Source: Paludibacteraceae bacterium
GTDB taxonomy: Bacteria > Bacteroidota > Bacteroidia > Bacteroidales > Paludibacteraceae
DNA length: 64,000 nucleotides
Direction of reading: 5' to 3'
Assembly: GCA_017451525.1 (NCBI GenBank)
Contig: JAFTOD010000001.1
Location: 401,032 to 465,031 of the forward strand
The first letter of the stretch is position 1. Each line of letters starts with the position of its first letter. Below, piece by piece: positions 1 to 64,000 of this stretch. Both the position numbers and the translations under genes were made by a program. The notes under the pieces are model-generated. The model saw only the letters and a program-made list of their open reading frames with translations, did not search any database and had not been told where the DNA came from.

Positions 1-514
1 CTATTTGTTGTCCTTCTGGAGAAAGGGTTTGTGTGAAATATCCATAACGATAGAGGAAACCGATAGCGGTCATGTCCACGTTGCAGTCTGATGCCTCTTT
101 CAGGTAGTCACCTGCGAGTACGCCCAAACCACCAGAGTAGATTTTGAGCACATGGGTCAAGCCGTATTCCATAGAGAAATATGCTACGCTTGGTTTCTTA
201 GGATCTTTTGGCTCATCCATGTATGCGCGGAACTCGGCATATGTTTTGTCCAATTGAGCCATGAACTTTTTGTCCTTGCTGAGCTCCAACATGCGCTCAT
301 AACTGATTGTATTGAGCAATACGATAGGGTTGGATTGTGCTTGATGCCATGCATCGAGGTCGATGCAACGGAAGATATTCTTCGCATCCGAGTTCCATAC
401 CCACCAGAGGTTGGTAGCGATTTCTTGAAGTTTGTTGAGATTCTTTGGCAGATTTGCATGTACATTCAAATCTGTCCAATTAGGTTGATTAGTGTTACTT
501 ACTTTAATTACCAT
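1..514 (-). CDS. glgP: Alpha-glucan (glycogen) phosphorylase, N-terminal part, cut by window edge
   Basis: Reading the minus strand from an ATG at 514 gives 171 codons open to the window edge. The protein begins MVIKVSNTNQPNW and contains LWWVWNSDAKNIFR and a stretch with YFSMEYG, IYSGGLGVLAGDYLKEASD and RYGYFTQ. These are the N-terminal signatures of the Bacteroidales form of alpha-glucan phosphorylase, which releases glucose-1-phosphate from glycogen or maltodextrin in the cytoplasm. Catalytic and PLP-lysine regions lie outside the window, so activity cannot be judged. A promoter on the same strand (-7 box at 584-591, TAACTTTG in minus orientation) gives a leader of about 70 nt. Family identity is strong from the pattern; completeness is unknown. 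Confidence 0.88.
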   Translation of the reverse strand, partial: MVIKVSNTNQPNWTDLNVHANLPKNLNKLQEIATNLWWVWNSDAKNIFRCIDLDAWHQAQSNPIVLLNTISYERMLELSKDKKFMAQLDKTYAEFRAYMDEPKDPKKPSVAYFSMEYGLTHVLKIYSGGLGVLAGDYLKEASDCNVDMTAIGFLYRYGYFTQTLSPEGQQI

Positions 515-583
515 AATTGTTTATTCTTTTTTGTACTTATTGTTTCAAGTATAACGTTGCGCGTATGCGCACGAAAAGTGCTG

Positions 584-615
584 CAAAGTTACAACATTTT
601 TTTGACATATGCAAC
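584..615 (-). promoter_or_regulatory. Promoter of glycogen phosphorylase
   Basis: In minus orientation the -7 box reads TAACTTTG (584-591) and a weaker GTTG-like -33 element lies 20 nt upstream (612-615). This matches the Bacteroidetes consensus and faces glgP. Confidence 0.6.
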
Positions 616-1361
616 ACTCTTGCGATTTTTCAACCCAATCCAGCCATATAAATCACTGCAATCGGTTGCACTAATCCCCTGCTACCACTTTTTTAGTCCA
701 TTTTTCCTCTCCCTAATGTATTTATATATGTATTTTGCATCTCCCCTGCTATCCCTATTTCTTCCCTTGCCTTTTCCTTATCAATTACGTGAAGGAGTGC
801 GACGGAACGCACTCCGAGTATTGCGCCCGAAGAGTCCCCACTCTAAGGATGAAGCGCAATACATAGAATGGCGCGACCCTTGCGGTCACGCAGCCGTATG
901 GCTATAGGGTAGTACCGTACAGGGTAGGTACGACCGCCATATTCATAGCTTCAACTCTTTTTTTGATGTGGAAGTGTGGTGTGGGGTAAAACCTTATCAT
1001 TTCTTTATTAATTACGTAGGATATACGTAACATATACGTAGGATACACGTAAGATAATCGGGTTGTTGACCTAAGAATGCCCCATCTCCCTCCTATCTCC
1101 CTCTTACCTTCATCCTGCCTTCTATATGCTTCTTTCCCGCTATCTTTCTCGAAACCACACCGTTATCATCTCGTTACCACTTCATTGCCATCCAGTACTT
1201 TCCCCATACCATGCCACCTATCCTCCGCTCAACTCCCTAATATCCTCCACCTCCAGCGCAGCAACCTACCAACTACAGGCGCACAGCGCCGATCTACAGC
1301 GAAGCGAACTACCACATGTCACCCGCCACTTGTCTTGTGCTCGGCGATAACCCGCCGAGTA
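592..1361. other. Non-coding stretch with short hairpins and tandem motifs
   Basis: I see no gene here although open frames exist. It holds a GC-rich hairpin (GGAGTGCG...CGCACTCC, about 794-815), a short tandem of ATACGTA-type units around 1014-1056, and mini-hairpins GCGCAGC (1256-1262) and GCGAAGC (1299-1305) next to GATCTAC/GAACTAC spacers. A CTCGGC...GCCGAG hairpin lies near 1340-1359. The same motifs recur elsewhere in the window. Confidence 0.6.
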
Positions 1362-1419
1362 AAAAATCGCACTAAAATGCGATTTTTCTTGCAAATGCGC
1401 AAATTTTGTTGTACCTTTG
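1362..1419 (+). promoter_or_regulatory. Hairpin-plus-promoter cassette before the 1.7-3.3 kb operon
   Basis: A perfect 9-bp stem (AAAAATCGC 1362-1370 with GCGATTTTT 1379-1387) abuts a -33 element (CTTG, 1388-1391), followed after 20 nt by TACCTTTG (1412-1419). The T-run after the stem merges into the -33 box, so the hairpin could stop upstream transcription exactly where the next promoter begins. Confidence 0.6.
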
Positions 1420-1421
1420 CA

Positions 1422-1726
1422 GTCGCAATCCGAATAATCGGTTTGCAGACATAAATAAAAAGCGTTTATTAGCGCTTGTTTTGGAACTATTGAAATCTGG
1501 TAAATTTCCTTCCCCCAAGGCAAGAACAGCAATAAATGCTCATTGGTATGTATTCTACCGCGCTGATAGTGCGCGTTGTACATATCAGCGTGGGCGTTAT
1601 TGTTTATTCTTGGGGAATAGGTTTACCAGAACCTCAATAGTTAAGAATAAGCAAAAGTAAGGTTCCACGCTTTTCTTTTATAATCACGGGTCGTTTGGAA
1701 CCGACTTCCCACAAATCATTTATACG
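1422..1726 (+). promoter_or_regulatory. Long 5' leader with several stems (candidate structured RNA)
   Basis: About 300 nt separate the promoter at 1412-1419 from the first convincing start codon. Within it I see CGCTGATA (1561-1568) pairing with TATCAGCG (1583-1590), TTATTCTT (1604-1611) pairing with AAGAATAA (1643-1650) around an inner GGTTT/AACC stem, and GGTTCC (1661-1666) pairing with GGAACC (1697-1702). A short open frame crosses the region but has no recognisable domain and is probably not a gene. Function is unknown; the stems are seen, the regulatory role is inferred. Confidence 0.4.
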
Positions 1727-2218
1727 ATGAAGAATAAGTTTATTCTCATTTGTGCATTGCTTTGTTCTTCACAGGCGTGGGCTGCTGTGCCCAGTCTGGT
1801 AGTCAAGCCCCTGAGTGGCAAAGAGTGTATCACTGCCTTAGGCAGTATAGGCAAGGTAGTGTATTCGGGTGACTCGCTGTATGTATATGACGCAGCCAAG
1901 AATGTGGTGTTCAGCGACTTGCTCGCCAATGTGCAGCATATCCGCTTCTCGGATGAGCAGCCAAGTACGCCAACTAGTGTGGCGAATATGCAGGGTAACA
2001 ATGCTTTGCAAGTAAAAGTGTATCCCAACCCTACGCAGGATGTGTTAATGGTGGAGAACGCACAAGGCGATGTGTTGCGCTTGTACTCTATGGATGGTCG
2101 TTTGGTAGTAACGCAGACAGTAGAGAGCGGTTCTGCGCAAGTGGATATGGCAGAATTGCCCACAGGTAACTACTTGCTGCTCAGCGGCAATCAATCTTTC
2201 CAAGTAATTAAACAATAA
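1727..2218 (+). CDS. Secreted protein with type IX secretion C-terminal sorting domain
   Basis: A 163-residue protein with a Sec signal peptide (MKNKFILICALLCSSQAWA). The middle part (about 22-80) has no domain I recognise. Residues 97-163 form a typical T9SS type A sorting domain: VYPNPTQDVL, then a beta-rich stretch with LYSMDGR and LPTGNYLL, ending QVIKQ. Such domains direct export through the outer membrane and anchoring at the surface in Bacteroidetes. The gene lies 13 bp upstream of the lectin-like gene at 2232 and probably shares its transcript. The mature part is very short, so it may be a small surface adaptor. Signal peptide and sorting domain are visible; any role is unknown. Confidence 0.75.
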   Translation: MKNKFILICALLCSSQAWAAVPSLVVKPLSGKECITALGSIGKVVYSGDSLYVYDAAKNVVFSDLLANVQHIRFSDEQPSTPTSVANMQGNNALQVKVYPNPTQDVLMVENAQGDVLRLYSMDGRLVVTQTVESGSAQVDMAELPTGNYLLLSGNQSFQVIKQ

Positions 2219-2231
2219 AACTTATAATGAT

Positions 2232-3263
2232 ATGAAAAAACTTTTCTTTTTACTGGCTTGTGTAGCCATGAGTGTATTGTCTTTTGGTCAAGACAATCAA
2301 TTGGTATGGGCAAATGGTCATTTGTTGTATGGTACTCCCATTGAGAGTATCGATAGTTTAACCTACGATGAGATGCAGGATATTGATACTTTGCATTTAC
2401 TCCTCCCTCGCACATTGATTAAGGTGGTACATGATACGGTGGTAAAGACCGAGGTGGTACACGATACCCTTATTCAAACACAGGTTGTACACGATACGGT
2501 GTACATAGAAACAGAGTGTGGTAAAGATACTCCTTCTGCAGGTATAGGTACATTCTCTGTTTCCGCAGACAAGCAAGTGACTTTCTCAAAAGGTAATTTA
2601 CAATACCATCCTGCAAATGATGAATGGCGTTTTGCTCCAAGTCAGTTGGATTACATTGGTGAAGCAAATAGCAATTGTTCCTCTACTTACAATGGTTGGT
2701 TGGATTTATTTGGTTGGAGTACAAGTGCTACTAATTTTGGCGTAAGTACTTCTGAAGACAGTAATGATTATAGTGGTTCTTTCATTGATTGGGGTACGAA
2801 TCAGATAGGTAATGATGCTCCTAATACATGGCGTACGTTGTCAAGTGAAGAGTGGAATTATCTTATAAATTCTCGCACCAATGCTAGTTCCCTTAAAGGT
2901 ATTGCTCAGGTTAATGGTGTAAATGGTTTGATATTGTTGCCTGATAATTGGATATGCCCAACAAGTGTAAACTTTAAGTCAGGTTTCCATAGTGAGCCTA
3001 GTGTGGAGGCATACGGTCAGTATCAAACCTTTACGGCAGAGCAGTGGTCAAAATTAGAGTCCGTAGGTGCAGTCTTCCTGCCTGCCGCAGGTCTCCGCGA
3101 CGGCTCCAATGTGGGCGAAGTGCAGCGCGGCGGCGACTATTCGTCTACGACGGCCACCTATGGTGGTCGCAAATCTTGCCTCTCCTTCCTCGCGCACGAA
3201 GTGTGTACAACCCACAATCTAGGATACTTCGGGCAATCAGTCCGCCTTGTCAAGGATTTATAA
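2232..3263 (+). CDS. Secreted lectin-fold (FISUMP-like) protein with a DGR-like variable C-terminus
   Basis: A 343-residue exported protein (signal peptide about 1-19). Residues about 60-95 hold a repeated VVHDT motif, common as a linker in Bacteroidales surface proteins. From about 105 on it matches a widespread Bacteroidales family (FSVSADKQVTFSKGNLQ, DLFGWST, DWGTN, NTWRTL, GLILLPDNW) related to formylglycine-generating-enzyme/C-type-lectin-like folds. The last 63 residues (3072-3260) are GC-richer than the rest. Many of their codons have the form NNY with varied first two bases, between conserved VFLPAAG and SVRLV frames, as in variable regions of diversity-generating retroelements. A hairpin starts at the stop codon. 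No reverse transcriptase or template repeat is in the window, so diversification is inference. Likely surface ligand-binding protein. Confidence 0.75.
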   Translation: MKKLFFLLACVAMSVLSFGQDNQLVWANGHLLYGTPIESIDSLTYDEMQDIDTLHLLLPRTLIKVVHDTVVKTEVVHDTLIQTQVVHDTVYIETECGKDTPSAGIGTFSVSADKQVTFSKGNLQYHPANDEWRFAPSQLDYIGEANSNCSSTYNGWLDLFGWSTSATNFGVSTSEDSNDYSGSFIDWGTNQIGNDAPNTWRTLSSEEWNYLINSRTNASSLKGIAQVNGVNGLILLPDNWICPTSVNFKSGFHSEPSVEAYGQYQTFTAEQWSKLESVGAVFLPAAGLRDGSNVGEVQRGGDYSSTTATYGGRKSCLSFLAHEVCTTHNLGYFGQSVRLVKDL

Positions 3264-3299
3264 AATTTTGCAAAACGCTTTTAGCGTTCAGCAAAATTT
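3263..3299 (+). repeat. Hairpin immediately after the variable region
   Basis: AAATTTTGC (3263-3271) pairs with GCAAAATTT (3291-3299), enclosing a second stem AACGCT (3274-3279)/AGCGTT (3283-3288) with a TTT loop. It is not followed by a T-run, and a separate clear terminator follows, so termination is not its evident job. DGR targets carry a hairpin just downstream of the variable region; position fits that role. Confidence 0.55.
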
Positions 3300-3312
3300 G
3301 AAGGCATCACAG

Positions 3313-3350
3313 AACACTCTCACCTCGATTGGGGTGAGAGTGTTTGTTTT
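3313..3350 (+). terminator. Rho-independent terminator of the lectin-like gene
   Basis: A 12-bp stem AACACTCTCACC (3313-3324)/GGTGAGAGTGTT (3333-3344) is followed by a T-rich run. The remaining bases to 3524 contain a G9 run (about 3370) and no gene that I can support. Confidence 0.8.
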
Positions 3351-3524
3351 CTATTGCCTTTCGTGTGTGGGGGGGGGCTATGAGAGCCACGAATAGAGAT
3401 AAAAACACATCCCCACCGCTATGACACAAATAGGACACAGATATGCTACAGTGGTCGCGAAATGGTCACGTAGCCCGAAGGGAACTTGAAGAAAATCCAG
3501 ATAAAATGCCGTGAATGCGATTCA

Positions 3525-4145
3525 TCAACTATAAATCACATACCCTGCCACACCCGCTAAAACTATCAATAGAATCGGGTGAGAGAGCAGATTGATGAAC
3601 TTCTTAAACACTTCAGCACTTTTTTTAGAAACGCCTGCCGTGTTCTTCAAAAACATCGGCAAGAGAGTAAACAAACATACAACCCCAAAAATCACCCAAC
3701 TCTTCCATTCAATAAAACTGACAGAAGGCTGACCAACAGGCTTCATCAGCAGCAATGCAGCCGCAGCAATCATTCCCAATACCGAAAGACGCAACATCTG
3801 CATGGTGCGAGTGAAATAAATATTATGCTGAAAACGAGTACTGATAACAAAATACACCTTACAAAGCGACAGCATGATAATCAAACTGGGAATAACAATC
3901 GCTACAGTAGCCAGCAGACTACCCCACACGCTGCCAGTAGCTGTATAGCCCACATATGTAGCGCAGTTGATGCCTATCGGACCAGGAGTCACTTGGCTGA
4001 TAGCCAAGATATCAACAAACTCCTCTTGGGTCATCCAGCCATGCACCTCTATCTCATGTTGGATAAGTGAGAAGATTGCCAATCCTCCTCCAAAACCAAA
4101 AAATCCGATTTTCAAAAAACTCAAGAAAAGTTGCAAATAAATCAT
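3525..4145 (-). CDS. chrA: Chromate transporter family protein, second half-size subunit
   Basis: The protein of 206 residues begins at ATG 4145 (MIYLQLFLSFLKIGFFGFGGG); an in-frame extension upstream overlaps the neighbour and lacks family similarity. Its short-chain CHR signature is clear: FGFGGGLAIFSLIQHE, WMTQEEFVDILAISQVTPGPI and several hydrophobic segments. Half-size ChrA proteins usually occur as adjacent pairs forming one inner-membrane transporter for chromate or a related oxyanion. The start codon overlaps the partner's stop by 4 nt (ATGA), which implies translational coupling. The substrate in this organism is not shown by the sequence; many Bacteroidales carry the pair without evident chromate exposure. 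Confidence 0.85.
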   Translation of the reverse strand: MIYLQLFLSFLKIGFFGFGGGLAIFSLIQHEIEVHGWMTQEEFVDILAISQVTPGPIGINCATYVGYTATGSVWGSLLATVAIVIPSLIIMLSLCKVYFVISTRFQHNIYFTRTMQMLRLSVLGMIAAAALLLMKPVGQPSVSFIEWKSWVIFGVVCLFTLLPMFLKNTAGVSKKSAEVFKKFINLLSHPILLIVLAGVAGYVIYS

Positions 4146-4684
4146 GCTTTCCTCCTTTCTTTGAGCCATGTATAAAGCAATGCGACCACTACTGTCACAA
4201 GAATAATCCATACAGGCGACAACCCACCTAACCAAATCAGCAACGCACCCGCAATAGGGATTATAGCCGTTGTCCAAGTAATCTTGGTGCCGTGTGCCAT
4301 CTTGCATAGCGGAGCTGCAATCAATGCCACCACCGCAGGGCGAATGCCTTTAAACACTGCCTCTACAGCAGGCAAATCCTTGTAATCTTGAAACACCATC
4401 GCTATCGCCAAGATGATTAAGAACGATGGTAATACGGCTCCCAGCACCGTGGCTATCACACCACGCCATCCGCCAATGCGCCAACCAATGAATATTGCCG
4501 AATTCACCGCTATCAACCCAGGCGCTGCCTGTGCCAAAGCAATCATATTCAGAAACTCCTCACGGTCAATCCACCCCTTGCGCTCCACCACTTCATGCTC
4601 TATCATAGACAACATCACATACCCTCCACCTATCGTGAAGGTACCAATCTTGAGGTATGTCCAAAAGAGCTGGAGATAGCGCAT
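4142..4684 (-). CDS. chrA: Chromate transporter family protein, first half-size subunit
   Basis: Start chosen at ATG 4684 (MRYLQLFWTYLKIGTFTIGGG), which overlaps the udk stop by one base; the longer frame would run inside udk. The 180-residue protein has the CHR-domain N-terminal motif GTFTIGGGYVMLSMIEHE, WIDREEFLNMIALAQAAPG and about five membrane spans ending in a basic tail (LKERRKA). It is a paralogue of the protein encoded at 3525-4145 and should pair with it. Three genes (udk and the two halves) are packed without gaps, so they form one transcript driven from the promoter before udk. Linking uridine kinase with an anion transporter is an operon fact, not a known pathway. Confidence 0.85.
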   Translation of the reverse strand: MRYLQLFWTYLKIGTFTIGGGYVMLSMIEHEVVERKGWIDREEFLNMIALAQAAPGLIAVNSAIFIGWRIGGWRGVIATVLGAVLPSFLIILAIAMVFQDYKDLPAVEAVFKGIRPAVVALIAAPLCKMAHGTKITWTTAIIPIAGALLIWLGGLSPVWIILVTVVVALLYTWLKERRKA

Positions 4685-5301
4685 TATTTCTTCTCTTTGA
4701 GCTCCTGCTTGATGAATTTCACAAGCATATTGATGGCGGCATTGTTGTGTCCACCTTGAGGGATGATAACATCCGCATAGCGTTTGCATGTCTCAATAAA
4801 CTGCTCATGCATAGGTTTCAGCACACGCTGATAACGCTCCATCACTGCCTCTACAGTACGTCCACGCTCCACAATATCACGTTGCACCACACGAATCAGA
4901 CGGTCATCGGCATCTGCATCCACAAAAATCTTCAAATCCATCTGCTGGCGAAGATGATAATCACGCAACGCCATAATGCCCTCAACGATAATGATCTCGC
5001 GAGGCTCAACATGGATAGTCTCCTTCTGACGCGAAGAGGTGATATAGTCATAGATTGGTTGCTCTACAGCATGACCTTGCTTCAGTTGCTCAATATGCTT
5101 CGAAAGCAATGGCCATTCAAATGCATCAGGATGGTCAAAATTGATATTCTGACGTTCTTCTACGGGGACATTGCTACTGTCCTTGTAATAAGAATCTTGA
5201 GGAATGACTACGACTTCGCCCTTTGGAAGGCGCTCTATCAGTTTCTTTACAACTGTTGTTTTACCCGAGCCAGTACCGCCCGCTATGCCAATGATAAACA
5301 T
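4684..5301 (-). CDS. udk: Uridine kinase
   Basis: Uridine/cytidine kinase of pyrimidine salvage: phosphorylates uridine to UMP with ATP or GTP in the cytoplasm. ATG at 5301 (MFIIGIAGGTGSGKTTVV) is preferred over an in-frame TTG six bases earlier. P-loop GGTGSGKT lies at residues 8-15; PQDSYYKD, NFDHPDAFEWPLL and YDYITSSR follow the family pattern, with IIIVEGIMAL as the Walker B region and RDIVERGR as the lid. Length (205 residues) is normal. It is the first gene of a udk-chrA-chrA operon with its own promoter that diverges from the nucleosidase gene. Confidence 0.95.
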   Translation of the reverse strand: MFIIGIAGGTGSGKTTVVKKLIERLPKGEVVVIPQDSYYKDSSNVPVEERQNINFDHPDAFEWPLLSKHIEQLKQGHAVEQPIYDYITSSRQKETIHVEPREIIIVEGIMALRDYHLRQQMDLKIFVDADADDRLIRVVQRDIVERGRTVEAVMERYQRVLKPMHEQFIETCKRYADVIIPQGGHNNAAINMLVKFIKQELKEKK

Positions 5302-5339
5302 AGACAATAATAGATTTTGGAGAATGAATCAAATTTATC

Positions 5340-5397
5340 GCTGCAAAGTTACTGCTTTTTTTGCAAATATGCAAATATTTTCGTACCTTTGCGGTCT
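5340..5397. promoter_or_regulatory. Divergent overlapping promoters (udk leftward, nucleosidase rightward)
   Basis: Leftward: TAACTTTG in minus orientation at about 5341-5348 with a TTTG 20 nt upstream. Rightward: TTTG near 5360-5364 followed after 20 nt by TACCTTTG near 5384-5391. The two -33 regions share the near-symmetric segment TTTGCAAATATGCAAA, so the polymerases would compete for the same DNA. Confidence 0.7.
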
Positions 5398-5413
5398 AAA
5401 ATACAATTAAAAC

Positions 5414-5953
5414 ATGAATAACCATTTTATTGTTATTGCCGAAGCAGGCGATTTTATTGGTGAACAAAAACTCATTGCTCAACATCTGCAAGGAGAAATG
5501 CACGATGGGCAATGGTATATGTCGGACGGAACAGTCTGGGACATCCTCGTTACAGGAGTGGGAGCAATCAACGTAATGCACACACTGCGCGACTTGCCAC
5601 GCCACGCGAAAATAATCAACATCGGCTATGCAGGAAGCGCAAACTATGCCATCGGAAGTGCTGTTTGCGTGACGGAAGTGCGCCTGAATCACCCTTGTGT
5701 CACCTACCCCGAACCAGAGTTGTACCTGCGCCCTATTCCCGATGAGTATTTGAAACAGCCACAAGATTGTTTGAAGTCAGTATGCTACAGCAACACCGAC
5801 TTTGTATTGCAATCGGATTACCATGATTGCGTATTCGACATGGAGTTGGCATACATTGCTGCGTTAGGATTCGAGCACCTCTCTTCGCTGAAAATTGTAA
5901 GCGACAACCTTAGTCTGCATGCTTACCGAGAAGTGGCAGCAGGAGTAGAATAA
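5414..5953 (+). CDS. Nucleoside phosphorylase/nucleosidase family (PNP_UDP_1-like) protein
   Basis: A 179-residue cytoplasmic protein with the phosphorylase-superfamily layout: ILVTGVGAINV (Gly-rich loop near residue 50), IINIGYAGS (near 68-76) and a C-terminal FDMELAYIAALG segment carrying the conserved Met-Glu pair that contacts the ribose, followed by KIVSDN with the Asp typical of the proton donor. It is shorter than MTA/SAH nucleosidase (about 230), lacking much of the N-terminal part, so the exact substrate is uncertain; a salvage nucleosidase is likely. It is monocistronic, divergent from udk, another nucleoside salvage gene, which is suggestive context. Confidence 0.7.
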   Translation: MNNHFIVIAEAGDFIGEQKLIAQHLQGEMHDGQWYMSDGTVWDILVTGVGAINVMHTLRDLPRHAKIINIGYAGSANYAIGSAVCVTEVRLNHPCVTYPEPELYLRPIPDEYLKQPQDCLKSVCYSNTDFVLQSDYHDCVFDMELAYIAALGFEHLSSLKIVSDNLSLHAYREVAAGVE

Positions 5954-6026
5954 TCCCCACCCTATAGACGTTTTCACAGAAAATATGACCGTTTTTCAGT
6001 AAAAAAACGAAAAAAGTACGAAATTA

Positions 6027-6058
6027 TTTGGTCAATCCAAAAAAAAGCAGTACCTTTG
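6027..6058 (+). promoter_or_regulatory. Strong-type promoter of initiator tRNA
   Basis: TTTG (6027-6030), 20 nt, TACCTTTG (6051-6058), embedded in the extended pattern TATTTGGTCA...A-tract...AGCAG shared with the rplU and tRNA-Asp promoters. Confidence 0.75.
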
Positions 6059-6084
6059 CAGCCGATTTCGAAAGGAATATATAT

Positions 6085-6156
<72 letters not shown>

Positions 6157-6161
6157 CAAAA

Positions 6162-6192
6162 CTAAAGCCATCCATTAGGGTGGCTTTTTTGT
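6162..6192 (+). terminator. Terminator of tRNA-fMet
   Basis: AAAGCCATCC and GGGTGGCTTT pair around ATTA and run into a T6 tract. Confidence 0.8.
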
Positions 6193-6249
6193 ATAAAAAA
6201 TGTTGTTACAGTTGCGTATGTGAGAAAATTACATTACCTTTGCAACGGA

Positions 6250-6861
6250 ATGCGAAAAATGGCGATGCTCATAATGGTGTTGGTTGCTATTGCAGCGCGG
6301 GGAGAAAGTCTGCCCGACTTTGTGATGCCTTCACATGAAATGGATTATGTGGATTCGGTGCAATTGCAAGTGAGCGACAACGATACCTTTTACCTCGCGC
6401 ACATGCACGAAATTTGGGTGTACCCCAAGATGGTCTTCAAAAACAAACAACAGGAACGTTTCTACTGGAAAACTGTCCGCGATGTCAAGAAAACCCTACC
6501 CTTTGCCAAACTCCTAACCAAAGAAATGGAATATGCCGACCAGCAATTGGCAAAAATACCCGATAAGAAACTGCGAAAGAAATGGTGGAAACAACACGAG
6601 AAATATCTCTTTAAGAAATACGAACAACATTTCCGCAAGATGACTGCCTCACAAGGCCAGATGCTGATGAAACTCATGGATCGAGAAAGCGACCGCACAA
6701 GCTACGATATCATCAAGCACTATCGCGGAAAAGCAAGTGCCAATTTCTGGCAGTTCATCGCTAAACTATTCAAGAACGACCTCAAGGAAGAATACGATGC
6801 CTTGGACAAAGACAGAATCGTAGAACGAGTAATAAACCTCGTAGAAGCAGGTCAGTTGTAG
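6250..6861 (+). CDS. DUF4294-type exported protein
   Basis: The start is taken at ATG 6250 because the promoter TACCTTTG lies at about 6235-6242; an upstream in-frame ATG would precede the transcription start. That leaves almost no 5' leader, so the ATG nine bases on is an alternative. The product is about 203 residues with a short signal-like N-terminus (MAMLIMVLVAIAA) and then a conserved Bacteroidetes domain: DSVQLQVSDNDTFYLAHMHEIWVYP, followed by many Lys/Arg-rich helices. This corresponds to the DUF4294 family, of unknown function and mostly found in Bacteroidetes. No catalytic motif is apparent. It stands alone between tRNA-fMet and secG. Confidence 0.7.
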   Translation: MRKMAMLIMVLVAIAARGESLPDFVMPSHEMDYVDSVQLQVSDNDTFYLAHMHEIWVYPKMVFKNKQQERFYWKTVRDVKKTLPFAKLLTKEMEYADQQLAKIPDKKLRKKWWKQHEKYLFKKYEQHFRKMTASQGQMLMKLMDRESDRTSYDIIKHYRGKASANFWQFIAKLFKNDLKEEYDALDKDRIVERVINLVEAGQL

Positions 6862-7037
6862 CGGTTTTAGTATATTTTTCATGCTTTTCTTGCAAAAAAT
6901 GCAAATTGTACACCGTAAATTTTGTAAATTGTAAATATTTTTGTACCTTTGCAAGCTCATTGGGTTTTTGTACCTCGAGAACAAGCGCACAACGCTTAAA
7001 ACATTTAGAACCTTTAAAACTTTTAAAACAATAAATT

Positions 7038-7376
7038 ATGTACGTACTATTAACTATTTTGATTGTTATCGCAGCAATATTGCTGATCCTTTTGGTGTTG
7101 GTACAAAACAGCAAAGGTGGTGGTTTAGCTGCAGGTTTCTCTAGCGGAAACCAAGTAATGGGTGCTCCTAAGACAGCTGACTTCTTGGAGAAAGCAAGTT
7201 GGACTTTAGCTGCTATCATCATCGCATTGAGCATTCTCGCAGTTGGTTTCAACAAGAGCCAAAGTGCTACTACAGAAGAAGGTAGTGCTATTACCGAGCA
7301 AGTGCAAGAGGCTTACGATGCAGAGCAAGCTGCTCAAGCAGTGCCTGAGTTTGAGACAGAGGAAGTAGCAGAGTAA
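7038..7376 (+). CDS. secG: Preprotein translocase subunit SecG
   Basis: Small inner-membrane partner of SecYE that improves protein export efficiency. The 112-residue product has two membrane helices (about 1-22 and 55-75) around the conserved loop VLVQNSKGGGLAAGFSSGNQVMGA and a Bacteroidetes-type acidic tail (about 80-112, ending ETEEVAE) that is longer than in E. coli. It has its own promoter (TACCTTTG near 6943-6950) and a strong terminator shared with topB coming from the other side. Confidence 0.93.
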   Translation: MYVLLTILIVIAAILLILLVLVQNSKGGGLAAGFSSGNQVMGAPKTADFLEKASWTLAAIIIALSILAVGFNKSQSATTEEGSAITEQVQEAYDAEQAAQAVPEFETEEVAE

Positions 7377-7399
7377 TTCATATTATTTCCTTACAACTA

Positions 7400-7432
7400 A
7401 AAAAAGAGAAGCAGACGTGCTTCTCTTTTTTC
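7400..7432. terminator. Bidirectional terminator between secG and topB
   Basis: AAAAAGAGAAGCA and TGCTTCTCTTTTT form a long symmetric stem with A-run and T-run on both sides, so it can serve the convergent genes secG and topB. Confidence 0.85.
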
Positions 7433-7438
7433 TTTTCT

Positions 7439-9364
7439 TCAAAATGACTCGGCATAAGTGCACCCCTCACGCCAACGAGAACAGCCATAGCGAGTGCGCC
7501 CACGAATGATAGTACCGCGTCCACAGACAGGACAACGCATACCCGATTTATCTGCCTTCACTTCGCGCACAACCTCAGCAGTCATCTGCTTGAGTTCATA
7601 TAAGAAGTTTTGTGCCGTATAATCACCACGCTCAATAGCACGAAGCTTCTTCTCCCACAGTCCAGTGAGTTCAGCCGATTTCAGCAACGGCGAAATGATT
7701 GTTTGTATCAGATTGATACCTAGCGGCGTGGCGTGGATATTCTTTTTCTCACGCACGATATATTTGCGCTGGAAGAGTTTCTCAATGATAGCTGCACGCG
7801 TACTTGGACGACCAATACCGTTCTCCTTCATCGCATCACGCAGTTCTTCGTCCTCCACTGTCTTACCAGCCGTTTCCATCGCACGCAGCAAAGTAGCCTC
7901 GGTGTAGTACTTAGGCGGAGTGGTGGTTTTCTCTTGCAGTTGTGGTTCGTGAGGACCAGACTCACCTTTTACAAACGCAGGCAAACTCTTCTGCTCTTCT
8001 TGTGGCTCATCCTCTTGCTTTTCCTTGACAAAGACCTCACGCCACCCCATCTTGAGGATTTGGCGACCAGTCACTTTGAAATCAATCTCACCTGCTTTGG
8101 CTAGTACAGTCGTGTTCGACACCTCGCAATCGGGATAGAAAGCCGCTATAAATCGCAAGGCTACCAGATTATACACCTTACGCTCCAGTTCCGAGAGGTT
8201 GTCTGGTCGTTGACCTGTAGGAATAATAGCATGGTGGTCGGTAACCTTCTTATTATCAAAGACCTTTTTCGACTTTGGCAAACTGCCTGCCCCCTTCTTG
8301 CCATCCGCCTTGAGTGGCAGCAATGGTGTCACTTGTGGGAAATAATCCTTAATACCTTGCAATGTAGCAGGCACTTTGGGATAGATATCATCGCTCAAAT
8401 AGGTGGTATCCACACGCGGATATGTAGTAACATGCTTCTCGTAGAGGCTTTGGATAATCTTCAGCGTATCATCTGCCGAAAGGCTGAATTTCTTATTGCA
8501 CTCTACCTGCAACGAAGTGAGGTCAAACAACCGAGGCGCGTATTCCGTACCTTTCTTCTTCTCCACGGAAGTGATTTCTAGTGGCAGGTCCTTGATTGAA
8601 TCCACCAATGCCTGCCCTTTTTCTAGCGACGTGATTGCATAATCATCCTCTTCCACAGGCAGTTGCGCAGAGAAAGTGGTATCGCGGTAAAGTGTTTTGA
8701 GTTCCCAATAAGTGCGAGGTACAAAGTTCTCTATCTCATGTTGTCGTTTGACTATCAGTGCCAATGTGGGCGTCTGCACACGACCAATACTCAACACTTG
8801 ACGATCCTTCCCTACCCCCTTCGCAAAACGCAAAGTGTATGCACGCGTAGCGTTCATGCCTAGTAACCAGTCACCAATAGCGCGCATCATACCTGCTTCG
8901 TAGAGGCGTTGGTATTCGCTTTGGTCTTTGAGCTTTTGAAAACCCTCACGGATAGCATCTTCCGTTAGCGATGAAATCCACAATCGCTTTACAGGCACTT
9001 TGCAACCAGCTTTCTGATACACCCATCGCTGTATCAACTCTCCCTCTTGCCCAGCATCACCGCAGTTGATCACTTCATCCGCCTTGGCAATGAGATCCTT
9101 AATCGTATTGAATTGCTTCTGAATGCCCTTATCGTCGGTCACTTTGATTCCAAACCGCGCAGGCACCATCGGCAATGAAGATAAGTTCCACCCCTTCCAT
9201 TGCTCGCTATATTCGTGTGGGTCAAGCAGCGCGCAAAGGTGACCAAAAGTCCATGTCACGCAGTAGCCATTGCCCTCCATAAAACCGTCGTGCTGGGTAT
9301 TAGCTCCCAGCACGTGCGCTATATCTCGTCCTACGGACGGCTTTTCTGCAACACAGAGAATCAT
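7439..9364 (-). CDS. topB: DNA topoisomerase III
   Basis: Type IA topoisomerase of 641 residues that relaxes and decatenates DNA through a 5'-phosphotyrosine. The Toprim domain begins MILCVAEKPS with Glu7 and has NCGDAGQEGELI (Asp103, Glu107). The nucleophilic tyrosine is expected at Tyr315 in TTYPRVDTTYL. IGRVQTPTLALIVKRQ and NGIGRPSTRAAIIEKL are further signatures. The C-terminus has a zinc-ribbon-like CPVCGRG...GCSRWREGCTY with the four cysteines present. Full length for the Bacteroidetes TopB group. It ends at the shared terminator and probably starts its own short transcript; the 35-bp gap to the upstream kinase gene would also allow readthrough. Confidence 0.94.
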   Translation of the reverse strand: MILCVAEKPSVGRDIAHVLGANTQHDGFMEGNGYCVTWTFGHLCALLDPHEYSEQWKGWNLSSLPMVPARFGIKVTDDKGIQKQFNTIKDLIAKADEVINCGDAGQEGELIQRWVYQKAGCKVPVKRLWISSLTEDAIREGFQKLKDQSEYQRLYEAGMMRAIGDWLLGMNATRAYTLRFAKGVGKDRQVLSIGRVQTPTLALIVKRQHEIENFVPRTYWELKTLYRDTTFSAQLPVEEDDYAITSLEKGQALVDSIKDLPLEITSVEKKKGTEYAPRLFDLTSLQVECNKKFSLSADDTLKIIQSLYEKHVTTYPRVDTTYLSDDIYPKVPATLQGIKDYFPQVTPLLPLKADGKKGAGSLPKSKKVFDNKKVTDHHAIIPTGQRPDNLSELERKVYNLVALRFIAAFYPDCEVSNTTVLAKAGEIDFKVTGRQILKMGWREVFVKEKQEDEPQEEQKSLPAFVKGESGPHEPQLQEKTTTPPKYYTEATLLRAMETAGKTVEDEELRDAMKENGIGRPSTRAAIIEKLFQRKYIVREKKNIHATPLGINLIQTIISPLLKSAELTGLWEKKLRAIERGDYTAQNFLYELKQMTAEVVREVKADKSGMRCPVCGRGTIIRGRTRYGCSRWREGCTYAESF

Positions 9365-9398
9365 TTTATAGTTTTATAGGTTCAACGTAAAAATGGCA

Positions 9399-11738
9399 CT
9401 AAGCCTTTTTGCGTTGCCACCATTTTCTCTTGTGAGTGTCATGACCATAACCATAACCGTATCCATAACCATAACCATAGCCATAACCTGTTTTATGACC
9501 ATCAACACCATTAAGTACGGATACTATATTTGGCAATCGCTTCTGCTCATTAACTTGGTTCAAGAAATTAATCATTTCTGTAGTCGTATAATTAGCACGA
9601 CTCACATATACAGTCATATCACTTACACGAGCCAATTGGAATGTATCACTAACCATCGCCACAGGTGCAGAGTCTATTACCACGCAATCGTAACGTTTAC
9701 GTAATTCTCCAAACAACTCATCTATGCGCTCTCCTTGTAAAAGTTCATTAGGATTAGGAGGAACAACACCTGCTGGAAGCACATCTAAATTTTTGATATT
9801 AGTTGCTACAATAGCATCTTCTAAAGCGTAGGCTTCATCCGCCAAATAACTTGTCAAACATCCACTCGTAGATAAATCTAAGTACGTCGCTAGCATCGGC
9901 TTGCGTATATCTAGACCAACTAATGCTACTTTGTTTCCCAACAAAGCCATAGATATTGCTAAATTAGTTGCCACATACGATTTACCTTCGCTATTAATAC
10001 TTGAAGTTACTAATATAACAGGATTCGTCACCTTCTTTGGATACATGAAACGGATATTTGTTCGCAAAGTTCTAAACAATTCGGCAGAAGCTGAATTTTC
10101 ACCATCCTTTACCGCGATATGTCCTCCATGGTGATTCTTAATCAACCAGCCACCAAATGGAACTTGCAATAATTTCTCAAACTCCTTTCTATCATCTGAT
10201 ATACGCGTATTAAACATTGAGTAAACCACCATACATCCCACTGGAATTGCAAATCCAAATACCAAGCAAATAAGCAGTAATATTTTCATTTTAGGTGAAA
10301 CTGGCGTAGGATTAACTTGTGGCGAAGCAATAACCTTGGCAGGTGCCGCAGTAGAAGCCAACGTCAAAGCATTCTCTTCTCTTTTTTGATACAAAAACAA
10401 GTACAATTCCTCTTTCAATTCCTGCTGACGAGCAATTTCTCTATAACGTCTTTCTTGACTAGGAATATCATTGCGTTGAATCTTTGCCACCTTGAAATGA
10501 TCATCAATTGTTTTGCGAGAAATCTTCAAACTATTCTGAACACTCTGAATACTTGACATAATATTTTCACGCATCAATCTCAATTGGTCCTTCATCTGAT
10601 CCACTATAGGGTTACTATCAGTAGCAGTTCGTTGCATACGCATGCGTTGCAGCAATAATTCATTATATTCTGCTATCAATTTCACCAATGCAGGATCAGT
10701 AATTCCGATATTAGCTGGTATCAAACTATTTTGCTTCGTTTCATCGGCAACAAACTCCTGAATATAGTTAACCAAATTCAACTGCGTTTCTATTTCCGCA
10801 GCTTCCTTCCTGAAATTTGATGTTTCCTGAAGATAAACACCTGCCTCGCTCTCTAAATCCACAATACCATGTTGCTCCTTATACGTCTCCACATCGGCCT
10901 CTACAGAAGACAACTCACTCTCAATCAATCGCAGACGTTCCTCTATAAATCCAGCTGTACTTGTTGCTACAATATTCTTATCAATCACAGCATCCATATT
11001 GTAAAGCTCAATCTGACGAGAAATAATATCTATTGCACGACGTGGCATATCAGTCGTTGTTGTTATCGACACTACATTTGACTCTTTTTTTACTGGTGCA
11101 ACAACAAGTGCTTTTTGATATGCCTCAGCAGCTCCCAATTTGCTCATTGTGCGTATAATAAACTTATCTCCCCGCTTTACAGAATCACCCACTTCAAAAC
11201 ACAATGTCCCTACAAAAGTATCAAAAGGCTTACTCAAATCCGTCACTATATATTTCTTAGTAGTAAAACGTCCTTTCTTTACCTTCACAACATAGTCATT
11301 TTCTCTTACTTTGACATATATTCGATGTCCACCAGGCAACGAATCTAAATACATCGGAGGATATACCACACTCAAGTCTCGTTTTTGATATTGTCCCACC
11401 CAGCGCAAACCACATTTTTTGCGATACTCTACCTGAAGGTTTAAATCCGACACTAAATTCAAATACATATCACGAGATGTCATAATAACAACCTCATCTT
11501 CCACATTCTTAGTGTTGCCAAAACCCATCATATTCATCAATTCTCCTTGCGGATTTGCATCCGATTCAGACGGGCGAATCATAATCTTTGCATCGACTTG
11601 ATACTTTTGAGTTGTAGAGAAGTATGTATACATCCCAAATGCACCACAAAGTGCACAACTAAGTACAAACCAATACCAATTCTTCAAAATACGAATTACC
11701 CATCCACGGATATCTATTTCTTGATTCTCTTGTGCCAT
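9399..11738 (-). CDS. Wzc-type polysaccharide co-polymerase / BY tyrosine kinase
   Basis: Inner-membrane protein of 779 residues (start at ATG 11738, MAQENQEIDIRGW). A Wzz domain begins with a membrane helix (about 23-45) and ends with a second near 485-510. Long coiled-coil periplasmic helices lie between them. The cytoplasmic BY-kinase domain follows with modified Walker A SSINSEGKS (about 579-587), Walker A' VALVGLDIRKP and Walker B DCVVIDSAP. The tail is a run of alternating Tyr-Gly (GYGYGYGYGYGYGYG) before a basic end, the expected autophosphorylation cluster. Such kinases control chain length and export of capsule or exopolysaccharide. The Wza-like gene lies just upstream in the same operon; glycosyltransferases are not in the window. 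Confidence 0.92.
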   Translation of the reverse strand: MAQENQEIDIRGWVIRILKNWYWFVLSCALCGAFGMYTYFSTTQKYQVDAKIMIRPSESDANPQGELMNMMGFGNTKNVEDEVVIMTSRDMYLNLVSDLNLQVEYRKKCGLRWVGQYQKRDLSVVYPPMYLDSLPGGHRIYVKVRENDYVVKVKKGRFTTKKYIVTDLSKPFDTFVGTLCFEVGDSVKRGDKFIIRTMSKLGAAEAYQKALVVAPVKKESNVVSITTTTDMPRRAIDIISRQIELYNMDAVIDKNIVATSTAGFIEERLRLIESELSSVEADVETYKEQHGIVDLESEAGVYLQETSNFRKEAAEIETQLNLVNYIQEFVADETKQNSLIPANIGITDPALVKLIAEYNELLLQRMRMQRTATDSNPIVDQMKDQLRLMRENIMSSIQSVQNSLKISRKTIDDHFKVAKIQRNDIPSQERRYREIARQQELKEELYLFLYQKREENALTLASTAAPAKVIASPQVNPTPVSPKMKILLLICLVFGFAIPVGCMVVYSMFNTRISDDRKEFEKLLQVPFGGWLIKNHHGGHIAVKDGENSASAELFRTLRTNIRFMYPKKVTNPVILVTSSINSEGKSYVATNLAISMALLGNKVALVGLDIRKPMLATYLDLSTSGCLTSYLADEAYALEDAIVATNIKNLDVLPAGVVPPNPNELLQGERIDELFGELRKRYDCVVIDSAPVAMVSDTFQLARVSDMTVYVSRANYTTTEMINFLNQVNEQKRLPNIVSVLNGVDGHKTGYGYGYGYGYGYGYGHDTHKRKWWQRKKA

Positions 11739-11774
11739 ATTTCTATACACTTTTTATTCGATTACATTAACTAA

Positions 11775-12584
11775 TTAAAGATTTCCTGTTGCTGACAACA
11801 CAGACACTACCACCGTTGTTGCACTAGACAATGTTCCAACTAGACTCAACCACAAACTAATCGACTGATTGCTCGTGGTTCGCGCCTGGTTAGGCTCCAC
11901 ATACACCACATCATTTTGTTGCAGGTAGAAATAAGGAGATGCGAACACCTCATCTGAACATAAATTCAAACGAGCAAACTCCAACTTACCATTATTTTCT
12001 CGGGTAACCAACACATTTCTACGGTTACCATATTGCGTCAAATCACCAGCAGCGCCCAAAGCCTCCAGCAATGTCATTCCACCATTATTCAATAAGTAGG
12101 TTCCTGGATTCTTCACTTCACCCAAAACCGTTACTTTCGCATTCAAAAAACGCATCGAAACGATTGGATCAACCAATTGTCCTCTGAGTTTTTCAAGAAT
12201 CATTTCTATCACTTCTGATTGCGACAATCCTACCACATGTAACTTACCCAATACTGGAAACGAAATATCACCATTTGCATCTACTGTATAGTACTGATAA
12301 GTTTGTGTCGTAGGTATATTTTCGCTCGTTGGAGTAGCATACGACACATTTGGCAAATTATAAGGAAGCACAGCTTCTGGATCAAGGGCTGAAACGGTTA
12401 TCACCAAAGCATCATTAATCTTTACACGAGGCTCTGGTTGAGGTTTCATACTTTTATTAATCACAGCAGCACTTTCCGATGTTACTGGCTGAAAGTATGC
12501 CAATTGTTTACGAGTTACACAAGAACACATAAGTACCACCGTCAGCAGCACAAACACAAGTTGTTTCTTAAGCATATATTTCAC
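11775..12584 (-). CDS. Wza-type polysaccharide export outer-membrane lipoprotein
   Basis: A 269-residue exported lipoprotein: signal peptide with lipobox LMCSC (Cys at about 22). The Poly_export domain follows (VKINDALVITVSALDPEAV...YTVDANGDISFPVLGKLHVVGLSQSEV), then a SLBB domain (AKVTVLGEVKNPGTYLL, LLEALGAAGDL, NDVVYVEP). The C-terminus is hydrophobic (LVGTLSSATTVVVSVLSA), which may be the amphipathic outer-membrane helix seen in Wza. It would form the outer-membrane channel for the polysaccharide handled by the adjacent Wzc kinase, 36 bp downstream. Two adjacent Met codons (residues 1 and 4) are possible starts. Confidence 0.92.
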   Translation of the reverse strand: MKYMLKKQLVFVLLTVVLMCSCVTRKQLAYFQPVTSESAAVINKSMKPQPEPRVKINDALVITVSALDPEAVLPYNLPNVSYATPTSENIPTTQTYQYYTVDANGDISFPVLGKLHVVGLSQSEVIEMILEKLRGQLVDPIVSMRFLNAKVTVLGEVKNPGTYLLNNGGMTLLEALGAAGDLTQYGNRRNVLVTRENNGKLEFARLNLCSDEVFASPYFYLQQNDVVYVEPNQARTTSNQSISLWLSLVGTLSSATTVVVSVLSATGNL

Positions 12585-12614
12585 GTTTTATTATTTTACG
12601 AAAATTTAAGCCTG

Positions 12615-12646
12615 CAAAGGTAATACTTTTTTTTTACATAACCAAA
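12615..12646 (-). promoter_or_regulatory. Promoter of the Wza-Wzc pair
   Basis: Minus orientation: TTTG (12643-12646), 20 nt, TACCTTTG (12615-12622), with the extended TATTTGGT context. Confidence 0.7.
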
Positions 12647-12734
12647 TATTTTATTTTTTTATACGCATTTATCCCATATTTATTGAAATTAGCCCACAAA
12701 GTCCCTCACGAATTTGACGAGATTTACAATTTAT

Positions 12735-12766
12735 CTTGCGCAATTCAAAAAAAAGTAGTACCTTTG
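12735..12766 (+). promoter_or_regulatory. Promoter of the SufT-like gene cluster
   Basis: CTTG (12735-12738), 20 nt, TACCTTTG (12759-12766); 28 nt before the ATG at 12795. Confidence 0.65.
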
Positions 12767-12794
12767 TGGCTTGTTTTATGAATCATTTAGTTGA

Positions 12795-13109
12795 ATGAAC
12801 GAATTTTTAGAACCCGAAGAGCAGGTACTCCGTATGATTAAGACGGTCTATGACCCCGAGATACCTGTAAACATATATGAATTAGGTCTTATCTACCGCA
12901 TCGACCTCCCTGGCGACGGTATCTGCAATATAGACATGACCCTCACCGCACCCAACTGCCCTGCTGCAGACTTCCTCGTAGAGGATGTCAAACAGAAAGT
13001 CGGTTCAGTAGATGGCATCAACGAAGTAAACGTAAACATTGTCTTTGACCCCGAATGGAACAAAGACATGATGTCCGAAGAAGCCAAACTTGAACTCGGC
13101 TTCCTCTAA
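12795..13109 (+). CDS. MIP18-family (DUF59) Fe-S assembly protein, SufT-like
   Basis: A compact 104-residue cytoplasmic protein made of one MIP18/DUF59 domain: VLRMIKTVYDPEIPVNIYELGLIYRI, then MTLTAPNCPAADFL with the family cysteine, and VNVNIVFDPEWNKDMMSEEAKLELGF. Members act in iron-sulfur cluster assembly or delivery (SufT, PaaD, CIA2 relatives). In Bacteroidetes this gene is commonly single or near suf genes; here it precedes lpxH and mazG with a 69-bp gap that carries mini-hairpin repeats. The specific client is not evident. Confidence 0.85.
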   Translation: MNEFLEPEEQVLRMIKTVYDPEIPVNIYELGLIYRIDLPGDGICNIDMTLTAPNCPAADFLVEDVKQKVGSVDGINEVNVNIVFDPEWNKDMMSEEAKLELGFL

Positions 13110-13110
13110 T

Positions 13111-13175
13111 CTAACAGCGCAGCGATCTACAGCGAGCAAAACGAGCGAACTACAAACTACAGCGAAGCGATCTAA
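13111..13175. repeat. Mini-hairpin array
   Basis: GCGCAGC (13117-13123), GCGAGC...CGAGCG and GCGAAGC (13162-13168) are separated by GATCTAC/GAACTAC spacers. Same family as arrays near 1.25, 39.7 and 43.1 kb. Confidence 0.6.
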
Positions 13176-13178
13176 AAT

Positions 13179-13970
13179 ATGACCTACTTCCTCTCCGACG
13201 CACACCTTGGTTCGAGGGCGATTGAAAACCCTATCGCTCATCAGCAAACCGTCATCTCCATGCTCAACGAAATGGAGAAGGATGCCACAGCCATCTACCT
13301 GCTCGGAGATATCTTCGACTTCTGGTGCGAGTATTTCTGGCGCGACCGCAGCAAAGAGCAATACCGACCTATCCTCGACAAACTTAAATCACTCACCAAC
13401 AAGGGCATACAAGTTCACTTTTTCATTGGCAACCACGATATATGGACGTTCGGTTGGCTTGCCAAACAAACAGGCGCAATCATACACCGCAGACCCGAAA
13501 GCATCACCATCCACGGCAAACGCCTCTTCCTTGCTCATGGCGACGGGCTTGTACCTAGCAACTATATATCACAGGTACCCAAGCACTTACAAAAGAAAAT
13601 TAAATCCTTCATCTTCTTGCGTAAGGTCTTCCATAACCCCATCTTGCAAACACTTTTCCGTTTGCTACCCCCTGCTTGGGGCAACGCTTTCGGCTATAAC
13701 TGGGCAAAAAACAGCCGTCTGAAGGAGTTGGCTCGCCCTTGTCCTTACAAAGGTGAGGACAAAGAGGAATTAGTACTTTTTGCCAAAGAGCAAGAGCAAC
13801 AGGGCAATCACCACGACTACTACATCTTTGGTCACCGCCATATCGAACTCGACCTAATGCTCAGCCGCGATAGTCGCATCATCATACTCGGCGACTGCTG
13901 GCAACAATTCACCTACGCCCAAATGGACAACCAAGGCAACACCACACTACACAACTCTACACCACTCTAA
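13179..13970 (+). CDS. lpxH: UDP-2,3-diacylglucosamine diphosphatase (lipid A synthesis)
   Basis: Calcineurin-like phosphoesterase of 263 residues that hydrolyses UDP-2,3-diacylglucosamine to lipid X at the inner membrane. All metal motifs are visible: SDAHLG (Asp7, His9), GDIFDFW (Asp44), GNHD (85-87 for Asn-His-Asp), LAHGDG, and FGHRH. The basic segment around 140-160 (KHLQKKIKSF, RKVF) fits membrane contact. The last residues (NTTLHNSTPL, encoded at about 13938-13968) derive from a repeat whose peptide also appears twice inside the FAD oxidoreductase at 36.8 kb, so the native C-terminus may have been replaced. Confidence 0.9.
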   Translation: MTYFLSDAHLGSRAIENPIAHQQTVISMLNEMEKDATAIYLLGDIFDFWCEYFWRDRSKEQYRPILDKLKSLTNKGIQVHFFIGNHDIWTFGWLAKQTGAIIHRRPESITIHGKRLFLAHGDGLVPSNYISQVPKHLQKKIKSFIFLRKVFHNPILQTLFRLLPPAWGNAFGYNWAKNSRLKELARPCPYKGEDKEELVLFAKEQEQQGNHHDYYIFGHRHIELDLMLSRDSRIIILGDCWQQFTYAQMDNQGNTTLHNSTPL

Positions 13971-13988
13971 ACAATTTTACACAACACT

Positions 13989-14771
13989 ATGCACACTCGA
14001 CAACAACAACTTGCAGCTTTCGACCGACTACTTACGGTCATGGACGAACTCCGAGAGAAATGTCCTTGGGATAGAAAACAAACGTTCGAATCCCTCCGCC
14101 AGAACACTATCGAAGAGACTTACGAGCTTGCCACTGCCCTGCTCCAAAATGATATGAATGAAATCAGCAAGGAACTCGGCGATGTCCTGCTCCATGTAGT
14201 TTTCTACGCCAAGATCGGCAGCGAATTGGGCGCTTTTGATATGGCAGATGTATGCAACAAGATCTGCGACAAGCTCATCTTCCGCCACCCACATGTATAT
14301 GGCGAGTTTGCAGCCAACAACGCGAAAGAAGTATGTGAAATGTGGGAACAAGTCAAACTCAAAGAGAAAGGCGGCAACAAAACCGTCCTCGCAGGCATCC
14401 CTGATGCACTACCTGCTCTCGTCAAAGCATATCGCATACAGGACAAAGTTGCCAATGTAGGCTTCGATTGGGAAAAGCGCGAAGACGTATGGGCAAAGGT
14501 CAAAGAGGAAATCGCTGAGTTCGAGGCAGAAGTCGAGAATATGGACGAGGAGAAAGCCTCCGAAGAGATGGGTGACTTGTTCTTTGCGCTCGTAAACGCT
14601 GCTCGCCTATATAGTGTTCGTCCTGACAACGCACTAGAGAAAACCAATGCCAAGTTCATCCGCCGTTTCAACTACGTTGAGCAAAAGGCAAAAGAAAAGG
14701 GTCTATCCCTCAAAGAGATGACCCTAAATCAGATGGAAGCACTCTGGCAAGAAGCCAAAACAACGGAATAA
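13989..14771 (+). CDS. mazG: Nucleoside triphosphate pyrophosphohydrolase MazG
   Basis: All-alpha NTP pyrophosphohydrolase of 260 residues with two MazG domains. Domain one has CPWDRKQTFESLRQNTIEETYEL and KELGDVLLHVVFYAKI, where Glu and Asp bind Mg. Domain two has VKEEIAEFEAEV and EEMGDLFFALVNAARL. It cleans the nucleotide pool by hydrolysing NTPs to NMP and PPi. It follows lpxH by 18 bp and is likely cotranscribed. Its stop is directly adjacent (0 bp) to the stop of the convergent lipoprotein gene. Confidence 0.93.
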   Translation: MHTRQQQLAAFDRLLTVMDELREKCPWDRKQTFESLRQNTIEETYELATALLQNDMNEISKELGDVLLHVVFYAKIGSELGAFDMADVCNKICDKLIFRHPHVYGEFAANNAKEVCEMWEQVKLKEKGGNKTVLAGIPDALPALVKAYRIQDKVANVGFDWEKREDVWAKVKEEIAEFEAEVENMDEEKASEEMGDLFFALVNAARLYSVRPDNALEKTNAKFIRRFNYVEQKAKEKGLSLKEMTLNQMEALWQEAKTTE

Positions 14772-15326
14772 CTATTCCTCTGTTTCCACTGGCGCCTCTA
14801 CCGCGGGGATATACATCAGCACCGAATGAATCGGGAAATCAGAATCACTCTCAACCGATAACTTCAGTTTCATACCGCCTCGCTCCTTAGGGGTAAAATA
14901 AATAGGGAAAGTCACACGGTTATAACCTGGATTGAAACGCATTGTACATGTAAGATTTCCTACAGTATCCGTTTTCAATAGTGCTTTATCAATATCAGCT
15001 GTTGTCAAGTACCATAAGTCCATTTCCGTAGTATCCCATTTCATTTCCACAGCCACAAGATTATTGGTCACAGTATAGAATGTACTCGCAAACATCACAG
15101 TATCACCCAAATACACAGTATCCAATTCATACGAATCATCATCTGCATCATAGATAAGATCCAATGTATCTTTGGCACCTACCACAGTATCACCCTGAAA
15201 CTGAGGATTTACATAAAATTCCGAACGATAAATCTGAGGACTATATTGAGGCTCTTTGTACTCCAAACAACTGGTCATTGCACCCGCAACAACCACTAGA
15301 ACTAACAAGATATAAAACTTACGCAT
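14772..15326 (-). CDS. Hypothetical lipoprotein
   Basis: A 184-residue predicted lipoprotein: signal peptide with lipobox AMTSC (Cys at about 20). The mature part is acidic, rich in Asp, Thr and Val (YDADDDSYELDTVYLGDTVMF) and probably beta-sandwich; it ends VEAPVETEE. I do not recognise a named family. It is convergent with mazG, stop to stop without a gap, and follows tRNA-Leu on the same strand. No promoter was clearly seen; transcription past the tRNA terminator is possible. Confidence 0.7.
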   Translation of the reverse strand: MRKFYILLVLVVVAGAMTSCLEYKEPQYSPQIYRSEFYVNPQFQGDTVVGAKDTLDLIYDADDDSYELDTVYLGDTVMFASTFYTVTNNLVAVEMKWDTTEMDLWYLTTADIDKALLKTDTVGNLTCTMRFNPGYNRVTFPIYFTPKERGGMKLKLSVESDSDFPIHSVLMYIPAVEAPVETEE

Positions 15327-15352
15327 AATATTAAATATTAATTATTAATTAC

Positions 15353-15377
15353 AAAAAATCGGGTCTTTCAACCCGAT
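15353..15377 (-). terminator. Terminator of tRNA-Leu
   Basis: ATCGGGT and ACCCGAT pair around CTTTCA; the A-run at 15353-15358 is the U-run in minus orientation. Confidence 0.75.
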
Positions 15378-15378
15378 G

Positions 15379-15460
15379 TGCGGCATAAAGGACTCGAACC
15401 TTCACTCCTCTCGAAACTAGATCCTAAGTCTAGCGCGTCTACCAATTCCGCCAATGCCGC
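15379..15460 (-). tRNA. tRNA-Leu (TAG)
   Basis: Minus strand gives acceptor arms GCGGCAT/ATGCCGC with discriminator A, a long variable arm and T-loop GGTTCGAGTCC. The anticodon loop CTTAGGA contains TAG, decoding CUA. A promoter in minus orientation (-7 TACTTTTG near 15473-15480) lies upstream. Confidence 0.92.
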
Positions 15461-15537
15461 GTGAAATCGGCTGCAAAAGTAGTAAAAAAATTACACATAC
15501 GCAAGAAAAATAGCAAAAACTTTGCTTTTATTAACAA

Positions 15538-16812
15538 ATGAGCGATACTTTTTATCATAATTTACCCAACGGGGTGCAAATTGTCCACCGCAAGACCACT
15601 TCTCCTGTCGTTTATGTCGGCATAATGGTTGGCGCAGGCACACGCCACGAACTCCCCAACGAGAACGGCATGGCGCATTACATCGAGCACTGCGTCTTCA
15701 AAGGCACTGAGCACTACACAGCCCGCCAAATCATCAATCACATCGAGGGCATTGGTGGCGAAATCAATGCCTATACCACCAAGGAGGAAACCACTTTCTA
15801 TGCGGCCACCCTGCGCCAACACTTCCGCACTACCCTCCATCTGCTAGCGGATATGGTGCTTCGCCCAATATTTCATAAAAAGGAAACCGACAAGGAGCTC
15901 ACCGTCATCCTCGATGAGATAGAGAGTTACAACGACTCACCCAGCGAACTCATCTACGACGACTTCGAAAACATGATTTTTGAGGGTAGTTCATTGGCTA
16001 TGCCTATCCTTGGCACTAAGAAAACCCTTCGCCGCATATCTAAGTCGCCCGATATTGCGCTGAGTTGGATGCAACAGCACTACCGTCCAGAGCGCATGGT
16101 GCTCTTTGTCCTCGGCAATGTCACTACCCAACAAGTCATCTCCGCCGCCACACGCGAACTTCTATCCAATAGCCAATCGCCAATCGCCTATAGCGAAGCG
16201 TCCAATAGCCCGCAGGGCGTCCAATACCCCATAGCCGCTCCAGCGGCGTCCATTAGCGAAGCGTCCCTCACCCGACTATACCGCCGCCACACCCACCAAA
16301 CCCACATTATGCTTGGCTCGCATGCCTACCCTATCGGTCATCCCAAACAACTGACCATGTACTTGCTCAATAATATCCTTGGTGGTGGCAGTATGTCCAG
16401 CCGTTTGTATCTCAGTCTGCGCGAGAAACATGGACTAGTTTATAATATTGATTCACAAGCAGTACCACTCAGCGACACGGGCTACTGGAACATCTACCTA
16501 GCGTGTGAGCCTCAACACAAAGAGCAATGCCTCGAGCTCTGCCACAAGGAACTCAAGCAACTGCGCGACACTGCACTCACATCCTCCCAACTCCAACGCG
16601 CCTTGCGCCAGTTGGAAGGACAAATGGCTATTTCCGCTGAGAATCAAGAGAATAATGCCCTCGCTATGGCCAAGCAAATGCTTTATCACCACCATGCCCC
16701 TGCGTGGCAAGACACCTTTGCTCGCATACAGACCATCACCCCCACCCAACTCCAAGACGTCGCCAACGAAGTCTTCGCCCCCGAAAAGATTTACACGCTA
16801 TTATACGATTAA
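15538..16812 (+). CDS. M16 family zinc peptidase (insulinase-like)
   Basis: A 424-residue M16 protease. The inverted zinc motif HxxEH is at residues 47-51 (HYIEH, after GTRHELPNENGMA), with the second-domain motif NNILGGGSMSSRLYLSLREKHGLVYNI near 280-305. No signal peptide is evident. Such enzymes degrade peptides or process exported proteins, often as pairs; only one copy is here. Residues about 210-245 (rich in Ser, Ala, Pro) are encoded by mini-hairpin repeats (16165-16270) with GCGAAGC twice and GCCCGCAGGGC, an in-frame insertion at the inter-domain loop that family members normally lack. It probably does not disturb the active site. Confidence 0.9.
   Translation: MSDTFYHNLPNGVQIVHRKTTSPVVYVGIMVGAGTRHELPNENGMAHYIEHCVFKGTEHYTARQIINHIEGIGGEINAYTTKEETTFYAATLRQHFRTTLHLLADMVLRPIFHKKETDKELTVILDEIESYNDSPSELIYDDFENMIFEGSSLAMPILGTKKTLRRISKSPDIALSWMQQHYRPERMVLFVLGNVTTQQVISAATRELLSNSQSPIAYSEASNSPQGVQYPIAAPAASISEASLTRLYRRHTHQTHIMLGSHAYPIGHPKQLTMYLLNNILGGGSMSSRLYLSLREKHGLVYNIDSQAVPLSDTGYWNIYLACEPQHKEQCLELCHKELKQLRDTALTSSQLQRALRQLEGQMAISAENQENNALAMAKQMLYHHHAPAWQDTFARIQTITPTQLQDVANEVFAPEKIYTLLYD
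16165..16270. repeat. In-frame mini-hairpin array inside the M16 peptidase gene
   Basis: Units of the form ATAGC, small palindrome, GCGTCC: GCGAAGC at 16193-16199 and 16256-16262, GCCCGCAGGGC at 16208-16218, and CCGCTCCAGCGG near 16235-16246. The reading frame stays open. Confidence 0.6.
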
Positions 16813-16915
16813 ATACACAAAACTCCCCACTCGCACCGCACAATAACCGCACAATAACCGCACTATTCGTTACCTATACAGAACACCCATAGATGCAAAA
16901 TATATGCAAACACAA

Positions 16916-16945
16916 AAAACGCGACCCCATTGGAGTCGCGTTTTA
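16916..16945 (-). terminator. Terminator of the M6 protease gene
   Basis: AAAACGCGAC (16916-16925) pairs with GTCGCGTTTT (16936-16945). It can act in both directions, between the M16 gene (plus) and the M6 gene (minus). The preceding 16813-16915 has a short ACCGCACAATA tandem and no gene. Confidence 0.75.
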
Positions 16946-16979
16946 TTTGAAAATAAATTCGAAAAGATTTTCACATCAT

Positions 16980-19841
16980 CTAAAATACGAACTTTGCCCA
17001 CGCTTGTTTGCGTTTCATCTTGCCTGCTTCTATATATTTGACAAGATAAAGATTACCCGACTGTAATTTATCTATAGGTATTGCATATTCCGTAACCGCA
17101 TTATATACTGGCAAAGAACATACCAACACTCCACTAACATTATAAACATTTAGGACACTACCAAGAGTAGGATTAGAGAGATAGATAATCGGAGTTTTGG
17201 TTTCCTCATCTATAGCAATTGGCAATTGATTCTCTCCTTCTTTACCTTCTTGCACTTCAATGGTTTTGATTTCAATTGGCTCTGAAAGCGGAGATATATG
17301 CTCTTCACAGCCTTTAGTAATATCCGAACTTTGCACCGCGCAATAATATGTCGCACCAGCACTCAATCCTGTGATTTCGTATGTAAACAAGTCTATATCA
17401 GTAAGTGTCGCATCTATCGACAATTCCTTTCCGCGATAGATATAGATCAAGTTGCGAGCACATATAGCCTCGAAAGCATCCAAAGCTATGCCTGAACCGC
17501 CATTATCTGTGTAAGTTAGGCGCACACGTGTATATTGTGTATCTTCTTCAAAATTCACGGTAAGTGTTTTCTTCTTCATGGAAGATAGAATTTCAACACG
17601 ATATTCTGGCAGAGCCATCCACTCTGCGCCATTCCATGCTTCCACATCTATATAACCCGTTGTAGCGGCATCCGAAGAGAAAGCATTTACCCAGAAGGAT
17701 ATTGATTGCAGAGGAGCCATATATTCTTCAGTAGTGATATATTCCCCTGTGTTCTTCAGATACAATGCCTTCGAACCATCTGCCTTCGCCGAAGTTGTTG
17801 TCCGATTAATATTTGACTCCCAACCTTGTTCTTTGATGGCGTCAAATGATTGGAACTGCTCAAAATCTTGCTTGAAAGATGCCTCGCCTTCACCTGCTTG
17901 ATACAGCGTCACATAGTACAGCACCGCATCCTTCACTGGCTTCCATGCCAATTGGAACGAGTAAGGAGTAATCTTGCCAACCGATTGAACCTCAGGCGTA
18001 GTAATATAGCTAGGACGTGGCGAACGACCTGTCAAGGTTACAGGGACAGTCGCACCCAATGTTGATATATTCAGGCTACCAGTCACTTCATCGCATGACT
18101 GCTTATTGGGAATATAACTTACCCAAATAGTGTGCACACTTATTCCCTCCTCTGTCACCTCATATTCCAATGTACGTTTCCATTCTGAACTCGTGCGTTT
18201 TGGATATTCATCACCTACATACACATAGAAACTACCTTTGGTAGTAAACACTATCGTATCAGAATTAAGTTCTTGCACTGACAAATCCAAGGATTGAGGT
18301 TCCCAATCTTCAATTTTCTTTGTATCTGAAACTGTAGTAGTTAGATTCAACTCAGATTTATCTACCGACATCTTAACATTACCTATACTTTGATAGATAA
18401 AGCTTATCATATTTCCATCATCTGCAATATCAAAAATATTTTGACCAGACAATATTGTTCCATCATGTAATTTAGGAATAAACGTTCTCACATTTTGTGT
18501 TCCTGGATAGGGGTCTGAGGCTTTTCCCGACTCCGAGTTGTTTCTTTCTTTCCATGTTATTCCATTTGCCTCTTCCATATGAATTCTCAAGAAGTTTGGT
18601 CCATTATTAGGTGTATTTTCTGCCCAAGCTGCAGCAGAATAATCAATATGCCACACCAACATACCCTGACCTGGTAAATATGCATCCCAACCCGTCTTTG
18701 TACGATACTCCAATAAGAAAAACTCCTTCGGAGAAGGACTCGAACCTAGTAAATTATGAATTCCATCTGCAATCAAATATGCTGAATTATAAGTTTGTAG
18801 TGGTTGCAAGAAGTATTGTCCTTTCTCCAATAATTGCTGTGGTTTCAGCCAACCTAGATAAAAACGCTCATAAGCACTATATGTAGGAGGGGTACGTCCG
18901 TTATTATTGTAGTTACCACTACACATGATTGACCAGTTAGAAACAGTATAATATTTATAGTCTGTATCATATAAGTCTGGTAAACCTAGTACATGACCAA
19001 ACTCATGGCAGAATGTACCTATTGATGCTCGGCGTGTTCCTCCATTGCCTGAATACTCTGATGTACAAGCATAGGTCGCTAATAGTTTTCCATCCACACG
19101 CACATCCTTCCATGACACATTGCTCTTGTGAGGCCATATTGTGTTAGAGGAGGCTCCTTCTGCTTGGTTATGACCCGCATAATAGACAAACACATTATCC
19201 AGCACACCATCATTATCCGTATCGTATTCATCAAAATCCACTCCACTATTAGCTGCCAACTGACATGCCTCAATGATCATTTGATAAGGGTTACGATCGT
19301 GACTATCTCCTTCTTCTTTCCCATAATACTCCATATTTTCGCTAAGGGTAAAAGGACCATATACATCAAACTGCGGTTGGAAAATACTATCTGATGCTGC
19401 TATAAAGTAGTCACGGCAAGAACCTGTTGCATTATTATATGCATAGCCCGACTCATTAAGCAAGGCATTGAAATCCTCATTTTTTTGAGCAAATGGCAAA
19501 TCTTTGAATCCCACCAACAGAACTAAACTCTTAGGTGAGCCCTGCAATGGGAAAGTAGCAGCATTTGCTCGTGGACGAATCGCCGCATTTCGACGAGCAG
19601 AAGCTATTGCAGGAAACTGCTCTTTGACCGTTTGATCTTCTACAAAGTATCCATTATCCAAACGACGAAGTGGCGTACCATCCAATGTGGTATAATACGC
19701 ATGATACTCATCACCTACCAATCTCACAGTCATTGTCTGTCCATTGGGTAATGTAACTTCAAAGGGATATGGAGTCGCAGTCACTGCCCAGAGAGAGAGT
19801 GACAATACAAGTAGCATAGATGATAGCAGAATCTTTTTCAT
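16980..19841 (-). CDS. Secreted M6-family metalloprotease
   Basis: A 953-residue exported protease: signal peptide (about 1-19), propeptide-like region (22-100), and an M6 (immune inhibitor A-like) catalytic domain with HEFGHVLGLPD (His279, Glu280, His283) and a Met-turn-like WSIMCSGNYN. A calcium-type loop (DEYDTDNDGVLD) sits near 204-215. Then come beta-sandwich domains: a fibronectin III-like region with WKPVKDAVLYYVTLYQ, a MAM/choice-of-anchor-like segment (GWESNINRTTTS...) and another FnIII-like segment. The last about 65 residues (YLSNPTLGSVLNVYNVSGVLVC...VKFVF-like end) look like a T9SS sorting domain. It likely works outside the cell or on the surface and supplies peptides to the SusC/SusD pair upstream. 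Confidence 0.88.
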   Translation of the reverse strand: MKKILLSSMLLVLSLSLWAVTATPYPFEVTLPNGQTMTVRLVGDEYHAYYTTLDGTPLRRLDNGYFVEDQTVKEQFPAIASARRNAAIRPRANAATFPLQGSPKSLVLLVGFKDLPFAQKNEDFNALLNESGYAYNNATGSCRDYFIAASDSIFQPQFDVYGPFTLSENMEYYGKEEGDSHDRNPYQMIIEACQLAANSGVDFDEYDTDNDGVLDNVFVYYAGHNQAEGASSNTIWPHKSNVSWKDVRVDGKLLATYACTSEYSGNGGTRRASIGTFCHEFGHVLGLPDLYDTDYKYYTVSNWSIMCSGNYNNNGRTPPTYSAYERFYLGWLKPQQLLEKGQYFLQPLQTYNSAYLIADGIHNLLGSSPSPKEFFLLEYRTKTGWDAYLPGQGMLVWHIDYSAAAWAENTPNNGPNFLRIHMEEANGITWKERNNSESGKASDPYPGTQNVRTFIPKLHDGTILSGQNIFDIADDGNMISFIYQSIGNVKMSVDKSELNLTTTVSDTKKIEDWEPQSLDLSVQELNSDTIVFTTKGSFYVYVGDEYPKRTSSEWKRTLEYEVTEEGISVHTIWVSYIPNKQSCDEVTGSLNISTLGATVPVTLTGRSPRPSYITTPEVQSVGKITPYSFQLAWKPVKDAVLYYVTLYQAGEGEASFKQDFEQFQSFDAIKEQGWESNINRTTTSAKADGSKALYLKNTGEYITTEEYMAPLQSISFWVNAFSSDAATTGYIDVEAWNGAEWMALPEYRVEILSSMKKKTLTVNFEEDTQYTRVRLTYTDNGGSGIALDAFEAICARNLIYIYRGKELSIDATLTDIDLFTYEITGLSAGATYYCAVQSSDITKGCEEHISPLSEPIEIKTIEVQEGKEGENQLPIAIDEETKTPIIYLSNPTLGSVLNVYNVSGVLVCSLPVYNAVTEYAIPIDKLQSGNLYLVKYIEAGKMKRKQAWAKFVF

Positions 19842-19875
19842 ATTTTCGCTTATTTACGCAGTTTATATACTAATA

Positions 19876-19890
19876 TCGCGCAAAGGTACA
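19876..19890 (-). promoter_or_regulatory. Promoter of the M6 protease gene
   Basis: Minus orientation shows TACCTTTG followed by CGC next to an A-rich tract, about 40 nt before the ATG at 19841, so the protease gene is separately transcribed from the SusCD operon. Confidence 0.6.
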
Positions 19891-19962
19891 AAAAAAAATG
19901 CACATATGAAAGCATCAAGTACATTTTTTTTATATTTTATCATTTTTCAAAAGATCTACCGT

Positions 19963-19996
19963 AAAAAAGAATGGGCTTCAAAACTGAAGCCCATTC
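19963..19996 (-). terminator. Terminator of the susC-susD-lipoprotein operon
   Basis: GAATGGGCTTCA (19969-19980) pairs with TGAAGCCCATTC (19985-19996); U-run in minus orientation at 19963-19968. Confidence 0.85.
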
Positions 19997-20019
19997 CGCA
20001 TTATTTGTACATTAATGTA

Positions 20020-21180
20020 TTATTTCTTATACATAACCTTGGTGTTCAATGTAGAAGGAACAGGGTTTTGGCCCTTATAGAAGTTCTTCTTCATTGGTTT
20101 CAAAGCAGAAGCCTCTGCAGGCTCTTCCTCTTCCTCTACAGGAATATTGGTGTACTCTTTGTGGATAACACGCAAGTCATATGGTTCAACTAAAGAAGCT
20201 AATACAAGTTGACCTTCTTCATTCTCCTCTACAGTGCATGCCAAACCATACCAACGATTCTCATTTACGAAATCATACCACTCAAGTTTAAGAGAGTAAC
20301 GAAGTTCATCTGTCTCTGGATCATCGTAAATGTTTGCAAAACTTACGTTAGCATTTTTGTAGATATACAATTGACCTTCAGACATCTCAATGAGTTGAGC
20401 ACCCTTGTGTGAGTTCTCATACAAGTCACGGCCAGCCAGTACCTCCTCTTCAGTCTCACCGAAAAGTAAGCCCTTCCAACCATCACCATACATTTGGAGG
20501 TCAGTCATTTGACCAGCCTCAGCAACGTAAGGTTCAAGATCATTAACCAACGTATCTACGAAGAATCCATTCTTATTGCCAACATAATAACCTTGGTAAG
20601 GACCATCTATAATCCAATAAACAGGCATATCAACCATCAAGAAATTACCAGAACCAGAGAAGCCTGAACCATTGACAAATACGATATTATTATCCCACGC
20701 ATAGAGAGAAATGTAACCTAATTGGCACTCATAAGCTCCGTCAGAAAGCTCAAGAACGGTATCAGTACCAGCAATCATAGTTGGATTACCAAACAGACCA
20801 TAACCACCCAAAGCAAAATTGTTGAATACAGCATCGTTATTTACTTCTACCACACAAGTTGCTGGAGTAACTTGTCCTACAGTTGCATCCTCTGCAGGTA
20901 CATTCAGTGTAACGGTAATGGTAGCAGTTCCCAAACCTACGGCCTCTACGATACCAGAAGCATTTACAGTAGCAACTTCAGGATTGCTAGACTCCCATAC
21001 CAATGGATAGGTTGCAGAAGGAGTAACTACAGCTGTCAATTTCTCTTGTTTACCAAGCTCCATTGTTAACTCTGCTGCACTGATTTTCACAGTGTAATCT
21101 ACAGGTTGTACTGGAGGTTCGCAGCCTACGAATACGAGAGCTACGCATGCGATCATCGCAAAAAATAAACTCTTTTTCAT
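20020..21180 (-). CDS. Surface lipoprotein with bacterial Ig-like (Big_2) domain
   Basis: A 386-residue lipoprotein with lipobox FVGC (Cys20) followed by a proline-rich linker. Residues about 28-115 form a Big_2 domain: LTMELGKQEKLTAVVTPSAT, WESSNPEVATVNASGIVEAVGLGTATITV. The rest (about 120-386) is a beta-rich region with no family I recognise, with FALGGYGLFGN, acidic EEEEEPAEA and a basic C-terminus. Position directly after susD, with a 51-bp gap, is where SusE/SusF-like ligand-binding lipoproteins usually lie, so a surface-binding accessory role is inferred. Confidence 0.75.
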   Translation of the reverse strand: MKKSLFFAMIACVALVFVGCEPPVQPVDYTVKISAAELTMELGKQEKLTAVVTPSATYPLVWESSNPEVATVNASGIVEAVGLGTATITVTLNVPAEDATVGQVTPATCVVEVNNDAVFNNFALGGYGLFGNPTMIAGTDTVLELSDGAYECQLGYISLYAWDNNIVFVNGSGFSGSGNFLMVDMPVYWIIDGPYQGYYVGNKNGFFVDTLVNDLEPYVAEAGQMTDLQMYGDGWKGLLFGETEEEVLAGRDLYENSHKGAQLIEMSEGQLYIYKNANVSFANIYDDPETDELRYSLKLEWYDFVNENRWYGLACTVEENEEGQLVLASLVEPYDLRVIHKEYTNIPVEEEEEPAEASALKPMKKNFYKGQNPVPSTLNTKVMYKK

Positions 21181-21231
21181 AACTTAAAAAATTAAAAGTT
21201 TAACATATCAGTTTGTGTACAAATAATTCTA

Positions 21232-22830
21232 TCAATTATTATCTAAAGCCATCTCTGTAGTAGGACGGATGTATGGGTTGTAGTTTGTCTCACTTGAAGG
21301 AATAACAAATGTAAATATACGGATAGTACTTGGTACCAATGTCTTATTCATACGTAAGTGATTCTCACCCAGCGTAACGGTTTCACCCCAACGGCGGAAT
21401 GTTTGCAAACCATAACCCTCGCCCCAGAGTTCCACACGCCAATTATAACGGATTGCTTCACCAAGAGCTTTATGATCCATTGCAAGAGCGTTTTTGTAGT
21501 CCGCATACGCTGTTTCAGCACCTTCTTTGATACGCTTTGATGTAATTTGATCAAGATAGTTCAACGCCTCTGCATCTTTTCCACCCATACGCCATGCGGC
21601 CTCAGCAGCAATCAAATAAGCAGTCTCAAGACGCATAAACACATGGTCACTCAACCAATCACGATCACCCTGCAACTCAGTAGAAGCTGCCGAATAGAAC
21701 TTACCGTCTGGAGCATATTGATAATCTGCGGCGGATGAGCCATTAGCACGGTAATAATTACCCCACCAATTTTCACGAATATCCCAACCGAGTGCTGTGA
21801 TTTCCTTCAGAAGGTTTGCATCTATTCCTTTTACATCACCTGCAGAAGCATAGCTGTATGAATAGATATCACATTGACCGAAGAAAGAAGCGAGAGAAGT
21901 GGTTGTTTCGATATTCACATCTTGCCCCCAAATCCAGTTACTATGCTTAACATCATTAAAACCTGTAGTCAACACTTCTTTGTTGGAAAGAAGTGTTGCA
22001 GGAGTTGTTTCGATAAGGTCTTCTGCTACTTCAAGTGCCTTTTCATTTTCCCCTTTATTGAGATAAGAATAAGCCAAAATCATACGAGCCACATCCACAT
22101 TAACTTGTAATTTACTAGCACGTGGCACAGCGTCATAAGCCTCAAAATAGTCTATAGCATCTAGCAAGTCCTGTTCAATGCGAAGATATACATCAGCAGC
22201 CGTAGCACGAGGTGCACCTAAAATAGTGTCTCCTAAAGTAGCTTCTTCTGTATAAATAGGTACAGACAACTCAGTATAAATATCAGATCCTGATTCTGTC
22301 AACTGATCTACTGTTTTACAGAAGAAACGTTGCAAAGCAGCATATGCCCAACCACGCATGGTCAAGAACTGTGCATAATAGTTACCCGCGAGATATTGCT
22401 CATCAGTCATGGTCTCTGGATTGAAATCCAACTCTGGATGACCAAATTTATCTACATAGTTGATACCAATGTTACAGTGACGAATAACATTATAGTACAA
22501 AGACCAATAATATCCTGCACGTTGATATGTAAGTCCTTGCTCGTCAGAAACGAACCATCCATAGCGTTGTGATTTCATCGCAACATCACCACAAAGGAGA
22601 TCAGTTGCAAGATCTACCGAACGTTGACCAAATACATCATGGTCACCACCATAGGTATAGAGTAATGGATAAGTTCCTCGTGCCCACATACCAAGCACAT
22701 CGTCCATTTCCTCAAATTGATCTTTGGTGATGTTATCACCTTGCGGATATTGATTCAAATCGCAACTAACTAATGCCACTGCGGCAAAGATAGCCAAAAT
22801 ATAAAGTTTTGTTTTCATATTCTTTTTCAT
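21232..22830 (-). CDS. SusD/RagB-family outer-membrane nutrient-binding lipoprotein
   Basis: A 532-residue lipoprotein: signal peptide with LVSC lipobox followed by DLNQYPQGDNI. TPR-like helices carry the family pattern (RTYPLLYT-like N-terminal helix, YNVIRHCNIGINYVD, EQYLAGNYYAQFLTMRGWAYAALQRFF, VDVARMILAYSYLNKGENEKALEVAEDLI). The C-terminal signature is FMRLETAYLIAAEAAWRMG, YLDQITSKRIKEG, IRYNWRVELWGEGYGLQTFRRWG. It forms the lid of the SusC transporter and captures ligand at the cell surface. No glycosidase genes are nearby, whereas a protease is, so the ligand may be a peptide. It is 25 bp downstream of susC. Confidence 0.93.
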   Translation of the reverse strand: MKKNMKTKLYILAIFAAVALVSCDLNQYPQGDNITKDQFEEMDDVLGMWARGTYPLLYTYGGDHDVFGQRSVDLATDLLCGDVAMKSQRYGWFVSDEQGLTYQRAGYYWSLYYNVIRHCNIGINYVDKFGHPELDFNPETMTDEQYLAGNYYAQFLTMRGWAYAALQRFFCKTVDQLTESGSDIYTELSVPIYTEEATLGDTILGAPRATAADVYLRIEQDLLDAIDYFEAYDAVPRASKLQVNVDVARMILAYSYLNKGENEKALEVAEDLIETTPATLLSNKEVLTTGFNDVKHSNWIWGQDVNIETTTSLASFFGQCDIYSYSYASAGDVKGIDANLLKEITALGWDIRENWWGNYYRANGSSAADYQYAPDGKFYSAASTELQGDRDWLSDHVFMRLETAYLIAAEAAWRMGGKDAEALNYLDQITSKRIKEGAETAYADYKNALAMDHKALGEAIRYNWRVELWGEGYGLQTFRRWGETVTLGENHLRMNKTLVPSTIRIFTFVIPSSETNYNPYIRPTTEMALDNN

Positions 22831-22855
22831 TTGAACGTTAAATGTTTAAGTTTAA

Positions 22856-25800
22856 TTAGAATGATACTTTAATACCTCCCATAATAGTTGACAATGGGCT
22901 ATACGCGTGCGTATCGGATGAACCAGTAAACGATGTCATAGGGTTGTAACCCTTGCGCGCAGTAGCAATAGCCAAGTTATCTGCACTTACGTAGAGATGC
23001 AAGCGGTTCAGTTTAATCTTCTCAATCAACTTCTTAGGGAAGTTGTAACCCACTTGGATAGAGTTGAGAGAGAAGAATGAGTTGCTGGTCAAGAAACGAG
23101 TAGATGGAGCATTTGAATAAATGTCAAACTCGCCTGTGCCATTCGACAAACGTGGGATATTAGAACCAACATTATGCTCAGTCCATGCACTAAGCATATC
23201 TTTGTGCCAGTTATGTCCACCTACTGCACTATTATCCATCAATGCCATATATGTGTAGTCATATCCATAACCACCGATTTGATAAGAGCAAGCTACTGAC
23301 AAAGTCACACCATATACATCCAAGTCAATACCGATACCACCTGCAAGGTCTGGCAAATAAGATTTACCTACGTATTGTGCAGTCGCCAAGGAATAATCAG
23401 CAGTCAATGTATCTGCCAAGAATTGCTCTGGGTTTTCCACACCTGCTTCCTCTTGATCCATTATCCATTGGTGAAGCGAAGGGATATAGTTAACGCCATT
23501 ATTTGCAGTTTCAGCACCCAAGCCACCATCACGCGTATCATAATATGCTTGATAGAGTGCATTACCTTGACCATCCACACCTGAGTAAACAACCGTATAA
23601 TGATCATACATGGAGTGACCTACAGCCATCGCTCCTGACATCTTCTGACGAATAGGATTACCATTCTCGTCATAGTAGTCAATTGGCATTTCAATCATTT
23701 TGTTCTTATAGTGTGCACCATTCAAACGAACATCTAATTTCACGTTACGCTCATCCACCAAGTGCCCCTTCAATGTAAACTCAACACCTTGGTTCACCAT
23801 CTTGGCATCGTTTGTTGGCAATGAAGAATATCCCAATGAAGGTGCTACTGCACGACCAAAGAGAAGATTGTCAGTAAGCTTGTAGAAGTAATCCAACTCT
23901 ACATCAAGATATTTTCCAACAGAAAACTCAAGACCTAAGTCGGTCGTATTCGCACGCTCCCATGTGATGGAAGGACTACCCACCGAAGACTCATTGCTAC
24001 CAGGCAAATTATCCACTGGATAAAGTCCAACTGTGTTAGTATAAGAATAAAGCGAACCTATTTGGTTACCTAATACACCCCAACTGAGACGTAACTTACC
24101 ATCTCTCAACCATTCTGAAGCAGACTCCATAAATGGCTCATTAGTAAATGTCCAAGCAGCACCTACAGAACCGAAGTGACCCCAACGGTGGCCTTTCGCA
24201 TAGCGTGAAGAACCATCGGCACGGTAGTTAGCAGTCAGCATATACTTCTCATCATAGATATAAGAGAAGGTTGCCAAATAAGAATCCAATGCAAAGCGTT
24301 CTGAATTACCTGCTGCCGTATTAGTTTGAATAGCATTGCTCAAGCTTAGACTCTCACCATCAGCTAAATAAGCTTTATATCCGTACACATAACTTTCTTG
24401 ATACAAATAGTTCTCATGACCTATCATAGCACGAATAGAGTGGTTATCTATCGTAGTGTTATACTCTAACAACTCCTTAGCTGCAATAGTCAGCGTATTG
24501 TACGATTGTTGCAAAATTCGACCAATACCAGCCGCATCACCGTAGTACTTATTGGTCAACTGAGAGCCCAAATTATTGTTGTAGTACATACCTACATCTA
24601 CCATCAGTTTGAGGTCCTTATAAAGTTTTAATTCTAACCCTCCTTGCACATTGACAGTATGTTGCACATACTTTTCTTTATCCAATCGAAGCGAACCAGC
24701 AGGATTAATACCAAAACCAAATGGACGATTCAACTCATTTCCATAGTCATATGCCAACAAACCTGTACGTGGATCGGTATATGTATTACCGTTCTCATCA
24801 CGCAAGAACACTGGATAAATAGCAGGAATAGCATTTACATAATAGAAACCATTGTTCATCGCACCGCCACCATCTTGGTTAGGTCTGTTCATATCACTAT
24901 AGGTATACGCAACATTCAGATTACCTTTCAGCCATTTTTTAGGTTTAAAATCCAAGTTGCTACGCAAACTTACACGGCTATAGTCAGAAGCTTGATAGTA
25001 TCCTTCATCTTTAAGATATCCAACACTAGTATAATAATTTACTTTTTCAGTACCACCTGAGAACTTAACATTTGCATCCATCTTTTGACCGATACGGAAA
25101 ATCTCATCCGACCATGACTCCAGATTTTCATAACCTGGACGGCGAGCGATTGTTGGATCAAAAGTTGGGTTTGCATAACCGTATTGTAGCAAACCGTCAT
25201 TAATCAGATATTCACCTTTTGCATCCCAAAGATTATAGCCAAGAGGAAGACCACCGCCACCATACAATGCCTTACTTGCCTTACTAGCAGCTTCTTGCAT
25301 ACTTGACATTTTATCGACAAAACCATTTTGCGCACGGAATGAATTATACAAACTCATCCATGACAAAGTAACATATTCTTCTGGGCTAGTGATTACATCA
25401 TACAATGGCAACAAACGCATATTCGCACCATACTTCACGTCAACATCAATCTTACCTTCTTCACCAGTATTACCCTTCTTGGTTGTAATCACCACCACAC
25501 CATTCGCACCACGGCTACCATAAAGAGAAGTAGCAGTTGCATCCTTCAAGATGGTAGTAGAAGCAATATCACCTGGATCAATTGAAGAAATATCACCATC
25601 GTAGGTCACACCATCCACCACATATAGAGGAGTAGCGCTACCATTCAACGAACCCACACCACGGATAACGAGTGTAGCATTGGTACCTGGCTGACCAGAA
25701 GTATTAATCACTTGCACACCTGCTACCTCACCAGCAAGCGCTTTAGAGATTTCAGTTGGGCTTTTCTTTTCAATCACCTCTGCTTCAACAGCTTGAGCAG

Positions 25801-26146
25801 AACCTGCGAAGCTACCTTTAGAAACGTTACCATAACCCGTTACGACTACTTCCTGAATCACCTCAGTAGCCTCACGAAGCACCACTCGCACGTTTTCTCG
25901 AATAGGAACCTCTTGAGTTTGCATACCCACGAAACTAACCACCAAAGTGGTAGCATCGTCACTAACTGTCAGCATAAATTCTCCATCATAGTCCGTAATA
26001 GTACCATTACTAGTACCCTTTACCATCACAGAAGCACCTATCACAGGTTGCTCTTGTACATCCAAGACTACACCACTGATTTGCTTCTCAGCCATCATCC
26101 CGATAGTCAAAAAGCATAATGTCAAAAGCGTAAAAATCTTTTTCAT
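22856..26146 (-). CDS. SusC/RagA-family TonB-dependent outer-membrane transporter
   Basis: A 1096-residue protein. After the signal peptide comes a carboxypeptidase-D-like domain (ISGVVLDVQEQPVIGASVMVKGTSNGTITDYDGEF), then a TonB-box-like VIQEVVVTGYG, the plug (ISKALAGEVAGVQVINTSGQPGTNATLVIRGVGSLNG...PLYVVDGV, ILKDATATSLYGSRGANGVVVITTKKG) and a long beta-barrel. It ends with the usual aromatic residue (KVSF). It imports ligand captured by SusD using energy from TonB-ExbBD. First gene of the susC-susD-lipoprotein operon; no anti-sigma or hybrid sensor gene is adjacent, so regulation is not apparent. Confidence 0.95.
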   Translation of the reverse strand: MKKIFTLLTLCFLTIGMMAEKQISGVVLDVQEQPVIGASVMVKGTSNGTITDYDGEFMLTVSDDATTLVVSFVGMQTQEVPIRENVRVVLREATEVIQEVVVTGYGNVSKGSFAGSAQAVEAEVIEKKSPTEISKALAGEVAGVQVINTSGQPGTNATLVIRGVGSLNGSATPLYVVDGVTYDGDISSIDPGDIASTTILKDATATSLYGSRGANGVVVITTKKGNTGEEGKIDVDVKYGANMRLLPLYDVITSPEEYVTLSWMSLYNSFRAQNGFVDKMSSMQEAASKASKALYGGGGLPLGYNLWDAKGEYLINDGLLQYGYANPTFDPTIARRPGYENLESWSDEIFRIGQKMDANVKFSGGTEKVNYYTSVGYLKDEGYYQASDYSRVSLRSNLDFKPKKWLKGNLNVAYTYSDMNRPNQDGGGAMNNGFYYVNAIPAIYPVFLRDENGNTYTDPRTGLLAYDYGNELNRPFGFGINPAGSLRLDKEKYVQHTVNVQGGLELKLYKDLKLMVDVGMYYNNNLGSQLTNKYYGDAAGIGRILQQSYNTLTIAAKELLEYNTTIDNHSIRAMIGHENYLYQESYVYGYKAYLADGESLSLSNAIQTNTAAGNSERFALDSYLATFSYIYDEKYMLTANYRADGSSRYAKGHRWGHFGSVGAAWTFTNEPFMESASEWLRDGKLRLSWGVLGNQIGSLYSYTNTVGLYPVDNLPGSNESSVGSPSITWERANTTDLGLEFSVGKYLDVELDYFYKLTDNLLFGRAVAPSLGYSSLPTNDAKMVNQGVEFTLKGHLVDERNVKLDVRLNGAHYKNKMIEMPIDYYDENGNPIRQKMSGAMAVGHSMYDHYTVVYSGVDGQGNALYQAYYDTRDGGLGAETANNGVNYIPSLHQWIMDQEEAGVENPEQFLADTLTADYSLATAQYVGKSYLPDLAGGIGIDLDVYGVTLSVACSYQIGGYGYDYTYMALMDNSAVGGHNWHKDMLSAWTEHNVGSNIPRLSNGTGEFDIYSNAPSTRFLTSNSFFSLNSIQVGYNFPKKLIEKIKLNRLHLYVSADNLAIATARKGYNPMTSFTGSSDTHAYSPLSTIMGGIKVSF

Positions 26147-26252
26147 CAGTCTTTGTAATTTTATAAATTGTTATACCTTAAAAATAATCTATCACATATT
26201 ATTCTGCAATTCAAAAGTACTATAGCATTTTTCAAATAAACAGAAAAGCGCA

Positions 26253-26284
26253 CAAAGTTACTGCTTTTTTTTTAATCTACCAAA
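26253..26284 (-). promoter_or_regulatory. Promoter of the susC operon
   Basis: Minus orientation: TTTG (26281-26284), 20 nt, TAACTTTG (26253-26260). The leader is about 100 nt. Confidence 0.7.
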
Positions 26285-26345
26285 TTATTTGTCAAAAAAA
26301 TGTGTTTTTTAACATATTTGATAGTTATTTTATATGTTTTACAAC

Positions 26346-26392
26346 ATAAAAAACGCCTACTCAACCATTGATTGGGCAGACGTTTTAATTAT
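26346..26392 (-). terminator. Terminator of serS
   Basis: Imperfect stem between AACGCCTACTCAACC and GATTGGGCAGACGTT with a U-run in minus orientation at 26346-26352. Confidence 0.6.
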
Positions 26393-26447
26393 TCGAGTTG
26401 GTAATTCTATGCTATAAATTATCTTCTAATCTCACATATATTCCACT

Positions 26448-27800
26448 CTATTTAATCATCTCACAGCCCATATACGGTTGCAATGCAGCAGGAATTCGGA
26501 TGCCCTCTGGGGTTTGGTTGTTTTCGAGAAGCGCAGCCACAATTCGAGGCAACGCCAATGCTGAACCGTTGAGGGTGTGGCAGAGCGTTACCTTCTTATC
26601 TTCAGATCGTCGGTAACGACAGTGCAAGCGATTAGCTTGATAGGTGTCGAAATTAGAAGTAGAAGACACCTCCAACCAACGGTGTTGTGCCTCAGAATAC
26701 ACCTCGAAGTCATAGCAGAGTGCTGCGGTGAAGGACATATCGCCACCACTAAGGCGGAGAACGCGATAAGGGAGTTCGAGTTTTTGGAGAAGTCCCTCCA
26801 CATGTTCCAACATCTCTTTATGGCTTGCATCGGAATGCTCTGGAGTGTCTATACGCACGATCTCCACCTTACTGAACTCGTGGAGGCGGTTGAGTCCACG
26901 CACATCCTTACCATACGAACCTGCCTCGCGGCGGAAGCATTGGGTATAAGCGCAGTTCTTGATAGGCAGTTGTGCCTCTTCGATGATGACGTCGCGGTAG
27001 ATATTGGTAACAGGCACCTCGGCTGTAGGGATGAGGTAGAGGTTGTCGAGTTGGCAGTGGTACATTTGTCCCTCTTTATCAGGGAGTTGTCCTGTGCCGT
27101 AACCACTGGCTTCGTTTACCACAGTAGGAGGCATAATCTCGGTATAACCTGCTTTGCTTGCTTCCGCGAGGAAGAAGTTGATTAACGCGCGTTGCAGGCG
27201 CGCGCCCATACCTATATATACAGGGAAGCCTGCGCCAGAAATTTTGACACCTAAATCAAAGTCGATCAGATTGTATTTTTTTGCGAGTTCCCAATGTGGG
27301 AGTTTATCGTTGTTGGCAAGTTGTTCGTCGGTGGCGTTATCCCAATCGCGGATTGCGATAGTGCCTTCGGCGGCGAGTCTATCAAGCATAGGTTGGTTAG
27401 CCCAGTTGCCGATTTTTACAACGAGGTTATCCTCTGCGCTCCCGCCCTTTGGTACGAGGTCGTATGGCACGTTAGGGATAGTGAGCAGGAGAGCAGTAAG
27501 GGCATCTTCTGCTTTTGCCATCTCTTGTTCGAAGCCAGGGATGGCTTGCTTGAGCGCACCCGTTTGTGCTTTGGCTGCTTCTGCCTCTTCTTTTTTGCCT
27601 TGCGCCATGAGTGCGCCGATTGATTTAGAGATTTTGTTCATCTCTGCTGAAGCAGCATCTTTCTTTTGTTGAGCAGCTTTGCGCTCCGTATCAAGGGCAA
27701 TGACCTGCTCTATGGTTTCTGCTGCATTGGCAAAATGCTTTTTCTCTAAGCCTGCGATGATGGCGGCTTTGTTGTCGTAAATTTGTTTTAAAGTCAGCAT
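26448..27800 (-). CDS. serS: Seryl-tRNA synthetase
   Basis: Class II synthetase of 450 residues that charges tRNA-Ser with serine. An N-terminal coiled-coil tRNA-binding arm (about 25-105, KAAQQKKDAASAEMNKISKSI...) is followed by the catalytic core. TAEVPVTNIYRDVI and the motif 2 region CFRREAGSYGKDVRGLNRLHEFSKVE are present, as is a motif 3 region with LNGSALALPRIVAALLENNQ. Length and motif order are normal. The 110-bp gap upstream to rpmA contains the rpmA terminator and TTCAATATTGTT repeats; I see no strong separate promoter there. Confidence 0.96.
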   Translation of the reverse strand: MLTLKQIYDNKAAIIAGLEKKHFANAAETIEQVIALDTERKAAQQKKDAASAEMNKISKSIGALMAQGKKEEAEAAKAQTGALKQAIPGFEQEMAKAEDALTALLLTIPNVPYDLVPKGGSAEDNLVVKIGNWANQPMLDRLAAEGTIAIRDWDNATDEQLANNDKLPHWELAKKYNLIDFDLGVKISGAGFPVYIGMGARLQRALINFFLAEASKAGYTEIMPPTVVNEASGYGTGQLPDKEGQMYHCQLDNLYLIPTAEVPVTNIYRDVIIEEAQLPIKNCAYTQCFRREAGSYGKDVRGLNRLHEFSKVEIVRIDTPEHSDASHKEMLEHVEGLLQKLELPYRVLRLSGGDMSFTAALCYDFEVYSEAQHRWLEVSSTSNFDTYQANRLHCRYRRSEDKKVTLCHTLNGSALALPRIVAALLENNQTPEGIRIPAALQPYMGCEMIK

Positions 27801-27846
27801 AATTGTTCAATATTGTTCAGTATGGTTCAATATTGTTGTAAAAACA

Positions 27847-27888
27847 AATTTCTCCTGCCAACTGCCGAAGCAATCGGTAGGAGAAATT
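27847..27888 (-). terminator. Terminator after rplU-rpmA
   Basis: AATTTCTCCT (27847-27856) pairs with AGGAGAAATT (27879-27888), with an inner CTGCCGA/TCGGTAG stem; T-rich on the minus strand. Confidence 0.75.
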
Positions 27889-27909
27889 AGGGTTGTTTTC
27901 TCTTGCCGA

Positions 27910-28173
27910 TTAAGCCTCTGCAATCGGCTGGATGGAAACGTATGATTTGTTGTTACGCTTCTTTTGGAAGCATACGATACCATCTGTGAGAGCGAAAAGA
28001 GTGTGGTCAGAACCCATACCGATGTTCTCGCCTGGGTTGTGCACTGTACCACGTTGACGTACGATGATGTTACCAGCTTTAGCGAATTGACCACCAAAGA
28101 TTTTTACACCAAGTCGTTTGCTTTCTGATTCACGGCCGTTCTTGGAACTACCGACACCTTTCTTATGTGCCAT
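27910..28173 (-). CDS. rpmA: 50S ribosomal protein L27
   Basis: Ribosomal protein of 87 residues near the peptidyl-transferase centre. Starts [29 protein letters not shown]-type, with [26 protein letters not shown] in family order (here [18 protein letters not shown]) and a short C-terminus. Forms the usual rplU-rpmA operon, 35 bp after rplU. Confidence 0.97.
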
Positions 28174-28208
28174 ATCTCTTAAACTTTGCTTTTAAAAAGG
28201 TTAAACAA

Positions 28209-28526
28209 TTAAGCCAAAACGATCTCCTTAACTACGAGATTGGTCAAATCTTGACGATGGCCGTTCAATTTACGATAGCCTTTGCGGCGTTTTTTGTGGA
28301 AAACGAGAACTTTCTCGCCACGGCACTCGTTGTCGAGTACTTCGCAAACCACTTTTGCACCCTCTACAACAGGAGTACCTACTTTTACATCTCCGTCGTT
28401 GTCCACGAGGAGTACTTTCTCGAATGTTACCTCAGCACCCTTCTCAGTTGCCATGCGGTTAACAAAGAGTTTCTTGCCAGCCTCAACACGGTATTGGAGG
28501 CCTTGCATTTCTACAATTGCGTACAT
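28209..28526 (-). CDS. rplU: 50S ribosomal protein L21
   Basis: Ribosomal protein of 105 residues that binds 23S rRNA. Family motifs: [71 protein letters not shown]. First gene of rplU-rpmA with a strong promoter (-7 at 28659-28666) and a leader of roughly 125 nt. Confidence 0.97.
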
Positions 28527-28655
28527 TTAATCAAATGTTTTTAAATTAGTTACATCGGTCAGGCGAGATGCAGAGTCTTCGACGTTGGCATACTCGAAAT
28601 GAGTATCATCCGTCCCCTCAGCAGCGCTACTTTGGAGCCTAAAAGCCGAAAAAGC
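28527..28655 (-). promoter_or_regulatory. Leader of rplU-rpmA
   Basis: The leader between promoter and rplU start contains ATACTC/GAGTAT (stem around ATTTC, near 28590-28606) and other GC-rich paired segments. Ribosomal operons often have autogenous leaders; this role is inferred only from length and pairing. Confidence 0.35.
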
Positions 28656-28658
28656 GTG

Positions 28659-28690
28659 CAAAGGTACTACTTTTTTTTGAACTGACCAAA
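28659..28690 (-). promoter_or_regulatory. Promoter of rplU-rpmA
   Basis: Minus orientation: TTTG (28687-28690), 20 nt, TACCTTTG (28659-28666). The extended context TTTGGTCAGTTC plus A8 is nearly identical to that of the tRNA-Asp promoter. Confidence 0.8.
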
Positions 28691-28744
28691 TATTTTTTAC
28701 GTTTTTGCGTTTTTTATATTATTTTGGGCGGCAATCCCCCCGTT

Positions 28745-29299
28745 TTATCTCAAATCATTAATAAAGGCACCTTCTTTTTCGATAGTGAAAGTGGGTGTTT
28801 CATCTGTATAGTGAGCATTGTTGAGACGCAATGTAGTGAGTTTGCCATCTGTCTCGTGAATTTCCACGTTAGTGGGCAACAACGTCGTTGTTTCTACGCG
28901 CAGCACAAACTTCGCTATTCCCGCCGATTGGTCGTTAGGAGTTAAGGTTATTTGTGTCTTTTCGCCAACTTGCTTCTCTGCGTATTGGCACACGGGCAAC
29001 AGTGCTTGCGCATAGAGGAAAGGATTGGTTTGCAATAGCTCTTCTTCCGCAGGCGTGGAGAGAGTTAGTTCCTCCGTATCTTCGCTATACATATATAAGG
29101 TGTTACCATCATAGGCAGCATCCATAGCAAACATACTCAGCGTGAATTGCTTGCCGTGCATAGTCAGATTGCCCGTATAGGTCATGGGTTGCGCTTGTTG
29201 TTCGGCTATGCTGATTGAAAAATCCGAAACCAAAGTCTTTTGCTCCAATGCCGCCAAAAGCGATTGCAGAACGGTAAGTATGATTAGTAGTAACTTCAT
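28745..29299 (-). CDS. LolA-like outer-membrane lipoprotein chaperone
   Basis: A 184-residue periplasmic protein with a short signal peptide (about 1-17, MKLLLIILTVLQSLLA) and a LolA-type half-barrel: VSDFSISIAEQQAQPMTYTGNLTMHGKQFTLSM, DAAYDGNTLYMYSEDTEELTLSTP, NPFLYAQALLPVC, and a C-terminal LRLNNAHYTDETPTFTI. In Bacteroidetes this gene is usually found right after ftsK, as here (135-bp gap). It would ferry lipoproteins across the periplasm. Confidence 0.85.
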   Translation of the reverse strand: MKLLLIILTVLQSLLAALEQKTLVSDFSISIAEQQAQPMTYTGNLTMHGKQFTLSMFAMDAAYDGNTLYMYSEDTEELTLSTPAEEELLQTNPFLYAQALLPVCQYAEKQVGEKTQITLTPNDQSAGIAKFVLRVETTTLLPTNVEIHETDGKLTTLRLNNAHYTDETPTFTIEKEGAFINDLR

Positions 29300-29337
29300 A
29301 ACGTTATAAATATTGCAGTTTTCTCTTAGAGTAAGCC

Positions 29338-29374
29338 AATCTCGTTGCCGTGTCGTTGCCGTGTCGTTGCCGTA
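29338..29374. repeat. Tandem repeat of TCGTTGCCGTG
   Basis: Three consecutive 11-bp units lie between ftsK and the lolA-like gene. No terminator was clear here. Confidence 0.6.
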
Positions 29375-29434
29375 GTAATCATGTAACTAACAGCCATTCT
29401 ATAGACACTCAACAGCCACTAAGATATCTCTTAC

Positions 29435-31942
29435 TCAACATCCGAGTTCCTCTAGTTTCTTATCCAATTCATCCAAACTTTGAATCAACACATCGCGCCC
29501 TTTTGGACCTTTGTTTGGTCCTACGATTCCCGCAGCTTCGAGTTGGTCGGAGAGTTTGCCTGCGCGGTTATAGCCAATCTCAAATGCACGTTGCAGGCGC
29601 GAGGTAGAACCCTCTTGCTTGGTCACCACATAGCGTGCCACGTCCGCAAACATCGGGTCGAGGCGTTTCAGATCCACCGCGCCAGGTGCCAATGCTTCGC
29701 CTTCGCTACCCTCTGGGATGTACTCTGGCAATTGATATGGTTCGAAGTAATGTTGCTGTTTCTCAATATGTTCCACAATAGCGTCCACCTCTGGCGTATC
29801 CACAAAAGCACATTGCAGACGGGTGATATTGCCATTGCCCGAATAGAGCATGTCGCCTCGACCAATGAGTTGGTCTGCACCCTTGGTGTCAAGCACGGTG
29901 CGCGAATCCACCACTGATTGTGTGCGCAAGGCAATACGCGTTGGGATATTCGCTTTGATGACACCCGTCACGATATTTACTGACGGACGTTGGGTAGCGA
30001 GAATCATGTGCATACCCACGGCACGCGCTTTCTGCGTGATACGTGCGATAGGTGTCTCCACTTGCTTGCCTGCTTGCATGATAAAGTCGCCATACTCATC
30101 GATGATAATCACGATATATGGCAAGAACTGGTGGTGGAGTGATTCGACAACGAGCTTTTCTGGATTCAGGCGGCGGGACACAAACTTATCGTTGTAGTCT
30201 TCCAGATTGCGCACACCTGCATCCATCAGCAGTTTGTAGCGGTTCTCCATCTCAATCACAAGCGAATTAAGGGTATTAACCACCTTATCGCAATCCACAA
30301 TGACGATATTCTCATCTTCGGTGTCAGGAGTAGCAGCCAGATAGTGTCGCAACAGTGGTTTGTATGGAGCAAACTCTACCATCTTTGGGTCCACCATCAC
30401 AAACTTCAGTTCTGCTGGGTGCTTCTTGTAGAGGAGCGAAGTGATAATTGCATTGATTGCCACCGACTTACCTTGTCCCGTAGCACCTGCCACAAGGAGG
30501 TGAGGGGTCTTTGCCAAGTCAAACATAAACACCTCGTTGGTGATGGTGCGTCCGATAGAGATTGGCAACTTCATCTTTTGCTCCTCTTGGAAGCGTTTGC
30601 TGGCAATCACCGAGTGCATTGACACTACTTGTGGATTCTCGTTGGGCACCTCAATACCGATCGTTCCTTTGCCTGGAATAGGGGCGATGATACGAATACC
30701 CATCGCCGAGAGCGAGAGCATAATATCGTTCTCCAAGTTTTGAATCTTCGAGATACGCACACCTGCCTGAGGCACAATCTCATAGAGCGTTACGGTAGGA
30801 CCTACAGTCGCTTTAATCGACTCAATCTCAATACCATAGTTACGCAAGGTGGTTACAATGCGATTAGCATTGGCTTGTTGCTCCTCTTGGTTGATAACGG
30901 GTGCTGTCTCGTTGTCATATACCTTCAGCAGATTGAGCGAAGGGAATTTGTATAACTCCAGATCCTTGCGTGGGTCATAGGGACCCAGTTTCTTGAGCAG
31001 GTATTCTGGGTCATCCTCGGAGAGTTCTACCTCTTTGACTTCTTCTACCGAAATATTCACTTCCTCCTCTGGTTCTATTCGCTTTTCGGAAACTGCTTCT
31101 GGAGTAGGTTCTTCTATCTCAATAGGAGCGAAGTCAAGAGAAGGAATGTCACTATCATCAATCTCTTCGATTTCTTCTTCAGATTGGGGGTCAATGACAA
31201 TGTCAATAACATTATCCGTACTGTCAGGTTCATTAGGAAAGTCGGGCAATTCGGATGATTCAGATTTCTTGAACAAACCTACGATCCATTGCCCAAACTG
31301 CTGACAATGCTCCACAAAGTGCTTATCTACCACAATCAAGAACACTACCAATACGGCTATCAATATCAGCAACAACCCCAGCCATTGCACATACGACATC
31401 GCCCATACGGCCACCATTTCGCCGAATTTTCCACCCCAACGGAAGAAAGAACCAATACCTGTCATCTGCTGAGCAAAACCTAATACAACAGAACCCCAGA
31501 GCAATGTAAAAAGGGTAATAAACAACAGGCGCAGACGCTTGAGAGAAAACTCCGTCACCATACGTATAGCATATAACGCAAGTGCTATCAAGGCTGCTAA
31601 TGACACCAAACCAAACGTGCCATCAATCAGCCAACGTGAGATAACTGCACCTGGCAATCCCAAGGCATTTTGAATATCATTGCGCATATCGCGACGTGCG
31701 TCTGCCTGCTCAATAATCGAAAAATCATTTGCGCCCGTAAAGAAAAAACTAATATAAGCTATCACCAGCATCAGCGTGATGGCTATTAATAGGATTCCTA
31801 ATGCCAAACGGAAACGCTGGCTCATCACCATATCCCGAGAGGATAACACAAAATCTTTGAATCCTGATTTCTCTACCGTAATGTTTTTTTGTCGTGCACC
31901 TGAATTAGTGGGTACTGTAGGTCTTGTTATTCGTCTTGCCAT
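29435..31942 (-). CDS. ftsK: DNA translocase FtsK
   Basis: An 835-residue division-site DNA pump that segregates chromosome termini. Four membrane helices lie within about residues 45-215, followed by an acidic linker (about 225-315, rich in Glu). The motor domain has VAGATGQGKSVAINAIITSLLY (Walker A about 480) and IVIIIDEYGDFIMQ (Walker B). The C-terminal gamma winged helix carries SRLQRAFEIGYNRAGKLSDQLEAAGIVGP, which reads KOPS-like DNA signals. The last residues (SLDELDKKLEELGC) are Bacteroidetes-like. Normal length. Confidence 0.96.
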   Translation of the reverse strand: MARRITRPTVPTNSGARQKNITVEKSGFKDFVLSSRDMVMSQRFRLALGILLIAITLMLVIAYISFFFTGANDFSIIEQADARRDMRNDIQNALGLPGAVISRWLIDGTFGLVSLAALIALALYAIRMVTEFSLKRLRLLFITLFTLLWGSVVLGFAQQMTGIGSFFRWGGKFGEMVAVWAMSYVQWLGLLLILIAVLVVFLIVVDKHFVEHCQQFGQWIVGLFKKSESSELPDFPNEPDSTDNVIDIVIDPQSEEEIEEIDDSDIPSLDFAPIEIEEPTPEAVSEKRIEPEEEVNISVEEVKEVELSEDDPEYLLKKLGPYDPRKDLELYKFPSLNLLKVYDNETAPVINQEEQQANANRIVTTLRNYGIEIESIKATVGPTVTLYEIVPQAGVRISKIQNLENDIMLSLSAMGIRIIAPIPGKGTIGIEVPNENPQVVSMHSVIASKRFQEEQKMKLPISIGRTITNEVFMFDLAKTPHLLVAGATGQGKSVAINAIITSLLYKKHPAELKFVMVDPKMVEFAPYKPLLRHYLAATPDTEDENIVIVDCDKVVNTLNSLVIEMENRYKLLMDAGVRNLEDYNDKFVSRRLNPEKLVVESLHHQFLPYIVIIIDEYGDFIMQAGKQVETPIARITQKARAVGMHMILATQRPSVNIVTGVIKANIPTRIALRTQSVVDSRTVLDTKGADQLIGRGDMLYSGNGNITRLQCAFVDTPEVDAIVEHIEKQQHYFEPYQLPEYIPEGSEGEALAPGAVDLKRLDPMFADVARYVVTKQEGSTSRLQRAFEIGYNRAGKLSDQLEAAGIVGPNKGPKGRDVLIQSLDELDKKLEELGC

Positions 31943-32069
31943 AATTAATTATACTTCATAGTTATTTAGGAGATTGATACAATTGTCGTTGTTTCATAAA
32001 AAGCGTGCAAAATTACAAAAAAAAATGCATATATGCAAATACGATGCAAGAAAAGATGTCGGAAGTATA

Positions 32070-32155
32070 TAAAAAAAAGAAGGATTGTCCTCTCGACAAC
32101 CCAATCTCTTACTTAACCTTAAATCTAATACCATGAAAAACACGGTGCAAAGGTA
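32070..32155 (-). ncRNA. Candidate short RNA with own promoter and terminator
   Basis: On the minus strand a promoter (-7 TACCTTTG at 32148-32155) is followed about 40 nt later by a stem GGATTGTC/GACAACCC (32082-32103) and an 8-U run (32070-32078). The transcript would be about 70 nt. A start codon at 32134 opens a short frame (MVLDLRLSKRLGCRED...) that runs through the terminator and is probably not a full gene. A second promoter-like TAATTTTG near 32005-32012 lies between this and ftsK. It could be an attenuator for ftsK or a free-standing sRNA. Confidence 0.4.
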
Positions 32156-32307
32156 GTGCTTTTTCACATATCCACCAAATATTTTGCTCAAAAAACATGT
32201 TTTATAACATATTTTTCGTGTTTTTGCAAAGTCAATGTAGCAAAAAGTGCCCGAAAACAGAGTTTATCTGTGGCATGGTGTATATACTCAGCCTATGAAC
32301 TCATGAT

Positions 32308-32344
32308 GTGAAAAAACAAAAGAAGATGCGCTTGCATCTTCTTC
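32308..32344 (-). terminator. Terminator of tRNA-Asp
   Basis: AAGAAGATGC and GCATCTTCTT form a stem around GCTT, with a U-rich tail in minus orientation. Confidence 0.8.
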
Positions 32345-32345
32345 G

Positions 32346-32419
32346 CGGTGCGGACGAGACTCGAACTCGCGACCCCATGCGTGACAGGCATGTATTCTAA
32401 CCAACTGAACTACCGCACC
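32346..32419 (-). tRNA. tRNA-Asp (GTC)
   Basis: Acceptor arms GGTGCGG/CCGCACC with discriminator G, anticodon loop CTGTCAC containing GTC, T-loop GTTCGAGTC. Promoter in minus orientation: TTTG at 32485-32488 and TACCTTTG at 32457-32464. Confidence 0.94.
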
Positions 32420-32602
32420 AATTATGTATTTCACACTTCCTTTTCAAAAGCGGGTGCAAAGGTACTGCTTTTTTTTGAACTGACCAAATAATTTGAAAAA
32501 AAAATGCAATTTTCTATCATTTTTTTTACAAACACCCTCATTTCGACCAGAAAAATAGGAGATATCCGCGGATATCTCCTATTGCATTTACGCACGATTA
32601 TA

Positions 32603-34042
32603 TTACAATGCTTTCAGCGTAGCAAGCAAAAATTCGTAGAATTTGGCCACTGTTGCGATGTTCACACGCTCATCTGGCGAGTGAGGATACTTGATAGTAG
32701 GACCAAAAGAAATCATATCCATACCTGGATAGTTGCGCCCAATGATGCCACACTCTAATCCAGCGTGGATAATGATTACACGCGGATCAACACCATAATT
32801 GGTTTGATACGTTTGCTGCATTACCTCCAAGATATGGCTTTTAAGATTTGGTTTCCAACCTGGATACGAACCAGAGAACTCTACTTCTGCACCAGCCATA
32901 GCGAATACAGATTGAATAATCTCTTGCAACTCCTCCTTGCGTGATTCTACTGATGAACGAGTCAAGCACATAACTGTCACACAGTTATTCTCAGTGGTGA
33001 GCATAGCCAAGTTGTTGCTAGTCTCTACTACGTCAGGCATCTCTGGGATGACGCGATATACGCCATGAGGACATGCGGTGATGGCATGAATCAAGAAATC
33101 TTGTACATCTTCGGGCAACTCTGTTACTGGGCATTCAACTTGCTCTGCAGTGAAGTGGATATTATCCTCTACTCCATCGTATTCAGCAATAAAGAGGTCT
33201 TCACATTCTGCCACCAAATCCATAATATCATCCAATCCCTCTGCTGGGATAGTGATTACTGCCGATGCCTCGCGTGGGATTGCATTGCGTAAGCTACCAC
33301 CCTCTACACTTGCTAAGCGTGCCTCATAATTCGCCACAGCCTCCTTCAAGAAACGGAACAACAATTTATTCGCATTTGCACGTTGCAAATGAATATCACA
33401 ACCCGAGTGACCACCCTTGCAACCTGTCACGCTTACCTTCACTGCCACATCGCCCTCTTCCACCTCTACTGGAGTGTATGCGAATTTAGCAGTAGTATCC
33501 ACACCACCTGCACACCCCACATACAATTCGCCCTCCGCTTCAGAATCTAGATTAAGCAAGGTCTTGCCTTGCAACAGACCGCCTTCCAGAGCAAATGCGC
33601 CGTACATACCTGTCTCCTCATCCACGGTCACAAGTACCTCCAATGGCGGATGAACCACAGACTTGTCAGCCAAGATTGCCATAGCAGCAGCCACACCGAT
33701 ACCATTATCTGCACCGAGGGTAGTACCTTTAGCAGTTACCCATTCGCCATCAATATATGCTTCGATTGGGTCTTTAGCAAAATCAAAATTGGTATCATTG
33801 TTCTTTTGTGGCACCATATCCATGTGCCCTTGTAGGATTACTCCTGGATGGTTCTCATAGCCAGGGCTAGCTGGTTTACGGATAATCACATTGCCAATGC
33901 CATCAACGATAGTTTCTAAACCCAGCAAACGACCGTAGTTAGCGAGGAATGCACTGACAGCTTCCTTTTGTCCTGATGGACGTGGAATTTGAGTAAGGTC
34001 ATAGAAATTACTCCAAAGACCTTGAGGTTGTAAGTTCTTCAT
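32603..34042 (-). CDS. pepD: Aminoacyl-histidine dipeptidase (M20)
   Basis: Zinc dipeptidase of 479 residues cleaving Xaa-His and other dipeptides in the cytoplasm. Metal-site motifs: LQGHMDMVPQ (first His and Asp), GTTLGADNGIGVAAAMA (bridging Asp), VTVDEETGMYGAF (catalytic and metal Glu), LDSEAEGELYVGCAGG, and near the end VIIIHAGLECGII and MDMISFGPTIKYPHSPDERV (last His). Full length for PepD. It follows ansA on the same strand by 24 bp and probably shares its transcript, which fits amino-acid recovery from peptides. Confidence 0.95.
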   Translation of the reverse strand: MKNLQPQGLWSNFYDLTQIPRPSGQKEAVSAFLANYGRLLGLETIVDGIGNVIIRKPASPGYENHPGVILQGHMDMVPQKNNDTNFDFAKDPIEAYIDGEWVTAKGTTLGADNGIGVAAAMAILADKSVVHPPLEVLVTVDEETGMYGAFALEGGLLQGKTLLNLDSEAEGELYVGCAGGVDTTAKFAYTPVEVEEGDVAVKVSVTGCKGGHSGCDIHLQRANANKLLFRFLKEAVANYEARLASVEGGSLRNAIPREASAVITIPAEGLDDIMDLVAECEDLFIAEYDGVEDNIHFTAEQVECPVTELPEDVQDFLIHAITACPHGVYRVIPEMPDVVETSNNLAMLTTENNCVTVMCLTRSSVESRKEELQEIIQSVFAMAGAEVEFSGSYPGWKPNLKSHILEVMQQTYQTNYGVDPRVIIIHAGLECGIIGRNYPGMDMISFGPTIKYPHSPDERVNIATVAKFYEFLLATLKAL

Positions 34043-34066
34043 ATGATTTGTTATTTTTTGGTTATA

Positions 34067-35098
34067 CTATACATTGGTTAATTCGCCACAAAGCGATACT
34101 GATAACATCTTTTTCACTTTAACTAAATCCTCACCATATTCACCCAAGACGTGCATCATCTTGGTTAGCAAAGCCTCTGTTGTGATATCATATCCCGAAA
34201 TCACACCTGCTTTTAGCAAATTGAGACTTACTGCATATTGCCCCATACTGACAGATCCCGTATTGCATTGGGTCTTATTCACAATCACCACGCCACGCTC
34301 TACCGCAGCACGCAAACGTTCATATAACCATTCATGCGAAGGAGCATTACCCGCACCAAAGGTCTCCAAGACTACACCACGCAAATCTGGGATATTGAGC
34401 ACCGCAGCTACCACCTCTTCGGTAATACCCGGGAATAGTTTGAGTATCGCTACTCGTGTATCAAAACGATTGAACACATGCAACGGACGAGCAATATTGC
34501 CTATCGGACGAATCTGTTGGCGGTCATAAGTAATATGTACGCCCGCACGCGCGAGCGCGGGATAATTATAGGAGTTGAATGCAGAAAAATGCTCAGCATT
34601 GCGTTTGGTAGCACGATTACCACGATATAATTCTCCATCCATATACAACGCCACCTCTGGCACAATGGCATTACCATCTGTATCGTATGCCGCAGCTATC
34701 TCAATAGCGGTCAAGATATTCTCTTTCGCATCCGAACGCAAAACTCCTACAGGCAACTGACTACCTGTAAAAACAATCGGCTTGCACAAGTTATCGAACA
34801 TAAAACTCAATGCCGATGCTGAATAAGCCATCGTATCAGTACCATGAAGTATTACAAAACCATCATATACATCATAGTTCTCCTGTACCACACACGCCAT
34901 TTGTCGCCAGTTATCAGGATTTAAGTCTGAAGAATCCAGCAATGGCTCAAATGGAATCATTTCTACTTGCACATCTCCAGCAAACAGTTCTGGTACAAAA
35001 GCTTTGAATGTTTGCATATCAGCGGGATGCAATGCGCCAGTTTCTGCATCACGTACCATCGAAATGGTACCACCTGTGAAAAGAAGCAATACTCTCAT
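34067..35098 (-). CDS. ansA: Type I L-asparaginase
   Basis: Hydrolyses asparagine to aspartate and ammonia. Start chosen at ATG 35098 (MRVLLLFTGGTISM), about 20 nt after the expected transcription start, since the promoter -7 box lies at 35125-35132; ATG 35107 is an alternative, and a longer frame would begin upstream of the promoter. The 343-residue product shows both catalytic threonine motifs, FTGGTIS and VILHGTDTMAYSASAL, and no signal peptide, so a cytoplasmic enzyme. SQLPVGVLRSDAKENILTAIEIA is typical of the family. Followed by pepD. Confidence 0.93.
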   Translation of the reverse strand: MRVLLLFTGGTISMVRDAETGALHPADMQTFKAFVPELFAGDVQVEMIPFEPLLDSSDLNPDNWRQMACVVQENYDVYDGFVILHGTDTMAYSASALSFMFDNLCKPIVFTGSQLPVGVLRSDAKENILTAIEIAAAYDTDGNAIVPEVALYMDGELYRGNRATKRNAEHFSAFNSYNYPALARAGVHITYDRQQIRPIGNIARPLHVFNRFDTRVAILKLFPGITEEVVAAVLNIPDLRGVVLETFGAGNAPSHEWLYERLRAAVERGVVIVNKTQCNTGSVSMGQYAVSLNLLKAGVISGYDITTEALLTKMMHVLGEYGEDLVKVKKMLSVSLCGELTNV

Positions 35099-35124
35099 AT
35101 TCCGCATGTCATTAATTCGTTTGC

Positions 35125-35132
35125 AAAGGTAC
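35125..35132 (-). promoter_or_regulatory. -7 box of ansA-pepD promoter
   Basis: TACCTTTG in minus orientation after an A/T-rich spacer; it decides the ansA start. Confidence 0.6.
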
Positions 35133-35278
35133 AAAAAAATACAATGTCGTGCAAATTTATTTTACAAATTTTTTTTATTTGCCTTAACCTATCCACGTTA
35201 AATAGGCCAAAACATCACAAAAATTAGATTATTCATCCATATAATGCATTTTTCACAAAAAAAGTGCATTTTTTCTTT

Positions 35279-35317
35279 CAAACTGACAAGTTTTAGCAGT
35301 TTGTAGCAGTACCTTTG
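35279..35317 (+). promoter_or_regulatory. Palindromic operator overlapping a promoter (shared with 41.9 kb)
   Basis: The 24 bases at 35279-35302 contain AAACTG-N11-CAGTTT and are identical to 41878-41901. In both places TACCTTTG follows after exactly 7 nt (35310-35317 here). At the normal -33 position there is no TTTG; the palindrome occupies it. This suggests binding of one regulator at both promoters. Confidence 0.6.
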
Positions 35318-35367
35318 CACCCGATTTCAAAAAAATATATGTTTAACCACTTAAAAATCGCACACGT

Positions 35368-35466
35368 ATGAACGTATTTTTAACATTACTCATCAGTCTT
35401 GCTTCGGCTACAGTCATCACTTTTTGCATCGACATGATTGCCCAGTTTTTACATCACGAAGCATAA
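35368..35466 (+). CDS. Small hydrophobic protein of 32 residues
   Basis: ATG at 35368 opens a frame for MNVFLTLLISLASATVITF followed by CIDMIAQFLHHEA and a TAA. It is almost entirely one membrane helix with a short charged end. It sits about 50 nt after the operator-bearing promoter at 35279-35317 and just before the recA promoter. I do not recognise it. Size, hydrophobicity and its own promoter make a real small membrane protein plausible, such as a toxin-like or stress peptide, but coding is not proven. Confidence 0.45.
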   Translation: MNVFLTLLISLASATVITFCIDMIAQFLHHEA

Positions 35467-35489
35467 AGACAGAAAAAAAAGTACTACTA

Positions 35490-35521
35490 TTTGCATAAAT
35501 GCAAAAAAAGTACTACCTTTG
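35490..35521 (+). promoter_or_regulatory. recA promoter
   Basis: TTTG (35490-35493), 20 nt, TACCTTTG (35514-35521). No LexA-type box is evident in it. Confidence 0.75.
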
Positions 35522-35590
35522 CACTCGCGTTCGATAACGCACCTTTAAAACGTTTAAAACTCTTTTAACCCTTAAAACATTTATACGACT

Positions 35591-36598
35591 ATGGCAGAAG
35601 AAAAGAAAATGCCCTCACCAGAGAAACTAAAGGCCTTGCAACTGGCCATGGCAAAAATCGATAAAGATTTCGGCAAAGGCGCCATCATGAAATTGGGCGA
35701 CGATAAGATAGAAGACGTACCTGTAATCCCTTCAGGTTCAGTAGGTTTGAACATTGCGCTTGGCGTAGGCGGCTACCCTCGCGGTCGCGTAGTAGAGATC
35801 TACGGTCCAGAGTCTTCTGGTAAGACCACCCTCGCTATCCACGCTATGGCAGAGGTACAAAAGCAAGGCGGTATCGCTGCTATCATCGATGCTGAGCACG
35901 CTTTCGACCGCTTCTATGCGGAGAAACTGGGTGTGGACACCGATAACCTCCTCATCGCTCAACCTGACTGTGGCGAGCAAGCCCTCGACATCGCTGACGA
36001 ACTCATCCGCAGCGCAGCCGTGGACCTCGTTGTCATCGACTCTGTGGCAGCCCTCACCCCAAAAGCCGAGATCGAAGGCGACATGGGTGACAACCGCGTG
36101 GGCTTGCAAGCACGACTCATGTCGCAAGCGCTCCGCAAACTCACCGCTACTATCAACAAGACCAACACCACCTGTATCTTCATCAACCAACTCCGCGAGA
36201 AGATTGGCGTAATGTTCGGCAACCCAGAGACTACTACGGGTGGTAACGCGCTGAAGTTCTACGCTTCCGTTCGCCTCGACATCCGCAAGGCAAGTGCTAT
36301 CAAGGATGGCGACGAGATTATCGGTAACCAAGTGCGCGTGAAGGTCATCAAGAACAAGGTAGCACCTCCATTCAAGAAAGCGGAGTTCGACCTCATGTTC
36401 AACGAGGGTATCTCTCGCGTAGGCGAACTCGTGGATATGGGTGTAGAGTACGGTATCTTGACCAAGTCTGGCTCATGGTATAGCTACGATGGCAACAAAC
36501 TCGCTCAAGGTCGCGATGCTGCAAAGAATGTCCTCCGTGACAACCCAGACCTCGCCGACGAGATCGAAAGCAAAGTAATGGAAGCGCTTAAGAAATAA
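35591..36598 (+). CDS. recA: Recombinase RecA
   Basis: Strand-exchange and SOS coprotease ATPase of 335 residues. Walker A GPESSGKT is at 72-79; [51 protein letters not shown], the L2 region [30 protein letters not shown] and [21 protein letters not shown] are all standard. The C-terminal acidic tail is short. Strong translation-optimised codon use compared with neighbours. Confidence 0.98.
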
Positions 36599-36644
36599 GG
36601 GATTTATATACCAACTGACACTGTTGTCATTTTCAACTTCTTTA

Positions 36645-36746
36645 TTTTGTTTGGGGTGCCAATGCGCTTAGCGCATTCTTCCAACCCAAAACGAAATATT
36701 TCCAAGAATTGACCTGAATTGACAATATCAATTGACAATAATTGTC
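36645..36746. repeat. Structured element copy A: covarying hairpin plus four AATTGWC heptamers
   Basis: Outer stem GTTTGGG/CCCAAAAC with one bulge, inner stem AATGCGC (36661-36667)/GCGCATT (36671-36677), conserved CC before AATGC. Then AATTGAC at 36707, 36717, 36730 and AATTGTC at 36740 (spacing 10, 13, 10). Copies B and C lie at 51.3 and 52.6 kb. It precedes the FAD oxidoreductase gene. Confidence 0.7.
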
Positions 36747-36783
36747 TTTAATAATTTCAGTGTCAATATGCAGCGACCAATTA

Positions 36784-38397
36784 ATGAACCAGCATACACT
36801 GATATTAAGTCCCGAAAAAGCTTACGACGCGGAGCAACGCTACCGCGTCGTAAAGCGTTCTATTGATGCTCGCCAGCGTGCGCTCAAGGTACATCTCACC
36901 GTGCTCACCGACGAGCAAGGCAACCCCTTGCCCAAGGATGCACCTATCCCTCTCTACGAACCGCCCGTTTTCCAAGATGTGCACCATGCCAAGCATAGTG
37001 CAGCGATTATCGGCGCAGGACCAGCAGGACTCTTCGCTGCCCTCACGCTGCTCGAACATGGCATCAAACCTATCATTTACGAGCGTGGCAAACCCGTCAG
37101 CGAGCGCAAGAAAGACATTGCTATCCTCAATCGCAATCAGGGACTGAATGCCGAATCCAACTACTGCTTCGGCGAAGGTGGTGCAGGTACTTTCTCCGAT
37201 GGCAAACTCTATTCGCGCAGCAAGAAACGTGGCAATATGCAACGTGTGATGGAGCTCTTTCATCACTTCGGTGCCAACGATACTATTCTTTATGAGGCCC
37301 ATGCCCATATCGGCAGCGACCGCCTGCCCTCTATTATCCGCGCCATGCGCGAGTGCATCATCGAGCATGGTGGCGAAGTCCATTTCGACACCTGCGTAGA
37401 TGAACATTTATTTCGTTCGCTGATAAACAACACTACACCATTCTACACCACACTACACCATTCTACACCTAACTCCTCCCTTGAAGGGAGGTCGGGAGGG
37501 TCTTTGCCCCTCCTGGGCACCATCCTGGCCATCGGTCACTCCGCCCACGACACCTACCAGATGCTTCTCGATAGCGGTGTCGCCCTCGCGGATAAGGGTT
37601 TCGCTATGGGTGTACGTGTCGAACATCCTCAGGCACTTATCAATCGCCTCATGTACCACGACCCATCGCCCGAACTCATTCAGTTGATTGGCAATGCCTC
37701 GTACTCGCTTGTGACGCAGGTACAAGGTCGTGGCGTGTATTCTTTCTGTATGTGTCCAGGCGGACATATCGTTCCTGCTGGCAGCGATGCGCGTGGTTGT
37801 GTGGTCAATGGCATGTCTGCCAGCCACCGCAACTCTCCCTTTGCCAATTCAGGCATGGTAGTCGAAATCCGCCCCGAAGATCTGCATACTAATAACAATA
37901 CTACACCATTCTACACAACTCTACACCATGCTACACCAGCTCTTGCTGGCTTATGCTTCCAACAGGAGCTCGAACGCCTCGCTTTCGAGCACGGCTCCGC
38001 CCCTTCTATCGCGCCTGCCCAACGCTTGCGCGACTTTGTGGAAGGGCGCAAGAGTAGCACCCTGCCTGCATGTAGCTACTTGCCGGGCATACGTTCCAGC
38101 AGCATGCACAAGTGGTTGCCCGAACATATTGGCAAACGCTTGCAACAGGGCTTCCGCGATTTCGACCGCAAGTACCGTGGCTTCTTGACCAATGAGGCGG
38201 TTATTTTAGGTGTAGAGAGCCGCAGCAGTAGCGCAGTGCGTATCCCTCGTGCCCCAGAGACGTTGCAGTCTATCTCCACCCCTCACCTCTACCCTTGTGG
38301 CGAAGGTGCGGGCTACGCAGGAGGTATCACCTCCTCTGCCCTCGATGGTATCAATGCCGCTCTCAAGATCGCCGAACAACTTTCCTCTAAACACTAA
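36784..38397 (+). CDS. NAD(P)/FAD-dependent oxidoreductase with repeat-derived insertions
   Basis: Start at ATG 36784 (MNQHTLILSPEKAYD); an upstream TTG overlaps the AATTGWC repeats. The 537-residue protein follows the Bacteroidetes family with RYRVVKRSIDARQRALKVHL near the N-terminus, FAD site AAIIGAGPAGLFAALTLLEHG, NAESNYCFGEGGAGTFSDGKLYSRSKKRG, the HSAHDTYQML region and C-terminal PCGEGAGYAGGITSSALDGI. Reaction is unknown for the family. Two inserts encoded by a CTACACCATT repeat give almost the same peptide twice: NNTTPFYTTLHHSTP (about 37427-37470) and NNTTPFYTTLHHATP (about 37895-37940). They interrupt the usual family alignment but keep the frame. Activity with the inserts is uncertain. 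Confidence 0.82.
   Translation: MNQHTLILSPEKAYDAEQRYRVVKRSIDARQRALKVHLTVLTDEQGNPLPKDAPIPLYEPPVFQDVHHAKHSAAIIGAGPAGLFAALTLLEHGIKPIIYERGKPVSERKKDIAILNRNQGLNAESNYCFGEGGAGTFSDGKLYSRSKKRGNMQRVMELFHHFGANDTILYEAHAHIGSDRLPSIIRAMRECIIEHGGEVHFDTCVDEHLFRSLINNTTPFYTTLHHSTPNSSLEGRSGGSLPLLGTILAIGHSAHDTYQMLLDSGVALADKGFAMGVRVEHPQALINRLMYHDPSPELIQLIGNASYSLVTQVQGRGVYSFCMCPGGHIVPAGSDARGCVVNGMSASHRNSPFANSGMVVEIRPEDLHTNNNTTPFYTTLHHATPALAGLCFQQELERLAFEHGSAPSIAPAQRLRDFVEGRKSSTLPACSYLPGIRSSSMHKWLPEHIGKRLQQGFRDFDRKYRGFLTNEAVILGVESRSSSAVRIPRAPETLQSISTPHLYPCGEGAGYAGGITSSALDGINAALKIAEQLSSKH
37427..37500. repeat. In-frame CTACACCATT repeat plus CTCCCTT/AAGGGAG hairpin
   Basis: Repeated ACTACACCATTCTACACC units followed by CTCCCTT (37476-37482)/AAGGGAG (37484-37490). 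The same hairpin arms recur between genes at 39463-39480. Confidence 0.6.
37895..37940. repeat. Second in-frame CTACACCATT repeat
   Basis: CTACACCATT and close variants in four tandem copies, giving the same peptide as the insertion at 37427. A related stretch closes lpxH (13938-13985). Confidence 0.6.
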
Positions 38398-38436
38398 ACA
38401 GCAGCCCGTAAGGGCGTTCACTAAACACTAAAACAT

Positions 38437-39408
38437 ATGCTCCGCACCTACAACAAACCCATCTACATCGCCCTACTATCGATACTCACCCTCTGCCTTT
38501 TGTGCGATTATATCCCCGCCTTGGCGGTATTGTCCTCATGGGTTACTCCACCTGTGGCATTGTTTTTCGGTCTCGTTTTCGCACTCACTTGCGGACAGGC
38601 ATATCCCACTTTCAATAAGAATGTGTCTAAGAAACTACTTCAGTATTCCGTCATCGGTTTGGGCTTTGGTATGAACCTGCATGCTTCGTTGGCATCGGGC
38701 AAAGAGGGTATGTTGTTTACTATCGTTTCGGTTTTCGGCACACTCTTGATTGGTATGCTCATCGGCTGCAAACTGCTGAAGATCAACCGCAATACCGCCT
38801 ATCTCATCAGTTCGGGCACGGCTATCTGCGGAGGCAGTGCTATCGCAGCAGTAGGGCCTATCATCAAGGCAAAAGACAGCGATATGTCTATGGCACTCGC
38901 CACTATTTTCATCCTCAACGCTATTGCGCTTTTCCTTTTCCCTGCGTTGGGACATTGGCTGGGCATGACGCAACAGGAGTTCGGCACATGGGCTGCTATC
39001 GCTATCCATGATACTAGTTCTGTGGTAGGCGCAGGCGCAGCGTATGGCGAAGAGGCACTGCAAGTGGCTACCACTATCAAACTCACCCGTGCCTTGTGGA
39101 TTATCCCTTTAGCACTGCTGACAGCGGTCATCTTCCGCAGCGAGGGCAAGAAGATTAGCATCCCATGGTTTATCTTGTTTTTTATTGTTGCTATGTTGTT
39201 GAATACCTATGTACTTACTGATATTCCACAAGTAGGACAATTCATCTATGGTATTGCGCGTAAGGGACTTGTGATTACGATGTTTTTCATCGGCGCATCG
39301 CTTTCTATTGATACAATTAAGTCTGTCGGTATCCGTCCTCTGCTGCAAGGCATTCTCCTCTGGTTGGTCATCAGTGCAGGTTCATTGGCATATATCCTCT
39401 TGCGCTAA
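38437..39408 (+). CDS. YeiH-family putative anion exporter
   Basis: A 323-residue inner-membrane protein with about ten helices, of the YeiH (UPF0324) family: QYSVIGLGFGMNLHASLASGKEGM, IGCKLLKINRNTAYLISSGTAICGGSAIAAVGPIIKAKDSDMSMALATIFILNAIALFLFP, AIAIHDTSSVVGAGAAYGEEAL and GLVITMFFIGASLSID. Members are proposed sulfate or similar exporters; the substrate here is unproved. It follows the FAD oxidoreductase by 39 bp, with a GCCC-GTAA-GGGC mini-hairpin between them. Confidence 0.9.
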   Translation: MLRTYNKPIYIALLSILTLCLLCDYIPALAVLSSWVTPPVALFFGLVFALTCGQAYPTFNKNVSKKLLQYSVIGLGFGMNLHASLASGKEGMLFTIVSVFGTLLIGMLIGCKLLKINRNTAYLISSGTAICGGSAIAAVGPIIKAKDSDMSMALATIFILNAIALFLFPALGHWLGMTQQEFGTWAAIAIHDTSSVVGAGAAYGEEALQVATTIKLTRALWIIPLALLTAVIFRSEGKKISIPWFILFFIVAMLLNTYVLTDIPQVGQFIYGIARKGLVITMFFIGASLSIDTIKSVGIRPLLQGILLWLVISAGSLAYILLR

Positions 39409-39964
39409 TTCGCTATGTCATTTTCATTTGGGTTGAGGATTTATGAGCGGCTTCATTCTCCCCTCCCTTTAGGAAGGGAGCGTGGGTAAACTAAAATCAC
39501 TTTTCTTAAGATTCCTACCCCTAATATCTTCCCTATTCCCCTCGGGCTAAAAACCAAGGACGAACCAAGGACGAACCAAGGAACGACCTAAGAACTCCGA
39601 ATTAGGAAATGTGCTGTTTGTTAAGATTGACTATCCCCCTCTCCACCCCACCATCCGTCTAGCGCTCGATAGTCTCCCCTCTCGCGTCTCCCGATTCCCT
39701 CTCCAAGGGCGCAGCCCGATCTACCATCTCCAGCGAGCATAGCAAGCGATCTACAGGCGCAGCCGATCTAAATCTTTCTTTGTCCATTAGTCCCCAATCC
39801 CATTCGGGTATATCTCCACCTCTAACCTCTAAACTGTAGCTATCAATCGGGGCCCCCGCGAGCTTCGTGAGCGAGTGGGGAGAGCGGAGGCATTGAGCGC
39901 TTTCAACTCGCCGAGCGAGTTCCGTGCGCTTCAATTGCCGAACGCGAGCGCGTTCTCTAAACAG
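39409..39964. other. Non-coding repeat region at the left edge of the accessory island
   Basis: No supported gene. It contains: the CTCCCTT/AAGGGAG hairpin (39463-39480); two TTAAGATT units about 112 bp apart (near 39500 and 39613) around CCAAGGACGAA-type short tandems; mini-hairpins GCGCAGC (39709-39715, 39757-39763); and a 39-bp CCCCGCGAGCTTCGTG-type segment (about 39852-39890) repeated near 52678-52716. Confidence 0.6.
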
Positions 39965-40021
39965 AAAATGGCGAAAAAACGCCATTTTATTTGCATATCT
40001 GCAAAAAATATCGTACCTTTG
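39965..40021 (+). promoter_or_regulatory. Hairpin-plus-promoter cassette of the HTH-phosphoesterase pair
   Basis: AAAATGGCG (39965-39973)/CGCCATTTT (39980-39988), then TTTG (39990-39993), 20 nt, TACCTTTG (40014-40021). Confidence 0.65.
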
Positions 40022-40089
40022 CAGCCGAATCGACATTCGCTATTCGCGAATTGCGAAAAATCACGTATAATCAACTAATATACAACCAT

Positions 40090-40605
40090 ATGAAACCGCA
40101 AGATATAGTTGTTTTGCTAAAGAAAATAACCTCGCAAGGGAAGGTGCTTTCTGCTAATGGATTAGCTGCTTCGTTAGGTATGAGTGCTTCAACAGTTAGC
40201 GAGTGTTTAGAACGCTGTAAGAAAGCTCAACTCGTTGATCGCAATAAAAAGCGTGTCAACGCTCTTGCGCTGCAAGAGTTTCTCATACATGGCATTCAAT
40301 ATGTATTCCCAACTGAGGCAGGGCGTGTAGGGCGAGGGGTGCCTACGTATATCAGTGCTTCGCCCATCAAAGAGCAACTTTCCAATGACAATGAGAGCTA
40401 TGTATGGCATGATGTCAAAGGTTCTGCGCGCGGTCAGCAGATTCAGCCATTATACAATACTGTCCCTCAAGCCATTCAGGACGACAACGAATTATATCAA
40501 CTATTAGTGATAGTGGATACGCTTCGTATGGGTCGAGCACGCGAAAAGGAAATTGCTGTCGCTGAACTCAACAAACGCATCAACGCTTATGTCAAAAACC
40601 AATAA
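40090..40605 (+). CDS. Winged helix-turn-helix protein
   Basis: Start at ATG 40090 (MKPQDIVVLLKKITSQGK); the longer frame begins upstream of the transcription start. The 171-residue product has an N-terminal winged helix: VLSANGLAASLGMSASTVSECLERCKKAQLVDRNKKRVNALALQEFL. Tyr-rich and charged segments follow with no known domain (IQYVFPTEAGRVGRGVPTYISASPIKEQLSNDNESYVWHDVKGSARGQQIQPLYNTVPQA). It is directly before a metallophosphoesterase gene that starts at or inside its 3' end. A small two-gene module is likely, in which the HTH protein regulates the pair or senses the substrate. Confidence 0.7.
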   Translation: MKPQDIVVLLKKITSQGKVLSANGLAASLGMSASTVSECLERCKKAQLVDRNKKRVNALALQEFLIHGIQYVFPTEAGRVGRGVPTYISASPIKEQLSNDNESYVWHDVKGSARGQQIQPLYNTVPQAIQDDNELYQLLVIVDTLRMGRAREKEIAVAELNKRINAYVKNQ

Positions 40606-40633
40606 CCAACGCTTGCAAGCCATTGCATCAGCC

Positions 40634-41425
40634 ATGCAAGAACTTAAAATACAATTTGTCAGCGACTTGCATTTAGAGTTTGCGCAGAACAGACAGTATC
40701 TGCAAGACCATCCGCTACAAGTGACAGGCGATATACTTCTTATTGCAGGCGATAGCGCGTATCTTGACATGCCTCTGTCGGGACAAGACACCTATAGCGA
40801 TTATACTTTCTGGGACTGGGCATCTGCCAACTATAGCCAAGTGATTGTTTGCCTCGGCAATCATGATTTCTATGGGCATTACGATTTGGCTACTATGCCT
40901 GATGGCTATTGCAAACAGATTCGCCACAACGTGCATGCCTACTACAATAGCGTAGTACACTTGCAGGATACAGATATCATCGTTTCTACGCTTTGGGCGA
41001 AAATTGAACCCCACGATGCTTTCCTTACCGAGCGTAATGTGAGCGACTTCTATCGCATCATGTACAATGGACATCGCTTAACAGCTGAGGACTTTAATCA
41101 CGAGCACGAACGCTGCCTGCAGTTTATCAAAAAAGCAGTAGCGGATAGTCAAGCCAAAACAAAAATCGTACTTACACACCATGTACCTACCCACTTATGT
41201 ACAGCAGAGGAGTTTCGTGGTAGTACTATTAGCGGAGCGTTTACGATAGAATTGGGCGACTATATAGCGGATTCTGGTATTGATTATTGGATATACGGAC
41301 ACTCACACCGCAATATAGATGCGCAGATTGGCACTACGCGCTTGATGAGCAATCAGTTTGGTTACCTCTCGCATGGCGAACCCATACACAATGGATTCAA
41401 CCCCGCACATCATATTACTGTCTAA
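40634..41425 (+). CDS. Calcineurin-like metallophosphoesterase
   Basis: Start taken at ATG 40634 (MQELKIQFVSDLHLEFAQN), which places the first metal motif where the family has it; ATG 40589 would overlap the preceding gene. The 263-residue protein keeps SDLHLEF, LLIAGDSAY, VCLGNHDFYGH, LTHHVPTHLC and YGHSHRNID, so all metal ligands appear intact. Substrate unknown; relatives hydrolyse cyclic nucleotides, nucleotides or DNA. Paired with the winged-helix gene upstream in a module at the edge of the accessory island, which is suggestive of defence or stress but not proven. Confidence 0.8.
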   Translation: MQELKIQFVSDLHLEFAQNRQYLQDHPLQVTGDILLIAGDSAYLDMPLSGQDTYSDYTFWDWASANYSQVIVCLGNHDFYGHYDLATMPDGYCKQIRHNVHAYYNSVVHLQDTDIIVSTLWAKIEPHDAFLTERNVSDFYRIMYNGHRLTAEDFNHEHERCLQFIKKAVADSQAKTKIVLTHHVPTHLCTAEEFRGSTISGAFTIELGDYIADSGIDYWIYGHSHRNIDAQIGTTRLMSNQFGYLSHGEPIHNGFNPAHHITV

Positions 41426-41760
41426 AGATTGAGATATTATCTCAACTATTAGGAATTTCCAAATAGTTCGTCCATTGCCTACGGGGTCCCTTTCATTTCC
41501 ACCATCTGTCTAGTGCTCGGCGCTAATTCGCCGAGCCAATTTCTCATAGTTGGTTCAGTTCTCGCGGCTACCCCCGCGAGTAATTCCGCACCTCTAATCA
41601 GGCACATTGTGCTCTCCAATTTGCGCAATCTTAAAGTACAACTTTAAATTTGCGCACTTTTGCGCCCCTCTTTCTTTGTCATTGTCCCGAATCCCATTCG
41701 GGTATCTCTCCACCTCTAAACTCTAAACTGTAGCGCCTTTGGCGCGTTCTCTAAACAGAT
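41426..41760. other. Non-coding gap with hairpins
   Basis: No gene is seen. It includes GCTCGGC/GCCGAGC (near 41517-41538), CTCGCGGC...CCGCGAG (near 41567-41579) and GCGCCTTTGGCGC flanked by CTCTAAAC spacers (near 41720-41757). Confidence 0.55.
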
Positions 41761-41815
41761 AATGGCGACTTTTTCGCCATTTATTTGCATTTATGCAAAA
41801 ATTGTTGTATCTTTG
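41761..41815 (+). promoter_or_regulatory. Hairpin-plus-promoter cassette upstream of the RhuM gene
   Basis: AATGGCGA/TCGCCATT (41761-41781), TTTG (41784-41787), 20 nt, TATCTTTG (41808-41815). A second promoter follows at 41909. Confidence 0.6.
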
Positions 41816-41877
41816 CGGGCTAAAGAGAAAGAAATAAGAAAAATCAAATAAACGCAAAAAAAATAAACTTTTTTCGA

Positions 41878-41916
41878 CAAACTGACAAGTTTTAGCAGTT
41901 TAATATACTACCTTTG
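41878..41916 (+). promoter_or_regulatory. Palindromic operator and -7 box before the RhuM gene
   Basis: Identical 24-base palindromic segment to 35279-35302; TACCTTTG at 41909-41916, again 7 nt after it. Confidence 0.6.
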
Positions 41917-41944
41917 CACCGTCAAACAAAAAACAAGATGCTTT

Positions 41945-43003
41945 ATGGCTACAAAATCTAAAAAATCCAAAGAAATTACTATTCGCTCGTCTGCAGCGGA
42001 ATACTTAACCTTTGTTTCTGCTATTGGGGATCAGCCTGAGAGCGTCGAACTCCGCTACCAAGATGAAAACATCTGGCTTACCCAGCGCCTCATGGCTGAG
42101 TTGTATGGCGTGGACGTGCGCACAATCAGCGAACACATACAAAAGATTTATGCAGACCACGAATTAGAAGAGGAGGCAACCATCCGGAATTTCCGGATAG
42201 TTCAAACCGAGGGCACTCGTCAAGTCTCTCGCGAGGTGAAGCACTATAGTCTGCAAATGATTATCGCTGTGGGATTTAAGGTGAATAACGAACGTGCTGT
42301 ACAGTTCCGTAAATGGGCTAATGCTGTGGTCAAGGATTATACTATCCAAGGTTGGGTGATGGACACCGAACGTCTCAAGAAAGGTGGTACTATTCTTACG
42401 AAGGACTACTTTGAGAAGCAATTGGAGAAGGTGCGTGAGATACGCCTCTCTGAACGTCGTTTTTACCAAAAAGTTACGGATATTTATGCCACTAGTATTG
42501 ATTATGATCCTACAGCTGCTGCCACGCAGCGCTTCTTTGCGGCGGTGCAAAACAAATTGCACTATGCGGTGCATCAGCATACGGCGGCTGAACTTATTTA
42601 TGAGCGTGCAGATGCTGACAAAGAGCATATGGGATTGACTACTTGGGAAGGTGCACCAGAAGGTAAGATTCATCGCTATGATGTGGTTGTGGCAAAGAAT
42701 TACCTTTCGCACGATGAGTTGCAGGTATTGGCTCGTATTGTCAATGCCTATTTAGATTTTGCAGAGATGCAGGCTATGCGCCAGATTCCTATGACAATGG
42801 CGGACTGGGAGAGGCGTTTGAATGGTTTCTTGACGCTTTGGGATAGGGAGGTGTTGCAAGATGCGGGTCGTATTACGGCAGAACTGGCAAAGGCTAAAGC
42901 AGAAACCGAGTTTGAGAAGTACCGCATTGTCCAAGACCGTTTGTATCAATCAGATTTTGACCATTTTCTGCAATTAGAAATAGAGGTAGAAGATAAAGAA
43001 TAA
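41945..43003 (+). CDS. RhuM-family protein
   Basis: A 352-residue protein matching the RhuM (virulence protein) family: ELRYQDENIWLTQRLMAELYGVDVRTISEHIQKIYADHELEEEATIRNFRIVQTEGTRQVSREVKHYSLQMIIAVGFKVNNERAVQFRKWA, then LTKDYFEKQLEKVREIRLSERRFYQKVTDIYATSIDYDP and a C-terminal NYLSHDELQVLARIVNAYLDFAEMQAMR. The first half resembles a DNA-binding KilA/Bro-like fold. Function is unknown although the family is common in islands and next to restriction systems. Transcribed from two promoters, one with the palindromic operator. Confidence 0.85.
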   Translation: MATKSKKSKEITIRSSAAEYLTFVSAIGDQPESVELRYQDENIWLTQRLMAELYGVDVRTISEHIQKIYADHELEEEATIRNFRIVQTEGTRQVSREVKHYSLQMIIAVGFKVNNERAVQFRKWANAVVKDYTIQGWVMDTERLKKGGTILTKDYFEKQLEKVREIRLSERRFYQKVTDIYATSIDYDPTAAATQRFFAAVQNKLHYAVHQHTAAELIYERADADKEHMGLTTWEGAPEGKIHRYDVVVAKNYLSHDELQVLARIVNAYLDFAEMQAMRQIPMTMADWERRLNGFLTLWDREVLQDAGRITAELAKAKAETEFEKYRIVQDRLYQSDFDHFLQLEIEVEDKE

Positions 43004-43226
43004 CCCCTCTTCTCCTACCACGCTCGACGCTATCCCCTCTCGCGCCTCCCGATTCTCCCCTCTCTACAGGGCGCAGCCCGATCTACCAACTACAGCGAGC
43101 ATAGCGAGCGATCTACAGGCGAAGCCGATCTATATTACCCTCCACCCGCCGAAGGCGCACACCCTCACTACGTGACACCACCTGCGCTCCGCGCACACAA
43201 CCTCGGCGCAGCCGACACCACTGACA
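43004..43226. repeat. Mini-hairpin array before the five-gene operon
   Basis: GGGCGCAGCCC (core 43071-43077), GCGAAGC (43119-43125), CGCCGAAGGCG (43147-43157), TGCGCTCCGCGCA (43183-43195) and CGGCGCAGCCG (core 43206-43212), separated by GATCTAC- or CACC-type spacers. No gene. Confidence 0.6.
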
Positions 43227-43289
43227 CCGCCATTTTTTTCAGAAAATGGCGGTATTATTTGCATTTATGCAAAAATTGTTGTAACTTTG
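43227..43289 (+). promoter_or_regulatory. Hairpin-plus-promoter cassette of the five-gene operon
   Basis: Perfect 10-bp stem CCGCCATTTT (43227-43236)/AAAATGGCGG (43243-43252), TTTG (43258-43261), 20 nt, TAACTTTG (43282-43289); leader about 30 nt. Confidence 0.7.
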
Positions 43290-43328
43290 CGGGCTAAATA
43301 GGATTTCTAATAGAGTAATCAGCAAAAA

Positions 43329-44498
43329 ATGGGAAAATTGATTGAATATATTGCACGAGAAACCGATGGAGAACCTTTTGGCTCGTTTAAATATGGTTAT
43401 GATAATGACCCTTCATTACGTATTCCATATGAGGATTTATCTCAACAAATTACTCCTAAACAATATGCGGAGAGCCAAAAGATTCCTACATCACGCGATA
43501 TGACGAAATTGGCTCTACAATTACGCCAATATCCACCTCTCTTTCGTTATTTTCTTGATGGCTCACGTATGGTCTATAAAATAGATGACATACGATATGA
43601 CAAAAAAGTATATCCTTTAATAGCAGGGCAAATATCAGTTGCATGCTGCGAACGTATAATGCAAGATGATGGTGTAAGTTTTGCTGCTTTTCAACATGTA
43701 GCAGAAGAAGCATATTCAGTCTTAGCGTTGCCAAATGCCGCTAATTCCAAAGGTATAGATACATCTGTATTTTTCCGTTCGTTATGTCAAAAGATAAATG
43801 AATTAGAACAAGCAAAACGTAAAAGAATAGATATTAGAAAAATATTGGCATATTCATCATCACAACAAGATAGTTCTTTTGATAAATTAGCGACAGCACG
43901 AATTCAAGATGAGATGATTGATTGTGAAAAAAAGATTGTAGCGCAATTGGTCAGTCAACACAAATTAACGCAAGATGATTATTTGATTAAAGATGGTTCG
44001 CTACAATATCGCACCATTAAGACTGGTGATTATGGGGAAATGAAGAAGATACGCAGTAATTATCAGCGTGTTGTAGGTGTAAGTAAAATGTTTAATCCTA
44101 ATTTAATGCGTGATAATAGGGGGCGTAGTATAGCAGCAGATATTGCTAAATTACCATTATTCCATCGCACGCCCGCTATTATGTGGGAACCTGATCCTGC
44201 TTTTTGTGAAGCAAATTTTGCAATCTGGTATGTACGCATTAGGGAACGAGATAAGACAACTACTCCGTACTCTGGAATACTTAAAATAGAAAAAATGTTA
44301 ATGACGGGAGAAGAAGCTGAATATGGCTTGTCAACAGATGAAGTAGATATGATAACCGCTAATATTATCAATGAACGCAATCCTGTCTGTTATGGCAATG
44401 ATGCACGTTGGGCGAATCATCTCTATCCTGTTTACATGACAGAATGTTATTGCAAAAGTAAGTTTAAAAGTGAATATTACTTCTTAAATATATTCTAA
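43329..44498 (+). CDS. NurA-like nuclease domain protein
   Basis: A 389-residue cytoplasmic protein. Near residue 77 it has FRYFLDGSRMVYKIDD followed by a hydrophobic strand (VYPLIAGQISVACCERI). This is the layout of the NurA nuclease first motif, in which the Asp of DGS binds Mn. The C-terminal part has FHRTPAIMWEPDPAF and FAIWYVRIRERDKTT...GILKIEKM, consistent with the last NurA strands and acidic residue. First gene of a coupled operon; a HerA-like ATPase follows after 4 bp, the classical NurA partner. NurA-HerA pairs resect or process DNA ends. Family assignment is by motif and neighbour, moderately sure. Gene is visibly AT-richer than flanking housekeeping genes. Confidence 0.65.
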   Translation: MGKLIEYIARETDGEPFGSFKYGYDNDPSLRIPYEDLSQQITPKQYAESQKIPTSRDMTKLALQLRQYPPLFRYFLDGSRMVYKIDDIRYDKKVYPLIAGQISVACCERIMQDDGVSFAAFQHVAEEAYSVLALPNAANSKGIDTSVFFRSLCQKINELEQAKRKRIDIRKILAYSSSQQDSSFDKLATARIQDEMIDCEKKIVAQLVSQHKLTQDDYLIKDGSLQYRTIKTGDYGEMKKIRSNYQRVVGVSKMFNPNLMRDNRGRSIAADIAKLPLFHRTPAIMWEPDPAFCEANFAIWYVRIRERDKTTTPYSGILKIEKMLMTGEEAEYGLSTDEVDMITANIINERNPVCYGNDARWANHLYPVYMTECYCKSKFKSEYYFLNIF

Positions 44499-44502
44499 TA
44501 CC

Positions 44503-46158
44503 ATGGAAATTATAGGTAAAATAATTGCTACAGAGAAACTTCCATCTACTATAGAGGAGTTTACCTTTTGGACAAGTAAAGAACGGAAATTAAAGCCGTT
44601 TGATGTCGTTGTGGTAGAGCATCACCTTGAGCAATCTAAAACATTTGGTGTTGTTGAAGAGATTGCCCATATAACAGATGCACCAAGTCCATTAGCAGGG
44701 TATATATCAAGCGATTTTGGACAAGTGGATTCTTCTTCATATACAGATCGCATAGGGATGAACTATGTGAAATGTAAAGTTGTTGGAAACTCTGCTAACA
44801 TTTATATACCAGTTACAGAAGGTAGTTGTGTTCGTTTGGCTTCAGAAGATGAGATACAAATTGCATTAGGATTGGATAATGTGAAAAATCCTATTCCTGC
44901 TGGATATATTCAAATGTATGATGGCGTAGAACAAAAGATTTTACCAGTACATTTCAATTCTAATTTTTTGATAGGTCCAGAAGGAGCACATCTTAATATA
45001 TCAGGTATTTCAGGTTTGGCTTCCAAAACATCATATGCGATGTTTCTCATGAAAGCTTTGCAGGATACTGTGCAAAAAGAAAAACGAGAATCTGTTGCTT
45101 TTATTATGATGAATGTAAAAGGAACTGATTTGCTTACTATTGATGAGAAAAATACTCGTCAAGATGAACTGAATGAGATACAACCAATATATGAAACATT
45201 AGAAATGGATATGAAACCATTCCAACATGTTACATATTATTATCCATATGCTTCTGACGGAACACTCTATACATATGAAAAAAAATCACGTTTGGAAAGT
45301 CGATTAAGGAAACAACAGGCTTTCCAATATAAATATTTGTTTGAATCTCCAGAAGATAAAGAATGTCTAGATTTACTTTTCGCTAATGTTGATGATCCCA
45401 ATGAAACAATAGAGTCTATTATTAATTACATTATCGCGGGAAGTGGTGCGTTTAGAGGATTAGAATCTTGGGAAGATTTTCTCAAAGCATTAAAGGAGCA
45501 AGCTAATCCACAAGAGAAAAGCACACAGGGAAAAGAAATCTCTGTAATGAGTTGGCGTAAGTTCTATCGCTTGTTTAATAAGTGTTATCAAAAAAACAAA
45601 CAAATGTTTACAAACAGTTTAGGCACAACAGGTATACGCTTACGTGATAAAATAGCGGAGATTAAGAATAACGAGGTTATGGTCGTTGATATTTCTAAGT
45701 TGGATGAAGATTCACAAGGTTTTGTATTTGGAGATGTAATGCGCGCTGTATATAACCTTAAACTTAGTTCGGAGCGCGAGGATATTCCAGATCGCATAGT
45801 TATCTTTATTGATGAATTGAATAAATATGCATCAAATGATGTTCCTAAATCCTCTCCTATTCTACGACAATTGCTTGATATAACAGAGCGCGGGCGTTCT
45901 TTAGGCATTGTATTATTTGGTGCAGAACAATTTGTTAGTGACATTCATAAACGTATCAAAGGTAATTGTGCAACGCAAGCATTTGGTCGCACAAATGCAA
46001 TAGAAATTACAAAAGAAGATTTTCGTTTTGTTCCGCAAGTCTACAAGACAATGTTAACACGATTAAAACAGGGAGAATATATCATTCAAAATCCTATATT
46101 CCGTTCCTTACTTAATATTAAATTCCCAAAACCAATATATAAATATCATAACGACTAA
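44503..46158 (+). CDS. HerA-like hexameric ATPase (DUF87/FtsK-HerA superfamily)
   Basis: A 551-residue protein with an N-terminal beta-barrel-like region (about 1-130, HAS-barrel type). The ATPase core has a P-loop region NISGISGLASKTSYAMFLMKAL (about 166-186), in which Ser replaces the glycine usually before Lys-Thr. Walker B IVIFIDELNKYA is at about 432-443, and the arginine-finger-like DITERGRSLGIVLFGAEQ follows. The core is split by a helical insertion (about 200-380). It probably moves DNA for the preceding NurA-like nuclease. Its stop overlaps the next start by one base. Function within this operon is inference. Confidence 0.75.
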   Translation: MEIIGKIIATEKLPSTIEEFTFWTSKERKLKPFDVVVVEHHLEQSKTFGVVEEIAHITDAPSPLAGYISSDFGQVDSSSYTDRIGMNYVKCKVVGNSANIYIPVTEGSCVRLASEDEIQIALGLDNVKNPIPAGYIQMYDGVEQKILPVHFNSNFLIGPEGAHLNISGISGLASKTSYAMFLMKALQDTVQKEKRESVAFIMMNVKGTDLLTIDEKNTRQDELNEIQPIYETLEMDMKPFQHVTYYYPYASDGTLYTYEKKSRLESRLRKQQAFQYKYLFESPEDKECLDLLFANVDDPNETIESIINYIIAGSGAFRGLESWEDFLKALKEQANPQEKSTQGKEISVMSWRKFYRLFNKCYQKNKQMFTNSLGTTGIRLRDKIAEIKNNEVMVVDISKLDEDSQGFVFGDVMRAVYNLKLSSEREDIPDRIVIFIDELNKYASNDVPKSSPILRQLLDITERGRSLGIVLFGAEQFVSDIHKRIKGNCATQAFGRTNAIEITKEDFRFVPQVYKTMLTRLKQGEYIIQNPIFRSLLNIKFPKPIYKYHND

Positions 46159-47717
46159 TGGCTGATACTATTATAGGAAAGAATGTGCTGGAGTCTTTGA
46201 CCCGCAGTATGTATGCAGATAGTAGGTGTATCTATCGCGAGTATATTCAAAATGCAGCAGATCAAATAGATGCGGCGAAGTTAATGTATCCCGAATTAGA
46301 ATATTCTGTTTTTGTAAAAATTGATCCTATTTCTCGTAATATAATTATAGAGGATGATGCAACTGGTGTGTCATCAAAAGATATTAAGAGACTGCTAATA
46401 GATGTTGCACGTTCTCCTAAAATGCGTGGTATAAACAAAGGATTTCGAGGTATAGGGCGCTTAGGTGGTTTAGCATATTGTAAGACATTAAAATTTGAAA
46501 CCTCATATTTTGATGAAGATATCGTATCTATTGTTACATGGGATGCTGTTCGATTAACACAGATTTTAGATAATGATGATGATGACCGAGATGCAGGATC
46601 TGTAATAGATGAAGTAGTTAAAATATCAAAGGAACAAAAGGAGGAACATTGCGACAAACACTATTTCAGGGTTATTATGGAGGACGTTACGGATGATAAA
46701 TTATTGAATGAAAAAGACATCCGAGATTATCTTGCAATGGTTGCGCCAGTAGATTATTCTAATCATTTCGCATACAGAAGGGATATTTATAATTTCATGA
46801 AAGAAAAGAATCTTCATTTGGATTGCTATAATATCTATGTTGGAGATAGCCAACTTTCTAAAGACTATACTATGTCTATTTTAGATCAGAGCGGACAAAT
46901 AGAAGACACTATTACTGGAATTGAATTTTGGTATGAAACGAATTCAGAAGGTCTGCCAATGTATTGGGGATGGTATTCCATTTCAAGCCTTAAAGGTATT
47001 TTAAATAAAACTAATAAAGCGCGCAATATACGTTTGCGCTGCGAGAATATCCAATTAGGTGATGAAACTACATGTTATCGTTTTATGCCAACAGGCGATA
47101 AAGCACGTTTTGTTAGATACTTCTTCGGGGAAATACATGTTTTACCTACAAGTAAATTGGTTCCAGATTCTCATCGTGACTATCTGCGAGTTGATGCGGG
47201 ATTAAAAGAGTTTGAGAACAATATTGAGTCCCATTTGTTGGAATTGGAAAAACTATGCTACGGAGCCTCTGATGCTCGTAAGACAGATAAAATAATAAAA
47301 CAGTCTGAAGAAAGAGCTACTGCAATACAGAAGAGAATAGAAAAAGGTGTAACAAGTGCTGTGCAAAGGCAAAAATATGACGAAGATTTACAAAAATTAC
47401 ACATAGCACGTGCAAAAGCAGAAAAAAAGTTAAGTAAAATACATCAGGATTGGCAAGCAAATGGAAGTCCTTTAATAAACATGTTTTCCCCTGTAGGCAT
47501 ACAATTGCCACAACATCCTATTCCACAATTACCAAATACAGTTCTACAACCAATAAAGAATATCAAGCTTCGAACGGATGATAAACGATATGATAAATTT
47601 CAACCAAAAGAAAAAGAATTGATTCTTGAAATTTACAATATAATTGAGCAAACTCTTAATAATGAAAAAGAGCGCGAAGCATTGATTGATAAGATTGAAA
47701 AAGAGATTACAAAATGA
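46158..47717 (+). CDS. Hsp90-like GHKL ATPase
   Basis: A 519-residue protein with a GHKL (Hsp90/MutL-like) ATP site in the first 110 residues. The N-box has REYIQNAADQID (Glu28, Asn32), then IIIEDDATGVSS (Asp66/67) and NKGFRGIGRLGGLAYC as the G2 loop. A middle domain with a conserved-looking LRCENIQLGD and FFGEIHVL follows, then a coiled coil (about 385-435, with KRIEKGVTSAVQRQKYDEDLQKLHIARAKAEKKL). GHKL ATPases of this type act as ATP-gated clamps or chaperones and occur in several defence islands. Tight coupling (1-bp overlap upstream, 4-bp overlap downstream) ties it to HerA and the radical SAM enzyme. Confidence 0.75.
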   Translation: MADTIIGKNVLESLTRSMYADSRCIYREYIQNAADQIDAAKLMYPELEYSVFVKIDPISRNIIIEDDATGVSSKDIKRLLIDVARSPKMRGINKGFRGIGRLGGLAYCKTLKFETSYFDEDIVSIVTWDAVRLTQILDNDDDDRDAGSVIDEVVKISKEQKEEHCDKHYFRVIMEDVTDDKLLNEKDIRDYLAMVAPVDYSNHFAYRRDIYNFMKEKNLHLDCYNIYVGDSQLSKDYTMSILDQSGQIEDTITGIEFWYETNSEGLPMYWGWYSISSLKGILNKTNKARNIRLRCENIQLGDETTCYRFMPTGDKARFVRYFFGEIHVLPTSKLVPDSHRDYLRVDAGLKEFENNIESHLLELEKLCYGASDARKTDKIIKQSEERATAIQKRIEKGVTSAVQRQKYDEDLQKLHIARAKAEKKLSKIHQDWQANGSPLINMFSPVGIQLPQHPIPQLPNTVLQPIKNIKLRTDDKRYDKFQPKEKELILEIYNIIEQTLNNEKEREALIDKIEKEITK

Positions 47718-49621
47718 GCCGTAAGGTTTTATTAATAGAGCCAAATTATAAGAATAAGTTTCCTCCTATTGGATTAATGAAAATGGCTACGTATTTCCGA
47801 ATGCGTGGCGATGATGTTATTTTCTTTAAAGGTGAATTAAAGGAATTTCTATTAGATTGGTTAACGAGTTTGTGTATTAATAAATTCGTTGCTATAGATG
47901 ACACTATAAATTGGCGTTTAAGAGGAGATAAAATAAAGCAATATATAAAGAGAGGGCAAAAATCGGATTTCTCTGCCATTGGATTATACGAATCGCAATA
48001 TGAAGTATTATTATATCCGTGGATAGATCAATATAGAAAAGAGTTCAAAACAGGAAATTTATCTGATTCTTCAAAATTTGATTTTGTTGGTGTAACTACT
48101 CTATTTACATTTTATTGGGATATAACTATTAAAACAATAGAGTTTGCGAAAACCCTTGTTAAAGATATTAATCGCTTGCAAGTCGGAGGTGTATTGGCAT
48201 CTATTCAACCTGAAGAGATTTACGAGGCAACAGGTATAAAACCTCATTGTGGAACATTACATTCAAAAGGAGATATTGATCCAGATAATAACGAGATTAT
48301 AGATAATTTACCACTGGATTATTCCATTTTGGATGAAATAGATTATGTCTATCCAGATAATAACGCCTACTTTAGTTATACAACTCGTGGCTGCATTCGT
48401 AATTGTGCTTTTTGTGCAGTTAAAACATTAGAGCCAAATTATATTGATTATATTCCATTAAAGGAACGTATCAATCGTACACGCAGACTTTATGGAGAAC
48501 AGCAAAATTTATTGCTAATGGATAATAATGTCATGGCATCTCAGCAATTCATGCAGATTATCCAAGATATAAAAGATTGTGGATTTAAAGAAGGTGATAA
48601 ATATATAGAAACAAATCAGTATGATTTAGCAATTCGCAATCTTCGTTTACATATAAATGATCGTGCTTATACGCGTAAAGCATTCAAGTTGTTACAAACT
48701 CTAACGGAGATGAAACGCTTTTCGGAAGATGAGCGCACGGAGATATATACTACACGCGACAAATTTGGTCTGTTATCTTTAGATACGTGTACGCGTGAGG
48801 CCTTAATAAAATCATATCATATTTTTGCACCATATTTTACAAAACGTTATTCTGGCAGTAAAGGCAAACGTCGTATTATTGATTTTAATCAAGGAGTTGA
48901 TGCGCGTTTATTTACCAATGAGATTGTAAAAGCACTAAGTGAAGTTGCCATTCGACCATTACGTATAGCTTTTGATGATATTAAAACGCAACCACAATAT
49001 CTTAATGCAATAGAGCTTAGTATAAATAACGGATTAAGGGATTTTTCTAATTATTTGCTTTATAATTTTCAAGACAAACCAGAGGATTTATACGAACGCA
49101 TGCGCATCAATGTAGATTTGTGTGAGCAGTACAATGTTAATATATATTCTTTTCCTATGAAATATCATCCAATCCGAGGGGAGCATAGTCATGATAGAGA
49201 TTATATAGGTAAATATTGGAATCGAAAATACATCCGTGCAGTACAAGCAATTTTGAATGCAACAAAAGGTAAAATAGGTCGCGGAAAGTCTTTCTTTGAA
49301 AAAGCATTTGGTAAAAATATAGAAGAATACAAAGAATTACTTATTATGCCTGAAACATTTATATTATATCGTTTCTTTTTTGAATATATTGGGTACACAG
49401 ATGCTTGGCGTGAGGAGATGAAGCAACTATCTGTTGCTGAAATGGAAGAATTACAGCCTCTTATTTTTCAAAACGACTTTAACAATATAGAATCATTAAC
49501 TACGAATAAAAAGTTACTGCACATTTTGTCATATTACAAGAATTATCGCTATGAAATTATAGATTCTACATCTGAATTATATAGGCGCAAAAAAGAGTTT
49601 GATGCTTTAACCTTAAAATGA
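47714..49621 (+). CDS. Radical SAM protein with B12-binding-like N-terminal domain
   Basis: A 635-residue protein. The N-terminal part (VLLIEPNYKNKFPPIGLMKMATYFRMRGDDV, VGVTTLFTFYWDITIKTIEFAKTL) resembles cobalamin-binding/Rossmann domains of MiaB-like radical SAM enzymes. The 4Fe-4S motif CIRNCAFC has Cys at about 227, 231 and 234 (CxxxCxxC). A large insertion (about 275-385) precedes IDFNQGVDARLFTNEI and RIAFDD, the later TIM-barrel strands; QYNVNIYSFPMKYHPI follows. The substrate could be DNA, RNA or protein; in context a nucleic-acid modification is an attractive but unproved guess. ATGA overlap with both neighbours. Confidence 0.78.
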   Translation: MSRKVLLIEPNYKNKFPPIGLMKMATYFRMRGDDVIFFKGELKEFLLDWLTSLCINKFVAIDDTINWRLRGDKIKQYIKRGQKSDFSAIGLYESQYEVLLYPWIDQYRKEFKTGNLSDSSKFDFVGVTTLFTFYWDITIKTIEFAKTLVKDINRLQVGGVLASIQPEEIYEATGIKPHCGTLHSKGDIDPDNNEIIDNLPLDYSILDEIDYVYPDNNAYFSYTTRGCIRNCAFCAVKTLEPNYIDYIPLKERINRTRRLYGEQQNLLLMDNNVMASQQFMQIIQDIKDCGFKEGDKYIETNQYDLAIRNLRLHINDRAYTRKAFKLLQTLTEMKRFSEDERTEIYTTRDKFGLLSLDTCTREALIKSYHIFAPYFTKRYSGSKGKRRIIDFNQGVDARLFTNEIVKALSEVAIRPLRIAFDDIKTQPQYLNAIELSINNGLRDFSNYLLYNFQDKPEDLYERMRINVDLCEQYNVNIYSFPMKYHPIRGEHSHDRDYIGKYWNRKYIRAVQAILNATKGKIGRGKSFFEKAFGKNIEEYKELLIMPETFILYRFFFEYIGYTDAWREEMKQLSVAEMEELQPLIFQNDFNNIESLTTNKKLLHILSYYKNYRYEIIDSTSELYRRKKEFDALTLK

Positions 49622-49623
49622 TA

Positions 49624-50238
49624 ATGGCTGAAACAATAAACATACAGCAAAACAATTTAGTTGTTGCAGGGGATTTTCATTACCATGCAGCTAATAATGA
49701 TGCCCCACAAGAAGATTTGGGTGAGGATGTATTGGATAATTTAATTTTTGGTAAATCATTTGATTCTAACCAGAAATTATTATTGTTACGTAAAGAAATA
49801 GCTAATTCTATCGAGTTGGGTTCTGCAACGCCTCTCTATACTGATACTATCGGATTGGATAGAGCTAAGATTGATCCACAAATGAAGAATGAGTGGTTCT
49901 ATATTTTAGCAGCATTAAAAGACTCGAATATACTAAGAAGTAAACCAATAACAGATCGGGAATTCATTGAACAGATGATAAACTTCTTTCCGTTATTACC
50001 AAATCTAAATTTTGAAACATCGGAAGAATTTCAAAAAGGGATGCGACAGTTTGCACAATCTATTTCGGTAGAAAGGCGCAAATGGAAAATCAAAGGTAGT
50101 GTCGTGCGATTGGTAGATTTACAAGCAAAAAAACATCTACTTACACAATTAAGTAGTGAAAAGATTTCACGTATTTTTAGAATAGCTTTCCCTTTATATT
50201 CAGAACTTTCTAGATTATTACAAACTGTAACGAAGTAA
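49624..50238 (+). CDS. Unknown protein, last gene of the NurA-HerA-GHKL-radical SAM operon
   Basis: A 204-residue protein; ATG 49624 is preferred, though ATG 49618 overlaps the preceding stop (ATGA). The N-terminus ETINIQQNNLVVAGDFHYHA looks like a short beta-hairpin tag of the kind found in some NTPase- or effector-associated proteins. The remainder is helical (VLDNLIFGKSFDSNQKLLLLRKEIANSIEL, KNEWFYILAALKDSNIL) with no recognised catalytic motif. It may be an adaptor or regulator for the four enzymes upstream. Confidence 0.6.
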   Translation: MAETINIQQNNLVVAGDFHYHAANNDAPQEDLGEDVLDNLIFGKSFDSNQKLLLLRKEIANSIELGSATPLYTDTIGLDRAKIDPQMKNEWFYILAALKDSNILRSKPITDREFIEQMINFFPLLPNLNFETSEEFQKGMRQFAQSISVERRKWKIKGSVVRLVDLQAKKHLLTQLSSEKISRIFRIAFPLYSELSRLLQTVTK

Positions 50239-50252
50239 AATTATATTTACCT

Positions 50253-50295
50253 AATAAGCCACTGCAAACACAATTTTGCAGTGGCTTATTCTTAT
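50253..50295 (+). terminator. Terminator of the five-gene operon
   Basis: A 14-bp stem AATAAGCCACTGCA (50253-50266)/TGCAGTGGCTTATT (50277-50290) followed by T-rich sequence. Confidence 0.9.
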
Positions 50296-50342
50296 TTCAA
50301 CAATTGATTCTATAAATTCGACAAAATAGTATTTTCTCGTTC

Positions 50343-50411
50343 GATTGATTCTATATAACATTATATATCAATCAAATAGGTTGATTTACTCAATAAAATC
50401 CGTTACCTTTG
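50343..50411 (+). promoter_or_regulatory. AT-rich hairpin and promoter of the 50.5 kb gene
   Basis: GATTGA...TATATAA/TTATATA...TCAATC (50343-50373), then GTTG (50380-50383), 20 nt, TACCTTTG (50404-50411). Confidence 0.55.
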
Positions 50412-50528
50412 CACTCGATTTCGAAAGAAGTCGAGTTTTTTTATTTATTAACCGCAAGGTTTTGTCTGGCTTGGATATCCATTGAAATGCGCGTTCACTT
50501 TCAAAGCCGAGCATAAATCCTTTCGGTT

Positions 50529-51062
50529 ATGAAAGCAACAACACTTACCCCTGCGCAACTCGCCGAGTTGCAAAACTGCCTCCAACGGATTAATGACATC
50601 CTTGGACTATCTATCACTATCTCCGATGCGCACGCCACGCACCGCTCCTCCGCTTGCCCACGCAAGCGCACTACACCTCGTGTGACCAATGCAACCTTCA
50701 CCTATCGCTGGCTCACTAATGCGCCCCAACGCATCACAACTCTCTATCAGTACCTTCTCCGTGCACAATGGATTGCTGCGGACACCCAGCCCGATGACTT
50801 CTTCACTCTTTTTACAGGCAAAGCATCTAATATCCGAATCAAATGGACAGGTTCCAATCTTCAACTCGCATACCTCATACGAGTAATGACAGAGCGAAAC
50901 TATATCTCCACTCCAAAACGAGTCGGCAAATGGACTTGTGTATATAACCACTTTGTGGATAAAAACAGCCGTCAACTCCCCCGACTAAACAGTCTGCATA
51001 TACCTACAAAATCAAAGCTTGCGGTGGAGCAAATGGCAGAACTACTCAACCCAAATACCTAA
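50529..51062 (+). CDS. Hypothetical protein
   Basis: A 177-residue protein without a signal peptide, not recognised. It has a Lys/Arg-rich linker (CPRKRTTPRVTN), then a helical region that reads ITTLYQYLLRAQWIAADTQPDDFFTLFTGKASNIRIKWTGSNLQLAYLIRVMTERNYIS. Similar sequences occur in Bacteroidales mobile regions, with the W-T-G motif followed by a helix, but I cannot name a family. It has its own promoter and precedes structured element copy B. Confidence 0.6.
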   Translation: MKATTLTPAQLAELQNCLQRINDILGLSITISDAHATHRSSACPRKRTTPRVTNATFTYRWLTNAPQRITTLYQYLLRAQWIAADTQPDDFFTLFTGKASNIRIKWTGSNLQLAYLIRVMTERNYISTPKRVGKWTCVYNHFVDKNSRQLPRLNSLHIPTKSKLAVEQMAELLNPNT

Positions 51063-51279
51063 CTAGCGGCAGAAGTAGCGGCAAATGCAAAAAAAAAAAT
51101 TATTAGTATTCATCGCACTTCACAAGCCATAAAACACAAATCGGCGGCAACTTTTTTTATTGTTGCCGCTATTTTTTGCAGCATTATTATAGAAACGCGT
51201 CCCACAGAAAGGACACCACCCAACTTGACAAAGTTAAATCACTTAAACTACTTGAAAGAATGACAAACATTGTTATAAT

Positions 51280-51442
51280 TTTTGTTTTGTCCACCAATGC
51301 AGTGTGCTGCATTCATTTGGACAAAAACAAAAGATAGTTCTAGATTTTTATTTTTGTAGCGAACAAAGTGAAGCGTATTTTTGTTACAAAAAAATCATCC
51401 TCGAATTGACACTAATTGACGCCCCAATTGACCAGAATTGTC
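51280..51442. repeat. Structured element copy B
   Basis: Outer stem TTTTGTTTTGTCC (51280-51292)/GGACAAAAACAAAA (51319-51332) with one bulged base, inner AATGCAG (51296-51302)/CTGCATT (51307-51313), conserved CC before AATGC. Then a TATTTTTG-containing segment and AATTGAC at 51404, 51414, 51426 and AATTGTC at 51436 (spacing 10, 12, 10). Confidence 0.75.
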
Positions 51443-51464
51443 TTTAAATAAAAATCCTATTAAT

Positions 51465-51728
51465 ATGAAACCAAAACATTTCGTTCTCATCACCATTCCC
51501 TGCCAAAGTGCAGCCGAGATGCTCCAAGCCAAAGAGGCAGTCCTCTTTCACCTTGAAACCCTCAATCCCGAGTTCTCTACCGAGGGCACCACCCTTACAG
51601 TTAAGGTTATCCCTCTCGACCCTCAACTCTTCCTACCCGATGAGGCGTGCGACATCATCCGCCAAACCCTCGCCCAGTCTCTCACCTTCAACCACTGCTG
51701 GACCTGCACCCTCCAAACAATCAATTAA
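51465..51728 (+). CDS. Small hypothetical protein
   Basis: An 87-residue protein from ATG 51465 (MKPKHFVLITIPCQSAAEML); an upstream non-ATG extension overlaps the heptamers of element B. It has beta/alpha alternation (HFVLITIPC, EAVLFHLETLNPEF, LTVKVIPLDP) without a named family. It lies right after structured element B, which may control it. Confidence 0.45.
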   Translation: MKPKHFVLITIPCQSAAEMLQAKEAVLFHLETLNPEFSTEGTTLTVKVIPLDPQLFLPDEACDIIRQTLAQSLTFNHCWTCTLQTIN

Positions 51729-51774
51729 CCCCAACCTTTACACCTTAAACCTTCAACTTTCAACCTTAAACTAA

Positions 51775-51905
51775 TATTAACCCTTCACGCAAGGCATTCG
51801 TGAGCAGAGCGAACCATATCTCGTCGAAGACCACTATTCGTGGAGCGACAGCGCAACCATCATTCGTGAGCGTAGCGAACCACCTTTCGTGAGTAAAACG
51901 AACTA
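51775..51905. repeat. Array of CGTGAGCG/AGCGAAC units
   Basis: ATTCGTGAGC-type units with short palindromic cores, including GCGTAGC, repeated about four times before the 51.9 kb gene. Confidence 0.5.
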
Positions 51906-51910
51906 AAATT

Positions 51911-52210
51911 ATGTCTAAAATCAAATTAGAAGCACCCTTCCGCCAATTTCGTGGCAAAATCTGCAAACACTCCGACATCATCTTCAAAGAAATGTACGGC
52001 GAAACCTTCACTTCACAAATCTGCAACCCCTACACAGGCGAACCATCTACCGCCCAAAAAGCGCAACAAACCAAGATGGCTACAGCTTCTGCTAATGTCA
52101 ATGCCCTCACGCCTGAGCAGCGTGCCGCATACAAAGAGCAGTTCAAAAAGCAGACTAAGTACAAGTCCCTCCACGGCTACATGATGGCACAAGAGATGGC
52201 CAAACTCTAA
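51911..52210 (+). CDS. Small hypothetical protein, paralogue of its neighbour
   Basis: A basic 99-residue protein (MSKIKLEAPFRQFRGKICK...). It shares a plan with the next gene: a G-K-I-(S/C)-K motif near residue 15 and a C-terminal KYKSLHGYMMAQEMAKL that matches KYKTLYQYVWNLMRDEI. The middle is helical and charged (LTPEQRAAYKEQFKKQTKYK). I do not recognise a family. The pair looks like an old tandem duplication, typical of small structural or DNA-contacting proteins on mobile elements. Confidence 0.55.
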   Translation: MSKIKLEAPFRQFRGKICKHSDIIFKEMYGETFTSQICNPYTGEPSTAQKAQQTKMATASANVNALTPEQRAAYKEQFKKQTKYKSLHGYMMAQEMAKL

Positions 52211-52252
52211 TCCCAATCTCAAAATTCTTAATTCTTAATTCAAAATTAAACT

Positions 52253-52570
52253 ATGGCTATTGTAACCTACGAAGACCCTATCCATCACCTTTCGGGCAAA
52301 ATCTCCAAAAAGTACCGCACTTGCTACAACTACCGCAAGTGTTCCGACCGCAAGTACACATCCGTACATGGCGACCGCACCACTCCAGTTTCCGCATCAG
52401 AACGAGCTTGGCGTGACCTGTTCACCCAAATATGCGCAGCCACTCGCGACCGCATGATGGATCCAAACCACATAGCAATGGATCAAGTTGGCTTTATCAG
52501 GCAAACCAAGTACAAGACTCTGTACCAATATGTTTGGAACTTGATGCGCGATGAAATCGAAGGCAAGTAA
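52253..52570 (+). CDS. Small hypothetical protein, paralogue of its neighbour
   Basis: A 105-residue basic protein (MAIVTYEDPIHHLSGKISKKYRTCYNYRKCSDRKYTSVHGDRTTPVSASE...). KYRTCYNYRKCSDRKYTSV has several Tyr/Arg/Lys and two cysteines; the C-terminus RQTKYKTLYQYVWNLMRDEIEGK resembles the upstream protein. 42 bp separate the two. Family unknown to me, though this general layout is common in Bacteroidales accessory regions. A structured element (copy C) starts 13 bp after the stop. Confidence 0.55.
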   Translation: MAIVTYEDPIHHLSGKISKKYRTCYNYRKCSDRKYTSVHGDRTTPVSASERAWRDLFTQICAATRDRMMDPNHIAMDQVGFIRQTKYKTLYQYVWNLMRDEIEGK

Positions 52571-52583
52571 TAATGTATAATGT

Positions 52584-52849
52584 TTTTGTTTTTTCGTTCA
52601 CCAATGCAGTCTGCATTCTTATGAGCGAAAAACAAAACATATCATTGATTTTTGAATATTTTTGTAGCCATTAGGGGTCCCCGCGAGCTTCGTGAGCGAG
52701 TGGGGAGAGCGGAGGCACATGTCGCTCTAATGTTGACAGAGTCAACAGTCAATACGACTATGTTGCCGAACGCGAGCGCAGCGTATTTTTGTCATAAAAA
52801 ATAATCCAAGAATTGTCACTAATTGTCGATTTAATTGTCGCAAATTGTC
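52584..52849. repeat. Structured element copy C with an internal repeat insertion
   Basis: Outer stem TTTTGTTTTTTCG/CGAAAAACAAAA, inner AATGCAG (52603-52609)/CTGCATT (52611-52617). AATTGTC heptamers begin at 52811, 52821, 52833 and 52843 (spacing 10, 12, 10). Between the hairpin and heptamers about 120 bp (52665-52788) carry the 39-bp CCCCGCGAGC-type repeat and ACGCGAGCGC, replacing the short GAACAAAGTGAAGCG of copy B. Confidence 0.75.
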
Positions 52850-52905
52850 GTAAAACAAATTTCGTTTAATTAAACGCTTCAGTACTAACATCATTCCATC
52901 AAATT

Positions 52906-53121
52906 ATGAACAAGTTAACAGAAACTCAAAAACAACGCCTTATTAAGGCAATCAAGTACCTGGCAGTGTCTATCGCCACAGCCATTGCGATGGCTCTTGG
53001 ACTCACCTCGTGTAATGTGACCCGTACCATTACCACTGAAAGCCGATCCGTGACCAAAGGTGATACAGCAATTATCATCCAGTCCAAAACTATTGAATCC
53101 TACAACGCCAAAAAGAATTAG
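52906..53121 (+). CDS. Small predicted lipoprotein
   Basis: A 71-residue protein: basic start (MNKLTETQKQRLIKAIKYL), one hydrophobic segment (AVSIATAIAMALGL) and a lipobox-like LTSC at about 35, then a Thr/Ser-rich stretch (NVTRTITTESRSVTKGDTAIIIQSKTIESYNAKKN). Similar small proteins are common in Bacteroidales prophage-like and accessory regions; no function is known to me. It follows structured element C. Confidence 0.55.
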   Translation: MNKLTETQKQRLIKAIKYLAVSIATAIAMALGLTSCNVTRTITTESRSVTKGDTAIIIQSKTIESYNAKKN

Positions 53122-53128
53122 GTACACC

Positions 53129-53186
53129 AAAATCGCTCCTCGTGAGCGATTTTATTTGCATATCTATAAAAATTGTTGTACCTTTG
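53129..53186 (+). promoter_or_regulatory. Hairpin-plus-promoter cassette
   Basis: AAAATCGCTC (53129-53138)/GAGCGATTTT (53144-53153), TTTG (53155-53158), 20 nt, TACCTTTG (53179-53186). Confidence 0.65.
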
Positions 53187-53274
53187 CAGCGAGAAAAAAG
53201 AATGAACTGGTAAAAATTTGTTACCAGTTGATATGCTGAAAAATAATCATCCCATCAACACACATTTATCCACC

Positions 53275-53610
53275 ATGTACCAACCCAAATCACGAGAAGA
53301 ATATATTGCCAAGTGTAGGTATTACAAAGGAGAACCTATGGATGAGAAAGCCCTGGGAGAAGATGCCCTGTTGGCTAGCTATGAGAGATACTGGGTGGAG
53401 AAACATTATACAGCAGATGGAATACACGACCTAAAGTGCCTAATAAGAGATTACAAAGAATTTGGACTCGGACACTTCAACCCACATGATGGCGCACCCA
53501 TCGCGCTCAAAGCACTCATCTGGAGCCGATACATGCATTGGGGCAGCGGATACGAAACACCCGATACATTCAAACAATGGTGGAGAAGATATTATCTGAA
53601 AGAAGAATAA
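53275..53610 (+). CDS. Hypothetical protein
   Basis: A 111-residue protein from ATG 53275 (MYQPKSREEYIAKCRYYKGE); the in-frame ATGs upstream give a low-complexity extension. It is rich in aromatic residues (Tyr and Trp: SYERYWVEKHYTADGI, KQWWRRYYLKEE) and contains GLGHFNPHDGAPIALKALIWSRYMHWG. I do not recognise a family. It has its own promoter and is followed by about 900 bp of repeats. Confidence 0.55.
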   Translation: MYQPKSREEYIAKCRYYKGEPMDEKALGEDALLASYERYWVEKHYTADGIHDLKCLIRDYKEFGLGHFNPHDGAPIALKALIWSRYMHWGSGYETPDTFKQWWRRYYLKEE

Positions 53611-53742
53611 TCCCCATCCATATTCATAATTACCCACACATATCCTCACACACCTATACATACCCACACATTCTCACACATACTCATACATATCTATCCC
53701 CCCCCACACACACTTATACATATTTATACACACTCACACATG

Positions 53743-53800
53743 GCTTGCTCCTTTTTTCTCACAAAAAAGCAGTAAACCAAACAAAAAAAAGGAGCAAGTC
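53743..53800. repeat. Palindromic repeat P1 (class I)
   Basis: GCTTGCTCCTTTTTT arm and AAAAAAAAGGAGCAAG arm around an interior with AAAAGCAGTAAACC. Confidence 0.85.
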
Positions 53801-53967
53801 AAAAACAAAGAATAATCCCTCCATCTCCACACAAAGAAACAAATCATACATACCCATACATTTATACACACTCATACATATTTATTCACACCCACACATA
53901 TTTATACATACCCATACATTTATACACACCCACACATTCTCACACATACTTAATATACTCACATATA

Positions 53968-54024
53968 GCTTGCTCCTTTTTTCTCACAAAAAAGCAGTAA
54001 ACCAAACAAAAAAAGGAGCAAGTC
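53968..54024. repeat. Palindromic repeat P2 (class I)
   Basis: Same arms and interior as P1, one base shorter. Confidence 0.85.
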
Positions 54025-54206
54025 AAAGATGAAATCATAAAAACCGCATCCACCACATATAAAACCCCAGAAAATACAATTAATTTGCACTTTTCTCTCC
54101 AATATGACAAGAAAAATCACCTCATCATCCAGCAAGATACAAGCCAACAACTCCGACAATTGCTGATTGATATGATATAATCCCTCCATCTCCACACAAA
54201 GAAACA
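54025..54206. other. Spacer with a short Lys-rich open stretch
   Basis: Between P2 and the third microsatellite. Plus-strand translation gives a fragment with TRKITSSSSKIQANNSDNC, possibly a decayed 3' end of a gene ending near 54179; not supported as a gene. Confidence 0.3.
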
Positions 54207-54285
54207 AATCATACATACCCATACACATTTATACACACTCATACATAGCTATACCCCCACACACACTTATATACACTCATACATA

Positions 54286-54343
54286 GCTTGCTCCTTTTTT
54301 CTCACAAAAAAGCAGTAAACCAAACAAAAAAAAGGAGCAAGTC
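54286..54343. repeat. Palindromic repeat P3 (class I)
   Basis: Identical to P1 in arms and interior. It starts the about 248-bp block that is duplicated at 55247. Confidence 0.85.
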
Positions 54344-54436
54344 AAAAAGTGGTAGTTCGGAATTTCCAAACAAGCATGTAAGACTTAGTGGTTCCACACC
54401 CACTTCCCTCTCCCCTCCCCATAAAGTTCATATATA

Positions 54437-54494
54437 GCTTGCTCCTTTTTTCTTAAAAAGAATGAAGCCTCTGCGACAAAAAAAGGAGCAAGTC
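54437..54494. repeat. Palindromic repeat P4 (class II)
   Basis: Same arms as P1 but interior CTTAAAAAGAATGAAGCCTC; directly precedes the promoter of the TIGR04076 gene. Confidence 0.85.
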
Positions 54495-54533
54495 TGTTGT
54501 GTGTTTCAATAATTTTGTGTACCTTTGCAGCAA
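54495..54533 (+). promoter_or_regulatory. Promoter of the TIGR04076 gene
   Basis: TGTTGTGTGTTTC...TTTTGTG then TACCTTTGCAG; the same sequence precedes the DUF2027-Smr gene. Confidence 0.65.
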
Positions 54534-54547
54534 ATATCACACAGATT

Positions 54548-55165
54548 ATGGCAAAAGTTCGCATCACCGCTATTCGCCAAACGGTATATACTGATCTAAT
54601 GGCGAAGTATGAAAATCCCATTGAACACGCATGTAGCGTGCAAGAAGGACAACAATGGATATCCATAGATGGCAAATGCCCTGAAGGGTTATGTTTAGCT
54701 GCATGGGAATCTATGCATCAGTTTGTGGAGCAACTATCTCAAGGAAAAGGCAATTTCTACGACGGATGGATGCAAAACCCTATGAGCGCCATGATTAGTT
54801 GCAACGATGGATTCAGACCATTCAGTTTCTATATTGAAGCGATAGAAGAGTCAACTCAAACGGTAGAACAACCATCACAACCAATCCCTCCGACCCTGTC
54901 CACCGACAAAGCTGAAGGACGTATACAAAAACTAATACTGGCTATTGGCGATCAAACCATGCCACGACGACAGATCATCGCATATTTGGGGCTGAAACAA
55001 AGAAGTCGCCGTAACTTCATGGATAACTATCTTCGTCCTGCTATTGCCCGAGGTTATGTTGTTTTGGCTTATCCAGACTCTCCAAACAAACCCGAACAAG
55101 CGTACCGCCTTTCCGCCAACGGTCTAGCACGCTGGGCTCAGTTAACTACTACTAACATGCAATAA
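54548..55165 (+). CDS. TIGR04076-family domain fused to a winged-helix domain
   Basis: Start at ATG 54548 (MAKVRITAIRQTVYTDLMAKY); the longer frame starts before the transcription start. Residues 1-95 match the TIGR04076 family: CSVQEGQQWISIDGKCPEGLCLAAWESMHQFV, MISCNDGFRPFSFYIEAIE. A Ser/Pro linker follows. Residues about 120-200 resemble the C-terminal winged helix of Fic/DUF4062-like proteins: MPRRQIIAYLGLKQRSRRNFMDNYLRPAIARGYVVLAYPDSPNKPEQAYRLSANGLARWAQ. The combination suggests a regulator or sensor. TIGR04076 function is unknown. Flanked on both sides by the duplicated palindrome block. Confidence 0.7.
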   Translation: MAKVRITAIRQTVYTDLMAKYENPIEHACSVQEGQQWISIDGKCPEGLCLAAWESMHQFVEQLSQGKGNFYDGWMQNPMSAMISCNDGFRPFSFYIEAIEESTQTVEQPSQPIPPTLSTDKAEGRIQKLILAIGDQTMPRRQIIAYLGLKQRSRRNFMDNYLRPAIARGYVVLAYPDSPNKPEQAYRLSANGLARWAQLTTTNMQ

Positions 55166-55246
55166 CCACATGCACATTGCATCCGCTCTCATCTCTGCCA
55201 CCCTCTTCTATTTCACACTCCAATCCTCACCAATATCTCACATACA

Positions 55247-55304
55247 GCTTGCTCCTTTTTTCTCACTAAAAAGCAGCAAACTCAATAAAAAAAAGGAGCA
55301 AGTT
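55247..55304. repeat. Palindromic repeat P5 (class I variant)
   Basis: Arms as in P1, interior CTCACTAAAAAGCAGCAAAC. Starts the second copy of the 248-bp block (55247-55490 versus 54286-54533). Confidence 0.85.
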
Positions 55305-55397
55305 AAAAAGTGGTTGTTCGGAATTTTCAAACAAGCATGTAAGACTTAGTGGTTCCACACCCACTTCCCTCTCCCCTCCCCATAAAGTTCATATATG

Positions 55398-55452
55398 GCT
55401 TGCTCCTTTTTTCTTAAAAGAATGAAGCCTCTGCAAAAAAAAGGAGCAAGTA
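55398..55452. repeat. Palindromic repeat P6 (class II)
   Basis: Interior as in P4 with a small deletion; precedes the DUF2027-Smr promoter. Confidence 0.85.
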
Positions 55453-55502
55453 TGTTGTGTGTTTCAATAATTTTGTGTACCTTTGCAGCGAGAAAAAACG
55501 AA

Positions 55503-56051
55503 ATGAAAAAAGGCGATAAAATACGATTCCTAGATGCCGTAGGCGGAGGGACAGTTATTCAAGTGGATAACGTTAAACAACTCGTCTGGATAGAAACAGA
55601 CGATGGCTTTGATGTCGGTCCTATACCTGCCAGCAGTTGCGTACCATGCCACAGCGCACAAAGTTATCAACGTGTAGCCAAGACCGTCAAACCTATCCCC
55701 GCAGAGCCACAACCATCTGCACCTACGCCCCATACAGCCACCGCCAAACGCCCCAAAAGGCAACGCGATGAACTTGTCATAGATTTGCACATCAATGCAC
55801 TACCCACCAACGGCGCAGGCATGAGCGATGTGGAGAAACACCAATACCAACTGCGCTATTTCCGCATGCAGATGCAACAGCATATCCGCTACCACGGCAA
55901 AAGAATAGTCATCGTGCATGGCAAAGGCAACGGCGTACTGCGCAACGAGATACGACAGATACTCCGCCGCGATTTTGCCAACCGCGTAGAAGTACACGAC
56001 GCCGATTTCTCCCTCTACGAAGAAGGCGCAACACTTGTGGTGGTGAAATAA
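55503..56051 (+). CDS. DUF2027-Smr domain protein
   Basis: Start at ATG 55503 (MKKGDKIRFLDAVGGGTVIQVD), after the promoter ending near 55490. The N-terminal DUF2027 region (DKIRFLDAVGGG, LVWIETDDGFDVGPIP) is followed by a Pro/Ala/Lys linker. The C-terminal Smr domain (RDELVIDLHINALPTNGAGMSDVEKHQYQLRYFRMQMQQHIRYHGKRIVIVHGKGNGVLRNEIRQILRR) has the HGKGxGxLR signature of this DNA/RNA nicking-nuclease domain. In Bacteroidetes this fusion is common and usually core; here its 5' region has been remodelled by the palindromic block. At 182 residues it is about half the size of typical members, so the middle is shortened. Confidence 0.85.
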   Translation: MKKGDKIRFLDAVGGGTVIQVDNVKQLVWIETDDGFDVGPIPASSCVPCHSAQSYQRVAKTVKPIPAEPQPSAPTPHTATAKRPKRQRDELVIDLHINALPTNGAGMSDVEKHQYQLRYFRMQMQQHIRYHGKRIVIVHGKGNGVLRNEIRQILRRDFANRVEVHDADFSLYEEGATLVVVK

Positions 56052-56145
56052 CCCCTCAGAATAATACGACATCACTTTATATAACACTAAATTTTGAATA
56101 TATCAGAAAAAATACACTAACTTTTCGGACAAATTATAGAATACT

Positions 56146-56820
56146 ATGTTTACACGAACGATACAACTCATAGGCGAAGAAGGATTTGCGGCATTGCAGC
56201 ATGCACGCGTTATTCTCTTTGGTGTAGGAGGAGTGGGCGGATGGTGCGCTGAAACCCTACTTCGCACAGGCATTGGGCATCTGACCCTTGTGGATTTCGA
56301 CAAAGTGGACACCACCAATCTCAATCGTCAAATAGTAGCCACCGCAGCCAACATCGGGCAGAACAAAGTGCAGGAAATGCAAAAGCGACTGCTGCAAATC
56401 TGTCCCGAAGCAGACGTCCAAATCATTGACCGCCAATACAACAGCGAAACAGCAGATAGTTTTGACCTCGCGCAATACAACATCGTGATTGATGCCATTG
56501 ACATGGTGGATTGCAAGGCCCTGTTGCTCTACAACGCTACCACTGCTGATTGCCAAGTCTATTCCAGCATGGGCGCGGGGCGCAAACTCAAGGCGCAAAA
56601 CATCCGCACAGCCGAGTTCTGGAAAGTGCAAGGTTGCCCCTTAGCGCGAGCACTGCGCACCAAAATGAAGAAGACAGGGCTACTACCTAAAAGCAAGATT
56701 CAATGCGTCTATTCCGAAGAGATTGCAGGCGAGCAAGGCACTATTGCCCCAGTAGTAGGCGTCTTTGGTATGACCCTCGCCAGCATGGTCATCAACGATA
56801 TTGTTCGTGCAGCCAAATGA
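56146..56820 (+). CDS. tcdA: tRNA threonylcarbamoyladenosine dehydratase
   Basis: E1-like (ThiF family) enzyme of 224 residues that cyclises t6A37 in tRNA to ct6A. ATP site VILFGVGGVGGWCAETLLRTGIGHLTLVDFDKVDTTNLNRQIVA, the catalytic-cysteine region near SKIQCVYSEE and KTGLLP are typical of TcdA/CsdL. Start agrees with the family (MFTRTIQLIGEEGFAAL). It is followed after 36 bp by an alpha/beta hydrolase gene. Confidence 0.92.
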   Translation: MFTRTIQLIGEEGFAALQHARVILFGVGGVGGWCAETLLRTGIGHLTLVDFDKVDTTNLNRQIVATAANIGQNKVQEMQKRLLQICPEADVQIIDRQYNSETADSFDLAQYNIVIDAIDMVDCKALLLYNATTADCQVYSSMGAGRKLKAQNIRTAEFWKVQGCPLARALRTKMKKTGLLPKSKIQCVYSEEIAGEQGTIAPVVGVFGMTLASMVINDIVRAAK

Positions 56821-56856
56821 TAGCACATCATTTACCTAACCCACAAAACCAACCAC

Positions 56857-57684
56857 ATGAAAAGAATTCTCACAGCAGCAGTATTTGCACTGCTATCCAC
56901 AGCGATTTTCGCAAAAGACTTCCAAGTATATGGTCCGCAAGGCGGACTGGCAATGACCGTTACACTGCCAGAGGGCTTTGATCCCGAAACGGACACGTGC
57001 CCAATGGTGATTCTCATGCATGGCATCTTCGCCAGCCAACGCATCACACCTATGCCCACTATCGCTCGCCAACTGGCTCAGGCAGGCATCGCCTCTATTC
57101 GCTTCAACTTTGGTGGACACTGGAGCAGCGAAGGCGAGATGGTAAAAATGACTATCGAAAATGAGATTGCCGAAGCCACAGCCATGTGGCAGTATGCATG
57201 TTCGCTGCCGTATGTGAGCAAGATTGGACTATTAGGACACTCGCAAGGTGGCGTAGTGGCATCCATGACCGCAGGGCGGATTGCTGCATCAGGCAGTAAA
57301 AAACAGCCATACGGACTGGTGCTGATTGCTCCTGCTTCGGTACTGAAGACAGCTTGCAACCAAGGCAGTATGTTGGGTGCAAAGTTCGACCCAAAGAATC
57401 CACCCGAGTACGTCAAGTGCTTCGGTATGATGAAGGTGAGCCGAGAGTATATCCTCAGCACACAGCAATTAGACATCTACGGCACAGCCGAGGCCTACAA
57501 CGGTCCCATAAGAATCATCCATGGTAGCGATGACACACTCGTACCCATGTGGTGCAGCGAAGATTTCAAACGTACCTATGGTGAATGTGCCGAACTGATC
57601 GTTGTAGAAAACGAAAACCACCGCATCAGCCGCAAGACCAAGCAGGTAGCAGATATGGTGGTGGAGTTCTTCAAGGGGCTGTAA
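56857..57684 (+). CDS. Secreted alpha/beta hydrolase
   Basis: A 275-residue exported protein (signal peptide about 1-19). Alpha/beta hydrolase fold with oxyanion loop MVILMHGIFA, nucleophile elbow GHSQGG (Ser near 128), acid IHGSDDTLVP and His in ENENHRIS. Similar to serine esterases/acyl hydrolases of Bacteroidetes (often annotated feruloyl-esterase- or cinnamoyl-esterase-like). Natural substrate not evident from context. Confidence 0.85.
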   Translation: MKRILTAAVFALLSTAIFAKDFQVYGPQGGLAMTVTLPEGFDPETDTCPMVILMHGIFASQRITPMPTIARQLAQAGIASIRFNFGGHWSSEGEMVKMTIENEIAEATAMWQYACSLPYVSKIGLLGHSQGGVVASMTAGRIAASGSKKQPYGLVLIAPASVLKTACNQGSMLGAKFDPKNPPEYVKCFGMMKVSREYILSTQQLDIYGTAEAYNGPIRIIHGSDDTLVPMWCSEDFKRTYGECAELIVVENENHRISRKTKQVADMVVEFFKGL

Positions 57685-57698
57685 GTCTGTAGCAACAA

Positions 57699-58118
57699 CT
57701 AACTCGCCGTTTTCTTGCGACGTAGTGAAGTACCAATCTTGGTACAGAGTAGCGCAGCAGCAAACAGGAGCAGCGTTTCTTCTCCATGCAACGGCATGTT
57801 GCAGTGGTGCGTTCTACCCGTGTAGTCATAGGCATTACCGTTGCCACCATGTCTGACCAATTCGGTATGGTCATGAGGGTCTAATGGTGCACCGCAGTAA
57901 GGGCAGTAGTACGCAGCTCCACCGCCAATGGTACGTTGGTTAGAACTTAGTTGCGGATAACTAAACTCCGCTTTGTAGCCAAAATTCTCTTCGAAAGTCT
58001 TATCGGAAGGCAGCGTATTGTCCACGCCTGCAAAGGGTTCATACACAACTGCTTCCGCTGCCAAACAAATGCCTAAGCCAATGTTTAGCATCGTCATTTT
58101 CCTACGATTCATTTTCAC
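57699..58118 (-). CDS. Exported protein with zinc-ribbon-like motif and C-terminal sorting-like tail
   Basis: A 139-residue protein with a signal-like start (MTMLNIGLGICLAAEAVVYEP). Its middle holds YYCPYCGAPLDPHDH, a CxxC pair followed by His residues, which looks like half a zinc ribbon. The end (MPLHGEETLLLFAAALLCTKIGTSLRRKK) is a hydrophobic segment preceded by a PxxGE and followed by basic residues, a layout seen in short C-terminal sorting or anchoring signals. I do not recognise a family. It faces the hydrolase gene tail to tail with 14 bp between stops. Confidence 0.55.
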   Translation of the reverse strand: MKMNRRKMTMLNIGLGICLAAEAVVYEPFAGVDNTLPSDKTFEENFGYKAEFSYPQLSSNQRTIGGGAAYYCPYCGAPLDPHDHTELVRHGGNGNAYDYTGRTHHCNMPLHGEETLLLFAAALLCTKIGTSLRRKKTAS

Positions 58119-58253
58119 AAGTGTTTAGGTTCGTAGATTCCTATGGCAAAATCCGTGCAAAACACATTTGCAGTTGTAAAAAAATCTTCTTAATTCTTGC
58201 AAATATCCCTAAAAAGCAGTACCTTTGTGGCATATTTGTAAAATCAACATCCT

Positions 58254-59540
58254 ATGCGCAAAATTCTTTTATTAATTATCTTCCTTTGGACTAACTCACT
58301 GCTTGCTGTAGAGAAAGTACAACTGCCCGAATTATTAGAGACTGGCTGGGATAAATACATCGGAAAAATGGTGCAAATCACTACTCCACTCTATGTATGT
58401 GGCAACTACTACGATTCGCTCATCCTTGCCCCTGAACGTCTATACGTTCCAGAGGAACGCGCCATAGGTTTGGCAGAGGGCGACAGTACGATGTATTGGG
58501 CTATTAAACAGGCAAATAGGGCACAGATCATCAGTTTGACATGCAATATCCGCAACTATGAAGTGCGCACGGGGGCAGTATTGAAGAACCTGACCGCTCG
58601 TGTGGTTGCACCAGGAAAACTAGTGACAGGTGCTACGCCAAAGTTCCAAAATAACAAGCCCGAGCCAAAGCCCAAGATGCCAAAGGGCCTGCTAGTATGT
58701 GCCGCCAATATCCAAAACTACTTCTATGATTTGGGCGGCTATGCACATCGCAAAACCACCAAAGAGCAACAAGGTATTCAAACAGAGAAAATCAGCAAGG
58801 CCCTCACACACATCAATGCCGATATCTATGCTATTTGCGAAATACAGAAAGGCGATAGTGCGGCAGAGATGTTGGTGCGTGCGATGAATGAGAGAGTAAA
58901 AAAAGCGCGCTATGCGTATGTGTCGCAAGGTTGGAACAATGGAGATACCATCTCCTGTGGCTATATCTATCGCACCGACCGCGTGCGTCCATATGGCGAC
59001 CTACAATATGGGTATCACAACCCAAGTAGTCACTACCACTATCGCATGGTGGCATGCGGATTTGAGGAGATTAAGAGCGGTGAGCGTTTTGTACTGAACA
59101 TCAACCATCTACGTTCTAAACGCGGTACGGGTGATGAGTCTAATAGCAAAAGAATGGTGAATGTGGATAGTCTATTGATGATGTTGGATAAGCTTGAGAA
59201 AGAGCAATTGTTTAGCGATGCGGATATCCTGCTCGTAGGTGACTATAACTGTTATAGCCAAGAGCAACCTATCCAAACGCTCATTCGAGCTGGTTATGAA
59301 GATGTACTCATGCAATATGATTCAACGGGTTATTCCTATGTGTATCATAGCGAGGCGGGGTATCTGGACCGTGCATTTGCTTCTCCAACAATGGCAACAC
59401 AAGTAAAAGCAGTGCACCCTTATCACCTCAATGCCGACTATTTCTACTCGCGTGGATACAAGCGTCGGCTTGACAAGACGATGTTCCGCTATGCGGACCA
59501 CGACCCTATACTGATTAGTATACAATTAGGCGATAAATAA
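58254..59540 (+). CDS. Secreted endonuclease/exonuclease/phosphatase-family protein
   Basis: A 428-residue exported protein (signal peptide about 1-19). A small N-terminal beta domain (20-140, OB-like, as in some extracellular nucleases) precedes an EEP domain: LLVCAANIQNYF, YAICEIQKGDSAAEML, VLNINHLRSKRG, ILLVGDYNCYSQEQP and C-terminal RYADHDPILISI. These are the expected catalytic Asn, Glu, Asp and His positions, so it should hydrolyse phosphodiesters in DNA or RNA outside the cytoplasm. A likely role is phosphate or nucleoside scavenging. Own promoter (TACCTTTG near 58220-58227). Confidence 0.85.
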   Translation: MRKILLLIIFLWTNSLLAVEKVQLPELLETGWDKYIGKMVQITTPLYVCGNYYDSLILAPERLYVPEERAIGLAEGDSTMYWAIKQANRAQIISLTCNIRNYEVRTGAVLKNLTARVVAPGKLVTGATPKFQNNKPEPKPKMPKGLLVCAANIQNYFYDLGGYAHRKTTKEQQGIQTEKISKALTHINADIYAICEIQKGDSAAEMLVRAMNERVKKARYAYVSQGWNNGDTISCGYIYRTDRVRPYGDLQYGYHNPSSHYHYRMVACGFEEIKSGERFVLNINHLRSKRGTGDESNSKRMVNVDSLLMMLDKLEKEQLFSDADILLVGDYNCYSQEQPIQTLIRAGYEDVLMQYDSTGYSYVYHSEAGYLDRAFASPTMATQVKAVHPYHLNADYFYSRGYKRRLDKTMFRYADHDPILISIQLGDK

Positions 59541-59617
59541 ACAAAAATACCGTTTTTTCTTGCATGTATGCAAAAAAAACAGTAACTTTGCACGATAATT
59601 TGGATAACTTTGTGATT

Positions 59618-60130
59618 ATGGTAGAGATTTTGAGATACTGTATTCCTGCCCTTTGCGTGCTTCTTGCGACATGGTTTGTGATGCATAAGTTTTATAAAAA
59701 CGAGGAAGAAAAGCGTCTTTGGGAATTGAAAAGACTGTCACAAAAAGAGATTTCTCCGATTCGAGTGCGCGCATACGAGCGCTTGTCTTTGCTACTAGAG
59801 CGTACTACGCCAGAGCATATGCTCATTGATCTCAATTTGGCGGAAATGACCCCTCTGCAAGTGCAAGCACATTTGATACATACTATTCGTCAAGAATATG
59901 ACCATAACCTCAGCCAACAGATTTATGTCAGTGACGAGGTGTGGGGTTTGATTGACAATGCCAAGCAACAGACAGTGGCTTTTGTGAATAGCATCGCACA
60001 ACAGATGCCAGTTGGGAGCAGCGCTTTGGACTATGCTAAAACGCTCATTACAGCCTATCGCACCAACGGTGATACGCCCAATGATATTGCACTGCAAGCA
60101 CTCAAAAACGAAGCAAAGACATTATTGTAA
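59618..60130 (+). CDS. Membrane-anchored hypothetical protein (Bacteroidetes-conserved)
   Basis: Start at ATG 59618 (MVEILRYCIPALCVLLATWFVMHKFYKNEEEKR); the longer frame precedes the promoter (TAACTTTG near 59582-59589). An N-terminal helix anchors a 145-residue cytoplasmic helical domain: ISPIRVRAYERLSLLLERTTPEHMLIDL, LIHTIRQEYDHNLSQQIYVSDEVWGLIDNAKQQTVAFVNSIAQQMP. The same layout is conserved in Bacteroidetes, where the gene has no known function. Followed closely by the DUF6452 gene and probably cotranscribed. Confidence 0.65.
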   Translation: MVEILRYCIPALCVLLATWFVMHKFYKNEEEKRLWELKRLSQKEISPIRVRAYERLSLLLERTTPEHMLIDLNLAEMTPLQVQAHLIHTIRQEYDHNLSQQIYVSDEVWGLIDNAKQQTVAFVNSIAQQMPVGSSALDYAKTLITAYRTNGDTPNDIALQALKNEAKTLL

Positions 60131-60181
60131 TATATGACGCAAGAAAAAGGAGCCAAGACATATCACTTTCGATTGTGGAAG

Positions 60182-60658
60182 ATGAAGCATATTCGTCTTT
60201 ACTCTTTATTTCTTGTTCTTTGCTCCCTTTTCGCAGCTTGCGAACCAGACAAAGCATGCCACCAAGAGTTGGGCACTGCGGTACAAATCACCCTCTCCGC
60301 AGATTCTGTCACTTCGGCTGGCGACACAGTGCACTATACCCAGTGGGATAGCATCGCCGTGGTAGGCATCGGTAGCGACATTGGCATGCAAGGCAAAGGT
60401 TTCAAAGTCATGGGACTGGAATTGCGACCTGACACCAATCTAACCGCCTATCTAATGCTTTATCACAACCAAATAGATACACTCTATATTCAGCACACCC
60501 CTCGTCAGCAGTTTATTAGTTTGGCTTGCGGTTGTGCGGTGTATCACACCATTACTGCGGCATGGTCAAGTGATCCACGCGTGGACAGCGTAAGCATCAT
60601 CAACGCGAGCGTAGAATCCGTTGCACAAGACAATCTGTGTATTTACCTGCATGAATAG
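60182..60658 (+). CDS. DUF6452-family lipoprotein
   Basis: Start at ATG 60182 (MKHIRLYSLFLVLCSLFAACEPDKAC) with a lipobox FAAC. The 158-residue protein has a beta-rich mature part, WDSIAVVGIGSDIGMQG and a double cysteine (LACGCAVYHTI). This matches the DUF6452 family, which in Bacteroidetes sits next to DUF6048, as here. Possible role is in envelope assembly; unproven. Confidence 0.75.
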   Translation: MKHIRLYSLFLVLCSLFAACEPDKACHQELGTAVQITLSADSVTSAGDTVHYTQWDSIAVVGIGSDIGMQGKGFKVMGLELRPDTNLTAYLMLYHNQIDTLYIQHTPRQQFISLACGCAVYHTITAAWSSDPRVDSVSIINASVESVAQDNLCIYLHE

Positions 60659-61295
60659 ACTATTGCTCATAGTATCCCTCTGTTGCCTCGCATTATGCGC
60701 GAGCGCACGCGAGTATGCAGACACCGCTGTATATCAGGGCATGAGCGTGAAGTTGGATGTTGGAAACTCCGTTCTTGAATTGGCGCGTTCTGCAGGAAAG
60801 ATACAAAGCTATGAGGCTGCAATCAATGTGCGCTTGGCGAAACGCTTCTACCCCACTATTGAAGGAGGATATGCCATAGCGGAACGTGGTGCAGATGGAG
60901 GATATTACAACGGGCAAGGCGGTTTTGGACGAATCGGAATGGACTTGGCTGTTGTCAAGAAAGGTGCATCTGAAAATAATATGCTAGTTGGCTTGCGATT
61001 TGGTGGGGCATACCAAAACTACGACCTTACGAATGTAAGATTATATAGCGACTATTGGGGCGAGAGGCGCCTGAACTTCTACGACCAACAACGTTTTGAT
61101 TGCTGGGGAGAGATAGTAGCTGGCTGCCAAGTGCAAGTGCATAAAGGATTTCAAATGGGATGGTATGTTCGTATGAAACTACTATTTACCCGCAACGCCA
61201 AAGAGGGAGAAGTGATGCCATACTATATCCCAGGATTTAGTTTTCGCAAGGACTTTCAATGGGGATTAAACTACTACCTCGCATATAAATTCTAA
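60651..61295 (+). CDS. DUF6048-family outer-membrane beta-barrel-like protein
   Basis: Start at ATG 60651 (MNRLLLIVSLCCLALCASA), overlapping the DUF6452 stop by 8 bp, which indicates coupling. The 214-residue mature part has alternating hydrophobic strands (VKLDVGNSVLELARSAGKIQSYEAAINVRLAKRFYPTIEGGYAIAE, NMLVGLRFGGAYQNYDL, FQMGWYVRMKLLF) and ends in an aromatic (LAYKF), typical of a small outer-membrane barrel. DUF6048 is the usual partner of DUF6452 in this phylum. Confidence 0.78.
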   Translation: MNRLLLIVSLCCLALCASAREYADTAVYQGMSVKLDVGNSVLELARSAGKIQSYEAAINVRLAKRFYPTIEGGYAIAERGADGGYYNGQGGFGRIGMDLAVVKKGASENNMLVGLRFGGAYQNYDLTNVRLYSDYWGERRLNFYDQQRFDCWGEIVAGCQVQVHKGFQMGWYVRMKLLFTRNAKEGEVMPYYIPGFSFRKDFQWGLNYYLAYKF

Positions 61296-61328
61296 CAACA
61301 TTGAACTATATTAACTAACGATACAATC

Positions 61329-63338
61329 ATGAATTCAAATCAACTTATGACAAAAGCAGCAGATAATATTCGTATCCTCGCTGCGGCAATGGTCGAGAAG
61401 GCCAAGAGTGGTCACCCAGGTGGCTCAATGAGTGGGGCAGACTTCGTGCAAGTGCTTTACTCAGAGTTCCTTATCCACGATCCAGAGAATCCATGTTGGG
61501 AAGCACGCGACCGTTTCTTCCTTGATCCTGGTCACATGTCACCCATGCTCTATGCGCAACTATGCATGACTGGTCACTTCACCATGGATGAACTCCAACA
61601 GCTCCGTCAATGGGGCAGCGTTACTCCTGGTCACCCAGAGCGCAATATCGAACGTGGCATTGAAAACACCTCTGGTCCTCTTGGTCAAGGTCATACCTTC
61701 GCTGTCGGTGCGGCTATCGCAGCTAAGTGGTTCAATGCGCGTTATGGTGAGATTCACAATCCTACTATCTACGCTTTCATCTCTGATGGCGGTATCCAAG
61801 AAGAGATTAGCCAAGGTGCAGGTCGTATGGCGGGCCACCTCAAGCTCGATAACCTCATCATGTACTACGACTCCAACGAAGTACAACTCTCTACCAACTG
61901 CAACGAGGTAAGCTCTGAGAACGTCGCCATGAAATACGAGGCATGGGGTTGGTATGTACAAGATATTGATGGTCATGACCCATCGGCTATCCGTCAAGCT
62001 ATCCTCAATGCACAAGCAGAGAAGAATCGCCCATCGCTCATCATTGGTCATACCTCTATGGGTAAAGGTTGCGTAACCGCCGAAGGCAACAGCTGGGAGG
62101 GCAAGACCTCTACCCACGGTCAACCACTCAGCAAGTCGGGTGCTTCGTTCGAAGCTACCGTCAAGAACCTCGGTGGTGACCCAGAGAACCCATTCCAAAT
62201 CTTCCCTGACGTGCAAGCACTCTACGACAAACGTGCCGAAGAACTGCGCGAAATCACTAACCAACACTATGCCGCTTACCACGAGTGGGCAACTGCTAAC
62301 CCATTGGCTGCTAACGAGTATGAGACCTTTATGCGTGGCGAAGCGCCTTGCGTGGACTGGAGCGAAATCATGCAAAAGCAAAACGTGGCTACCCGTGCTG
62401 CGTCTGCTAATGTATTGGCTTATCTATCAGAGAATGTCGGCAACATGATTGTATCCTCCGCCGACCTCTGCAACTCCGACAAGACCGATGGTTTCCTCAA
62501 ACATACCCACGTCATCACGCCTAACGATTTCACTGGCCGTTTCCTGCAAGCAGGTGTCAGCGAGCTCACCATGGCTTGCGTTTGCATCGGTATGGCACTC
62601 CACGGCGGTATCATCCCTGCCTGCGGAACTTTCTTCGTATTCTCTGATTATATGAAACCTGCTGTTCGTATGGCAGCATTGATGGAAGTGCCCGTGGTAT
62701 TTATCTGGAGCCACGATGCTTTCCGCGTAGGTGAAGATGGTCCAACCCACGAGCCAGTAGAGCAAGAGGCACAAATCCGCCTCATGGAGAAACTGCACAA
62801 CCATTCTGGTCGCCCCAGCGTGATGGTTCTTCGTCCTGCTGATGCAGAGGAGACAACCGCTGCTTGGAAGATGGCGATGGAGAATGTCTATACTCCTACC
62901 GCCCTCATCCTTTCTCGCCAAGATGTAACTTCTGTACCTAACACCTCTGAGGCTGGCGTGAAGAAAGGTGCGTATATCGTGAGCAAAGACGAGAACCCAC
63001 AAGTGGTAATGCTTGCTTCTGGTAGTGAGGTTTCTACCCTGATGGCAGGTGCCGAACTCCTTCGCGCAGAGGGTATTCGCTTGCAGATTGTCAGCGTACC
63101 TTCAGAAGCAATCTTCCGCCAACAAAGCAAGGAGTATCAAGCCGAAGTATTGCCACAAGGCGTTCTGCGTTTCGGTCTGACCGCAGGCTTGCCTTGCAAC
63201 CTCGAAGGTCTTGTAGGCGAACATGGTATCGTTTGGGGACTCAACTCTTTCGGTTTCTCTGCTCCATACAAAGTCCTCGACGAGAAACTCGGCTTCACCG
63301 CACAAAATGTGTACGACCAAGTGAAGAAGTTGCTCTAA
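61329..63338 (+). CDS. tkt: Transketolase
   Basis: TPP enzyme of 669 residues of the pentose phosphate pathway, moving two-carbon ketol units. N-terminal half: AAAMVEKAKSGHPGGSMSGADF, FISDGGIQEEISQGAG-type TPP motif, NLIMYYDSNEVQLS. Middle pyrimidine-binding domain has the TPP-activating glutamate and IWSHDAFRVGEDGPTHEPVEQEAQIR. The C-terminal domain has AEELLRAEGI-like AGAELLRAEGIRLQIVSVPSEAIF. Normal length, codon use biased like a highly expressed gene. Confidence 0.96.
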   Translation: MNSNQLMTKAADNIRILAAAMVEKAKSGHPGGSMSGADFVQVLYSEFLIHDPENPCWEARDRFFLDPGHMSPMLYAQLCMTGHFTMDELQQLRQWGSVTPGHPERNIERGIENTSGPLGQGHTFAVGAAIAAKWFNARYGEIHNPTIYAFISDGGIQEEISQGAGRMAGHLKLDNLIMYYDSNEVQLSTNCNEVSSENVAMKYEAWGWYVQDIDGHDPSAIRQAILNAQAEKNRPSLIIGHTSMGKGCVTAEGNSWEGKTSTHGQPLSKSGASFEATVKNLGGDPENPFQIFPDVQALYDKRAEELREITNQHYAAYHEWATANPLAANEYETFMRGEAPCVDWSEIMQKQNVATRAASANVLAYLSENVGNMIVSSADLCNSDKTDGFLKHTHVITPNDFTGRFLQAGVSELTMACVCIGMALHGGIIPACGTFFVFSDYMKPAVRMAALMEVPVVFIWSHDAFRVGEDGPTHEPVEQEAQIRLMEKLHNHSGRPSVMVLRPADAEETTAAWKMAMENVYTPTALILSRQDVTSVPNTSEAGVKKGAYIVSKDENPQVVMLASGSEVSTLMAGAELLRAEGIRLQIVSVPSEAIFRQQSKEYQAEVLPQGVLRFGLTAGLPCNLEGLVGEHGIVWGLNSFGFSAPYKVLDEKLGFTAQNVYDQVKKLL

Positions 63339-63369
63339 TAAGTAATCACATCGCAAAGGCGATTGGTTT

Positions 63370-63402
63370 AATGCTCGGCGTTCATTCGCCGAGCATTTTT
63401 TG
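63370..63402 (+). terminator. Terminator of tkt
   Basis: ATGCTCGGCG (63371-63380)/CGCCGAGCAT (63387-63396) followed by T6. Core sequence recurs as a free hairpin at about 1340 and 41517. Confidence 0.85.
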
Positions 63403-63770
63403 TCTTGTGCAAAAAGCACTTTTATTAAGATTACCTTCCTTTGTACCCTCCCTTTCTTCCTCGGGCTAAAAACCAAAGATGAACCAAAGAAGAACCTAGG
63501 ATGAACCAAAGAACTCCCAACCACCAAAAAGTGCTTTTTATTAAGATTGCCATCTCTTTTACTTCTCTTATACCTTGCCTTATTCCACCGACCGACGACC
63601 GAGAGAAGACCGAGAGAACAACGGCACATCTCCTCGCCTCCCAAAAGTGACTTTTGTTAAGATTGAGAACCTAAAAAAGTTGTCTCCCATCCTAAAAAAG
63701 TTGACTCCATTCCTGAAACTGTTGACTTACATTTCTCGCCTCTACACCCTACACTTTACATCCTACACCA
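63403..63770. repeat. Degenerate tandem of about 117-bp units
   Basis: TTAAGATT-containing anchors after GTGCTTTT near 63414, 63531 and 63649 (117 and 118 bp apart), with CCAAAGA(T)GAACCAA-type short tandems between. A related pair lies at 39.5-39.6 kb. No gene is supported here. Confidence 0.6.
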
Positions 63771-63829
63771 GAAAAATCACCTCAAAAAACGATTTTTCTT
63801 GCACATCTCGAAAAAAAAGTGTATCTTTG
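63771..63829 (+). promoter_or_regulatory. Hairpin-plus-promoter cassette of the right-edge gene
   Basis: GAAAAATC (63771-63778)/GATTTTTC (63791-63798), CTTG (63798-63801), 20 nt, TATCTTTG (63822-63829). Confidence 0.6.
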
Positions 63830-63859
63830 CGAGCGGAATTGTAAATTGCAAAGAAAATC

Positions 63860-64000
63860 ATGTCAAAAGAACTATTGAATAGCGCATCACCAATAAGCAT
63901 CGAATCAATCTATGCTGCTATTCGTGATAACGGATTTTCAGAGCAAACAACACAACTTATTGATAATTTCACAAACGACATACTCAATGGAAAAACAAAC
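63860..64000 (+). CDS. Unidentified gene, 5' end only
   Basis: Forty-seven codons from ATG 63860 (MSKELLNSASPISIESIYAAIRDNGFSE...) to the window edge, about 30 nt after a promoter. Helical, polar, no signal peptide. AT-rich like the accessory genes at 43-50 kb. No family can be named from this piece. Confidence 0.6.
   Translation, partial: MSKELLNSASPISIESIYAAIRDNGFSEQTTQLIDNFTNDILNGKTN

Follow-up and report, generated by a model that had tools for sequence, protein, structure and literature searches.

HerA-NurA pairs translocate on DNA and degrade it, and a NurA-HerA machine is already known in defence from TdpAB. We take TdpABC, a phosphorothioate-based defence of thermophiles, to be the nearest defence analogue of the operon described here, which lies in a 64,000-nucleotide stretch of DNA from a gut Paludibacteraceae bacterium (the window) and encodes five proteins, A to E. 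The best match for both A and B was D. radiodurans HerA-NurA (PDB 7f6d), which is titled a two-protein complex and has no radical SAM or GHKL partner. Compared with TdpABC, the operon has no recognised TdpC-like enzyme and carries GHKL and radical SAM genes instead: Pfam and NCBIfam searches up to E 1 returned no PP-loop (TdpC-like) enzyme among the five window proteins, and the DndC family TIGR03183 had no match at E 1e-3 in the window's own genome, which is 84% complete. TdpA was not among the profile matches of B up to E 1, although B belongs to the HerA family.

Other described systems share single components with the operon. Loci with the order Type IIG-NurA-HerA-DNA methyltransferase (L230, L244-L246 and the broken L247) share the A and B families and their order with the operon, with methyltransferases where the window has C-D; we know of no name for them. 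In the MADS system, mad8 is partially matched by B (PADLOC, E 1.5e-12), and the other genes of the mad1-mad8 set were absent by PADLOC from nine window proteins. In three loci D stands behind PbeA/PbeC-type genes of the Pbe/CxC-ABC-DndE kind, one of them (L138) also containing C and a DndB-like gene, whereas the effector in the window is NurA-HerA; PADLOC matched none of PbeA-D to the five operon proteins or to four neighbours. Like the window operon, HerA-DUF4297 and Nezha (Sir2-HerA) combine a HerA motor with an effector, but their effectors differ from NurA, and the accessible part of PMC12948488 does not name GHKL or radical SAM proteins for them. The first-pass annotation of this DNA, made from the letters alone, knew of no named defence system with this gene set, and this still holds for PADLOC-DB 2023, where the five proteins have no more than partial matches (mad8 and HerA; weak LeoBC and JAB), and for the open-access literature searched. 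The text of PMC12839542 does not mention radical SAM, HSP90, GHKL, NurA or the HerA family, and PMC12926258 and PMC11326445, among others, contain both "radical SAM" and "HerA". The partial matches, and the lack of a description in that literature, suggest that the gene set is new relative to TdpAB.

Protein families and layout of the operon

The five same-strand open reading frames span 43329-50238 (Table 1). The HerA ATPase gene directly adjoins the NurA gene across a 4-bp gap, B and C overlap by 1 bp, and C/D and D/E overlap by 4 bp each, exactly the junction sizes given in the first-pass annotation. Its statement that the operon is AT-richer than its flanks was borne out by GC fractions in 2-kb windows (0.32-0.38 across the operon versus 0.40-0.53 at 36-43 kb and 50-56 kb), and the proposed strong terminator is supported by a predicted hairpin of -23.6 kcal/mol (z -8.1), with none of 200 shuffles equally stable. 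Upstream of A, TAACTTTG resembles by eye a Bacteroidota-type -7 box (consensus TAnnTTTG) and is a candidate for the one promoter that the first-pass annotation proposed. The description of the surroundings as a repeat-rich island was correct for the region, where Tandem Repeats Finder listed 16 rows within 36000-58000, but not for the operon, since no row fell between 39583 and 51726. Near the operon, the sole gene in common with three genomes of the same genus lies at 38437-39408, and no empty site was recovered from this comparison. The nearest relative of D belongs to a Paludibacteraceae MAG (L038, 99% identity).

Table 1. Features of the operon in window coordinates.
Feature	Position	Strand	Length (aa)	Basis
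A, predicted NurA-fold nuclease	43329..44498	+	389	Profile and structure searches, alignment
B, HerA-family ATPase	44503..46158	+	551	Profile search, motif conservation, gene order
C, Hsp90-type GHKL ATPase	46158..47717	+	519	Pfam, profile search, motif conservation
D, radical SAM protein with B12-binding-like N-domain	47714..49621	+	635	Pfam, motif, fold prediction
E, accessory protein	49618..50238	+	206	Alignment with longer family
Candidate -7 box	43282..43289	+		By-eye fit to consensus
Intrinsic terminator hairpin	about 50253..50290	+		Predicted folding

The identities of A and B were settled by profile and structure searches, as Pfam gave a chance-level match for A (E 0.22) and DUF87 at only E 0.61 for B. 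For A, the two kinds of search agree and the predicted structure upheld the NurA fold, so A is a predicted NurA-fold nuclease with a conserved acidic active site. Residues D77, E200, K253 and H364 are invariant in 39/39 aligned sequences, and D222 is present in 38/39 (all 39 representatives were aligned); D77, E200, H364 and D222 are presumably the NurA catalytic residues. The profile search placed B in the HerA family, and K175, T176, D437, E438, R463 and R465 are invariant in the 36 sequences aligned, which are all of its representatives. C matches HATPase_c_3 (E 4.2e-6) and contains the GHKL nucleotide-binding motifs, with E28, N32, D35, D66 and G70 invariant in 30/30 aligned sequences (30 of the 58 representatives). 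In one locus (L048) the C gene is split.

D combines a CxxxCxxC motif with a B12-like domain and a SAM barrel, the architecture of radical SAM/B12-type enzymes. The cysteines C227, C231 and C234 are invariant in 51/51 aligned sequences (51 of 54 representatives), and the Pfam matches to Radical_SAM (E 0.0023) and B12-binding (E 0.0014) are both below the family cut-offs. Up to E 1, PDB sequences searched with the profile of D yielded a single match, which is irrelevant. The cobalamin ligand DxHxxG is absent from residues 1-190 as read by eye; some other enzymes of the B12-type radical SAM fold also do without it. The families that the first-pass annotation had proposed for A to D thus all stand.

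E corresponds to the C-terminal part of a family mostly 337-356 aa long that follows D in some loci (11/11 representatives aligned), and its profile gave two chance-level matches to PDB sequences up to E 10. Position five was counted in the 46 ABCD loci that extend 1.5 kb or more past D, taking an ORF no more than 130 bp from D: E occurs in 10, S (a large protein) in 5, a cyclase-like gene and a second GHKL gene in 1 each, another gene in 16, and no ORF of at least 80 aa in 13. We therefore rejected the five-gene unit; of the coupled operon proposed at first, A-B-C-D stands as a conserved cassette and E is not part of its core. One S protein, that of L030, weakly matched alphaCTD and sigma-4. 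At L043 an AbiP2 reverse transcriptase gene (3e-182) overlaps D by 4 bp; this contig is labelled as a Gastranaerophilales MAG, yet its D nests among Bacteroidota rows, and its binning is therefore doubtful.

Conservation, distribution and partners of the cassette

A-B-C-D is a conserved but patchy cassette found in distant bacteria and some phages. A search for D over 84,980 species genomes gave 60 loci. Together with further genome, phage and plasmid loci, the set sampled through D comprised 84 loci after omission of duplicates and short fragments (L001-L012, L014, L016-L027, L094, L097-L110, L117-L134, L145, L146) and of loci lacking a D of 350 aa (L036, L037, L144). Where at least 5.5 kb lay upstream, A, B and a GHKL gene preceded D in 51/64 loci, 44 of these 51 ending in strict ABCD order; in L032 an HNH-like gene precedes the GHKL gene, which belongs to the C' type. 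This shared order across genomes disfavours a chance arrangement. In 51 loci with near-full-length genes (a different selection from the 51/64), the pairwise sequence identities of the four proteins co-vary more strongly than in any of 500 permutations, and the C-D pair is the weakest (0.56); shared descent contributes to such correlations and can by itself produce them. In three loci (L039, L041, L042), the DNA homologous to the window is confined to 43317-49602, a span that starts shortly upstream of A and reaches the end of D, and none of them shares E with the window. Cultured strains carry A-D unsplit, for example Phocaeicola barnesiae DSM 18169 (L066) and Prevotella ruminicola KHT3 (L063).

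A less biased sample of 393 genomes, spread evenly over the order of the window genome and including it, indicates that the homologues are not universal core genes: D was found in 14 (E 1e-30), B in 9 (E 1e-20) and both in 8. The ninth B (G334) is at a contig end without D. Among the six D genes without B, one is in a C'-X-D arrangement (G368) and one is accompanied by C only, which is split (G117); in G143, at the start of a contig, D comes after a second GHKL gene and an OLD-like AAA gene, G243 lies at a contig edge, and G423 and G354 are fragments. In viruses, a search with a single D sequence gave no match, and a search with the D alignment was followed through its best 80 matches. Among the matches listed, four viral contigs carry ABCD, and D stands alone in 64/84 viral loci, where flanks are short and many matches weak or partial. 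An unverified 8.9-kb phage record (L115) also has ABCD, and Marinitoga camini virus 1 has HerA, NurA and a short radical SAM gene.

The partners of B vary in a way that links the nuclease-translocase pair to DNA modification genes. Two phyla were sampled, that of Roseburia faecis with 299 genomes and that of a Geobacter MAG with 198; B occurred in 9 and 4, respectively (13/497), and D in 6 and 5. D adjoins B in 6 of the 13 B loci (G452, G455, G543, G709, G454, G905), and Type IIG and/or DNA methyltransferase genes replace it in another 6; the thirteenth (G808) could be assigned to neither class. The order Type IIG-A-B-DNA methyltransferase is found in G711, G482, G627 and the broken G749, as well as in the viral contig L230, and in G739 and G775 the Type IIG gene follows B. 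Eight proteins of the restriction-modification-linked B loci and L230 were checked with Pfam, and four of those eight with PADLOC; likeness alone was the basis for calling the Type IIG genes in G482, G627 and G749 and, in G749, the methyltransferase piece. The B tree splits by partner, with support of 100/98 for radical SAM rows, 88/96 for IIG rows and 100/98 for SbcCD rows, and it joins the radical SAM and IIG clades with modest support (83/83). The SbcCD-linked rows form a separate clade and, with L116, lie on long branches. Six plasmid records contain B, of which five, one without annotation, were examined; on four plasmids B relatives adjoin SbcD and SbcC.

C and D outside the cassette

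Twelve plasmid records, exclusively alphaproteobacterial, also contain D. In the four examined in detail, a DGQHR (DndB-like) gene stands on one side of D and a GHKL gene on the other, with overlapping or abutting ends; PIN-like and GHKL genes are near D in three of them, and a helicase and a ParB-like gene in two. The order in L138 is 1122-aa protein-PbeA-PbeC-151-aa gene-D-C-small gene-DndB-like, in which the 151-aa gene matches dnd_assoc_4 weakly (1.2e-4) and the 1122-aa protein has no match to the S profile. L137 and L140 have S-PbeA-type-PbeC-type-small gene-D, and C was not seen there. By profile, PbeA was checked in L137 and L138 and PbeC in L138 and L140. A search of six genomes, including three of Pbe type, did not find DndC; in the same search 5 of 14 control genomes gave matches, all below the cut-off, so that no true DndC was seen among the controls. 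The accessible portion of PMC10853773 describes PbeABCD as CxC-ABC/DndE systems accompanied by genes for phosphorothioation or methylation; radical SAM is named there once, regarding DndC.

D without A-B is also found with C' and X in L034. That X is a relative of DndB was unsupported (profile comparison probability 0.1); its match to NCBIfam NF047698 is weak (3.6e-7) and below the cut-off of that family.

Proposed role and competing explanations

With a probability of roughly 0.5, A-B-C-D acts as a mobile restriction cassette linked to DNA modification, in which C-D marks host DNA and A-B degrades DNA without the mark. The NurA nuclease and the HerA translocase would assemble as a motor-nuclease that degrades invading DNA, and the GHKL ATPase and the radical SAM enzyme would form a second module that puts a chemical mark on host DNA or regulates that mark. 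This mark would make A-B spare the host; alternatively, C-D would license A-B. C-D would thereby occupy the slot of the DNA methyltransferases in the neighbouring NurA-HerA clade and of TdpC in TdpABC. Action of the cassette against foreign DNA is quite probable, and marking by C-D has about even odds. A broader proposal is tentative: C-D may be a new DNA-marking module, probably with novel chemistry on base or backbone, that serves two or more unrelated restriction machines, NurA-HerA and PbeA-PbeC among them, in place of methyltransferases or phosphorothioation enzymes. The earlier suggestion of a DNA-modification or DNA-sensing module coupled to a nuclease-translocase, possibly anti-phage, agrees with the protein families, the cassette and the methyltransferase partner swap; the marking step, in contrast, is one that we only infer. 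Several observations count against our explanation: no target-recognition protein is evident among A-D, co-variation is weakest for C-D, some B relatives accompany SbcD-SbcC, D stands alone in many of the viral loci listed and without A-B in genomes (L034), the join of the radical SAM and IIG clades is modest, and the absence of DndC is based on six genomes and on the incomplete genome of the window. In addition, no GHKL ATPase is known to us as a component of a DNA-modifying enzyme.

Defence could also operate with C-D as a sensing or signalling module, the GHKL protein sensing phage and a product of D, or a protein modified by it, switching A-B on. We consider this appreciably less likely, because it leaves unexplained the methyltransferase link of the neighbouring NurA-HerA clade and the occurrence of radical SAM and GHKL genes within a Pbe-type operon and next to DndB-like proteins. 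The adjacency of B relatives to SbcD and SbcC on plasmids and the top structural match of A to D. radiodurans HerA-NurA would suit a DNA end-processing or repair module, such as HerA-NurA with Mre11-Rad50, but the separate, long-branched clade of the SbcCD-linked rows and the patchy occurrence of the window type, which extends to viral contigs, make this improbable; to our knowledge, neither GHKL nor radical SAM proteins have a role in resection. That the genes are a selfish set of phage or mobile-element origin, serving replication, recombination or the exclusion of rival elements, would be consistent with the ABCD viral contigs among the matches listed, L115 and Marinitoga camini virus 1. 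Most loci are on bacterial contigs, though mostly bacterial genomes were sampled, and excluding rivals would amount to defence anyway, so that we regard this origin as more improbable still. Radical SAM enzymes do mature peptides, and D might modify E or another peptide; the low frequency of E after D and the lack of anything in A-C that fits peptide biosynthesis make such a cluster the least likely explanation, at very long odds.

Even if C-D senses rather than marks, A-B-C-D would still be a recurrent, uncharacterised defence-like cassette with four conserved catalytic sites. If, as the preferred restriction reading holds, C-D marks DNA, bacterial immunity would include a radical-SAM route of modification beyond methylation, phosphorothioation and deazapurines, and the mark would be findable by mass spectrometry or in nanopore reads from the cultured carriers.

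Radical SAM and GHKL gene arrangements

A protein of 320-335 aa (X) and a second type of GHKL gene (C', ~550 aa) adjoin the same radical SAM (rSAM) family as gene D of the operon, forming a second recurring module (see table), in which the NurA-HerA pair A-B is present at some loci and absent at others. The match of X to NF047698 is weak, and the contig of locus L075 holds only X and D of the module. Elsewhere, at L033, two GHKL genes enclose one OLD-like gene (AAA_15) along with a gene of unknown type, and an rSAM gene follows; at two further loci the rSAM gene precedes a cyclase-like gene and then a GHKL gene.

The large protein S was found in two settings, 3' of ABCD and as the first gene of operons with PbeA/PbeC-type and rSAM genes; its alphaCTD and sigma-4 matches in L030 are both weak. 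At L138, which carries PbeA, PbeC, D and C, a 1122-aa protein occupies the position of S and gave no match to the S profile.

Genes flanking the operon

Three genes with PADLOC matches lie on the upstream side of the operon, and degenerate tandem repeats (periods 10-38 bp) also occur in the window. At locus L048, a RhuM-like gene, judged by eye, comes after D.

Features and their coordinates
Feature	Locus	Coordinates	PADLOC match
Winged-helix protein	window	within 39991-43003	PDC-M21A, 1.1e-44
Metallophosphoesterase	window	within 39991-43003	PDC-S10, 2.8e-8
RhuM protein	window	within 39991-43003	PDC-S05, 4.2e-151
Tandem repeats	window	53619-54283	
X and C' next to rSAM	L015	3520-6153	
X/C'/rSAM module	L032, L034, L059, L075, L082, L085		
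S	L030	6510-9110	
S	L029, L063, L065, L068; L137, L140		
GHKL, AAA_15, rSAM genes	L033	1-6589	
Cyclase-like and GHKL genes beyond rSAM	L080	11912-14151	
Cyclase-like and GHKL genes beyond rSAM	L092	11646-14307	
Two-piece HerA gene	L029	3793-7074	
NurA, HerA, short rSAM	L116	5866-9692	
NurA-HerA, then type IIG	L243	1927-7885	

NurA and HerA in other settings

The phage Marinitoga camini virus 1 (L116) carries adjoining NurA, HerA and short rSAM genes of the same families as A, B and D, and no GHKL gene was found with this set. The two pieces of the L029 HerA gene are separated by an antisense ORF of 429 aa. On plasmids of Streptomyces, Aulosira, Chlorohelix and Sphaerospermopsis (L250-L253), relatives of the HerA-family ATPase B are followed by SbcD- and SbcC/SMC-type genes, and in three of the four a gene similar in length to NurA lies 5' of the B relative.

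Two genes beyond the type IIG restriction-modification enzyme of L243, a 536-aa protein matches the rSAM profile very faintly (14 bits). Clusters ordered type IIG, NurA, HerA and DNA methyltransferase (L230, L244-L247) may represent an unnamed restriction system of their own.
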